Part shown: in pieces, positions 1-35,554 of the stretch | Numbering within the stretch: position 1 is the first letter of the stretch | Layout: each line of letters begins with the position of its first letter | Virus record (IMG/VR): IMGVR_UViG_3300020186_000005 | Coordinates: 1-35,554 of that record | Length of the DNA: 35,554 nt | Direction: 5' to 3' (one strand) | From: a virus | Program-made: the position numbers and the translations under genes | Notes under the pieces: model-generated | Seen by the model: only the letters and a program-made list of their open reading frames with translations | What the model was told of the DNA's origin: nothing | The model's database searches: none

Positions 1-127
1 CATAGACCCATGATTGGCTGTGCGAGATAGAAGTATACAGCGACTCCAGCATCTGCAGCCGCACCTGTGATAGTGAATGCCCCAGTACCTGAGTTGTATA
101 CTCCAGTAATAGTAGGAACCGTGGTAA
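1..127. repeat. Direct terminal repeat, first copy (circular overlap)
   Basis: These 127 bases are identical to 35428-35554. An exact repeat of this length at both ends of a contig usually means a circular assembly joined on a k-mer overlap. A gene reads in frame through the join, which supports circularity over a coincidental repeat. A true packaged terminal repeat this short is possible but less likely. Confidence 0.95.
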
Positions 128-461
128 TCATTGCTCCGTTGGCTAGAACTATCGTCAAGATAGCCTCTCCGACTGCAAAATGACCCCCTAGGCCGATGAT
201 AGTTGGCGTTATCCCTACAAGTGTAGCAGGCCCTGGCCCGGCGAGCACCCCAAGGTTCATACCGACACGAGAATAAATCTGTGATACATCGTTAGCAACA
301 GCTCTATTCATTGGCACAGAGCCAAGTCTACGCTCTATCTTGCCTTGATGGAGGTGGACATTCTGAAGGTCTTCCCAGGCATTATCTGGCAAGAGGAATG
401 GAGCTAGTGCGGTTATCTGACCTTCTGTATATGGGGCAATGAAGAATTTTTTTGATGCCAT
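1..461 (-). CDS. P22 gp10-like tail hub / DNA stabilisation protein, N-terminal part
   Basis: This is the start of a 742-residue protein; the rest is at 33660-35427. The start ATG at 461 overlaps the stop of the preceding 205-residue gene by one base (TAATG). The first residues read MASKKFFIAPYTEG, then a segment around residues 25-48 (LPDNAWEDLQNVHL, KIERRLGSVP). In podophage tail hub or packaged-DNA stabilisation proteins a similar early segment introduces a beta-rich, probably propeller-like body. The role is to close the connector after packaging. The frame continues exactly through the circular join (461 + 1768 = 2229 nt, 743 codons). The function is inferred from length, sequence style and position downstream of the connector and fibres; sequence similarity to P22 gp10 itself is not established here. 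Confidence 0.7.
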   Translation of the reverse strand, partial: MASKKFFIAPYTEGQITALAPFLLPDNAWEDLQNVHLHQGKIERRLGSVPMNRAVANDVSQIYSRVGMNLGVLAGPGPATLVGITPTIIGLGGHFAVGEAILTIVLANGAMITTVPTITGVYNSGTGAFTITGAAADAGVAVYFYLAQPIMGL

Positions 462-1078
462 TAGAATCCTATTGATAACCAGTTATAGCTTACATTCGCA
501 TCAACGTTAACAGCTGTTCTTTGGCCTGCAAATACTTGATAAGTCTGATTATCATTAACTATATTGATAAGTTGTAGCTGTGTATTTGGGTCACCTGCGA
601 CGGTTTTTACCGTAAACCAAATGCCTATAAAGGCGTTAGGATAAGCAGTAGTTATTTGTTTCGTGACTGGATTAAAAGGCGCTATTGTTGCGTTAGCCAC
701 ATCTGTACCCCATTGGAGCAAGAGACCTGAAGAGGTGCGTGCATAGCCACCATTTGCGATCAAGTTAGCTTCTGTGATACCAAATATAGTTCCGTTATTT
801 GAACGCCTGGTGAATAGCTCTATGAAACCAGTAAGGGCAGAAGTCTTGGCATAGAGAGCGAACTCATCTGCGAGTGTTGGAGTATCGATTGGTATTGGCG
901 GAACATTGGCGGTTTGGTTAACGAATACCGCGTTGATATGTCGACCTGGGGTTCCGCCATTGAATGGAGAGTGATTCGCCTGGAACACGTTCAATATCTG
1001 GGTGAAGTTCTCGAGCAACTGCGCTTGGGATATCTTTATCTTGTTTGTTGGCTGTGGGATTAAGGGATTATACGCCAT
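461..1078 (-). CDS. Tail fibre protein with knob-like C-terminal domain (205 aa)
   Basis: This is a probable virion appendage protein. The N-terminus (residues 1-50) has the pattern IPQP...SQAQLLENF...INAVF, with a conserved His-containing stretch (ANHSPF), which podophages often use for virion attachment. The C-terminal half reads ...GGYARTSSGLLLQWGT... and ends ...YNWLSIGF. This is the typical shape of the compact C-terminal knob of gp53-like tail fibres (aromatic-rich, ending W-x-x-I/A-G). It follows the related 224-residue gene by 15 nt and runs into the tail hub gene by TAATG coupling. RBS is AGGAGA, about 6 nt from ATG. Host-receptor contact is likely but inferred. Confidence 0.65.
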   Translation of the reverse strand: MAYNPLIPQPTNKIKISQAQLLENFTQILNVFQANHSPFNGGTPGRHINAVFVNQTANVPPIPIDTPTLADEFALYAKTSALTGFIELFTRRSNNGTIFGITEANLIANGGYARTSSGLLLQWGTDVANATIAPFNPVTKQITTAYPNAFIGIWFTVKTVAGDPNTQLQLINIVNDNQTYQVFAGQRTAVNVDANVSYNWLSIGF

Positions 1079-1093
1079 TTCTATTCTCCTGTT

Positions 1094-1768
1094 TTAATAT
1101 GAACCTAGAACTGCGATGTAATAAACTGCAAACCCAGTGAAAAATGCCGGAGTTCTTTGGACGCTCAGTACATTAACAAATGTAGGATTTATATCGACTA
1201 CGTAAGGCACTATATTGCTATCAAATTGAAATCTGCTCATGTCTTGTACAGTTATATTTACAGAATAAGCCTGTGCGAATGGTTGAATTACTTGCGATGT
1301 CGGATAAGTACTAAGATTTACCGGGTAATGAATCTCCTGTACCACTCCAAGATCCCCTGGGCCGACATTTCGCTTGAAAAACAATAAGAATAAATTCTCT
1401 CCTATCGTATAAAGACCCTCAGCCTTGGTAAAGAAACCACCCAAGTTCAACGAATTTAAATTTAAGTTGAAAGCATAGTGTGGATTACCGGGAGCTGGCT
1501 TGATTGCAAAGAAGTCTGCTGGATGAAATGCTCTATTGAGCGCGGGGAAGTTTCTATACCCTGTACCATAGTTCACGTCATCAGTTTGGATCGGAGTGGG
1601 TGTTAACTTGGAGCGCATGAACTTGTGCTTACCTTCTTTTGGATCCCCAAAGGTATAATGATCAGCAGAAATAAAGGTATTGATTGAGGTGTAATCAGTG
1701 AGGATCTGCCCTTGTGAGGCTCTTAGCAGGTCAGCACGGTTCGGAATCTGATTATAGTTTAATGCCAT
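1094..1768 (-). CDS. Virion appendage protein, paralogous N-terminus to the next fibre (224 aa)
   Basis: I chose ATG at 1768 because AGGAAT lies just upstream and the longer frame would overlap the connector gene. Residues 1-60 (MALNYNQIPNRADLLRAS..., DYTSINTFISADHYTFG...GKHKF) follow the same pattern as the 205-residue protein at 461-1078: IP, then SQGQIL or SQAQLL, IN, H, F, GxH. The two probably share an attachment domain. The C-terminal part is beta-rich and ends TGFAVYYIAVLGSY. It sits 8 nt after the connector gene. A tail or collar fibre role is inferred from this resemblance and from context. Confidence 0.55.
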   Translation of the reverse strand: MALNYNQIPNRADLLRASQGQILTDYTSINTFISADHYTFGDPKEGKHKFMRSKLTPTPIQTDDVNYGTGYRNFPALNRAFHPADFFAIKPAPGNPHYAFNLNLNSLNLGGFFTKAEGLYTIGENLFLLFFKRNVGPGDLGVVQEIHYPVNLSTYPTSQVIQPFAQAYSVNITVQDMSRFQFDSNIVPYVVDINPTFVNVLSVQRTPAFFTGFAVYYIAVLGSY

Positions 1769-1776
1769 ATTGATTC

Positions 1777-2760
1777 CTAGTAAGTAAATGGCCAGAAGTC
1801 GGTGCTCAGGGCTGCGGGGGAATTGTAGATAGTGGCTGTGCGCCCCTGGCTCAATTGTTCGCAAACGCGGCTCATGACGAAGACCTCTTGTTTCTTGAAC
1901 TCTGGCATGATCAATGCGACGCTTTCAAGATTCATACGGTCTTCGAATATCTTCTTTGCGGCTCCGTAGGCTATGTACTGGAACCATTGTTTAAGTGGTG
2001 GTGACTGTGCGATACCGAGCAGTTCGTCTGGGGTACCGTCTTGTTGCCAGGTTATATTTAATGGTGTATTGGTAACATGTCTCATATAGAGCTTGCCATC
2101 AAAGTAGAGAACTGTATCAGGTATCCCGTAGGTTACTGGTTGTGTACGTGCCCAGATGGGTTCACCGAGCTTTGGCGCTGTTGCAAAGGTCACTACATAT
2201 TGACCATCAAGGTAATTGATCACTGATGGTGCGATTACGGTACCAATGAGTGGAGTGAGTGTGTAATCAACTCTGTTTGCCACGTCATCTGTTGCATTTA
2301 AGGGTTGATTATTGATATCTACTGAGGCTATTAGGACGGTTGAGTAGCTACTTATCAAGAACGGTGCTTGTGAGATAGGAACAAGGCCACCAATTCCGCT
2401 TGCGAATACGGTAGTGACGCCGTCACCAACGGCAATCTGGAATGCGAACTGTGTTTGGGGGTAGATGGCGAAGAACTCTGCCTGGTTTTGGGAGAGGTAC
2501 ACTTGGTTGCCATTAACAAAGACTGGATTCTTAACATTAACGGTAAGATTTTCGTCAATCGTAATATAGTCAACATACGGAAAGGTGATTTGCGTGTTGT
2601 TGGTTAACAACTTCCGGGTCTTAACGCTATTGGGAAAGTCATAAAGATAGAACGTATTAATATAGTCATCTAACTGAGCGGTGGTAAGCTGCTGCTCAGA
2701 TGGATTCCGAGTGATCCGTCTTACTTTATTGCGAATGGCATCAAGTGTAGTATTCGACAT
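1777..2760 (-). CDS. Head-to-tail connector / tail adaptor protein (327 aa)
   Basis: The N-terminus (residues 1-45: LDAIRNKVRRITRNPSEQQL, then DDYINTFYLYDFP) matches a recurrent motif in podophage connector proteins that follow the decoration and coat genes. A helical start is followed by a long beta-rich middle and a helical C-terminus (about 250-310) with basic and aromatic residues. Such proteins sit under the portal and join it to the tail hub. The gene lies between a small head gene and the fibres, in the order expected of a neck module. RBS GGGGGTAG lies just before ATG. The exact family (P22 gp4-like or otherwise) cannot be fixed without a profile search. Confidence 0.6.
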   Translation of the reverse strand: MSNTTLDAIRNKVRRITRNPSEQQLTTAQLDDYINTFYLYDFPNSVKTRKLLTNNTQITFPYVDYITIDENLTVNVKNPVFVNGNQVYLSQNQAEFFAIYPQTQFAFQIAVGDGVTTVFASGIGGLVPISQAPFLISSYSTVLIASVDINNQPLNATDDVANRVDYTLTPLIGTVIAPSVINYLDGQYVVTFATAPKLGEPIWARTQPVTYGIPDTVLYFDGKLYMRHVTNTPLNITWQQDGTPDELLGIAQSPPLKQWFQYIAYGAAKKIFEDRMNLESVALIMPEFKKQEVFVMSRVCEQLSQGRTATIYNSPAALSTDFWPFTY

Positions 2761-2780
2761 TGTCTACCCCCTTTTACGGT

Positions 2781-3191
2781 TTAAGCCTCTTCTACGGTGT
2801 ATATTGTAGGAGCCGGCTGAAGATCATCTTCAAAGTTATAGCTATAGAATCCGTAATTGTGCTCTTTGCGGCCAACTCGTTCGACGTTGTTGCCTTTAGC
2901 ATCCTTAGCATGTTCATGCACAGGAACCCAGCAATCTTCATTAAGATGCTTTGCTACCATGTAAGGCAGTGTGTATGTTTGATCATCATCAAGATTGAAT
3001 TCTTCAATGGTATCTGTAGGCCACTTACGGTAATAGAATCTCAATGGTGCGCCTGGACACTCAAAGTTGCGGAACTTACCTGTTACTTCCTTGTGGTCTT
3101 TGATCCATTCAGGCATCTTCCTGAAGTCAGTATCTCTGCTCACTTTTTGAGATCCTGTTACTGGAGCTATTTCTGTATGTTTTCTTGCCAT
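2781..3191 (-). CDS. Small head-region protein of unknown function (136 aa)
   Basis: The start ATG at 3191 is chosen because AAGGAGAATATC precedes it by good spacing; a longer frame would cross the hairpin at 3211-3240. The product is charged and soluble (MARKHTEIAPVTGS...; ...FECPGAPLRFYYRKWP...DDDQTYTLPYMVAKHLNEDCWVPVHEHAKD). I do not recognise a domain. Its place between the decoration and connector genes is typical of small conserved head or neck proteins of podophages, so a structural role is likely but inferred. It has no signal peptide or membrane segment. Confidence 0.65.
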   Translation of the reverse strand: MARKHTEIAPVTGSQKVSRDTDFRKMPEWIKDHKEVTGKFRNFECPGAPLRFYYRKWPTDTIEEFNLDDDQTYTLPYMVAKHLNEDCWVPVHEHAKDAKGNNVERVGRKEHNYGFYSYNFEDDLQPAPTIYTVEEA

Positions 3192-3210
3192 GATATTCTC
3201 CTTAGTTTGT

Positions 3211-3240
3211 GCCCGCCGCGCACATAACAACACGGCGGGC
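3211..3240 (-). other. GC-rich intergenic hairpin without U-tract
   Basis: GCCCGCCG at 3211-3218 pairs perfectly with CGGCGGGC at 3233-3240 (8 bp, 14-nt loop). On the minus-strand transcript it lies after the decoration gene and ends 19 nt before the next start. No run of T follows on either strand, so a strong intrinsic terminator is unlikely. RNA processing, 3' protection of the capsid message or partial attenuation would fit. Confidence 0.7.
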
Positions 3241-3246
3241 AATCAT

Positions 3247-4212
3247 TTACTGATTAAAAGACTTAACTGCTTCCCAATACATAACATCGTTTGCTGCGCC
3301 GCCAGGGGTCAACCCGGTTGCGCCATCGCCAGGTAGAACCATAGCAATGAAATCAATATCTTTTTCTACAGGGAACAATGAAGCTGGGGCGAACGTTCTA
3401 TCTGCAAGCACTTGAGCTGCGGTAGGGAACGTGAATGCCGTGAATCCTACTGTGCTTAAGTCCATGGTGAACGTATTAGGAGTTGGAACGGTAAGAACCT
3501 TACCTTTCTTCCCTTCTAATTCAACCATGCCGTACCCACCGAATTCAACCTGGAACTGAACAACATCTCCGACAAGAAGATAGTGATCAGTTGTAGTAGT
3601 TACGGTTGGAGCAACTGCTACGCTCACGTTAGCCATATAGTATCTACGCCATGCGGGAAGATTGTCTACACGACGCCATGAACCAGCACCACCAATAACA
3701 CCAGGAAGGGTAGCTAGATTGTATGCCAAGGTAAAGTTGGTATTTGCAGTAATAGCACCAATCTGGAAATCAATTCCAGTAAGGTTAGGAGTTGTTGGAG
3801 CAACACCGGCGCCACCCTGGTACAAGCGAACGATGCTGCCTACCACGAGTCCAGCAGTACTAGCTGTATTGACTACAGGGGCAAACGCGTTACTTGTAGC
3901 GGTGAATGCGATAGCCGCGGCACCAGAAACTGGGCTGAAGCTAATAGCGTCATTGTTATCAAATCGGTAGAACCCATTAGGCGCTACTAAATTGATAGCA
4001 TTGAGTGCATTGGTTGCACCTGTTTTAAATTCTGAGAGACCAGTGCCATTAGCCATTGGTTTGCGCCATTCAAACTTGACCCCTTTATCGGAGTTGTTTG
4101 CTGCGCCATTCATGTTAATGACTCTAAAAATATCAAAATCAGATCGAACGCGTATAACCTCACGGATACCATTCGATATGAATGTACCTGCTTGAACAAT
4201 TGCATCTGCCAT
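3247..4212 (-). CDS. Probable capsid decoration / minor head protein (321 aa)
   Basis: This is an Ala/Thr/Val/Gly-rich, beta-dominated protein (N-terminus MADAIVQAGTFISNGIREVI) immediately downstream of the coat gene, 13 nt away. Many podophages with N4-gp56-like coats carry such a gene in the same place, and the product binds the capsid surface or helps head maturation. The middle (about residues 95-230) is dominated by small hydrophobic and Thr residues, consistent with beta-sandwich folds. The RBS is AAGGGATATACA. Role is inferred from position and composition; I see no catalytic motif. Confidence 0.55.
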   Translation of the reverse strand: MADAIVQAGTFISNGIREVIRVRSDFDIFRVINMNGAANNSDKGVKFEWRKPMANGTGLSEFKTGATNALNAINLVAPNGFYRFDNNDAISFSPVSGAAAIAFTATSNAFAPVVNTASTAGLVVGSIVRLYQGGAGVAPTTPNLTGIDFQIGAITANTNFTLAYNLATLPGVIGGAGSWRRVDNLPAWRRYYMANVSVAVAPTVTTTTDHYLLVGDVVQFQVEFGGYGMVELEGKKGKVLTVPTPNTFTMDLSTVGFTAFTFPTAAQVLADRTFAPASLFPVEKDIDFIAMVLPGDGATGLTPGGAANDVMYWEAVKSFNQ

Positions 4213-4225
4213 TGTATATCCCTTC

Positions 4226-5176
4226 TTATAGTGCGGTTGTACGTAGACGATATACCCATGTACTATTCAATATGACTGGAGCTTCGGCAAACAAGAATCC
4301 TGCGGATGAGTTCTGTGCCAACGGTCCGGAATATATAGGTGGTCTGTAGATGAAGCGTGCTGAAGCACCATCTTGTTCTACGCAACCAATAGCTTCCATA
4401 CCAACAACAAATATGTTGTAGATGGCTTTGCCGTTCATAGACAATGCAGTTTCAACAGAACCGATTGAAGAGACTAGGAACCGAAGGTTACCTAATGCGC
4501 CCCATTCTGAACGAAGACTGCTTGAGCTCGATGCGTATTTATTCTTGTTGATGAACTCAGGAATTGCATTGAGAGTCTTGGTTAGCTTTGTAGAGCAAAG
4601 TGCAAAGAAGGCATCGCGTATTGGCGCGGTGTCATATTTATTTTGAGCTTCTATGCTATCAAGAATCATCATTGCATTATTGTCGAGCAAGAGCGATACG
4701 ACTTCATCAGCATCTGATTGAGTGATGATTGAAGGTACATCGCCACCAGCTGCAGTACAGTTAATGAACGGTGCCGCACCTGCAAGCAGGTCACGCATCA
4801 ATTCATCTTGTGTTTGGCGAAGACAAACTCCGAGTCTCAGCGTTGCATTATTAAGAACAGGATCTTGATACGTGAGTGTAACCTGTTGGTTTATTTCCAC
4901 GTACGTACCGAACCACGAAGGTGTTACATCTACAAACGTAGTTTGGAGACTCTTGCCTGGTGGAGTAGCGCCTGAGCGTCCTAGTGGTACTTTAGCTGTG
5001 CCAAGAGAATGGTACCGTTCCATACGGAGTGTTTGACCAGATCTTTTTGGCATTTTTTTGCGAATTGCTGGAATATTATGAATCATATTTGGGGTCGGAG
5101 TAGAGAGCATCTTCATAGCGAATGCTTTTTCTATGGGTGACTCAAAACCCGGTCCGTTCACGATATTAATGGCCAT
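4226..5176 (-). CDS. Major capsid protein, N4-gp56-like family (316 aa)
   Basis: This is the shell subunit of the head. Residues about 40-110 read KMPKRSGQTLRMERYHSLGTA..., then PPGKSLQTTFVDVTPSWFGTYVEINQQVTLTYQDPVLNNA, then ...QTQDELMRDLLAGA. This order (permissive R-Y start, GxxPPG, an aromatic strand ending in VEI, then a helical spine starting D-x-L/LMRD) is characteristic of N4-gp56-family coats with the HK97 fold. The length is somewhat short for the family. Scaffold lies upstream and decoration downstream, as expected. It has its own good RBS (AAGGAT, 6 nt) and a private promoter candidate at 5315-5344, fitting high expression. Confidence 0.8.
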   Translation of the reverse strand: MAINIVNGPGFESPIEKAFAMKMLSTPTPNMIHNIPAIRKKMPKRSGQTLRMERYHSLGTAKVPLGRSGATPPGKSLQTTFVDVTPSWFGTYVEINQQVTLTYQDPVLNNATLRLGVCLRQTQDELMRDLLAGAAPFINCTAAGGDVPSIITQSDADEVVSLLLDNNAMMILDSIEAQNKYDTAPIRDAFFALCSTKLTKTLNAIPEFINKNKYASSSSSLRSEWGALGNLRFLVSSIGSVETALSMNGKAIYNIFVVGMEAIGCVEQDGASARFIYRPPIYSGPLAQNSSAGFLFAEAPVILNSTWVYRLRTTAL

Positions 5177-5314
5177 GTGGGTATCCTTAAATAGAATAAA
5201 CTGTTCGTTTGACTATTTAAGCTTGACGACTGCTTATGTATACGTCCTCAGGTGAGCGGCTTCTGAATTATACGCTCGAAGGGATAGACGACATCCCAGT
5301 GATACGTCCGTATA

Positions 5315-5344
5315 AGTATACGCGAATACTATTTTATAATACAA
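5315..5344 (-). promoter_or_regulatory. Candidate promoter for the coat gene
   Basis: On the minus strand TTGTAT (5344-5339) and TATACT (5320-5315) are separated by 18 bp. They lie in the 231-bp gap between scaffold and coat genes, just downstream of the hairpin at 5349-5381. The rest of the gap (5177-5314) is AT-rich, contains a small GGGAT/ATCCC hairpin at 5281-5297, and has no gene I can support. Confidence 0.45.
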
Positions 5345-5348
5345 GAGA

Positions 5349-5381
5349 GGGTCTATAGAGCTGTAACTCTTCTATAGACCC
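5349..5381 (-). other. 11-bp perfect hairpin between scaffold and coat genes
   Basis: GGGTCTATAGA (5349-5359) pairs with TCTATAGACCC (5371-5381) around an 11-nt loop. On the minus-strand message the stem follows the scaffold stop at 5408 and is followed by TCTCTTGTATT. That tail is weakly U-rich, so this may be a leaky terminator or a processing site that uncouples scaffold from coat expression. Confidence 0.65.
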
Positions 5382-5407
5382 CAAAGACAATGCGCTATTG
5401 GTATCTA

Positions 5408-6220
5408 TCAAATGTTTCTTGCGGCTGCTAATGTCTCTCTGTAGAGCTCATCCATGCGAGCCTGACTAAGGTCGCCGCTGAACTCATTTGCTTGAGACAG
5501 GGGAGAGTTATTGGTTCTTGGGGATACTGATGATGCGGATCGTGGTCGAGACTTATTGGCTTCGAATTGAGCGGCATTAGGGTCTTTAGTGGTTACAATG
5601 CCAAGCTGCTTGAGCATTTTGTAGGTACTTACTGCTCGGACATATTCATCTGTTGAAGTGTAGAGTGCTTGAGCCAGTTCGGGGTACGCTTGTCTGAGCT
5701 TTGCCGTATTCTCCATGGTAACTACATCAAAGTAATCAGGGTGGGCATTACGAACTTTTTGTTCCATAGATTGGTTATGGATGATTTGCCTCAGTTCATC
5801 TTGATCTTTCTTGAGCTGATTATACTTATTGTCTGAGTAGTTCTTAACGGCGCCCCATTCAGGCAGATCATCATCTTTATGTTGTGGCGCTTGAGCTTGT
5901 TGTTCTGGTTGAGGCATTCTATTGATATAGTCTTCATATTGCCTGATCATCTGATCTTTTTGTTCGACTTCTCGTTGATAGCGGTCTTTTTCTTCGCGCA
6001 ATCGAGCGAAGTTCTTTTGCTGGTACCGTTCTTCTTCTTTTTTATCTTCAACAGCCGTATCAACCTGTTGAGGAACCTCATCATATGATTCTTCAGGTAC
6101 CGCTGGTTCCTGTTGATCAGAGTGGGTCTCCTGGATGATATCATTTTGTTGATCATCAACTGGATTGAATTGTTGTTCAACTTGAGGCTCATTGGGGTCA
6201 ACTATTGTCATTCTTGCCAT
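5408..6220 (-). CDS. Capsid scaffolding protein (270 aa)
   Basis: This assembly chaperone fills the procapsid and is lost on maturation. It is extremely Gln/Glu/Asp/Lys-rich. Residues 1-60 are acidic and disordered, residues about 60-110 form a charged coiled coil (EEERYQQKNFARLREEKDRY..), a second helical region lies at about 130-180, and the C-terminus is rich in Ser/Asn/Arg before a final helix. A missing hydrophobic core, the position between portal and coat, and the length all fit podophage scaffolds. The start at 6220 has AAGGAG 6 nt upstream and overlaps the previous gene by 13 nt. Confidence rests on composition and synteny, not on motif identity. Confidence 0.75.
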   Translation of the reverse strand: MARMTIVDPNEPQVEQQFNPVDDQQNDIIQETHSDQQEPAVPEESYDEVPQQVDTAVEDKKEEERYQQKNFARLREEKDRYQREVEQKDQMIRQYEDYINRMPQPEQQAQAPQHKDDDLPEWGAVKNYSDNKYNQLKKDQDELRQIIHNQSMEQKVRNAHPDYFDVVTMENTAKLRQAYPELAQALYTSTDEYVRAVSTYKMLKQLGIVTTKDPNAAQFEANKSRPRSASSVSPRTNNSPLSQANEFSGDLSQARMDELYRETLAAARNI

Positions 6221-6783
6221 GCTATCTCCTTATGTATTTGGCACCTTGCGCATTCACATGCGTTATATTTCATTGCTCTGAGGGTAAGCGTTTCATTATA
6301 GAATTCTATGACGAAGTCACGCAGTCTTTTCATATCAGGATCATCAATCGTAAGAAGATTCTCCATAAGATACTTACAACTTTCAAGGTCTGGTATTGTC
6401 CATGCCCACTCGAGCTTTGATTCAGCGCGGTGGTATTTGTAGACCGTTTGATCATATGTTGGCGAGGGGCATGCCTGCGCGGTTATAAAGAAGACGCTTT
6501 TGACTTCAGTGTAGAGTTGCTCTTCTTTAGTGATCATCACTATATAGAAGTCGCCATTCATCTTGGCGAGTCCCTCTTTTATGGCTTTTTCTCGAAGAGA
6601 AGGCCAGTCTTTCATCATATTACGAGCCAGCTCAATGGGATCTATGTGCGGTTCTAGATCCTCATTGAGCGACTTGTATCTGCTAGCTTCGACTTGTGCT
6701 CCAAGGGCTATTGAAGCGCCTGCATTCGGATTAACGAACATAGGTCGCTCATCTATCCCTATTATGTGGTTGGAGTCAATCAT
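6208..6783 (-). CDS. Conserved podophage head-region protein (191 aa)
   Basis: The function is unknown. The product is soluble, with segments VFFITAQACPSPTYDQTVYKYH and LEWAWTIPDLESCKYL, and a cysteine pair near the C-terminus (ACECARCQ, about residues 175-182). Proteins with this CPSPTYDQTVYKYH-like centre recur, as far as I recall, between portal and scaffold genes of podoviruses; that is recollection, not a search. Start ATG at 6783 has AAGGA 8 nt upstream. The 3' end overlaps the scaffold start by 13 nt, suggesting coupled translation. It may be a minor head or assembly factor. Confidence 0.6.
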   Translation of the reverse strand: MIDSNHIIGIDERPMFVNPNAGASIALGAQVEASRYKSLNEDLEPHIDPIELARNMMKDWPSLREKAIKEGLAKMNGDFYIVMITKEEQLYTEVKSVFFITAQACPSPTYDQTVYKYHRAESKLEWAWTIPDLESCKYLMENLLTIDDPDMKRLRDFVIEFYNETLTLRAMKYNACECARCQIHKEIAWQE

Positions 6784-6795
6784 GCTATGGATTCC

Positions 6796-6927
6796 TTAGT
6801 TGGTGTACGAAGCCATTACTGCTTTTTGGAGTACAGTTTTCTTTTGGTTGAGCTTAACGTCCCTCAGGAGCGGGAGCAACTTCAAGGCGATTGCTCTCGC
6901 TGCTTTAGGACGGCATGCTGCTGCCAT
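6796..6927 (-). CDS. Small basic protein (43 aa), tentative
   Basis: This short frame fills the gap between the 73- and 191-residue genes. It starts ATG at 6927, reads MAAACRPKAARAIALKLLPL and ends TAA at 6796. It is strongly basic (Arg and Lys) with a hydrophobic helix-forming middle. The next gene's RBS (AAGGA) begins at its stop codon, as in neighbouring genes. Its own RBS is weak, so it may be coupled to the upstream 73-residue gene, whose stop is 5 nt away. A small nucleic-acid-binding or virion peptide is possible, but the frame could also be chance. Confidence 0.4.
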   Translation of the reverse strand: MAAACRPKAARAIALKLLPLLRDVKLNQKKTVLQKAVMASYTN

Positions 6928-6932
6928 AGTGA

Positions 6933-7154
6933 TTAGTACTTGTTGCGAGTGCGTTGCTTATCGGCAACTGACTCGTTAGCAGAGATCTGCGCATCAATAT
7001 CTGCGCGGCTATCTGGATATCGCATATCGCTTATATAGCCAGTTGCTGGGTAATTGACCATCTTAACTTCTGATGGCATTTCGTCCCAAGAACCTGCGCT
7101 GTTTCCTAACATGTCTGACTCTGTGCCGCTATAGTAGCGCATTTTTTTTGCCAT
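6933..7154 (-). CDS. Small hydrophilic head-region protein (73 aa)
   Basis: I do not recognise it. The product starts MAKKMRYYSGTESDMLG and is polar, with a charged C-terminus (...VADKQRTRNKY). There is no membrane segment. It has an RBS (GGAAG) a few bases upstream and lies between the portal gene and the 43-residue frame in the head cluster. Small polar proteins in this place can be internal head proteins, but nothing in the sequence proves it. Confidence 0.6.
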   Translation of the reverse strand: MAKKMRYYSGTESDMLGNSAGSWDEMPSEVKMVNYPATGYISDMRYPDSRADIDAQISANESVADKQRTRNKY

Positions 7155-7175
7155 GGTCTTCCTTCATGTAGTAAA

Positions 7176-7196
7176 TGTCCAACAATATATTGGACA
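7176..7196 (-). other. Short intergenic hairpin after the portal gene
   Basis: TGTCCAA (7176-7182) and TTGGACA (7190-7196) form a 7-bp perfect stem with a 7-nt loop. On the minus-strand message it follows the portal stop at 7208 and is followed by TTTACTAC. This is at best a weak terminator. It resembles the other late-region stems at 3211, 5349 and 25113. Confidence 0.5.
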
Positions 7197-7207
7197 AGGT
7201 TATCCCT

Positions 7208-9214
7208 CTAACTAACATTGCCACCAAGAGGAGGAAGTTGTTGAGCATCTTCTTGCTCTTCCTCTCTTCTTTGCGACTTAGCTATACTGCCTAATAACAG
7301 TAACTTTTCTATTCCAGCCAAGTCCATACTTTGTATCTCTTTAAGCGCTTTGACCATATCCAATAATCCACTCATATCATCGCGGTCAGCCTGAGCCAAA
7401 CGTTCTGTTGCCAGTGCATGGTTCTCATCAATGCGAGACAGCCGCTCGTCTCCGAGTGATTGTTGAGCGTGGGCATTGGCTTGTATGAGCTGCGCTTGTT
7501 GTTGTTGCGCTTGTTGTTGTTGCTGCTGAGTTTGTTGTTCACGCTTTTGCATATTGGCAATGATCTGCGACTTGTTTTGTATTGTTGCTGCTTCAATAAG
7601 GTCAGAAGGCTCGATAGGAACCCCAACGTCACGGAGCTGCAACATCATTGCGAACTGCAATTGCCTCTGGGTAGTCGTATTGAACCCTTCCTCAATAGCA
7701 CAATCATAGAGTCCAAAGTCTTTATTGTAGAACTCAGGCGCAGGCTCTTTGCGTAGTATGCGCTCTACCTTTGCAGCAGTGAAATTAGTCTGCATGGTAG
7801 TGAGTACAAGGTTTCCAAGTATCTTCTGCGCTCGATCAAGGTTAGAGAACAATGATTGGAGCGAGCTGAGCGACGCTCTTTGGCGTACCATCTCAACGAT
7901 ACCAGCCTTGTCATCAATAGCTGAACCCATTGCGGCCTCATTGACACCAGTAACTTTCATCATCTCATTAGCCAAAGCATCTGACATGGTAAAGAAAGAG
8001 GGGTCTATATGTGCTGGCTGAATCTTAACGATATCACCAATGTTAGCATCATCCTTCAATGGGATCGAGACCCCTTGGCCTGAGGCGTACATATCTGCAG
8101 GGTTGAGTGGCGCATTGACCTTATATACCCAGCCTGAATTGACCTGGCTCTCGAGCACCTCAAGTTCAACGATTCGTCTATGGTTATAGAGTGCCTGTGG
8201 GGTACGCAACATGCGAACCATTCCCTGCACCCTCAAAGGGTAATACGGGATATCTGATTGATAGTATGATACTACTGGTACGAAGTTGTAGGCATCAATG
8301 CCCAATGGATTGGCTCCATTATAGATGACTTCCCCTTCAACAAGGATCGCCGTGTGAACAGTCGGTACTGTCTGGTCAATAACTTTTATATTGGGGTAAA
8401 GCATCAAGAAGTCACGGAGTCCAGTTGAGTTCTCTGACTTCCATTCGAATGACTTGCCTGTGTTTGGGTCATAGAGTAATTTTTGTGGACGGTATGTTCG
8501 GTAATGGAACTCGTCATATGCCATGAGGTTACGGTAATTAGCCTGGAAGTTCTCTGGCATATACTGAAACTTACCATCCATAGTACCCGATGGGATCTTG
8601 AGAATATCATTTGCCATATCAGGCCATAGACTCATAATATCTGGCCGAGCCAAGAATGAACGTTTCCATAATGCACGACAATCAGAAAGATCGAGCTTGC
8701 GAAAGTATGGGTCTACGATAATGCCGTTATAGCCAACTCGGTTAAACTTGAGGTCTCCAGAAACAGGGTCATTTCTAAAGTCTAACGATAGCTCTAGGAA
8801 GTTCATGCCAGTGATCAATGCACCACGGAACGCCTCTGAGATGATCTCGTTGACCCCTTCGCGCTGATATTGCCACATAAGAAGAGAAGTGAACTGATCT
8901 GCTGTATCTTGGTCGCCACTCTCCTGAGGAGTAACGATAGTAGATTTGCGATGAGCCTGCTGATATCCGTCAACCACGTTAATGATAGGACGGACATGGT
9001 TGAACCCTATCGTATGCCTCTGGAATGCTCCAACAGAACCAAACGTTTCACTGTTGAGCGATGAATCTCCGGCCTCACAGCGCACATCGAGGTCGCCCTC
9101 TGCATGATAGGCTTGATTGATAGTGATCGCATCCTGATAGAAGTCGTCCATCATATCTTTAATATAACTATCGTCTGATGACTGATTAACAAAATACTTT
9201 GTATCTTGGCTCAT
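7208..9214 (-). CDS. Portal protein, P22 gp1-like (668 aa)
   Basis: This protein forms the dodecameric channel at the unique head vertex, through which DNA is pumped by the terminase and leaves on infection. The N-terminal part (MSQDTKYFVNQSSDDSYIKDMMDDFYQDAITINQAYHAEGDLDVR) shows the entry region of P22-type portals. The central part has the wing and stem region (VDGYQQAHRKSTIVTPQESGDQDTADQFTSLLMWQ). Residues about 575-605 are a long poly-Gln run, followed by a helical C-terminus, as in the coiled barrel of P22 portal. Length is close to the 725 residues of P22 gp1. RBS GGAGAG precedes ATG. It follows terminase by one small gene. Confidence 0.85.
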   Translation of the reverse strand: MSQDTKYFVNQSSDDSYIKDMMDDFYQDAITINQAYHAEGDLDVRCEAGDSSLNSETFGSVGAFQRHTIGFNHVRPIINVVDGYQQAHRKSTIVTPQESGDQDTADQFTSLLMWQYQREGVNEIISEAFRGALITGMNFLELSLDFRNDPVSGDLKFNRVGYNGIIVDPYFRKLDLSDCRALWKRSFLARPDIMSLWPDMANDILKIPSGTMDGKFQYMPENFQANYRNLMAYDEFHYRTYRPQKLLYDPNTGKSFEWKSENSTGLRDFLMLYPNIKVIDQTVPTVHTAILVEGEVIYNGANPLGIDAYNFVPVVSYYQSDIPYYPLRVQGMVRMLRTPQALYNHRRIVELEVLESQVNSGWVYKVNAPLNPADMYASGQGVSIPLKDDANIGDIVKIQPAHIDPSFFTMSDALANEMMKVTGVNEAAMGSAIDDKAGIVEMVRQRASLSSLQSLFSNLDRAQKILGNLVLTTMQTNFTAAKVERILRKEPAPEFYNKDFGLYDCAIEEGFNTTTQRQLQFAMMLQLRDVGVPIEPSDLIEAATIQNKSQIIANMQKREQQTQQQQQQAQQQQAQLIQANAHAQQSLGDERLSRIDENHALATERLAQADRDDMSGLLDMVKALKEIQSMDLAGIEKLLLLGSIAKSQRREEEQEDAQQLPPLGGNVS

Positions 9215-9236
9215 TGTCGACTCTCCATGTTGGAGG

Positions 9237-9677
9237 TTACTGAGGATATCTCTTTTTTAACTCTTTAATTGTTGTGGTAAAGAACCTTCGCCACTCAGCG
9301 TCGACCTTCTTTAAGAGGCGAACCACAAATGCACCGAGCTTGCCAACATAATCTAGCATTAATTTCACAGCTCCAATAGCCTCAGAGCCTTCTTGCTTCT
9401 CTAAGTATAAGAAGTTTTTGTATAAAGCTTCAAGATCGCGTAACACTTTGTGTATTTGTTGTGTAAATCGACTCTCGAGTACCGAATCTAGATCAGTGTC
9501 TGCAAAAATGGCCTCTGGATTGACCAGATACTTTGGCTCATAGAATAGCCTGATATCAGCAATCTGATCTATAGGCAGCATCCCTAGATATGAGTGGATG
9601 ACCTGTAGCTCACGACGTGACTGGATAAACCGGCCATGCACTTCAAGTTGTTGTTTTCTTTTGAGCGATATCTTCAT
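9237..9677 (-). CDS. Small helical protein between terminase and portal (146 aa)
   Basis: I do not recognise the family. The protein is basic and mostly alpha-helical (MKISLKRKQQLEVHGRFIQ...; ...LRDLEALYKNFLYLEKQEG...; ...RLLKKVDAEWRRFFTTTIKELKKRYPQ). I chose ATG at 9677, 2 nt after the terminase stop, over an upstream TTG. It is tightly packed between TerL and the portal (22 nt to the portal start), so an assembly or packaging accessory role is plausible. A membrane segment is not evident; the LGAFVVRLL stretch is too short. Confidence 0.65.
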   Translation of the reverse strand: MKISLKRKQQLEVHGRFIQSRRELQVIHSYLGMLPIDQIADIRLFYEPKYLVNPEAIFADTDLDSVLESRFTQQIHKVLRDLEALYKNFLYLEKQEGSEAIGAVKLMLDYVGKLGAFVVRLLKKVDAEWRRFFTTTIKELKKRYPQ

Positions 9678-9679
9678 GA

Positions 9680-11047
9680 TCAATACCCTGGTATTTTGAA
9701 GTTTGGATTCAATGCTGCTGGCATCCTGCTTAATTGATCTTTACCCCGTACGCGCAACTGGGCTAACTCTTCAAGGGACATATCAGTCCCAAGCTTCTTC
9801 AGCCCAAGGCAGGCGTACCTAAAAGAATCGGCCATGTGACTGCTGGTGTCGTGGACGGGCTTATTGGTATACGTAGCATATTTCTCATCATAGACACGTC
9901 TGTAGGAATAGAGAGCCTTGATCAGGTCTTTGTTGTGCGCCCTGTCTATGTAGGTCTTAGGCAGCACCGTACGGCAAACCTCGATTGAATCAGCAAGGGG
10001 GAATGCATGGCCATTGGTCTCTATGATAGTGAACTGGAGGCCAAGCTGCTTAGCAATCTCGTATCGTGACCGCCCTGAGGTGTACTCACGTACCTTAATA
10101 TCATGAGGCGCAAAGTGCTTTATATACTTGTAAGGCTTGGCGTTCACTACCTTTATATAGTGTTCAAGCGACTTATTGTTATCTGAAAGTGACTCGATAA
10201 TAAAGAGCGTATTATTGATATATTGAAACCAGATGATTGCATTAAGGTCACGGATCCCAAGGTCGAAGCTTGTATACACTGGATGTGCTGGATCCCATGA
10301 GACTATGCCGAGACGACCTTGTCTATCCATCTCGTCCATATACTCACCCCAGAATGTACCCGATTGACCCATAGTGAAATCAACCCAGTATTCTTGACGA
10401 GCAAGCTGCCTGGACATCTCCCCGCGCTCAATATCAGCCTCAATATCAGTAATAGATATGTGCTTGGTGTCTTCAACCGTAAGCACTGAGGTGAACCATG
10501 ACTCTGGATTGGCTTTTGCCATCTCAATAAGCTCGTAGAAGTGATTTTTCCCTCTTGGCGTGCTTATAAATAGTGCCCACCCATTGTTTGCATTGAGTAT
10601 AGGACGACTCAACTCATAACACAGGGGATCTTGGAGCGCATACTCAGAGAATACCATGCCTCTGACGTTCGTACCTACAAGCACAGCGTCATAGTTATCT
10701 GAGCCAACCACGACTATCTGTGAATGGTTAGTCAAAGTGATCTTCATCTGTTGATCGTTCTTGGAAGCTATAAGTCCGGCAGGGATGAAGTCAAGGAACC
10801 GTACCCCGTCGTTCGTTATTGCGTCCCATAGGATCCGTCTCCCGGACGAGAACTTTGGGTAAACCAGGTAATAGGTACCAACCTCTAAAAGCGCCTTACG
10901 AAGCACGATATTGAGTGCGGTGAGGTCTTTGCCTGCGCGGCGGCACCAATTGACCACAGCGCGCTTGTATCCATCAACCAGTAGGGCTCGGATGAGTGGT
11001 ACTTGGTAGTCACGTGGAGTGAATTTATCGAGTGATATCTCTTTCAT
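9680..11047 (-). CDS. terL: Terminase large subunit
   Basis: This ATP-driven packaging motor and nuclease loads DNA through the portal. The ATPase has a Walker A variant CRRAGKD (residues 35-41), a Walker B ending MVFSEYAL (131-138) with E135 as catalytic Glu, and coupling motif STPRGKNHF (162-170). The C-terminal RNase H-like nuclease shows acidic residues in YTSFDLGIRD (D262), in HFAPHDIKVREY (D316) and in SSHMADSFRYA near residue 405. At 455 residues it is normal for podophages. RBS AAGGAG lies about 14 nt upstream of ATG. It is followed almost at once by the 146-residue gene. Packaging strategy (cos, pac or other) cannot be told from this. Confidence 0.92.
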   Translation of the reverse strand: MKEISLDKFTPRDYQVPLIRALLVDGYKRAVVNWCRRAGKDLTALNIVLRKALLEVGTYYLVYPKFSSGRRILWDAITNDGVRFLDFIPAGLIASKNDQQMKITLTNHSQIVVVGSDNYDAVLVGTNVRGMVFSEYALQDPLCYELSRPILNANNGWALFISTPRGKNHFYELIEMAKANPESWFTSVLTVEDTKHISITDIEADIERGEMSRQLARQEYWVDFTMGQSGTFWGEYMDEMDRQGRLGIVSWDPAHPVYTSFDLGIRDLNAIIWFQYINNTLFIIESLSDNNKSLEHYIKVVNAKPYKYIKHFAPHDIKVREYTSGRSRYEIAKQLGLQFTIIETNGHAFPLADSIEVCRTVLPKTYIDRAHNKDLIKALYSYRRVYDEKYATYTNKPVHDTSSHMADSFRYACLGLKKLGTDMSLEELAQLRVRGKDQLSRMPAALNPNFKIPGY

Positions 11048-11072
11048 AGTTTATATAAATTACTCCTTCGAA

Positions 11073-11105
11073 ATGCGATTCTCTCTACTAGTCTGAGACA
11101 ACTTT
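11073..11105. repeat. 33-bp direct repeat, copy A
   Basis: It matches 11372-11404 at 30 of 33 positions. The shared core is CTACTAGTCTGAGACAACTTT apart from a few upstream differences. The copy lies over the last codons and stop of the 89-residue gene (11088-11357). It contains the near-palindrome GTCTGAGAC. With copy B it frames that gene. Confidence 0.85.
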
Positions 11106-11357
11106 TGATTGTTTATATTTGCATGAATAATTATCATGAGAACTTTGTATCTTATCTTGTAGATCTTTCCAAGTCTCTCGAGGATAAGAGTCAGGCAATA
11201 TCTCTATCCGACATATCTCATACCCATCAACATGATCACAATCTTCATGATTCTCATCATCTTCGTTGTTTGTCTTAGCCACTACATAGTATTTGTAGGG
11301 AGACTCTGTATGTTTGGGTTCATCTACTCCAAAGATCCAATTATAGAATTTCATCAT
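11088..11357 (-). CDS. Small acidic protein inserted between terminase genes (89 aa)
   Basis: Unrecognised. The product begins MMKFYNWIFGVDEPKH and has an acidic middle (NNEDDENHEDCDHVDGYE) and a C-terminus rich in Ser, Lys and Asp. RBS AGAGAAG lies just upstream. It is flanked by a 33-bp direct repeat (11073-11105 over its end, 11372-11404 just upstream of its start). This suggests the gene plus one repeat copy, a 299-bp unit, was added as a cassette between small and large terminase. An accessory (moron-like) role is possible. No catalytic motif is visible. Confidence 0.6.
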   Translation of the reverse strand: MMKFYNWIFGVDEPKHTESPYKYYVVAKTNNEDDENHEDCDHVDGYEICRIEILPDSYPRETWKDLQDKIQSSHDNYSCKYKQSKVVSD

Positions 11358-11371
11358 TCTTCTCTGTAAAT

Positions 11372-11404
11372 ATGCGATTGTTGCTACTAGTCTGAGACAA
11401 CTTT
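11372..11404. repeat. 33-bp direct repeat, copy B
   Basis: Second copy of the repeat at 11073-11105, offset by 299 bp. It lies in the short gap between the putative small terminase stop (11406) and the 89-residue gene start (11357). It contains the same near-palindromic core GTCTGAGAC. Confidence 0.85.
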
Positions 11405-11405
11405 A

Positions 11406-11876
11406 TCATGCCAGTATCTTCTTTGCTTCAAGGAGTTTTTCCATGAGTGTATCCACGACGATTTTGCTATCTTCTTTGATTTGATTTTTATCTTCTTTAT
11501 CTCTGCGTACCAGGTCTGGTGAGTGCATTTTGAACAGGGTCTTGAAGTAGTCTCTCTCTGCGTCTTTCCAGCCTTCTTGAGCTCGTGCGGATATGAGGCC
11601 ATTACATATCTCTATAGCGGCTTTAAGCTCGGGGCATAGTTCTGCCATGTCGTAGTATTGGCTAGGTGCATAATGGTACTTGGTGAGCAGGTAGTTCCAC
11701 AGGTTATCGGCTTCTGGGTGTTTCTTGAAATGGCCGACCATGTTCGAGGCGAGCAGGATGGCGTCATCTTTGGTTATCGCGAGGTATTTCCAAGCGCGCG
11801 TACTGTTTATCGCTTGGTAGAAGGCTTTATCGCGTGTTTCTAGATATTCTGATGGTGTTTTCCTATTATCTCTCAT
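11406..11876 (-). CDS. Putative terminase small subunit (156 aa)
   Basis: The protein is helical and charged, with a pattern seen in TerS-like proteins: HFKKHPEADNLWNYLLTKYHYAPSQYYDMAELCPELKAAIEICN, followed by a helix with a basic/acidic tail (DLVRRDKEDKNQIKE). TerS recognises phage DNA and hands it to the large subunit. The position two genes before terL is the usual one, and 156 residues fits. RBS AAGGAGTACC precedes ATG 11876 optimally. The identification rests on synteny and general pattern; no helix-turn-helix is certain. Alternative: an unrelated late regulator. Confidence 0.5.
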   Translation of the reverse strand: MRDNRKTPSEYLETRDKAFYQAINSTRAWKYLAITKDDAILLASNMVGHFKKHPEADNLWNYLLTKYHYAPSQYYDMAELCPELKAAIEICNGLISARAQEGWKDAERDYFKTLFKMHSPDLVRRDKEDKNQIKEDSKIVVDTLMEKLLEAKKILA

Positions 11877-11885
11877 GGTACTCCT

Positions 11886-12581
11886 TTATAGTATTTCTTC
11901 TATCATATCACAGGGTTCCATCTTAGCTATGATTGATTCTACGAGTGCTATTTTATCTTGGTACCCATGTTTAGTGAGTGCATCATGTCTTTGTTCTTTG
12001 GTATACTGCGCCATTCCTAGGGCGAGTTCTTTCCACTCATTGACTGACCCGTTGTTGGATTGTATTGGTGGATTGCTTATTTCTATGACTAGTTCTTGAA
12101 CGATTTCTTTTGAGTCTTTGTATGGGCAATATCGTTCTGCCCATGCGAGACAGTTCCTGGAAGCCATTTCTTCAACAAGTGGCCTGAGGAGCTCTTTCCG
12201 CTGCGCTCTGGACATACGCTTCCATGTTTCTTGTTCCTGATTGTATACGGCAAGGCGTTGGGCATGCGCTGCCAGGTCATAGGCTTTGTTTGAGCTTGGA
12301 GCTTTTGGGGCTGGTTCTATTTCTGTTTCTTTTTCAAACCGTGGCGTATCACTGGTTATCCCCTTCTCATCGTACGTGCGCATCGTTGCAGCCCAGTTTA
12401 CTCGTACACCACGCTCCTTACACCAGGCATGTGCCATTTTGCATAAATACAAGAACGGGCTGGTGATATTTTTGTGTCTGCGTGCGAGGATAAGAGCTTC
12501 GTCTGCGGCTATTACTGCTGATGGTGGAAACGCTGAAAGGTTAATTATTCCAGCTTCTGTGAGTTTGAGCGACTTAATCAT
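11886..12581 (-). CDS. Unknown protein, possible replication accessory (231 aa)
   Basis: Start ATG at 12581 is chosen for its AAAAAAGGAT site; a longer frame exists. Residues about 1-75 (LTEAGIINLSAFPPSAVIAADEALILARRHKNITSPFLYLCKMAHAWCKERGVRVNW) form a helical domain. A proline-rich linker at about 95-105 (EPAPKAP) and a charged helical C-terminal domain (QEQETWKRMSRAQRKELL..) follow. The SPFLYLCKMAHAWCKE segment loosely recalls the aromatic helix in plasmid/phage replication or helicase-loader proteins; I would not assign it. It lies after the terminator at 12625-12672 and leads the late operon, 9 nt before the putative terS. Confidence 0.55.
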   Translation of the reverse strand: MIKSLKLTEAGIINLSAFPPSAVIAADEALILARRHKNITSPFLYLCKMAHAWCKERGVRVNWAATMRTYDEKGITSDTPRFEKETEIEPAPKAPSSNKAYDLAAHAQRLAVYNQEQETWKRMSRAQRKELLRPLVEEMASRNCLAWAERYCPYKDSKEIVQELVIEISNPPIQSNNGSVNEWKELALGMAQYTKEQRHDALTKHGYQDKIALVESIIAKMEPCDMIEEIL

Positions 12582-12624
12582 TGTACAATCCTTTTTTTGT
12601 TGCATTGTATTGCTATAAATAAAA

Positions 12625-12672
12625 CAATGCCAAGCAATGCTTCGAGGGGGGAACGCCCCCTCTCCGGCATTG
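12625..12672 (-). terminator. Strong two-tier intrinsic terminator (leftward)
   Basis: The outer stem CAATGCC (12625-12631) pairs with GGCATTG (12666-12672), and inside it GAGGGGG (12644-12650) pairs with CCCCCTC (12656-12662). On the minus strand this is followed by TTTTATTT. It directly follows the stop of the 339-residue gene at 12673. It therefore separates the regulatory/replication operon from the late genes, and the late genes need either readthrough, antitermination or a promoter in the short space before 12581, where I see no convincing -35/-10. Confidence 0.85.
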
Positions 12673-13692
12673 TCAGCTGCATGGGCATGCGTGTGGGCAA
12701 GTCAGTTTACGTTGGTACCATGAACTTATGGGGATAGGCGTGCCGTTGTCATCAAGCGAGTAAGTACCCAGCTGCCCCTTGAGGTACTTTTTGCGTCCGT
12801 CGATGTCTAGGGACTGGAAATAGCAACAGGCGCCTTTCAGCCCAATGTTAACGACACGAGAAGAACCTACAACGGGACGAAGGGCAGGCTTTTTGGGCGT
12901 GATACCCCTGTACTTTGCCATGATCCGATCAATCTCCGCCTCGTTCGCTGCCAGTCTAAGCTTATTATCGACGTAGATCCCGGGGTCTGCCGGCGCTAAA
13001 TGAACCGTGTAAAAGCGTTTTTCCTCGTAATCGTCCTTTTCAAGACAATTCTTCTCCGATCCGGAGTTTAATTTATTAAACAAAACAACACTCTTATTCT
13101 TACATTCAAAGAGTTCAGTTTGAATACTTCCAACAACAAGCATACCTACACAAATTACATTGCGTAATGCAGGTATGAACTTCATCAGCTCATTTCTAAT
13201 ATAAGGATCCAGGGCGAGGGCTCCAGGGGAGAATTGGTTGACCATTTCGAAGCGCTGGTCGATCTCTACCAAGCCCAAACGTTCAAACAGCTTATATACT
13301 CCTGTAATAGTAGTTGATGAAGCGTCGACGCGGGTTTGTATATATGCATGGCTCATAGTTTTGCCTACTACCATAGCATCGATGACAAGGTCGGCAATTT
13401 CTTCCCCCTCTGGACTTAGGCGCTGAAGTGGGATTAATGCATGCTTAATGAGTTGGTCTTTGCCTGCCTTGTCGGCTGCAGCAATCTCAGCTTTTTTGGC
13501 AGCCTTAAATCTATCGTTGGCACGCGGTATACGGGGTTTTCCAGACCTTTGAGCGGGTACATAGGCGGCAGGTCGCTGCTGGACGGCGTTTCGTATAGAA
13601 ACTATAATGGGATTATTGGCCTTGTTAAAGGCTTTTTGAAGGCTTTGCTTCTTTTCTTGTTGACACTTTATTTCATTCTGTGCTATATTCAT
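12673..13692 (-). CDS. Winged-helix-like protein, possible replication initiator (339 aa)
   Basis: I chose ATG at 13692, which has GGAG about 8 nt upstream and overlaps the previous gene's stop (ATGA). Residues 1-70 are basic (KKQSLQKAFNKANN, then PAQRSGKPRIPRAND). The region around 95-150 (EIADLVIDAMVVGKTMSHAYIQTRVDASSTTITGVYKLFERLGLVEIDQRF) has the layout of a winged helix-turn-helix. It is followed by a longer domain of unknown fold, with Cys at several positions and a C-terminus ending CPHACPCS. As the last and longest gene of the leftward regulatory operon it may be a replication initiator or regulator, but that is inference. Residues 1-34 are duplicated in the neighbouring 103-residue gene. 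Confidence 0.6.
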   Translation of the reverse strand: MNIAQNEIKCQQEKKQSLQKAFNKANNPIIVSIRNAVQQRPAAYVPAQRSGKPRIPRANDRFKAAKKAEIAAADKAGKDQLIKHALIPLQRLSPEGEEIADLVIDAMVVGKTMSHAYIQTRVDASSTTITGVYKLFERLGLVEIDQRFEMVNQFSPGALALDPYIRNELMKFIPALRNVICVGMLVVGSIQTELFECKNKSVVLFNKLNSGSEKNCLEKDDYEEKRFYTVHLAPADPGIYVDNKLRLAANEAEIDRIMAKYRGITPKKPALRPVVGSSRVVNIGLKGACCYFQSLDIDGRKKYLKGQLGTYSLDDNGTPIPISSWYQRKLTCPHACPCS

Positions 13693-13780
13693 AGCGTTAT
13701 CTCCGGGAAGAGCGAACAAAAATTATAGAACGCAATCACACGACTGCGTTCTTTATTTTTTTCTATATATTTCTCGAACC
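13575..13780. repeat. ~205-bp imperfect direct repeat, copy 1
   Basis: It aligns to 13883-14086 with a 306-308 bp offset. It carries the first part of the 339-residue gene and the hairpin at 13727-13752. The shared blocks include GGACGGCGTTTCGTATAGAAA, GGCCTTGTTAAAGGCTTTT and CGCAATCACACGACTGCG. The two copies have diverged by substitutions and a small indel. Confidence 0.85.
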
Positions 13781-14000
13781 TTATTCTACAACAATTTCCT
13801 ACTTTTAACAATCTGCGCCGCATACCCAATTGAAGGATTATATCAGCCATTTTTTGCTTGGTACTTTTATCGACGGTAAACAGCTGCTGGACGGCGTTTC
13901 GTATAGAAAATATACGGGGATTATTGGCCTTGTTAAAGGCTTTTCGTAGTCTTAGTTTTTTTTCTTCTTGACACTTTATTTGATTCTGTGCTATATTCAT
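13689..14000 (-). CDS. Decayed duplicate of the winged-helix protein N-terminus (103 aa)
   Basis: Residues 1-34 (MNIAQNQIKCQEEKKLRLRK..., NNPRIFSIRNAVQQ) match the start of the 339-residue protein nearly residue for residue, then diverge. The frame then reads through the second repeat copy's hairpin region (...VIAFYNFCSLFPEITL) and ends TGA inside the next gene's start codon (ATGA). This looks like a tandem duplication in which only the leader and the first 34 codons were kept. Its own RBS is weak. It may act as a translated leader or be non-functional. Other than the basic N-terminus it has no recognisable domain. Confidence 0.55.
   Translation of the reverse strand: MNIAQNQIKCQEEKKLRLRKAFNKANNPRIFSIRNAVQQLFTVDKSTKQKMADIILQLGMRRRLLKVGNCCRIRFEKYIEKNKERSRVIAFYNFCSLFPEITL
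13727..13752. other. Hairpin in repeat copy 1, possible terminator/operator
   Basis: AGAACGCA (13727-13734) pairs with TGCGTTCT (13745-13752), 8 bp with a 10-nt loop. It is followed by TTATTTTTTT on the plus strand, and by ATAATTTTTG on the minus strand. That gives terminator character in both directions. It lies inside the 103-residue gene just before the start of the 339-residue gene. Confidence 0.6.
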
Positions 14001-14086
14001 TGCGTTAACCCAGCCAAGGTAACAAAAATTATAGAACGCAATCACACGACTGCGTTCTTTGTTTTTTTCTAGGTATTTCTCGAACC
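13883..14086. repeat. ~205-bp imperfect direct repeat, copy 2
   Basis: Second copy of the repeat at 13575-13780. It covers the first codons of the 103-residue gene, its upstream region and the hairpin at 14033-14058. Together the copies indicate a tandem duplication of a leader, hairpin and gene start. Confidence 0.85.
14033..14058. other. Hairpin in repeat copy 2, possible terminator/operator
   Basis: AGAACGCA (14033-14040) pairs with TGCGTTCT (14051-14058). On the minus strand it lies between the 98-residue gene stop (14121) and the 103-residue gene start (14000), and is followed by ATAATTTTTG. The stem and loop are identical to the copy at 13727-13752, showing conservation while flanks changed. 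Confidence 0.6.
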
Positions 14087-14120
14087 GTACTGGTTCAATT
14101 AGCTATTATACTACACCCCA

Positions 14121-14417
14121 CTATTTTTGGCAATCTGCTTCTTGTTGTTTGTCTTTGTAGTACTCTTCAATCTTCTCGAGAGCCATCTTGCACCATGTAC
14201 AACGACAGAAATCACGCGCTACTGCACGAAACGTTGCGTCCATCACCTTTGCAGCTGCATACAGCTCAACCTCGGTAGGCTCGCTTTCTTTTATAACGCC
14301 CATGAACGCCCGATTAAACGAAGCCAAAAACATGCCAACACACCCCTTGTCGGTCGGCGGTGTCTTACGAGTCACGAATTTTGCTTTCGTTCGTCTGGGT
14401 TTGACTATGTTATTCAT
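14121..14417 (-). CDS. Small basic CxxC protein (98 aa)
   Basis: The N-terminus is strongly basic (MNNIVKPRRTKAKFVTRK) and is followed by a helical region ending with cysteines (DFCRCTWCKMALEKIEEYY, about residues 69-87: C-x-C-x-x-C). A metal-binding site or DNA contact is possible. Its start overlaps the stop of the helix-turn-helix regulator gene by four bases (ATGA), indicating translational coupling. I do not recognise the family. Confidence 0.6.
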   Translation of the reverse strand: MNNIVKPRRTKAKFVTRKTPPTDKGCVGMFLASFNRAFMGVIKESEPTEVELYAAAKVMDATFRAVARDFCRCTWCKMALEKIEEYYKDKQQEADCQK

Positions 14418-14761
14418 ACGCGTGCTTCCAAGTTCTTTCTGATCTCCTCATCGCGTGCCGCATACTTGTCCCTGAGAAACTTCGCAACTTTCATTAATAC
14501 ATGAAACGAAGTAGCTTTGCGCTGCCCTGACAGGAAATGATCCAAGGTTGTTTGCGCAATGTCCATATCCTTGGCCATCACATGCAATGGCGTAGGATTG
14601 TCCTGAATCCAGTAAAAAAGATCTTGGCGTATCTTGTCCTGATCAACATCATTAATAGACTTAATCATCTCGTCCCTTTTTGTTTGGTCGTTAATCAAAA
14701 CCCACTCCGCACCATCCCAAATGGCTGGATTCGTTAGCCGTATCATTCCCTTTTTCAGCAT
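14414..14761 (-). CDS. Helix-turn-helix regulator, Cro/CI-like (115 aa)
   Basis: Start at 14761 is chosen from three consecutive ATGs because AAGGA then has 5-nt spacing. The segment DKIRQDLFYWIQDNPTPLHVMAKDMDIAQTTLDHFLSGQRKATSFHVLMKVAKFL (about residues 45-98) fits an XRE-type fold. AKDMDIAQTTLDHFLSGQ is the helix-turn-helix and the last helix follows. Such proteins repress early phage promoters. The gene lies two genes left of the divergent control region and its ATAAGT half-sites, its most likely target. It has no peptidase-like C-terminus, so this is a small repressor or Cro analogue rather than a full-length LexA-type CI. Confidence 0.65.
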   Translation of the reverse strand: MLKKGMIRLTNPAIWDGAEWVLINDQTKRDEMIKSINDVDQDKIRQDLFYWIQDNPTPLHVMAKDMDIAQTTLDHFLSGQRKATSFHVLMKVAKFLRDKYAARDEEIRKNLEARV

Positions 14762-14772
14762 CATCATCCTTG

Positions 14773-15135
14773 TTATTCCGATAGATCTCTATCAGATAAA
14801 ACTCCATCCATGTAATCGCACGCTTCTTCTAATCTATTGATAATTGCCTCTCTGTTTCTACCGAAAAATTCTGGTGATATTACCTTTATTTCCGATAAAA
14901 CTTCAGCAACATATGTATACGCAAGTCTCATATGATAATCATCGCAGCATCTAGACCTTCCAATGGCATTCTCAGTAAGCCATTTCTTTGCTAATGAAAT
15001 TACATGATCGAATTCATTATTTGTTGCTTCTATAACTACACTCTCATGTAAATATACTTCTGAGCCTATAAAATCATTGTATTTAATCCCAAGGATATCT
15101 TTAAGTATATTAAGCCTATCATTCATATTTTTCAT
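14773..15135 (-). CDS. Unknown small acidic protein next to the control region (120 aa)
   Basis: Start chosen at 15135, where AAGGA has good spacing; the longer frame begins directly on the RBS. The protein is helical and mildly acidic (MKNMNDRLNILKDILGIKYND...; ...CDDYHMRLAYTYVAEVLSEIKVI..; ...LEEACDYMDGVLSDRD). It has a cysteine pair SRCCDD. It is the first gene leftward from the divergent promoters, so it is probably expressed early. Its leader (AAGGATGATGCTGATG) resembles that of the regulator gene that follows. No family recognised. Confidence 0.6.
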   Translation of the reverse strand: MKNMNDRLNILKDILGIKYNDFIGSEVYLHESVVIEATNNEFDHVISLAKKWLTENAIGRSRCCDDYHMRLAYTYVAEVLSEIKVISPEFFGRNREAIINRLEEACDYMDGVLSDRDLSE

Positions 15136-15159
15136 CAGCATCATCCTTATGTTTGTATG

Positions 15160-15191
15160 TTGAGTATAAGTTACACTTATTAATATATAAT
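15160..15191 (+). promoter_or_regulatory. Candidate early rightward promoter
   Basis: TTGAGT (15160-15165) and TATAAT (15186-15191) lie 20 bp apart, longer than the usual 17, so the -35 is uncertain. The -10 is a perfect match. It would drive the small-gene operon starting at 15271. The intervening bases include the ATAAGT/ACTTAT palindrome. The opposite strand also carries AT-rich -10-like elements for leftward transcription, none convincing enough to place exactly. Confidence 0.45.
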
Positions 15192-15201
15192 GTAAATAAG
15201 T
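15166..15201. promoter_or_regulatory. Putative operator: three ATAAGT half-sites
   Basis: ATAAGT (15166-15171), then TAC, then ACTTAT (15175-15180) is a perfect 15-bp palindrome. A further ATAAGT lies at 15196-15201, so the second and third also form an inverted pair. The palindrome sits between the -35 and -10 of the rightward promoter and the third half-site just downstream of it. That fits an operator for the helix-turn-helix protein encoded nearby at 14414-14761. Confidence 0.6.
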
Positions 15202-15270
15202 CTTGCAATGTCATTAAATGTCGTGTATCGTTATATGTATAAGAACAAACTACCTTCACAAAGGAACCAT

Positions 15271-15525
15271 ATGAACGACCGCATACAAGAAATACAAACA
15301 AGAATCATAAATCAAGAAGTTACCCTGTCATGCATCGACGCTACCTCTAATACAGGTAACTTCGTGGCAGCTACCAACTTACTCAGAGTCCTATGCCATA
15401 ACATGGTAAAAGAATTGGAAGCCGCTCTAGAAGAAATGACCCCAACCGCCAGCATCGACGAAATCAAACAAGCACGTGTAGAACTTGATAACGCTAAAAA
15501 CAAGCACTCCGCGGTAGGACGCTAA
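15271..15525 (+). CDS. First gene of the early operon, unknown (84 aa)
   Basis: ATG at 15271 is preceded by AAGGAA with 4-nt spacing, so I prefer it to the longer upstream frame. The protein is helical with Asn, Ala and Leu-rich stretches (MNDRIQEIQTRIINQEVTLSCIDATS.., AATNLLRVLCHNMVKELEAALEEM). A coiled-coil-like helix dominates. Its stop TAA overlaps the next gene's ATG (TAATG). No known domain. Early expression and location suggest an anti-host or regulatory role, which is inference. Confidence 0.65.
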   Translation: MNDRIQEIQTRIINQEVTLSCIDATSNTGNFVAATNLLRVLCHNMVKELEAALEEMTPTASIDEIKQARVELDNAKNKHSAVGR

Positions 15526-15752
15526 TGAACAACATATCACGTAACTTCACCATGAATAGCCAGACCCAAGAACGCATGAAGCAAATCGACGAGCTGTGGG
15601 CAATCATCTGGCAGTCAGGCGTAACCAAAGATGAAATAGATGAAGAAGGGTTCTTGTCAGCATATGATGCAGAGAACCTGGATGAATCAGAGTGGCTAGA
15701 AGCTATCCAATACTATAAGAGCTACACTCCGTTCTCGTATCGGAGACTCTAG
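15525..15752 (+). CDS. Small acidic early protein (75 aa)
   Basis: Starts in the stop codon of the previous gene, with AGGA upstream. The product is acidic and has a motif ELWAIIWQSGVTKDEIDEEG followed by DAENLDESEWLEAIQYYKSY. The LWAII segment returns at the start of the next gene product (LELWAIIAKE), suggesting relatedness or a shared partner. No known domain. It is polar except for that hydrophobic stretch. Confidence 0.65.
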   Translation: MNNISRNFTMNSQTQERMKQIDELWAIIWQSGVTKDEIDEEGFLSAYDAENLDESEWLEAIQYYKSYTPFSYRRL

Positions 15753-15753
15753 C

Positions 15754-16026
15754 ATGACAAATAGACTAGAACTGTGGGCAATCATAGCCAAAGAAGCGTA
15801 TGAAGCACAGCAGCAGCGTTTAGAAGCTACCTACAAGGAACGAAAGCTAATAGACCAGCTGAAAGCATTGTCAGATAATAAAAGTGCAACCTGTGGCGAA
15901 TACGTGTTCGCCCTGTCATTCCGCAAAGGCAGCGTAGATTACAAGCGCATACCTTCACTGGTTGGTATCGACCTCGATGAATATCGGAGCGAAGACGTGG
16001 AAACATGGAAACTACTCAGAATATAA
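15754..16026 (+). CDS. Small early protein (90 aa)
   Basis: ATG at 15754 follows the previous stop by 1 nt and a CGGAGA site by about 8 nt. The N-terminal helix (MTNRLELWAIIAKEAYEAQQQRLEATYKERKLIDQL) is charged and amphipathic, a coiled-coil candidate. The C-terminal half has GEYVFALSFRKGSVDYKRIPSLVGIDLDEY. This loosely resembles the helical start plus beta tail of Gp157-like phage proteins, which lie next to annealing genes, but I cannot confirm that. Confidence 0.65.
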   Translation: MTNRLELWAIIAKEAYEAQQQRLEATYKERKLIDQLKALSDNKSATCGEYVFALSFRKGSVDYKRIPSLVGIDLDEYRSEDVETWKLLRI

Positions 16027-16046
16027 ATAGCCATAGGAACATACTC

Positions 16047-16373
16047 ATGAACAATGAAATGACCATTAACCTTGACCAAAGATTTATCGATATAATGACA
16101 AGCATTTTAAGGCTTGTCATCGAATTACAAACAGAAGGCCACGCTGCAAAAGCCGCTGGTGACCACGAAAAGGTCAATTATGCGTTCGCAAACATGTGTA
16201 TGCTTGATGAATTCATGGCAGATGCAACAGGTACATTCATGAAACTCGTACCCTCAGAAAGGATAGAATACTTAGAAGCGTTCTTTAAAAACGTGCGCGA
16301 AGTAAAACTGTCACTTGGGGATCAAAAACCAAATTTCGCTATGCGATTGGAAGAGGATACTCATGGATTATAG
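16047..16373 (+). CDS. Small helical early protein (108 aa)
   Basis: ATG at 16047 has AGGAA about 7 nt upstream and is preferred to an upstream start inside the previous gene. It is helix-rich (INLDQRFIDIMTSILRLVIELQ..., AAKAAGDHEKVNYAFANMCMLDEFMADATG...). It precedes the Erf-like gene and overlaps it by 11 nt, so a recombination accessory role (single-strand DNA or annealing partner) is plausible but not shown. No zinc or nuclease motif is visible. Confidence 0.6.
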   Translation: MNNEMTINLDQRFIDIMTSILRLVIELQTEGHAAKAAGDHEKVNYAFANMCMLDEFMADATGTFMKLVPSERIEYLEAFFKNVREVKLSLGDQKPNFAMRLEEDTHGL

Positions 16374-16968
16374 ATCAGAACACGTAAACGAGATCATTGG
16401 CGTACTCATAGACACCCGTAACGAACTATTGTCCATACAAGGCTCACAGCACGGTAATCGTGGAACCTATATCGGACGCGATGAGATGATCGAACAAGCC
16501 AATCTCATCCTGTTGCCATTTGGTGCTCAAGTCGTCCCCCGATTGCTGCCAAACGAATACAATAGACTCAATCTCCATATAGAACTTCACCATGCAAAGT
16601 CAGGCCAATGGATGAGCTCAGTGTATAACCTCGATGAACACATGGACTTCTCTGAGGGTGACGTTAATCAGAAGAAAGGTTCAAGTATCACCTATGGTAT
16701 CAGATACGCCTTAGGGTCGATGCTCGGTATCAAGATAGGTGACGACGATGCCCCTGCTAAGACACCAAGTCATCAGGGTAACTCATCTGACCCGTCCCAA
16801 TTGGTCAAACGAGTCTGGGCAGAAATCTACAAGATAACCGATCCCAAAGAGCGTACGCTATTAATAAATCTAATCAGCAATAGCCTCGAAGGCGTACGCA
16901 TCAATGCCATGAGTGACGAGCAGTGCAGAGCCGCACTAGAAATAATTGTAAAATATATGGCGCGGTAG
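16363..16968 (+). CDS. erf: Erf-type single-strand annealing recombinase (201 aa)
   Basis: The start ATG at 16363 has GAAGAGGA upstream and overlaps the previous gene by 11 nt. The core (about residues 30-135) has the Erf hallmarks: GRDEMIEQANLILLPFGAQVVPRL, then LHIELHHAKSGQWMSSVY, then QKKGSSITYGIRYALGSMLGIKI, the conserved G-x-x-x-T/S-Y-x-x-R-Y segment of the Erf/Rad52-like superfamily. A short Ser/Pro linker follows the GDDDAPAKTP segment, then a helical C-terminus. Erf anneals complementary ends, and in P22 it circularises packaged DNA and supports recombination-dependent replication. This is the only clear DNA-metabolism enzyme in the window. Confidence 0.85.
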   Translation: MDYRSEHVNEIIGVLIDTRNELLSIQGSQHGNRGTYIGRDEMIEQANLILLPFGAQVVPRLLPNEYNRLNLHIELHHAKSGQWMSSVYNLDEHMDFSEGDVNQKKGSSITYGIRYALGSMLGIKIGDDDAPAKTPSHQGNSSDPSQLVKRVWAEIYKITDPKERTLLINLISNSLEGVRINAMSDEQCRAALEIIVKYMAR

Positions 16969-16994
16969 ACATATTGCTACCGTGTCCTTTGTGA

Positions 16995-17022
16995 CCCCCT
17001 CACTAGTCGCTTCTTGAGGGGG
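16995..17022 (+). terminator. Hairpin after the Erf gene, weak terminator
   Basis: CCCCCTCA (16995-17002) pairs with TGAGGGGG (17015-17022), an 8-bp GC-rich stem with a 12-nt loop. It is followed by ATAATATTCT, weakly U-rich, so readthrough into the 72-residue gene at 17043 is expected. It could set a lower level for the micro-gene array downstream. Confidence 0.6.
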
Positions 17023-17042
17023 ATAATATTCTGGGAAAATAA

Positions 17043-17261
17043 ATGTATGATGAATTAAGCCGAGCTATATTAAGACAAGATGTAGACTTCGTCGCCGCTA
17101 AGCTAGATGTGTCCCATAGAGGGCTCCAAAATCATTTATCCATATCGTACAACGCGTTGCTCCAATTCATGAAGGGCAAAACGATAACAAGCAGAACCTA
17201 TAATCGACTACGTACCGATATCACCAGGCTCAAAAACGATGACAAATCAAGGGAAGCCTAA
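17043..17261 (+). CDS. Small basic protein with possible HTH (72 aa)
   Basis: ATG at 17043 follows a GGGAAAAT site. The middle (FVAAKLDVSHRGLQNHLSISYNALLQFMKGKTI) resembles a helix-turn-helix with a basic recognition helix, and the C-terminus is basic (RLRTDITRLKNDDKSREA). A DNA-binding role, for instance early-gene regulation, is a modest inference. Its stop TAA overlaps the next ATG (TAATG). No close family recognised. Confidence 0.55.
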   Translation: MYDELSRAILRQDVDFVAAKLDVSHRGLQNHLSISYNALLQFMKGKTITSRTYNRLRTDITRLKNDDKSREA

Positions 17262-17374
17262 TGGACGAAATTGCCGAAATAATACGTATATTTGACTTCG
17301 CACTCATCGTGGGAATAACCTTTTTGGTACTATTACAGTTCATTTGCAACTTCACTAACTATGAATTGTTGTAA
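17261..17374 (+). CDS. Tiny one-span membrane protein (37 aa)
   Basis: The frame starts in the stop of the preceding gene (TAATG) and overlaps the next gene by 14 nt. It reads MDEIAEIIRIFDFALIVGIT and ends FLVLLQFICNFTNYELL. The middle (about residues 12-31) is a single membrane span with an acidic N-terminal side. It is too short for common annotation cutoffs. Perfect packing into the operon supports it. A holin-like, exclusion or regulatory membrane peptide is possible. Confidence 0.6.
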   Translation: MDEIAEIIRIFDFALIVGITFLVLLQFICNFTNYELL

Positions 17375-17543
17375 CTGCATTGGTATGGATACATGCAATG
17401 CGTGCGAAATCATTGAAAAAACAACCACTATCGCGTGGCTAAAGACCGGACACAAAGAGTCGTTCGTCAAAGTATCACGCCTACAAGTAGATGGATGCCG
17501 ACGAGAACTGCAAGTAATAACTACATATAAAGGGATAGTATGA
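17361..17543 (+). CDS. Small zinc-ribbon-like protein (60 aa)
   Basis: The N-terminus reads MNCCNCIGMDTCNACE. Two CxxC pairs (C3/C6 and C12/C15) make a compact metal site. A basic, beta-prone tail follows (VKVSRLQVDGCRRELQVITTYKG). Such small zinc proteins in early phage operons often bind RNA polymerase or nucleases, but the partner is not visible here. It overlaps the membrane gene before it and the next gene by ATGA. Cysteines 3 and 4 are adjacent, so the exact ligands are uncertain. Confidence 0.6.
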   Translation: MNCCNCIGMDTCNACEIIEKTTTIAWLKTGHKESFVKVSRLQVDGCRRELQVITTYKGIV

Positions 17544-17821
17544 TAATAAGCCAAAAAAAGCCCAATGTGTCAGCAAAAAGCTTCTACAAAGCGAAACTCG
17601 ATAGACTAGCAGGCATCATTGAACTCAAGGATGTAACCCTTGCCGATCAAGCAAGAATCATCAAAGAGATGAACGATAGACTCGCGATCTATAAACATAC
17701 CAGGGCAATAACAGAGCAAGATCTTGTCCGGGTCGTCAATAGAAATATATCAACCCTAAGAATCGTCTGGATAATCCCATGCTTGATTACAATTTTAATC
17801 GAAATTATAAAGAATCTGTAG
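17540..17821 (+). CDS. Coiled-coil plus C-terminal membrane anchor (93 aa)
   Basis: ATGA coupling to the zinc-ribbon-like gene. Residues about 12-60 form a charged helix (KLDRLAGIIELKDVTLADQARIIKEMNDRL) suited to a coiled coil. Residues about 74-90 are hydrophobic (IVWIIPCLITILIEII), a probable C-terminal tail anchor, leaving the charged helical part exposed in the cytoplasm. This tail-anchored plan recurs among phage i-spanin-like or exclusion proteins, but no exact match is claimed. It overlaps the next gene by 43 nt. Confidence 0.6.
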   Translation: MIISQKKPNVSAKSFYKAKLDRLAGIIELKDVTLADQARIIKEMNDRLAIYKHTRAITEQDLVRVVNRNISTLRIVWIIPCLITILIEIIKNL

Positions 17822-18066
17822 CCAATAAAGGCAATAGCATCAAAGCGTCCATTGGGCGCGAGATCATCAGATACAAGAAGTATACAGATATGCGGCTTGT
17901 AGAAGATAACACCGATATCAAAGGCCAGTTCGATGTGATACTCAAAAACACCCAAGAAGCAATAAAGTTGCTCATCACTCAGTATGGAGTAACCATAATC
18001 GCCGAGCTAGATGAGTACCGCAACAAAGACAAGGGAATCGACTATGAATCCGAAAAGAAACTATGA
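17779..18066 (+). CDS. Small early protein (95 aa)
   Basis: No family recognised. It overlaps the tail-anchored gene by 43 nt and has no strong RBS, so the start may lie further in; an alternative ATG at 17890 gives MRLVEDN. The sequence is charged and helical (IKGQFDVILKNTQEAIKLLITQYG..., DEYRNKDKGIDYESEKKL). Its end overlaps the ribbon-helix-helix gene at 18044. A regulatory partner role for that protein is a speculation from position only. Confidence 0.5.
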   Translation: MLDYNFNRNYKESVANKGNSIKASIGREIIRYKKYTDMRLVEDNTDIKGQFDVILKNTQEAIKLLITQYGVTIIAELDEYRNKDKGIDYESEKKL

Positions 18067-18217
18067 GTCTAAGAAAGTAATGGTAATAATGGATATATTC
18101 CATAAATGGTACCTCGAAGAGTTTGCTCATCAAAAACGTATTACGCAAAATGAGGCGTTGCATATCATGCTCAGTGATTATTGCGCTGCGCACCCTATTG
18201 CAAAAAAGGGCGACTGA
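18044..18217 (+). CDS. Ribbon-helix-helix-like regulator (57 aa)
   Basis: ATG 18044 has AAGGGAA at good spacing. The protein starts with basic residues then a beta-strand (MNPKRNYESKKVMVIMDI). Two helices separated by a turn follow (FHKWYLEEFAHQKRI, TQNEALHIMLSDYC). This strand-helix-turn-helix plan and small size fit Arc/CopG/MetJ regulators that bind DNA as dimers through the strand. It sits in the middle of the small-gene array. Target unknown. Stop overlaps next start (TGATG). Confidence 0.6.
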   Translation: MNPKRNYESKKVMVIMDIFHKWYLEEFAHQKRITQNEALHIMLSDYCAAHPIAKKGD

Positions 18218-18477
18218 TGAATGAAAACATATACGAAAAGATGAGGATCGTAGAACTTGCGCGAACTGAGCTTGTTGAGGCGATGCTTGCTGGGATATCT
18301 TACAAGCAGATGTCATTTGGAACCAATATACCCTGGGATAGGCTATCGGGCTTTGCAAACTATGGTCTGCGTATAGAGGACGAAGAGCTGCGCTCTATCT
18401 GTGACTATATTGCTCAAGCTAACCCTCGCCAGGAAAGACTCACCGAAAAATCTGCCAGTTACTTCGGTAAGAATTAA
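18217..18477 (+). CDS. Small helix-turn-helix-like protein (86 aa)
   Basis: ATG at 18217 overlaps the preceding stop; AAAGGGCG lies upstream. The sequence MNENIYEKMRIVELARTELVEA is a long helix. MLAGISYKQMSFGTNIPWDRLSGFANYGLRIEDEELRSICDYI then has spacing like a Cro-type fold (helix, turn, recognition helix, further helix). DNA binding is plausible, but the recognition helix is not basic enough to be sure. Function unknown. Confidence 0.5.
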   Translation: MNENIYEKMRIVELARTELVEAMLAGISYKQMSFGTNIPWDRLSGFANYGLRIEDEELRSICDYIAQANPRQERLTEKSASYFGKN

Positions 18478-18490
18478 TATAAGGGCTCGT

Positions 18491-18619
18491 ATGATTTGGG
18501 ATAACTTAACGCATGATGATTGGATACTTGTAATCTACGGATTTGCTATGATCTCTGTTTTCCTTTTGATACTTGCGGGCGCAACAAACAAACTACCAAT
18601 GGTAAGAGGGTTATTCTAA
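18491..18619 (+). CDS. Tiny membrane protein (42 aa)
   Basis: ATG at 18491 has AAGGGC about 5 nt upstream. The N-terminus is polar/acidic (MIWDNLTHDDW). Residues about 12-32 (ILVIYGFAMISVFLLILAGAT) make one membrane span, and the C-terminal loop is short and basic (NKLPMVRGLF), so the N-terminus probably faces outside. Its stop overlaps the next start (TAATG). Function unknown; membrane stress, holin-like or exclusion roles possible. Confidence 0.6.
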   Translation: MIWDNLTHDDWILVIYGFAMISVFLLILAGATNKLPMVRGLF

Positions 18620-18789
18620 TGGATAAGGGATGTTTTTTCTGCTACGAGAACAACCAGGATCATTGTTTTAAGTGCATAAAGCGAAATCGCGATAAAGACA
18701 TCTATGCGATTTCATATCGTTCATTTGGGTTGATATTTAGCGTCTTAATCATCGTGATAGGGATCGTTATGTGGGCGGGTCTCAAATGA
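18619..18789 (+). CDS. Zinc-knuckle membrane protein (56 aa)
   Basis: It has a cytoplasmic-type cysteine cluster then a membrane span. Cluster: MDKGCFFCYENNQDHCFKCIKR, with CxxC at residues 5-8 and CxxC at 16-19, spacing suited to one zinc ion. Span: SFGLIFSVLIIVIGIVMWAGLK (about 35-55). Small proteins with both features are rare outside such arrays. They can hold host proteins at the membrane. It overlaps the next gene by ATGA. No family recognised. Confidence 0.6.
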   Translation: MDKGCFFCYENNQDHCFKCIKRNRDKDIYAISYRSFGLIFSVLIIVIGIVMWAGLK

Positions 18790-18977
18790 AACAAATAATT
18801 CGCGATCATGCATGCCTGAATGGGACCTGTGCCGATCATCGACTCGATCTTGTCATTGCCAATACGGAACACTTCACCGAGATTCAGTCCCTTAGGTTTT
18901 ATCTGTATGCGTCGTGGGCTATCTTCGGAATCGTTATATCAGGACTTATTTTTTTCAGGAATATATATGGACAATAA
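18786..18977 (+). CDS. Small one-span membrane protein (63 aa)
   Basis: The N-terminal part has an uncommon CLNGTCADH loop (residues 10-18, C-x4-C) followed by acidic/helical IANTEHFTEIQSLRFYL. A membrane span is at about 40-58 (YASWAIFGIVISGLIFF), with a short basic end (RNIYGQ). It starts in the stop of the previous gene (ATGA) and overlaps the next by 11 nt. Function unknown. Confidence 0.6.
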   Translation: MKQIIRDHACLNGTCADHRLDLVIANTEHFTEIQSLRFYLYASWAIFGIVISGLIFFRNIYGQ

Positions 18978-19182
18978 CAATAGTGATCTAGAACTGCTTG
19001 CAGGCGCAATCAAGACATGCGTACGCGGCGTATTAACCCTGGTAATTGTCCTAGCCCTATTCTTTAAGGTCATCAACTTTGGAGATTGGTATCTCAGGCG
19101 CAGGATAACGGTACAACATTTCCAGGCCGAGACCGTCAGAAGCTTTTTCGGTGATTGGGGAGCAGAGAGAGATGAAGACTGA
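18967..19182 (+). CDS. One-span membrane protein with charged tail (71 aa)
   Basis: MDNNNSDLELLAGAIKTCVRG is acidic at first; about residues 20-38 (GVLTLVIVLALFFKVINFG) form a membrane span. A basic and aromatic C-terminus follows (DWYLRRRITVQHFQAETVRSFFGDWG). The positive-inside bias (LRRR after the span) suggests the C-terminus is cytoplasmic. The RBS is weak; it overlaps the gene before. It ends the run of membrane genes, 23 nt before the secreted protein. Function unknown. Confidence 0.55.
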   Translation: MDNNNSDLELLAGAIKTCVRGVLTLVIVLALFFKVINFGDWYLRRRITVQHFQAETVRSFFGDWGAERDED

Positions 19183-19205
19183 AACAAAAAACATTAAGGA
19201 TCAAA

Positions 19206-19475
19206 ATGATTAAGAAATTACTTCTCGCGTTGACCATTGCAACCACAGCCCAAGCATATATACCAGCATTTGAATACGAGAGCTTGCTCACCACTCTCTT
19301 CCTTGAAGTAGACGTTGAGATGCCGCGCATTGCCATGCAAGAACTAGTCAAACAATATGGTTTATGGGTTGAGGCCTACACCGAAGAAGTTTCGACCCGC
19401 AAAGACGTAGTATATATGGCACGCATCAACCACATGATTGCAGAAGTTATGATTAGCTACCAGTTTGGTAATTAA
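19206..19475 (+). CDS. Secreted (Sec signal peptide) protein (89 aa)
   Basis: MIKKLLLALTIATTAQA has a typical signal peptide: basic start, hydrophobic core, and A-x-A cleavage site before YIPAFEYE. The mature part is helical with acidic face (SLLTTLFLEVDVEMPRIAMQELVKQYGLWVEAY..., VYMARINHMIAEVMISYQFGN), so the product is periplasmic or secreted. AAGGAT lies upstream of ATG. An early-expressed periplasmic protein could block superinfection or act in lysis, but neither is shown. No lysozyme or amidase motif is visible. Confidence 0.65.
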   Translation: MIKKLLLALTIATTAQAYIPAFEYESLLTTLFLEVDVEMPRIAMQELVKQYGLWVEAYTEEVSTRKDVVYMARINHMIAEVMISYQFGN

Positions 19476-19689
19476 CTTTGTATGGATAGAATCCGATCAG
19501 TTTTTTGTCAGGATTGATAGCAAAAAGTATTATTTGAACCTGTGCCGTGAAAAGCGTCAATATGCGTACGTCAAAGATAGAGTGCGATACCCATTGAAGT
19601 ATCCATTTGTATTCTATGATGCACCTGATAACTTTGAATACACTATGATAGATTTTGGAGATAAACTAAATTCAACGATAAAAGCATAG
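19465..19689 (+). CDS. Small C-terminal protein of the early operon, TTG start (74 aa)
   Basis: The frame begins at TTG in the last codons of the secreted gene and runs in the +1 frame. The product is polar and beta-prone (FVWIESDQFFVRIDSKKYYLNLCREKRQYAYVKDRVRYPLKYPFVFYDAPDNFEYT). The start is uncertain; there is no good ATG or RBS. It could be a real coupled gene or the remainder of a longer gene after a frameshift, the fusion then being a secreted protein of about 160 residues. It ends 37 nt before the terminator. Confidence 0.45.
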   Translation: MVINFVWIESDQFFVRIDSKKYYLNLCREKRQYAYVKDRVRYPLKYPFVFYDAPDNFEYTMIDFGDKLNSTIKA

Positions 19690-19726
19690 AAATAAGAAAT
19701 ATATTGTCCTGTTTAGAATAGCTACT

Positions 19727-19755
19727 GCCCCTACTTGTTGTGGGGGCTTTTTTTT
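19727..19755 (+). terminator. Intrinsic terminator ending the early operon
   Basis: GCCCCTAC (19727-19734) pairs with GTGGGGGC (19740-19747), with one G-T pair and a TTGTT loop, then eight T. This is a textbook rho-independent terminator, placed 37 nt after the last small gene. Confidence 0.9.
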
Positions 19756-19878
19756 GATATATTCAGCACGGATCATCTGAACGAATCATCTGATCCAAGT
19801 GGTCTAAACGTGGGGCTAACATGCCCACAACTGCCCCAGGATTCGCCTCTTGGGGTCTGTATTTACTAAGGAGTATTA
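19756..19878 (+). promoter_or_regulatory. Structured leader of the co-chaperonin gene
   Basis: No gene fits here. It contains two ATCATCTGA direct copies (19772-19780, 19785-19793) within a GGATCA/TGATCC inverted pair. Three competing segments follow: TGGGGC (19811-19816) can pair with GCCCCA (19833-19838), or CCCCAGGA (19834-19841) can pair with TCTTGGGG (19848-19855) around loop TTCGCC. GTGGG/CCCAC (19810-19814, 19824-19828) is a third option. The RBS AAGGAG (19868-19873) is close downstream. No promoter -10 was convincingly seen. Confidence 0.55.
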
Positions 19879-20166
19879 ATGCCTAAATTACATCCATTTC
19901 ATGATCGTGTTCTTGTCAGAGTAACCCCAAAGGTTGAGATGACTGCCGGTGGAATCATATTGCCTGATGAGCTTGAGCCAAGTGAGACACATGGCATTGT
20001 TGTTGAGGTTGGTTGCGGTAAACCAGATGATAAAGGGATATGCAGCGGAATGCCCATAAGCGTTGGCGATACTGTCCACTTCTCTAATTTTGCCCGTAGA
20101 GAGCAATACGAAGATTGCATTGTACTAAAAGAAGAAGATATATTTGGTATAGTTTATAGGCAGTAA
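19879..20166 (+). CDS. groES: GroES-like co-chaperonin (95 aa)
   Basis: This is the Cpn10 partner that caps GroEL-type chambers during protein folding. The sequence follows GroES: HPFHDRVLVRV near the start, mobile loop EMTAGGIILPDEL (residues about 20-32) with the hydrophobic IIL triplet that contacts GroEL, then G-I-V-V-E-V-G-x-G, VGDTVHF and the C-terminal strand DIFGIVYRQ. Length 95 matches bacterial GroES (97). Phage T4 gp31 is the known precedent for a phage-encoded version; here it probably lets host GroEL accept the coat or fibre proteins. It has its own leader and is bounded by terminators on both sides, so it is regulated apart from the early operon. RBS is AAGGAG. Confidence 0.9.
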   Translation: MPKLHPFHDRVLVRVTPKVEMTAGGIILPDELEPSETHGIVVEVGCGKPDDKGICSGMPISVGDTVHFSNFARREQYEDCIVLKEEDIFGIVYRQ

Positions 20167-20179
20167 CCTAGTATTCGAA

Positions 20180-20208
20180 CGATAGATATCTGTACCAAGT
20201 GTCTATCG
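20180..20208 (+). other. Hairpin after the co-chaperonin gene
   Basis: CGATAGA (20180-20186) pairs with TCTATCG (20202-20208), 7 bp with a 15-nt loop. It precedes the stronger terminator at 20220-20242. It may form part of the 3' end or be chance. Confidence 0.4.
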
Positions 20209-20219
20209 CTTTAGTTAGT

Positions 20220-20253
20220 CCCCCATTCTTGTTGGATGGGGGTATTTAATATT
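20220..20253 (+). terminator. Intrinsic terminator of groES
   Basis: CCCCCAT (20220-20226) pairs with ATGGGGG (20236-20242), 7 bp with a 9-nt loop, followed by TATTTAATATT. The U-rich tail fits rightward termination of the groES message. Confidence 0.8.
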
Positions 20254-20266
20254 GGCTGTATGTGTT

Positions 20267-20292
20267 GCCCGGGTTGCTTGTTGCTCCCGGGC
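20267..20292. terminator. GC-rich convergent terminator
   Basis: GCCCGGG (20267-20273) pairs with CCCGGGC (20286-20292) around a 12-nt loop, followed by GTTTGATTT. It separates the rightward groES unit from the leftward fibre genes, whose last stop is at 20302. It may act in both directions. Confidence 0.7.
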
Positions 20293-20301
20293 GTTTGATT
20301 T

Positions 20302-20931
20302 CTAAATAGTCACAATCACATAATCAATAGCCCAACTAATGGTATTATTGTTCGCCGCATTGCCTCCAATATTACCTGCGCCATTGTCCAATTGGAACAC
20401 AATAGCCCTGTTATTCATATCCGCAGGTATTCCGGTATATGGTTGCTGCGCTTGAAATCCGCTAGCAATCGTAGTCACCGAAGCTGTAATAGTATCCTGG
20501 GGCATGGCGGTATTATAAGTAGGCGCCCCAGAGCCGGATGACAAAAACGTATTATCTGTATAAAACAAACTCAGGGCTGAAACTCCTGGATTAGTAAAAT
20601 CATTTGTGCCACCATGATTAAGCTGACATGTCGCATACAGAACCTTGATGAATTTGCCAGCACCAGGAGTAGCTACTGCTGTTATAGGAGCTGTTTGCAG
20701 ATTCTTGATCTGTGTATTAGTCAAAGTGCCAGATGCCGACAGAGTTGCCGTTGGAGTAACCCATGAAGGTGCCCCACCGGTCACGCCCGTGAGCACTTGT
20801 CCCGTGGTACCTACAGCTGTAACTGCGATAGATCCCGTAGTATTGCCCAGCAACACCCCATTGATTAATAACGTCGTTGCACCTGTGCCACCCTCAGCTA
20901 CTGGCTGAGGAGATATCCTTTTGTATGCCAT
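20302..20931 (-). CDS. Tail fibre / receptor-binding protein (209 aa)
   Basis: ATG at 20931 has AGGA upstream; a longer frame is possible but unlikely. Residues 1-22 (MAYKRISPQPVAEGGTGATT) are almost identical to the start of the next protein (20957-21877), so both probably bind the same virion site. A Gly/Thr/Ala repeat region follows (about 25-80). The C-terminal 115 residues (FIKVLYATCQLNHGGTN..., ...NTISWAIDYVIVTI) form a separate beta-rich domain of unknown fold. As the last gene of the fibre block it is probably a receptor-binding tip. Confidence 0.6.
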   Translation of the reverse strand: MAYKRISPQPVAEGGTGATTLLINGVLLGNTTGSIAVTAVGTTGQVLTGVTGGAPSWVTPTATLSASGTLTNTQIKNLQTAPITAVATPGAGKFIKVLYATCQLNHGGTNDFTNPGVSALSLFYTDNTFLSSGSGAPTYNTAMPQDTITASVTTIASGFQAQQPYTGIPADMNNRAIVFQLDNGAGNIGGNAANNNTISWAIDYVIVTI

Positions 20932-20956
20932 GGTTATCCTTAATACATTTGGTAAC

Positions 20957-21877
20957 TTAACAAACCAATGCTCCAGAAAAATAGGTGGTTTGCTCATTTC
21001 CAGATGTGCTTCGGCCTAAAATCGATACATCCTTCGTGCTCGAACCTATTTGTAATCTTACGCTAGCTGTTGAACCAGCACCCATATCACATACAAGGGA
21101 TCCCCCGAACTGAAGCCCATTCCCAACCCTTATAACATAGGGATTCAATTGCTCTAAATAATAATTGTCGGAGTTTTGTGAAGTAAAAAGTCTTAAATAT
21201 GCCGCAGTATGACCGACTAATAAACCATCAACGTTCACATAAGCATTAAATAAATACCTTCCAGCTACTGGGGCTGTAAATACACCAGTTCCGGTATTGT
21301 AACTGCTTGATTGGTTAAATCGTGTTGAATCAAAAATTACTAAATAATTGGTACCATCCCCAGTTACATTAGCTAAGGTCGCATTCGCATACGCGAAGAA
21401 TGCAGGATGCAAGGGCATTGTCCGCGCACCAGCCGTCGTCATAATAAACGTGTCGGTGGTGCCCAAGGCCGTGCTTGCACTGATCTTATAGGCATCCGAT
21501 GCACTGTTATCTATGCCGGCACTGAAACTTGTTGCTCCCGTAACTGTGTACGTGGTAAATGGGTCACCAGCACTCGCGCCACCCGTGGTTACCTGCTGTC
21601 TTGCGTTTGAGGCAGCATTCGTATTGTCAGTATTGGATACTGTCAATGCCCGAGTGGCGCCAGCAGTACTTGAGGTGAAGCTGAAGTCGCCAACTGCACT
21701 CGTTGCAAATGCTGGATTGGACGCTGCAGTGCCAACTAGAAGTGACCCAGTAGCTCCAACAGCCAGTGCAGTCACCGCGGATGTGCCTGCGCCAACCAAC
21801 ACGGCATTGGCTAGAAGGGTCGTTGCGCCTGTGCCACCCTCAGCGATCGGCTGAGGGGATATTCTTTTATATGCCAT
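20957..21877 (-). CDS. Tail fibre with C1q-like receptor-binding domain (306 aa)
   Basis: Residues 1-22 repeat the attachment sequence of the 209-residue protein. A low-complexity Ala/Gly/Thr/Val region and a beta-helical shaft (about 25-150) follow. The C-terminal domain has the C1q/TNF-like signature: SSYNTGTGVFTAPVAGRYLF (about residues 195-214), then HTAAYLRLF.., and terminal TTYFSGALVC. Such trimeric jelly-roll tips bind sugars or proteins on host cells in many tailed phages. RBS AGGAT is well placed. It shares the pattern with the 301-residue protein at 23253-24158. Confidence 0.75.
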   Translation of the reverse strand: MAYKRISPQPIAEGGTGATTLLANAVLVGAGTSAVTALAVGATGSLLVGTAASNPAFATSAVGDFSFTSSTAGATRALTVSNTDNTNAASNARQQVTTGGASAGDPFTTYTVTGATSFSAGIDNSASDAYKISASTALGTTDTFIMTTAGARTMPLHPAFFAYANATLANVTGDGTNYLVIFDSTRFNQSSSYNTGTGVFTAPVAGRYLFNAYVNVDGLLVGHTAAYLRLFTSQNSDNYYLEQLNPYVIRVGNGLQFGGSLVCDMGAGSTASVRLQIGSSTKDVSILGRSTSGNEQTTYFSGALVC

Positions 21878-21885
21878 GGCTATCC

Positions 21886-23244
21886 TTAATATATTTCGTA
21901 AGCCGTTCCTGTAAATATAAATTGAGCTGCTTGATAGGCAGAATTCATGACGAATGAAGTTGCACCGTCAATGAGCACTGTGCCACCTACCGTTGTTACA
22001 GTAATATTGCTCGCCGCAGCCAATCCGACTGCGTCTTTTACCACAAATACACGGGCAGTTGTGGGAGCATTAGGCAACCTGATGGTTATAACGCCAGCAG
22101 TTACGTTGGCCGATATATAATAATCAGGCGATATAGAATCAACCGTATACGGTGACGCTGCATTATTGACGCTTCTGAACGGTATAGTCGATGCGCCTGT
22201 ATTCGCAGCGATCGTTATCGCATTCGCGGTAGCAGTCACAGAAACGTTTGCACCAGCGGTGATCTGAGCCGTCCCAACCTGCTCAGATGCCATGGTAAGC
22301 ACCTTGGCTACTGAGCCGACATTCACGCCGTCAACACCCGCTATAAATGCCCTATTCTGCTGACCAGTCCCTGAGCCTGTGGTGCCGAGTCGCATGACGT
22401 TTGATTCGGCTGCTACGCCCACATTTTCGATTAGTACGTTGCTTGATTCAGTTCCCGTGTAGAGGCATTGCCCGAGTGAAAGACCTGCTTGCAGCATAAC
22501 GTTATTTGAACCGTTGAATGCGCCACCACCAGCAAACGAATCGCCAATAATTGAGTTATTAGAGCCACTTGTTCCAACTACAAACGTTCGCCAGCCAGCA
22601 AGGACGTTTCGCGTTCCGGTAGTGATCGCTTGCCCCGCGCCAACTCCAATTACGGTGTTTTGTATCCCAGTAGTCAAAGAGACAAGAACTCCTTGCCCTA
22701 CACCAGTATTCGATATCCCTGTGAGGGTAAAGTTTCCAGAATCGTTTCCGATAAAAGTGTTCTCAACTGCCGCATTGCCAGTGTGAGCAAATCTAGCGCC
22801 GATGAACAATACTCCCTTTGCGCCAGATGCGCTCGTTGCAGGCAAGTTAATATTGGCGCCAGTGGCTCCAGTACCAGAAAGCGTCAGATCACCCGTCGTC
22901 AAAGTCAACGATGGCGAGCCTGCCGCCACAACCGATAGATCACCGAGCGTGATCGTGTTGTTGATGGCTGTCGTTACCGTTGAGCCTGCGCCCAGGGTGT
23001 TGATGCCGTGAGCTCCGAGCATATTGAGATTGCCAAGCGCTGGAGCAGCTGACCCTACATCCTCTGTGAAAGTCGTAGGTACAGTGCCAGCAGTAGTAAT
23101 AGTAATTGCATTAGAACTCGGGGTCACAGTTATACCTACACCTGGGGTAATAGTAGTCCACGCGGCAAATCCAGATCCTGTTGATCCTATTGGGATTTTC
23201 CCATCGGCCATCGTGCCCGATATGTTTAATAAATTATTAGCCAT
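21886..23244 (-). CDS. Large beta-rich tail fibre, head-repeat type (452 aa)
   Basis: The early part has GVGITVTPSSNAITITTAG (about residues 35-53), a typical tail-fibre strand motif that recurs near residue 330 as ANVSVTATANAITIAAN. The middle (about 160-270) has N-x-x-I-G-x-G/D repeats (NTFIGNDSG, NTGVGQG, NTVIGVGAG, NSIIGDS), the periodic Gly-rich coil of trimeric autotransporter heads. The C-terminus is a beta-prone tail ending AAQFIFTGTAYEIY. RBS AGGAG. A trimeric fibre stalk or head is likely; the receptor is unknown. Confidence 0.65.
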   Translation of the reverse strand: MANNLLNISGTMADGKIPIGSTGSGFAAWTTITPGVGITVTPSSNAITITTAGTVPTTFTEDVGSAAPALGNLNMLGAHGINTLGAGSTVTTAINNTITLGDLSVVAAGSPSLTLTTGDLTLSGTGATGANINLPATSASGAKGVLFIGARFAHTGNAAVENTFIGNDSGNFTLTGISNTGVGQGVLVSLTTGIQNTVIGVGAGQAITTGTRNVLAGWRTFVVGTSGSNNSIIGDSFAGGGAFNGSNNVMLQAGLSLGQCLYTGTESSNVLIENVGVAAESNVMRLGTTGSGTGQQNRAFIAGVDGVNVGSVAKVLTMASEQVGTAQITAGANVSVTATANAITIAANTGASTIPFRSVNNAASPYTVDSISPDYYISANVTAGVITIRLPNAPTTARVFVVKDAVGLAAASNITVTTVGGTVLIDGATSFVMNSAYQAAQFIFTGTAYEIY

Positions 23245-23252
23245 GTTAACTC

Positions 23253-24158
23253 CTAAGCTATGCGAGATCCTCTAAACCAAGTTATATATCCAGGGAGAGC
23301 TGCTCCATAAGCACCAACCGTCAAAGTCGAGCCAGATACGGTGACCGAAATTGACATCGTATCACCCGCAGTCATTCGTATAATCGTGCTCATTGGTTGA
23401 CTCAAAGAGCTACTAAGCAGTGGAGAAAACACAACTCCAGGGTTTATTGTGGAAGTGTTCATACCTTCAACGGAACCAGTAAATGCTAACTCCATCCCGG
23501 TGTGAGTCACAGCTATATTGGTCAAAGTTACGCTGGCAAAGAATGTATATAACCCAGTAGCAGCTGCTGTGTAGACACCCGTTGCTGTATTGTATGAACC
23601 TCCAGGATTAGTTGGCGCTGTATCAAATACAACAACTGCAGTAGTACCATTACCCGTGACATTATTCGTCGTGCTTGACTTAAATGCGCTAAAATAGCTC
23701 GCTATCCCTACAGGCGTTGCTCCTACTGTCAAAAGACCTGTGCCAGCGGTTGCCGATACAAGACCCCCAGCTGCAAGCGAACTTACAAACGTATCTACAC
23801 CATCAATGTGAACGTCTGCAGCTGTTGATGCAAGCGTTAGATCCCCGGCACCGGCCTCGATTAATACAGTAGTAGCCGCTTCAAAGATAATATTCCCGGT
23901 GAAAGCAGACGCAGAAAAGTTTGTTTCTGCGGCCAATGAAAGAAGCCCTGTATGGGCTTGGATCCTTATACCGCTCTCGGGGTCAATAACAAGCTGTGCA
24001 TCTGCAAAAACCGGAATCTCATTGAATGCAGTACCAACATTGATACACCAATAATTGGTTGTTTCATCCCAGCCTAATGCCGCCGAACCAGAACCTACTT
24101 CGCCTTCTGCATAGACCATTCTATGGTCGCCTTGTTGCCGAAATCCTATTTGAGGCAT
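23253..24158 (-). CDS. Tail fibre with C1q-like tip (301 aa)
   Basis: The N-terminal part (MPQIGFRQQGDHRMVYAEGEVGSG..) differs from other fibres here. A shaft region with beta-helical triplets (GIRIQAHTGLLSLAAETN.., TLASTAADVHIDG) follows. From about residue 170 the C-terminal domain resembles a C1q-like jelly roll (VVVFDTAPTNPGGSYNTATGVYTAAATGLYTFFASV...), paralogous to that of 20957-21877. The end (YGAALPGYITWFRGSRIA) is a beta sandwich edge. RBS AAGGAG 5 nt before ATG. Likely host-receptor contact. Confidence 0.7.
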   Translation of the reverse strand: MPQIGFRQQGDHRMVYAEGEVGSGSAALGWDETTNYWCINVGTAFNEIPVFADAQLVIDPESGIRIQAHTGLLSLAAETNFSASAFTGNIIFEAATTVLIEAGAGDLTLASTAADVHIDGVDTFVSSLAAGGLVSATAGTGLLTVGATPVGIASYFSAFKSSTTNNVTGNGTTAVVVFDTAPTNPGGSYNTATGVYTAAATGLYTFFASVTLTNIAVTHTGMELAFTGSVEGMNTSTINPGVVFSPLLSSSLSQPMSTIIRMTAGDTMSISVTVSGSTLTVGAYGAALPGYITWFRGSRIA

Positions 24159-24167
24159 AGTAGCTCC

Positions 24168-24701
24168 TTAAATCGATAAAAATTGTAGAACTATTTTCCA
24201 ATTGATCGTGGTAGCTGCAACGCCAGTAACTTGGAACCTAACTGTATTCCCTACCAGGACACAAGTAGTACTGGGCAAGCCAGCAATGCCTTCGATAAAG
24301 TTATTAAAAAACCCTGGCTGTAGAGTGCTTACTCCACCAGTGTCACGCGATGCAGATTGTCCGAGCGTGCCAGCATACATTTGAGAGTAATCAGATACAG
24401 CCGCGACGATTTCATAAGAAATATTAACGGCACGGCCAACAGTTAGCGGAAAGTCTAATGCTGTTACGATCAATGGCGTGGCATCAGTCGTTTGCACTAC
24501 TGCTACGAGTTGATTGAGAAGCGATATCTCTAGCGTGTTGGTTCCTGGATCACCAGTAACCGTAACAAAACTATCAACAGCCCCAACTATATTTATATTG
24601 CCAACGCCATCAGGCGGAACCGCTCCGCCAGTATTCCCTGTGATCTCTATGACTGCGCTGCCTGGAGCAATCGCACTGGAAGTGCTTAGTAATTGTGACA
24701 T
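24168..24701 (-). CDS. Small fibre-associated protein (177 aa)
   Basis: Starts in the stop of the 113-residue gene (TAATG). Its first part has the motif SAVIEITGNTGGAVPPDGVG followed by NINIVG, a common entry motif in phage fibre proteins, then short beta strands and an end VAATTINWKIVLQFLSI. Small size and placement inside the fibre block suggest a fibre connector or short side fibre. No enzyme motif is visible. Confidence 0.6.
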   Translation of the reverse strand: MSQLLSTSSAIAPGSAVIEITGNTGGAVPPDGVGNINIVGAVDSFVTVTGDPGTNTLEISLLNQLVAVVQTTDATPLIVTALDFPLTVGRAVNISYEIVAAVSDYSQMYAGTLGQSASRDTGGVSTLQPGFFNNFIEGIAGLPSTTCVLVGNTVRFQVTGVAATTINWKIVLQFLSI

Positions 24702-25042
24702 TATTCACCCTTTCCATAGTAGGCAGATACCCACACAAGCCCCGTTGTTGGAACTCCAGATTGTTTAACGTACACTCCGAAGTTGCCTGCAATAAAGAAT
24801 TGGTCTGATACGCCTTCACGATTAGCGCTAATATCTAAGATGTTACCAAACTTGGATGGGTAAAAGAAGTGATCAGTTGTACCATCAAATGAGACGATCA
24901 CGGCCGCATCTGTATCGTTGTATATCTGTATTGATCTAATTGGATGAGAGAATTCACCCTGGATAGCCGTATAACCGGCTACGATGCTTGCTGCTGGTAG
25001 ACTTGCGAGGGGCATGAATAATGCCTGTACTGAAACGCTCAT
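24701..25042 (-). CDS. Small virion protein (113 aa)
   Basis: RBS AAGGAGAG lies just upstream of ATG 25042. The product is beta-rich: MSVSVQALFMPLASLPAASI..., HPIRSIQIYNDTDAAVIVSFDGTTDHFFYPS..., ending in VYVKQSGVPTTGLVWVSAYYGKGE. It resembles small fibre-attached proteins seen between long fibre genes in podophages. It is translationally coupled to the following 177-residue gene (TAATG). Function inferred only. Confidence 0.55.
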   Translation of the reverse strand: MSVSVQALFMPLASLPAASIVAGYTAIQGEFSHPIRSIQIYNDTDAAVIVSFDGTTDHFFYPSKFGNILDISANREGVSDQFFIAGNFGVYVKQSGVPTTGLVWVSAYYGKGE

Positions 25043-25112
25043 TACTACTCTCCTTGATATTCGTTGGATTGTATTGTTTCTGATTCAATATTCATAATAT
25101 CCGTCTTTGGTA

Positions 25113-25139
25113 TTCGGCCAGTCACATCCACTGGCCGAA
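25113..25139 (-). other. 10-bp perfect hairpin after the long fibre gene
   Basis: TTCGGCCAGT (25113-25122) pairs with ACTGGCCGAA (25130-25139) around a 7-nt loop. It lies 15 nt after the stop of the 746-residue gene on the leftward message. No U-tract follows, so a processing or stabilising role is more likely than termination. The rest of the 112-bp gap is AT-rich. Confidence 0.7.
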
Positions 25140-25154
25140 GGAGAATAGATGAAT

Positions 25155-27395
25155 TTATCTAGCACTCCATGTGGTGCCACCGTCGGTATTGACGTAGAGA
25201 CTATCTGCGCCCGTTCCTGCAACGTTTAAAAAGATTGAGCCTTGGAGCGCAGCAACTCCAACTGGAGCTCCTGTACCAACCAAGAATTGAACTGTTTGGG
25301 TGCCATTGGTCAAGCGGACACCGGGAACAACACCAGCATCAAGGGTTATGCCGCCATCGGCTGCACTTGCAGATACAAGAACTGCTGCATTATCTGCTGC
25401 CTTAGCAGAGGAAACGGTCGTTGCCCCAGCCGTTGAGGCCACAAGCATAGTGAACGCACCTGTTGTGGTCAGGTTGGTATTACCAGCCGCATCAAGTGAA
25501 AGAACACCAGTAGAGTCAATCGTCATGCCAGCTGTACCAGCATTGATATCGATACCGCCGCCAGCAGCAGTAGTCAATTGGATAGCATCAAGAACTGCTT
25601 CCCCACCATTAAGTATCACTGACCCAGCGGTAGAATTGACCGTAAGATCAAATACGCCCGTCGCGGTAAGATTCGTTGCACCAGCCGCATCAAGTGAAAG
25701 AACGCCAGTAGAGTCAATCGTAATCCCAGTTGTCCCTGCATCAATATCAATACCGCCGCCAGCATTGCTCGCTACGATGCGTACTGCATTGATTGCTGCT
25801 TCGCTTGAATCCAGGTTCATTTGTAGGGCTACATTAGCATCAAGTCCACCAGCTGCGCTGACTACTCGTAACGCATCAGCTGCCGCTTGTTCAGAGTTGA
25901 GAACCAAGCGACCAAGAGTAGAATTGACCGTAAGATCAAATGCGCCAGTAACGGTTAAGTTAGAAGCTGCGTTCGCATCAAGGGATAATAGGCCTGCTGA
26001 ATCAACGGTCATACCGCCTGTTCCTGCATTAACATCTATACCACCAAGTGCGGTGAGCGCATTGAGCTGAATTGCATCAACGACCGCTTCCGCGCCCGTG
26101 ATCACCACAGACCCAGCGGTAGAATTGACGGTTACGTCAAATGCACCGGTTGCTGTTAGGTTAGTTGCACCAGCCGCGTCAAGAGAAAGCACGCCAGTAC
26201 TGTCGATAGTGATACCACCCGTGCCCGCATCAATATCCATACCGCCATTGGCAGCTGAGGCTACGATACGAACTGAGTCAGCTGCTGCTGCTTGAGCAGA
26301 GGCTATGTTGATCTGAAGGGCTGCATCTACATCAATACCGCCAGCTGAAGCAGCAAAGCGTAGGGCATTAGCAACAGCTTCACCTGCAACCAAGTTAACT
26401 GAGCCTGCGACGTTATTAAGGACAATGTCTTCGCCAGCTGCGCCTTGAGCCTGGAGCTCAATAGCACCCGCTGAAGCATTAAGGGAAATTGCAGTAGCTG
26501 CATTCTGAGTTGAGGTCAGATTGATCTGAAGAGCTGCATCAAGGTCAAACCCACCAGTTGAATCTACGTTAATAGCGTCAGAAACAGCTTCGCCAGCATT
26601 GATAAGTATAGAACCAGCAGTTGACTGCACAGTAACATCGAATGCGCCCGTCGCGGTAAGATTCGTTGCGCCTGCACTATCAATTGAAAGTACGCCAGTA
26701 GAGTCAATCGTCATGCCAGCTGTACCAGCATTGATATCGATACCACCACCAGCAGCAGTAGTCAATTGGATAGCATCACCAACAGCTTCCCCACTGGTGA
26801 CGACCACAGAACCCGTGGTAGCACCAAGAGTAAGATCGCCTGCAGCTACGGTAATATTGGTAGCTAATCCTGGATTGAAACTAATGTTGCCAGCTGCTAC
26901 GAAGTTAATATCATTACCAGCGGTTACAACAAAGTCTGCGCCAGGGTTCATTGCTATATCAAGAGCACTCGTTACGTCGATACCACCCGAATTTGCGGTT
27001 ATCTCAATAGCATCAACACCATTACCGAGAGTATTGGAGACAACTAGACGAGCAAGCAGTCCACCTGTAGCTTCAAGTAGAAGTGCGCCAGCCGCGTTTA
27101 CGTTGGAGTGAACTTGGAATTGCCCTGTCAAATCGGTCGGACCCGGGTTCACCGTAAGGTTAAGCCCAGCAAATGTTGTGCCGCCAAGTGATGCCCAAGT
27201 ATAAACACCAAATGTTTCTGAGATAAGGATATAACCGAGATTGGTAATTTTATTGAGCCATATCTGACCAGGGTTAGCCGCATCAGAATTGCCTGGAGCT
27301 ACGTCACTTATGATAACTGGTTGCATGAAAGGGAAGCCCTGGGAAGCATTGAGATACCCCTTGGCTAACCTTACGAGCGGTTTTTGTGTTGCCAT
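25155..27395 (-). CDS. Long beta-helical tail fibre with ~75-80-residue repeats (746 aa)
   Basis: This is a phage-anchored fibre. N-terminal segment (about 1-80) has the podophage attachment pattern MATQKPLVRLAKGYLNASQ, ...PGQIWLNK..GYILIS. The long shaft (about 100-690) has repeated units with a core GGIDINAGT-GMTIDSTGVLSL-DAAG-TNLTATGAFDVTVNSTAGSV, each 75-80 residues, consistent with a stacked beta helix. The C-terminal tip reads GSIFLNVAGTGADSLYVNTDGGTTWSAR. The repeated units are also near-identical at DNA level (25507-25590 versus 26695-26778). RBS AAGGAC. No catalytic (depolymerase) motif is visible, so a structural receptor-binding shaft is most likely. Confidence 0.75.
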   Translation of the reverse strand: MATQKPLVRLAKGYLNASQGFPFMQPVIISDVAPGNSDAANPGQIWLNKITNLGYILISETFGVYTWASLGGTTFAGLNLTVNPGPTDLTGQFQVHSNVNAAGALLLEATGGLLARLVVSNTLGNGVDAIEITANSGGIDVTSALDIAMNPGADFVVTAGNDINFVAAGNISFNPGLATNITVAAGDLTLGATTGSVVVTSGEAVGDAIQLTTAAGGGIDINAGTAGMTIDSTGVLSIDSAGATNLTATGAFDVTVQSTAGSILINAGEAVSDAINVDSTGGFDLDAALQINLTSTQNAATAISLNASAGAIELQAQGAAGEDIVLNNVAGSVNLVAGEAVANALRFAASAGGIDVDAALQINIASAQAAAADSVRIVASAANGGMDIDAGTGGITIDSTGVLSLDAAGATNLTATGAFDVTVNSTAGSVVITGAEAVVDAIQLNALTALGGIDVNAGTGGMTVDSAGLLSLDANAASNLTVTGAFDLTVNSTLGRLVLNSEQAAADALRVVSAAGGLDANVALQMNLDSSEAAINAVRIVASNAGGGIDIDAGTTGITIDSTGVLSLDAAGATNLTATGVFDLTVNSTAGSVILNGGEAVLDAIQLTTAAGGGIDINAGTAGMTIDSTGVLSLDAAGNTNLTTTGAFTMLVASTAGATTVSSAKAADNAAVLVSASAADGGITLDAGVVPGVRLTNGTQTVQFLVGTGAPVGVAALQGSIFLNVAGTGADSLYVNTDGGTTWSAR
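25507..25590. repeat. 84-bp intragenic repeat, copy 1
   Basis: It matches 26695-26778 at 82 of 84 bases (two G/A differences in CCGCCG/CCACCA). Both copies encode the same part of the beta-helical repeat unit in the 746-residue fibre. The near-identity, in units that otherwise vary, suggests recent duplication or gene conversion. Confidence 0.85.
26695..26778. repeat. 84-bp intragenic repeat, copy 2
   Basis: Second copy of the repeat at 25507-25590, offset 1188 bp. It lies in the same frame and the same place within its repeat unit. This is about 15 repeat units' worth of amino acids (396 codons) apart, i.e. about five units of the shaft. Confidence 0.85.
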
Positions 27396-27474
27396 GTTAC
27401 TGGTCCTTAATTAATGAGAATAATTTATTCGATATAAGGGTACCATGTGCAGTATGATGATTGATATTAATTCA

Positions 27475-27504
27475 TTGACAGTTTATATGTATTTATAGTA
27501 GTCT
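27475..27504 (+). promoter_or_regulatory. Promoter of the small plus-strand pair
   Basis: TTGACA (27475-27480) is a consensus -35. An 18-bp spacer leads to TAGTCT (27499-27504), a weak -10. It precedes the ribbon-helix-helix gene at 27535, whose RBS is AAGGAG at 27521-27526. The rest of 27396-27534 is AT-rich and holds the start of the leftward fibre gene's leader; I see no clear leftward promoter. Confidence 0.55.
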
Positions 27505-27534
27505 AAAGTATATGCAAAAAAAGGAGCCCGAAAG

Positions 27535-27696
27535 ATGCTAGATGCCAAGCAAGTTTGCTTTAAACTTAATCAAGAAGATCACCTTCTATTAAAGGTAGCC
27601 GCCGCAAGTGAAGGTAAGAGTATTAAGCAATATATTATGGAAGCAGTGCAGCACAAAATGCGCAATTATGCGCCTAAAATCAAACATAAAGGTTAA
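27535..27696 (+). CDS. Small ribbon-helix-helix protein (53 aa)
   Basis: ATG at 27535 follows AAGGAG by 8 nt. The product reads MLDAKQVCFKLNQEDHLLLK (strand and first helix), VAAASEGKSIKQYIMEAV (turn and second helix), then a basic tail QHKMRNYAPKIKHKG. This is the layout of DUF1778/CopG-like RHH regulators, often antitoxins. The downstream partner (27700) has two membrane-spanning stretches and is not a toxin family I know. It has its own promoter and opposes the late strand, so it may be an independent regulator. Confidence 0.65.
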   Translation: MLDAKQVCFKLNQEDHLLLKVAAASEGKSIKQYIMEAVQHKMRNYAPKIKHKG

Positions 27697-27699
27697 GAA

Positions 27700-27882
27700 A
27701 TGTTCTACCGGGTAATATTATCTATGTTCCTATCTGCTTACTTCTTCGGGTGGTGCTCCATTACAGGCATTGTATGGACGGTCTGCATTTTTGGGTATTT
27801 CGGAATTTACATGGATTTAGAGAAAGGCTCCCATTCAGAGAAAGACTGCTATATAGAGGAAGACTTCAATTACGACGACTAA
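27700..27882 (+). CDS. Two-span membrane protein with acidic tail (60 aa)
   Basis: Three nt after the RHH gene. Residues 1-18 (MFYRVILSMFLSAYFFGW) and 20-38 (SITGIVWTVCIFGYFGIYM) form two short hydrophobic stretches, followed by an acidic tail (EKGSHSEKDCYIEEDFNYDD). A holin-like or small toxin-like membrane protein is possible. Pairing with an RHH regulator gives it a toxin-antitoxin-like appearance, but no known toxin motif is seen. Stops 2 nt before the convergent 519-residue gene's end. Confidence 0.55.
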   Translation: MFYRVILSMFLSAYFFGWCSITGIVWTVCIFGYFGIYMDLEKGSHSEKDCYIEEDFNYDD

Positions 27883-27884
27883 TG

Positions 27885-29444
27885 CTAATCTAACGTATAC
27901 TCACTCGCGTCAGTATACTTGGAGCCTTTGCCTCCCTTTGCATGCTCGATAAATAGCCTGTCTAGACTGACTGAATGCCTAATCAAATTCTGCCTATTCT
28001 TGGTTAACGAAGAGTTAATAATATTCTTCAAGTAGGTTTGTGCTTCTGGGACATCCCAAATAAGCCTCATTGTGCGATTGTCCATATTAGCTACCAGATT
28101 GGTAATTACCTTTGCTCCAGTACCTGCAGTTATCCCCAACAGTCCTTTCAGTGTCGGGTCTTTAATAAAATTAGCCCCTGACTTTAACAGCTCCTTAAAG
28201 AACCCATCTGCCTCTTCAAATTTGCCCAGAGACTTAGTGATATGCTCTGCTGAGTTGAACTTTTTCAGTACATTCGCAGCATCTTTATATTCGACTGAAT
28301 CTTTAACAAACTGATTTGGGAATTCCTGAATCGTTTCATTGATAGCTCCGACCATGCGCATATAATAATCAGACTCAACAGGATTAGTAAGCTTTGTCGA
28401 TCTGATGCGACCATTGAGATGAACCTTTTGACGAATAAGTTTATTAAGGTTTGCTGTGCCGAGCTCTTCAGGAACAATGGCACGATCCGTAAAATCATAA
28501 AGCGTTGTTTTAGGGACTCGAGTTTTGCTCAAATTATCTATATTAGTTAATTCTTCGAGCGCAATGGCCTTATCGGCCTGGGATAGCCTACTTGCTTGAC
28601 CTTCAAGCCTTTTCCGTTCGGGTCTAAGAGCTAATGCGAGATCCTTAGTGGGCACATCAATTTCCTTACCCGCCAGCTTCACTTGATCACGCAGTGCCTG
28701 CTCGGTACCCTTAAGATGCAATTCTAGCTTTGGCTTTTGAGTGATATCAATCCCCTTTCTCACCTCTTGTGTGCCAAACCCTTTTCGCAAATCATACGAG
28801 GAAGCAGCAGCGAGTCCCGCGATGAGTTCTGCGATAGGGCCGCCACCAAGCTCTTTTGTTGTTTGTTGAGCTACATTACCTAGTGCAGCTTTAGCCACAA
28901 CCGGACCAGCCGATGCCCATCCACCTGAAAGAGCTGCTAAAGTAGCCAATGGCACATCGTACGACATACGATCAATGAGCTCTTCGCCCATGCCTTCTGC
29001 CTTTAGATAGTCCTTAGGAAATGGGTGGCCAATCGAGTCTTTAATCTCTTGTCCTGTTGGGAGCAATGGAAGAGCATTCTTTGAAGTATCGAATGCCGAT
29101 TCTGTTGCCTGCCGCCTACCAGGAATCGTATCAAGTTCTTTGCGTTCTTGACGGACTAACTCTTGATACCGTGGAGTCTCTTTAGCAATTGATTTATTGA
29201 ATGTTTCTTCGTCAGGCTCAAGCAACTTCGGCCGGCCCGCTCGCCTTGCTGTATTGGACACAAACGTGGCAATATCCTGGGGAATGCCTGCCATTGAGGC
29301 AATATTTGATCCAGCACGAATAACATTACGCCCAACTGTTTCACCCCACCCCTCAGTTTGCCTGCTCCAAGGCTCAGGAGTTTCATCAAGTGTGTATTCC
29401 ATTTCAGAGATAGATTGCCCTAATTTATTCATAGTTTTACCCAT
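27885..29444 (-). CDS. Internal virion / ejection protein (519 aa)
   Basis: Start is 29444, or 29432 (ATGA with the upstream stop); GGCGGCGA sits before the first. It is rich in helices and charged residues (GEELIDRMSYDVPLA...; VKLAGKEIDVPTKDLALALRPERKRLEGQ...), with short Gly/Ala-rich hydrophobic stretches at about 160-190 and 410-440 (GLLGITAGTGAKVITNLVA). This fits large proteins carried inside the head and ejected with DNA, as P22 gp16 or gp20 do. The C-terminus ends SKYTDASEYTLD. No transglycosylase catalytic motif could be confirmed. Confidence 0.55.
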   Translation of the reverse strand: MGKTMNKLGQSISEMEYTLDETPEPWSRQTEGWGETVGRNVIRAGSNIASMAGIPQDIATFVSNTARRAGRPKLLEPDEETFNKSIAKETPRYQELVRQERKELDTIPGRRQATESAFDTSKNALPLLPTGQEIKDSIGHPFPKDYLKAEGMGEELIDRMSYDVPLATLAALSGGWASAGPVVAKAALGNVAQQTTKELGGGPIAELIAGLAAASSYDLRKGFGTQEVRKGIDITQKPKLELHLKGTEQALRDQVKLAGKEIDVPTKDLALALRPERKRLEGQASRLSQADKAIALEELTNIDNLSKTRVPKTTLYDFTDRAIVPEELGTANLNKLIRQKVHLNGRIRSTKLTNPVESDYYMRMVGAINETIQEFPNQFVKDSVEYKDAANVLKKFNSAEHITKSLGKFEEADGFFKELLKSGANFIKDPTLKGLLGITAGTGAKVITNLVANMDNRTMRLIWDVPEAQTYLKNIINSSLTKNRQNLIRHSVSLDRLFIEHAKGGKGSKYTDASEYTLD

Positions 29445-30559
29445 TCGCCGCCGCGTACGACAACCTTTTCGCCTGTCTTGTTATTGGTAGCAACTTGACC
29501 TTCTCGGAGCTTACTTGCAAGCATCACCTGCTTGCCGCCAACAGTCCTTATATAATCTTCTTTCTTTGGGCTTCCCCAATTGAATTTTTCTGCGTATTGA
29601 TCCAGCTTTTTACCCATTTTCATTTCAACTTGTGCATCAACGTCTGCTGGAACGCGGCCACCATTTTTTTGGATGATCCCCTGCTTTAGCTCTAGTGGTA
29701 ACTCCATGCCGCGATACATGTATTCCATGTTTTTGTAAATTCTTTCGCGACCAGCCTTGTCGTTCATTAGCGTAGGCACCGATTTCATGAACTCTGTTAA
29801 TTCTGAATTTGTAATGCGACCACCATATACTTGCTTCATCCCACGTTGAAATTCCTGAACAATCTTTGCGAACTCCTGGGAGGTACTGTCAATTCTCCCA
29901 GTAAATATTCCACCAATATATGGCAATGCTCCCAATGATTCATTGAGCTTGGCCCGACCGGGACCCATAACTCCTTCTGTTTCTAATTCTTTTAACCGCT
30001 TAATGCGATGCATGCCTTCTCGGCCAGTCTTGTGCAATTCCACATCTGGGGCAATAATTGCTCTAACATCCTTTTCATCCAGCGACTGTTGCTTGCGATC
30101 TTTTAAACGCGCATTGCGCACGTCCATCACTCCCTTTGGACCCACTGCCTGAATATAAGACAACTCTTCAGGTGTCATGTTCTCGGACGTACCTGCTTGT
30201 CCAGCCATACCAAGCATGCCTTCTAATTGTTGGGTTTGGTTGGCTTGCTTTTGGCCTAAGGATTGTTCCTGCAAGAACCGATCAAGAGCTTGTTTTTGTT
30301 GATCTTCAGGCAGATAACCCATCTGGCTTGCAACCTCTGGATTAATACCAAGTCCTTCATACCCAGCTGTTGTCTGCATGCGCTGTCCTTGGCCTTGAAG
30401 CGCGTTACCAAGTACGGGGCCAAGTCCACCAATAAGGTCAGACATGATCCCTGTTTCTGGAATGTGCCTTACTTCTCTACCCAAAGATTGTCCCATCTGC
30501 TGGGCGAGCATCTGATTGAGCATGTCATTTAAATTACTTGTGCCGAATCTTGTTGCCAT
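29429..30559 (-). CDS. Internal virion / ejection protein (376 aa)
   Basis: It has a Gln/Gly/Leu-rich N-terminus (LNDMLNQMLAQQMGQSLG...; GLGPVLGNALQGQGQRMQTTAGYEG) and a long alpha-helical middle (LHKTGREGMHRIKRLKELETEG...). The end is beta-prone and basic (NKTGEKVVVRGGEWVKL). These are typical of small-core ejection proteins. It lies between two other ejection-like genes with 1-nt overlaps (TAATG at 30559), making one co-translated unit. RBS AAGGGAT. Confidence 0.55.
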   Translation of the reverse strand: MATRFGTSNLNDMLNQMLAQQMGQSLGREVRHIPETGIMSDLIGGLGPVLGNALQGQGQRMQTTAGYEGLGINPEVASQMGYLPEDQQKQALDRFLQEQSLGQKQANQTQQLEGMLGMAGQAGTSENMTPEELSYIQAVGPKGVMDVRNARLKDRKQQSLDEKDVRAIIAPDVELHKTGREGMHRIKRLKELETEGVMGPGRAKLNESLGALPYIGGIFTGRIDSTSQEFAKIVQEFQRGMKQVYGGRITNSELTEFMKSVPTLMNDKAGRERIYKNMEYMYRGMELPLELKQGIIQKNGGRVPADVDAQVEMKMGKKLDQYAEKFNWGSPKKEDYIRTVGGKQVMLASKLREGQVATNNKTGEKVVVRGGEWVKL

Positions 30560-31335
30560 TAATATCCCTTTTTAGGTTGGTAGGTGCCGTATGCATCCAT
30601 CATCTTTTGGCGACCCATATTAGCTAGTCCTTGAACACCCATTCCGACTAATGGAGCCACTGGAGCCAGAGGAGTGAACATTGATGCGCCACCAATTACC
30701 GACCCCGAAGCAGCAAGTGCTCCATCTACAAGCCATGGCAACGTGCCTTGAATAGCCTTATCGTCTTTACCTGCAGGAGTTGCATTCGGTGCCCCCTGAG
30801 AATTACCAAGCCCACTCAATCCGCTAAACATATCCGGTTGGCCGCCCATTTGTCCTAATAATTTATCAAGACCACCACTCTGTAATGTAGCGCCGGCCAA
30901 TCCTTGCTCTTGACCTGATGGGAATGCGGATTCAGGGTTGCCGAGCGATTGCAATATGCGATTGAGATCATAGGGAGAACCTGTAGGCAATCCTGCCGAC
31001 AATCCAGTTTTCTGGACACCTTGAGGCTGATTGGCTTCTGCCCAAGGTTGCCTGCCGGACATTATCGCTTGATACAATCCTTGGTCCATTGATTGATGCA
31101 TCTGGGGTACAGCAGGGGCTGGTTGGCCTGGGTTGAGTGGTACAGGGAATTGAGGATAATAGCCCCGAGCATTAGCCTCCGTGTATTTAGCTGGATTATC
31201 AATTGGTCCATAGGCAGGCTCATCAGGTTGCTTATTATACTCTGCCCTCATCTGCTGTATGAATGGTGATACTTGCCCAAGGAAATTCCCTACGCCCTGC
31301 GCCTGGGAGAATGCTTGACCCATATTGATTGCCAT
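30559..31335 (-). CDS. Internal virion / ejection protein (258 aa)
   Basis: It shows ejection-protein composition: Gln/Gly/Pro-rich N-terminal half (MAINMGQAFSQAQGVGNFLGQ...; QPAPAVPQMHQSMDQGLYQAIM), then Gly-rich hydrophobic tail (LVDGALAASGSVIGGASMFTPLAPVAPLVG), and a short basic end (GRQKMMDAYGTYQPKKGY). The hydrophobic tail could insert in the host membrane during DNA entry, as P22 gp7-type proteins do. Both ends overlap neighbours by one base. Confidence 0.55.
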   Translation of the reverse strand: MAINMGQAFSQAQGVGNFLGQVSPFIQQMRAEYNKQPDEPAYGPIDNPAKYTEANARGYYPQFPVPLNPGQPAPAVPQMHQSMDQGLYQAIMSGRQPWAEANQPQGVQKTGLSAGLPTGSPYDLNRILQSLGNPESAFPSGQEQGLAGATLQSGGLDKLLGQMGGQPDMFSGLSGLGNSQGAPNATPAGKDDKAIQGTLPWLVDGALAASGSVIGGASMFTPLAPVAPLVGMGVQGLANMGRQKMMDAYGTYQPKKGY

Positions 31336-32555
31336 TATTTCCTCCTGCGACTAGATTTTTTACGGCTAGAGCTTTTCTTGGTACTGGTATTCATCTTGTA
31401 TAGTTGGCTCAACCTAAATATCTCAGGAGTGTCCCTGTCTTGGAATGCCTGTGATAATTTCATGAGGTCTGGCATCTTATCAATGCGAGTCGCAAGCGAT
31501 GTAACGAGCGGCGAAGCGCTGCTTAGTAGCGAATGCATAATGCGTACAGACTCAGGAGACGATAACTGGCCAAATAGCTTCGGCTTCACTGCGCGATCAG
31601 CAATAGAACTATACTGTTCTTTCTGTTGCGGATCCATGGTGTTGTACATCTTCCTGAATCCTGGATTGGCTTTAAAGGTAGCGCGAATATTGTCGCTGAC
31701 AGGAGCAGCCTCCTGGGGGCCACCTAGCCAATCTTGTACCTTATTGAAGCCCTTGTTCCCCCAATCCATACCCATATTTTCTAGTGTTTGAGGAGAATTG
31801 AGTGTGCCTTCATCGCCAATCATATTCTCAAACGATGGAGATAGACCGAGCTGCATAAGTTGTGGAAGTATTCGTTGCCGCGCCATTTCTTGTTCTTGTT
31901 GGAACTTAGCACCTTGGCCAGCAAGCTCGCTTTCAAGCTGTCGTGAGCCTGCTGTAATACCTTTTTCAACTGAACTAGTCAGCCCATCAGCTGAGCCACG
32001 CGCTATAAGCCGCGGAACAGTATCTTCATTGAACTGTCGTCGAGCCTCAGCGGCTATTGGTTGGAATGATGTTTGGCCGCCATAGAGATCTTGCATAAGA
32101 CGAGGAATCATAGCCATCTGCATGCCCTCTTGTGTCTTGTTGCGAGTAGGCGTTTGATACACTTGTTGGTTTGGATTCTGTTGTTGCATTGTTTGCATGA
32201 GCATTGCTTCTTGAATCTTGTTCATCATCTGCTCTTCTGGAGTCCCAAACTCTTTCCTCATAGCCTTTGCCTGAGAGCGCTGCTGAATGATATTGGATAT
32301 AGGTCCTATTGCTCCGCCAAGTGCTCCAATGGCTGCTCCCATAGGCCCTCCCATACCTCCGCCAGCTGCTGCACCAGTGCCCACTCCTCCAAGCACATTC
32401 ATGAACTTCTGAAACTTCGACACAGGCGCTGCTGCTGCTTGCTGTTGGGGCTGATATTGTTGTTCGCCACCACTGAAAGCACCCTGCATGAGATTTTGCT
32501 GCTGTTGGTTTTGGAAGTCCATAAGGGGCTGATTCGGATTGAAATTGAATGCCAT
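31335..32555 (-). CDS. Internal virion / ejection protein with glycine-zipper segment (406 aa)
   Basis: I chose ATG at 32555 (AGGA 5 nt upstream). The N-terminus is Gln-rich (NQQQQNLMQGAF...). Residues about 50-90 are a Gly/Ala/Met stretch (GGVGTGAAAGGGMGGPMGAA) likely to span a membrane. The middle has TSFQPIAAEARRQFNEDTVPRL, a motif I recall from many internal virion proteins of podoviruses. The C-terminus is a basic SSSRKKSSRRRK tail suited to DNA contact. It is probably the first protein of a DNA-ejection set with the 258-, 376- and 519-residue proteins. Confidence 0.6.
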   Translation of the reverse strand: MAFNFNPNQPLMDFQNQQQQNLMQGAFSGGEQQYQPQQQAAAAPVSKFQKFMNVLGGVGTGAAAGGGMGGPMGAAIGALGGAIGPISNIIQQRSQAKAMRKEFGTPEEQMMNKIQEAMLMQTMQQQNPNQQVYQTPTRNKTQEGMQMAMIPRLMQDLYGGQTSFQPIAAEARRQFNEDTVPRLIARGSADGLTSSVEKGITAGSRQLESELAGQGAKFQQEQEMARQRILPQLMQLGLSPSFENMIGDEGTLNSPQTLENMGMDWGNKGFNKVQDWLGGPQEAAPVSDNIRATFKANPGFRKMYNTMDPQQKEQYSSIADRAVKPKLFGQLSSPESVRIMHSLLSSASPLVTSLATRIDKMPDLMKLSQAFQDRDTPEIFRLSQLYKMNTSTKKSSSRKKSSRRRK

Positions 32556-32580
32556 CATAGTCCTTTTTTGCTATCTTGTT

Positions 32581-32588
32581 ATTATACT
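32581..32588. promoter_or_regulatory. Divergent promoter region between ejection and small structural gene
   Basis: The bases ATTATACT hold a perfect TATAAT on the minus strand (32586-32581) and TATACT on the plus strand (32583-32588). No good -35 is seen at 16-18 bp for either, so direction and use are uncertain. It lies in the 72-bp gap between 32555 (leftward) and 32628 (rightward). Confidence 0.4.
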
Positions 32589-32627
32589 ATCCCTAAAATT
32601 GGTCACTGTGCAATATAAAGGAAAATC

Positions 32628-33149
32628 ATGGAAATAAACAACAGTACATTGCTTTCACTAACCCAATCATATGACCCTACTCAGATCAGGGAATTGGAGA
32701 CTGATTCAGAAGAATTCAAAGAGTTCCTGGTACAATTATATCTTACTACGAACGATATACTTAGTAATTTAAATCTTAAAGACAGTGGCCAGTATGGAAA
32801 GACCAAGTCTATATCTGGTCAACAATACTTTCCCAATCCTGCAGACCCCGCAAATGCCTTAAGATCTAGTGTGCGCGTTGCCTTTGATATGCCAGGTCTC
32901 GTAAATAACGGCACAACTGTGGTTAATCTTGCTGATTTCGGCGTGGTATTCGATAATAAAGTTACCTTTGTTAACCATCGAGTTATTGCAACAAGCTCAA
33001 CATCATTACTATCATTTTCACTCAACTTTTATGATGGTGCTAATATAGCTCGATACAGAATTACACAAACACAAGTAATTATAACCACCGTAGGAATCTT
33101 CAATGCCTTCGATAAAGTTCAAGTAGTACTTGAATACATAATCGATTAG
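32628..33149 (+). CDS. Beta-rich virion appendage-like protein on the opposite strand (173 aa)
   Basis: It is preceded by AAAGGA. The N-terminus is helical and polar (MEINNSTLLSLTQSYDPTQIRELETDSEEFKEF...), then a beta-rich half with GQQYFPNPADPANALRSSVRVAFDM and ...VIATSSTSLLSFSLNFYDGAN. The GQQ-Y/W-F-P-N-P motif with beta strands is similar to attachment proteins of podophages. It is read against its structural neighbours and its stop overlaps the opposing stop by 4 nt (33146-33149). A virion role is a weak inference. Confidence 0.5.
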   Translation: MEINNSTLLSLTQSYDPTQIRELETDSEEFKEFLVQLYLTTNDILSNLNLKDSGQYGKTKSISGQQYFPNPADPANALRSSVRVAFDMPGLVNNGTTVVNLADFGVVFDNKVTFVNHRVIATSSTSLLSFSLNFYDGANIARYRITQTQVIITTVGIFNAFDKVQVVLEYIID

Positions 33150-33640
33150 CCACGGCCAAAATACACCCCGAGGAATGTACCTAGAACGCCAATTGCTCCC
33201 GTAGCTATCGTACCTATGAGTGCAAGCCTAGCCTTCTTGAGCCTGGTATCAGCCAATTCTTTCAGCTCAGCAAACTGATCGTTCTTGCCCTTGAAGGCAT
33301 CTTCTACAGACTCAGTAATAAGCCTGTGGATCAATATCTTTAGCGCCTTTTCGTCATCGTCAATGAGTATTCGTCGGATATCTGAGTCTGAGTTGCGTAG
33401 TTTTTCTTTGAGGTGCGGCTCTATTTCGTGCTGTATCTCGAGACTTTCTCGCTTAAAGTATGATACTACCAAGGCCTGAAACCGATCGTCATCGGCCTTG
33501 CCTGTTTGATCGTATTTAATGAGAAGTGACGATATCTGGCTGATGATCTCAGTCGAAGATGGTTTATTTGAGGTAAGTTGATTCTCTGTATCCATGGCAC
33601 ATGCCTCTACACTTATCAACATGATCAACAATCTTTTCAT
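33146..33640 (-). CDS. Signal peptide plus C-terminal membrane-span protein (164 aa)
   Basis: Start at 33640 (AGGGA upstream). The N-terminus MKRLLIMLISVEACAMDTEN looks like a signal peptide, either cut after ACA or lipidated at the Cys of VEAC (an imperfect lipobox). A charged helical body follows (ISSLLIKYDQTGKADDDRFQALVVSYFKRESLEIQHE...). The C-terminal part is a hydrophobic span (LALIGTIATGAIGVLGTFLGVYFG). It might be a spanin-like or virion-membrane protein; no lysin motif. It is the last gene of the unit that begins with the tail hub, 19 nt after it. Confidence 0.55.
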   Translation of the reverse strand: MKRLLIMLISVEACAMDTENQLTSNKPSSTEIISQISSLLIKYDQTGKADDDRFQALVVSYFKRESLEIQHEIEPHLKEKLRNSDSDIRRILIDDDEKALKILIHRLITESVEDAFKGKNDQFAELKELADTRLKKARLALIGTIATGAIGVLGTFLGVYFGRG

Positions 33641-33659
33641 AGAGTCCCTTTCGTTTCTT

Positions 33660-35554
33660 TTATTGTACCCGAGCTGAAGTTGGCGATGCAACAAACAACA
33701 TACTATGCAAAGTAAATGAACTGAACACGCTTGCTTGATCTAGCATTTGTGTGCCATTGAAGTAGATATATATCTGTATATATGAACCTTCTGCCTGCAT
33801 ATAGACTGCATGCCAGAGTCGTGCCTGCGTTGCTTCATAGGGGACAGAAGCATAGGGTCCAAGATCCAATAGATTGGTTCCTAGGATAGCTCCTGAGGCT
33901 TGCCCATCAGCAACCAATGATGCGTTGGACGAGTCGGTAAAGTAGTCTACTGTTATCGTGCCATTTGGAGTACCGCGTTCTATCTGTAGATCTACCTCAG
34001 ATATGGCCACATTGCGGTCATTGCCTTGGAAGAAATTGTATTGTTTGGATAGCATAGAGATGTTGGGGACAAGCTGAATGGTGCCTCCCCCGATATATAC
34101 TCCTGCAGCACCCAACAGATTGGCAATTGAAAAAGTATTCGCATCAATGCGTAACACCTGGTAGATGCGACCGTTAATGTTCAAGCCTGCTGGTAGGCAA
34201 TTATCTATCAAGATATATGATGCATCTTTTAGATTATGATTGAGCACTCTAAGTATAGGCAATAATGGGTTAGCGTTGTTTATATTTGTGATGAATAAGG
34301 CCTGTGCGAGTGTATTAACCTCGGACATGAGCATAACGTAGCCTTGTTGATTACCTGCTGCAATGAGGCGATATCCTTCTTGTACTGCGGCATCTTGCCA
34401 AGCAAAGTTAGCATCGGCCCATGGTAAATTTAAATCTTGCCATTGAAGATCGCGATTGTCCTGGAAGAATCCAAATGCAGTTATAGAGTCATCATAGAAT
34501 GACCAAGCCCCTGAGTCTTTGTTGTAAACAAGGACTTTGTCTGGCCATACATCTATCGATGTTACGGTTGGGAAACTCCATAGAATGAGATTCTTTTGAT
34601 AGTCTCGAATCCCTTGGACACGCATAACTCCATCGTCAGTATTACGTATCGTGAATACTTCGCTATTGATCTTTTCGTCTATACGGGTCACGTTGACGCC
34701 ATTTGTAGCATGGATTCCGACGTTACCTACACCGATTGCCGCACGGTCAAATTCAACAACTGAGAACTGGCTTTCTACGCCGAGTTCATTATTTAGTTGG
34801 GCTATCTTGAATGGCTCTAAGTCATTCCCTGTAAAGCCAAGAAGCCACGTTGAGTTTTCGCAATATACTATAAGCCTATCTTTGATGAACCCAACAGATA
34901 TAATCTCTTCTGATGTTGGAAGAGTAATAAACGCAGGCAATTTCTCTGTTGTATCAAACGCGGTTGCTTGATTGGCTATAGTTACTGGATCAGTGCCTGA
35001 TATGCGTATGCGATTAGGAAAGCTTGATACTACACCGGTTACCGTATCGCGTTCTTTCGTGGCCATCAACAACAAGCGCCCTTTATATCCAATAACAATG
35101 CGGCATGTTACGAGTACCTGTGTTGCTCCTCTCAAGCGAAGCGCAGTGAATTTAACCCATTCTTGAACTGCTGGGGCTGGCGGATTTGACCAGTATCTAA
35201 GCCCGTCAGCTTCTACGTAGTTAGTTACATAAAAATTATTAAATGTCTGGCCGGCCGCTCGGTAGTTAGTTCCCCAAAAGAACTGTGCATTATTGCCCGT
35301 CCAAGTCGAATCACCTACAGCAAGTGCAGCTGCCTTGCGTTCCCATCTTCCATTTGTGAACTCATAGGCGTATCTTGTATCGAATGCCCAAAGAACTTCA
35401 TTGTTTATATTGGGAGTTTCGAATGTCCATAGACCCATGATTGGCTGTGCGAGATAGAAGTATACAGCGACTCCAGCATCTGCAGCCGCACCTGTGATAG
35501 TGAATGCCCCAGTACCTGAGTTGTATACTCCAGTAATAGTAGGAACCGTGGTAA
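33660..35554 (-). CDS. Tail hub / DNA stabilisation protein, main part (continues across join)
   Basis: The frame continues upstream of 35438 (an internal Met) and off the window end, and the same codons appear at 1-127. Joined to 1-461 it forms a 742-residue protein. This part is beta-rich with repeated short strands (WTFETPNINNEVLWAFDTRY..., GVESQFSVVEFDRAAIGVGNVGIHATNGVNVTRI) and ends TLHSMLFVASPTSARVQ. It resembles the propeller-like hubs that close podophage tails (P22 gp10 position). The repeated Trp/Asp/Gly turns are consistent with blades. Read as a window-limited frame it would be mistaken for a 592-residue gene. Confidence 0.7.
   Translation of the reverse strand, partial: TTVPTITGVYNSGTGAFTITGAAADAGVAVYFYLAQPIMGLWTFETPNINNEVLWAFDTRYAYEFTNGRWERKAAALAVGDSTWTGNNAQFFWGTNYRAAGQTFNNFYVTNYVEADGLRYWSNPPAPAVQEWVKFTALRLRGATQVLVTCRIVIGYKGRLLLMATKERDTVTGVVSSFPNRIRISGTDPVTIANQATAFDTTEKLPAFITLPTSEEIISVGFIKDRLIVYCENSTWLLGFTGNDLEPFKIAQLNNELGVESQFSVVEFDRAAIGVGNVGIHATNGVNVTRIDEKINSEVFTIRNTDDGVMRVQGIRDYQKNLILWSFPTVTSIDVWPDKVLVYNKDSGAWSFYDDSITAFGFFQDNRDLQWQDLNLPWADANFAWQDAAVQEGYRLIAAGNQQGYVMLMSEVNTLAQALFITNINNANPLLPILRVLNHNLKDASYILIDNCLPAGLNINGRIYQVLRIDANTFSIANLLGAAGVYIGGGTIQLVPNISMLSKQYNFFQGNDRNVAISEVDLQIERGTPNGTITVDYFTDSSNASLVADGQASGAILGTNLLDLGPYASVPYEATQARLWHAVYMQAEGSYIQIYIYFNGTQMLDQASVFSSFTLHSMLFVASPTSARVQ
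35428..35554. repeat. Direct terminal repeat, second copy
   Basis: Identical to bases 1-127. It indicates a circular sequence with 35,427 unique bases. Confidence 0.95.

Follow-up and report, generated by a model that had tools for sequence, protein, structure and literature searches.

A chain of orphan small genes, rich in predicted membrane spans, beside the Erf gene of a podovirus-like phage genome

Two described systems come closest to the locus analysed here. The host takeover module of Bacillus phage SPO1 comprises genes 37-60 (PMC6873191, PMC10531801), and superinfection exclusion in P22 involves SieA, a protein of 162-164 residues with three spans that is made from the prophage (PMC10883804). 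The present locus is found in the IMG/VR record IMGVR_UViG_3300020186_000005, of which positions 1-35,554 of one viral record, that is, the whole stretch of 35,554 nt, were analysed and are referred to as the window. Its genes are small, tightly packed and without known relatives, they are located outside the structural operon, and gene content at the same site is variable among related phages. Orphan small-gene islands are already a known kind; it is these sequences that are new. On balance, we lean somewhat towards reading the locus as an early-type accessory island, assembled from cassettes, whose proteins serve host interaction, in takeover or superinfection exclusion, and would act on the host membrane and on host expression.

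The window probably holds the complete phage genome, of about 35.4 kb, because its ends carry a 127-base repeat and end repeats of 123 or 127 bases recur in 8 of 16 relatives, which would fit closure at the word length of the assembler. As read from its genes (Table 1), the phage appears podovirus-like, namely, an uncultured short-tailed phage. A capsid scan for close relatives found none, and prophage relatives, as a guide to the host, yielded two MAG contigs only, which are not decisive. The small genes belong to a plus-strand operon that spans 15.2-20.2 kb; the structural genes at one end diverge from it, and the tail-fibre genes at the other end converge on it. The small genes are bounded by Erf upstream and by a strong terminator downstream. 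A search for a strong sigma-70 promoter directly upstream of g0 found none, no tRNA was found, and no known RNA family was matched. Four C-run/G-run hairpins are distributed along the operon, at 16994-17023 (after Erf), 19727-19747 (after g12), and 19833-19856 and 20220-20242 (before and after the GroES-like gene), only some of them with a T tract. The Cpn10 gene behind the island is absent from 16 of 16 related genomes; its matches among phage records are 31-39% identical, and several of these records look bacterial. Elsewhere, a segment of about 200 bp, which consists of the start of the gene at 12673-13692 plus a hairpin, is duplicated (13575-13783 versus 13883-14089, 88-94% identity), the second copy being truncated.

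Table 1. Features of the window that frame or form the small-gene island. SD, pairing energy in kcal/mol.
Feature	Position	Strand	Description and support
Capsid	4226-5176		
P22-like portal	7208-9214		PF16510, 1e-58
TerL	9680-11047		
e-2, neighbouring gene of the island	15754-16026		
Erf-like annealing protein	16363-16968		phrog_155, 3.5e-12
g0	17043-17261	+	72 aa, HTH-like by eye, opens the island; SD -4.2
g1	17261-17374	+	37 aa, predicted span 7-25; TAATG junction, SD -5.3
g2	17361-17543	+	60 aa, N-terminal CxxC-x5-CxxC (C3/C6, C12/C15); without SD
g3	17540-17821	+	93 aa, layout of a tail-anchored protein with its span (72-90) at the C-terminus; ATGA junction, SD -5.1
g4	17779-18066	+	95 aa, soluble, without relatives; SD -3.1, codon score 0.222 (best of the ten)
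g5	18044-18217	+	57 aa, candidate RHH-like; SD -5.3
g6	18217-18477	+	86 aa, candidate HTH-like; TGATG junction, SD -4.4
g7	18491-18619	+	42 aa, predicted span 12-30; SD -5.0
g8	18619-18789	+	56 aa, CxxC-x7-CxxC (C5/C8, C16/C19), then C-terminal span 37-55; TAATG junction, SD -6.3
g9	18786-18977	+	63 aa, HxCx4CxxH by eye, predicted span 39-57; ATGA junction, SD -6.2
g10	18967-19182	+	71 aa, predicted span 18-36, RRR after the span; SD -4.3
g11	19206-19475	+	89 aa, signal-peptide-like start by eye; SD -5.9, codon score 0.219
g12	19465-19689	+	doubtful gene with TTG start, at most 74 aa; ORF only, weak codon score
Intrinsic terminator closing the island	19727-19755	+	8-bp stem, T8 tract, -16.2 kcal/mol, z -3.7
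GroES-like co-chaperonin Cpn10	19879-20166		PF00166, 1.5e-18

The first-pass annotation had placed ten small genes at 17261-19182, and all ten ORFs are found there (g1 to g10); the unit itself reaches further, to g0 before them and to g11 and perhaps g12 after them, which brings the island to 11-13 small genes. The junctions among the ten were described as TAATG, ATGA and longer overlaps, and these are indeed present (TAATG at 17259-17263 and 18617-18621, ATGA at 17540 and 18786, overlaps of 14, 43, 23 and 11 nt), together with one TGATG (18215-18219) and one 13-nt gap. The start of g4 is uncertain because of the 43-nt overlap. Single spans, expected in five or six proteins, were predicted in six, namely, g1, g3, g7, g8, g9 and g10; likewise, the two paired CxxC sites that had been noticed are those of g2 and g8, and the 56-residue g8 does join such a pair to a span. 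Zinc-cysteine and span proteins had been said to alternate, which is true only loosely, the order being span, Zn, span, soluble, RHH-like, HTH-like, span, Zn plus span, span, span. Paired CxxC sites with x5 or x7 spacing are confined to g2 and g8 among the 119 ATG ORFs of 37-100 aa in the six frames of this genome. As for the spans, they occur in 6 of 12 island genes and in 4 of the phage's 42 other genes (p = 0.005), a richness that is notable against the other genes of the phage but not against random ORFs; because 13 of 53 chance ORFs opposite the late genes also show a span, this richness alone proves little. The product of g11 is probably exported or secreted.

None of the proteins was assigned to a family, as the defining family features were verified for none of them, and this agrees with the earlier impression that no family is recognisable: searches against Pfam, PHROGs, NCBIfam and PADLOC gave nothing above noise, nor did the PADLOC defence profiles, with which ten proteins were scanned, give anything meaningful. 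For g5, the NCBIfam RepA/CopB subfamily was reached at E 0.029, below cut-off, and its predicted model (pLDDT 81) matched CopG with Z 4.0 over 38 residues; CopG/Arc chains (Z 3.6-4.0) were level with unrelated chains, so that no structural match stands out. The profile of g6 gave Pfam HTH_26 at E = 0.078, with 13.7 bits versus a cut-off of 22, and its model is poor (pLDDT 55), which renders the structural search meaningless. The PADLOC scan gave only a partial match, of 14.7 bits over 45 residues, of g4 to a reverse-transcriptase-associated model, and g0 shows weak similarity to an ORF of one relative, L004 (reached in 0 of 500 shuffles, in a comparison of 21 pairs). A PDB sequence search with g0, g5 and g8 returned nothing. 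Relatives of the phage were collected by terminase alignment, which gave 80 related loci, 39-49% identical, and 16 related genomes were read in pieces. No relative of the array proteins was present in 81 loci and these 16 genomes, though the structural core is common to them; six array proteins compared with a phage collection had no relative there, and none turned up when phages and viral contigs were searched by blastn, tblastn and sequence patterns, or in a single genome scan.

Could many of the shortest frames be chance ORFs, in a stretch with fewer real genes? g2, without SD and with a negative codon score, would suit this possibility, chance spans are common, and no close relative of the island phage was found in which the frames could be compared. 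Against it stand the statistics of the whole set. The island forms a chain of 12 abutting ATG ORFs, whereas 300 shuffles gave a mean of 2.1 and a maximum of 6, the antisense strand gave 2 and windows opposite the late genes 1-3; when an SD of -3 kcal/mol or better is required, the chain is still of 9, versus a shuffle maximum of 4. SD pairing of -4 kcal/mol or better precedes 10 of 12 starts versus some 21% of the other ATGs in the region, with mean energies of -4.4 and -2.1, respectively (Mann-Whitney p = 2e-4), and the SDs of two of the smallest genes, g1 and g7, are -5.0 or better. With the exception of g2, each gene has a higher codon score in its own frame than in either of the remaining plus frames; the in-frame score is negative for g2, slightly negative for g8, g9 and g0, and positive for the rest. 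Moreover, the paired CxxC is restricted to g2 and g8, and the operon would contain long empty gaps without these frames. Based on the chain, SD and codon-score statistics, the frames are real as a set, beyond chance, and we regard it as unlikely that many of the shortest ones are spurious. The least secure of the ten is g2, joined in the whole set by the TTG-started g12.

The site itself is variable. From Erf to the tail fibres, the interval measures 68-860 nt in ten relatives, 1.9 kb in another (L010) and 3.3 kb here. Among the 16 genomes no array protein has a relative, and in relatives the matching site contains 0-2 genes. Span proteins of up to 100 aa on the Erf strand likewise number 0-2 per relative, versus five called plus g8 here. 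A search with e-2 led to L119 (same contig as L011) and L120, close relatives of each other (83-90% DNA identity), in which two single-span microgenes of L119 are swapped for a different gene with clean borders. Close to Erf and on its strand, both carry an e-2 homologue (40-41%), a CxxC-x8-CxxC microprotein and an RHH-like protein, which may be compared with e-2, the paired-CxxC genes and the candidate RHH-like g5 here; all three are kept between them with dN below dS (dN 0.06 and dS 0.16 for the microprotein; dN 0.04 and dS 0.48 for e-2; dN 0.03 and dS 0.42 for the RHH-like gene). However, their microgenes are fewer, show no detectable homology to the array, and lie upstream of Erf, where the swap also sits, whereas the island is downstream. 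Both this swap and an exchange of the Erf-type protein itself lie at about 5850-8200 of L119 and L120. Cassette turnover thus builds such operons in the relatives, and it may have built this island; the exchange between L119 and L120 is, in addition, an argument against an essential role of the span microgenes of this operon.

These data suggest a polycistronic accessory island that occupies a variable site, flanked by the recombination gene erf and by the convergently oriented tail-fibre genes. Because of the moderate SDs and the stop-start overlaps, its proteins would be produced jointly. Those with a single span, a tail anchor or an export signal would reside in or across the host inner membrane, where this membrane set may alter host functions or block the entry of rival phages, and the HTH/RHH-like proteins and the soluble g4 may act on gene expression. 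The genes would behave as independent cassettes, of which one or two are gained or lost in each step, and not as one conserved machine. We infer takeover or exclusion because the genes are small and tightly coupled, have a membrane or DNA-binding character, lack homologues and turn over fast next to a recombination gene, as do host-takeover and exclusion genes of known phages (SPO1 module, PMC6873191; P22 SieA, PMC10883804); the mosaic site and the neighbouring operon would fit takeover, exclusion or anti-defence roles. The island does follow Erf, as the first-pass annotation had it, and its description as early would follow from gene order and linkage to erf only. It is tempting to speculate that the microproteins with single spans, zinc knuckles and export signals are co-translated and assemble into one membrane complex, e.g. 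an entry gate or a sensor directed at competing phages. The g8 zinc knuckle would then face the cytoplasm, and the HTH/RHH-like proteins would connect the complex with gene control; we consider this a long shot, which, if true, would be a new kind of multi-microprotein exclusion device.

The main rival of takeover or exclusion is lysis, because no endolysin is recognisable among the window proteins scanned. The island would then be, or contain, a lysis cassette, in which one or more single-span proteins act as holin, antiholin or single-gene lysis protein and g11 as periplasmic lysis factor, and it does hold five of the genome's called small span proteins, plus g8. Profiles of endolysins, holins and spanins matched no array protein, divergent lysis genes being beyond their reach, and PF00959 is absent in 25 records; the window and G001-G024 form an uncultured podovirus-like group with a shared structural core. 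Yet relatives with no or few span genes at this site must also lyse, close relatives differ by the exchange of span microgenes, and the island is grouped with erf, not with the structural operon. In addition, signal-plus-span proteins are encoded among the structural genes of most relatives, with one here at 33146-33640, so that we judge a lysis cassette improbable. Even less probable, and in our view very unlikely, are toxin-antitoxin or addiction pairs, with the HTH/RHH-like regulators (g0, g5, g6) beside tiny membrane toxins (g1, g7). The order regulator-then-span does occur twice (g0-g1 and g6-g7), but no toxin family was matched, and a duplicated HTH-span-Zn module was rejected, as the similarity of g0 to g6 and of g2 to g8 does not exceed that of shuffled sequences, and that of g1 to g7 does so only marginally.

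Among the structural genes, signal-peptide proteins that end in ...CAM/FSM, followed by a span, are found repeatedly (33146-33640 here; 1633-2558 in L121; small secreted genes of G019 and G020), and are candidates for lysis or envelope roles. Their signal-peptide style recalls intracellular Dependentiae, which may be the hosts; a literature search on Dependentiae podoviruses provided nothing useful.

The island delivers a defined set of orphan small phage proteins, probably encoded by real genes and rich in membrane microproteins, and it maps a variable site in an uncultured podovirus-like group, where the L119/L120 pair illustrates the gain and loss of such microgenes in the form of cassettes. 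The set could also be taken directly into expression screens for host-targeting or exclusion proteins. When compared with the known systems, P22 SieA is encoded by the phage and resides in the inner membrane, and its kind of activity is what we propose for the span proteins of the island; those of the array differ in having one span and 37-93 residues, and no sequence relation to SieA was found (PMC10883804). The SPO1 module, like the island, consists mostly of small genes with ribosome-binding sites and little similarity to known proteins, set apart from the structural genes (PMC6873191, PMC10531801). It is larger, it forms part of the terminal redundancy, and both its expression early in infection and its targets in the host have been measured (PMC6873191, PMC10531801), whereas the early timing and host action of the island are predictions; the island, in turn, is the richer of the two in predicted spans.
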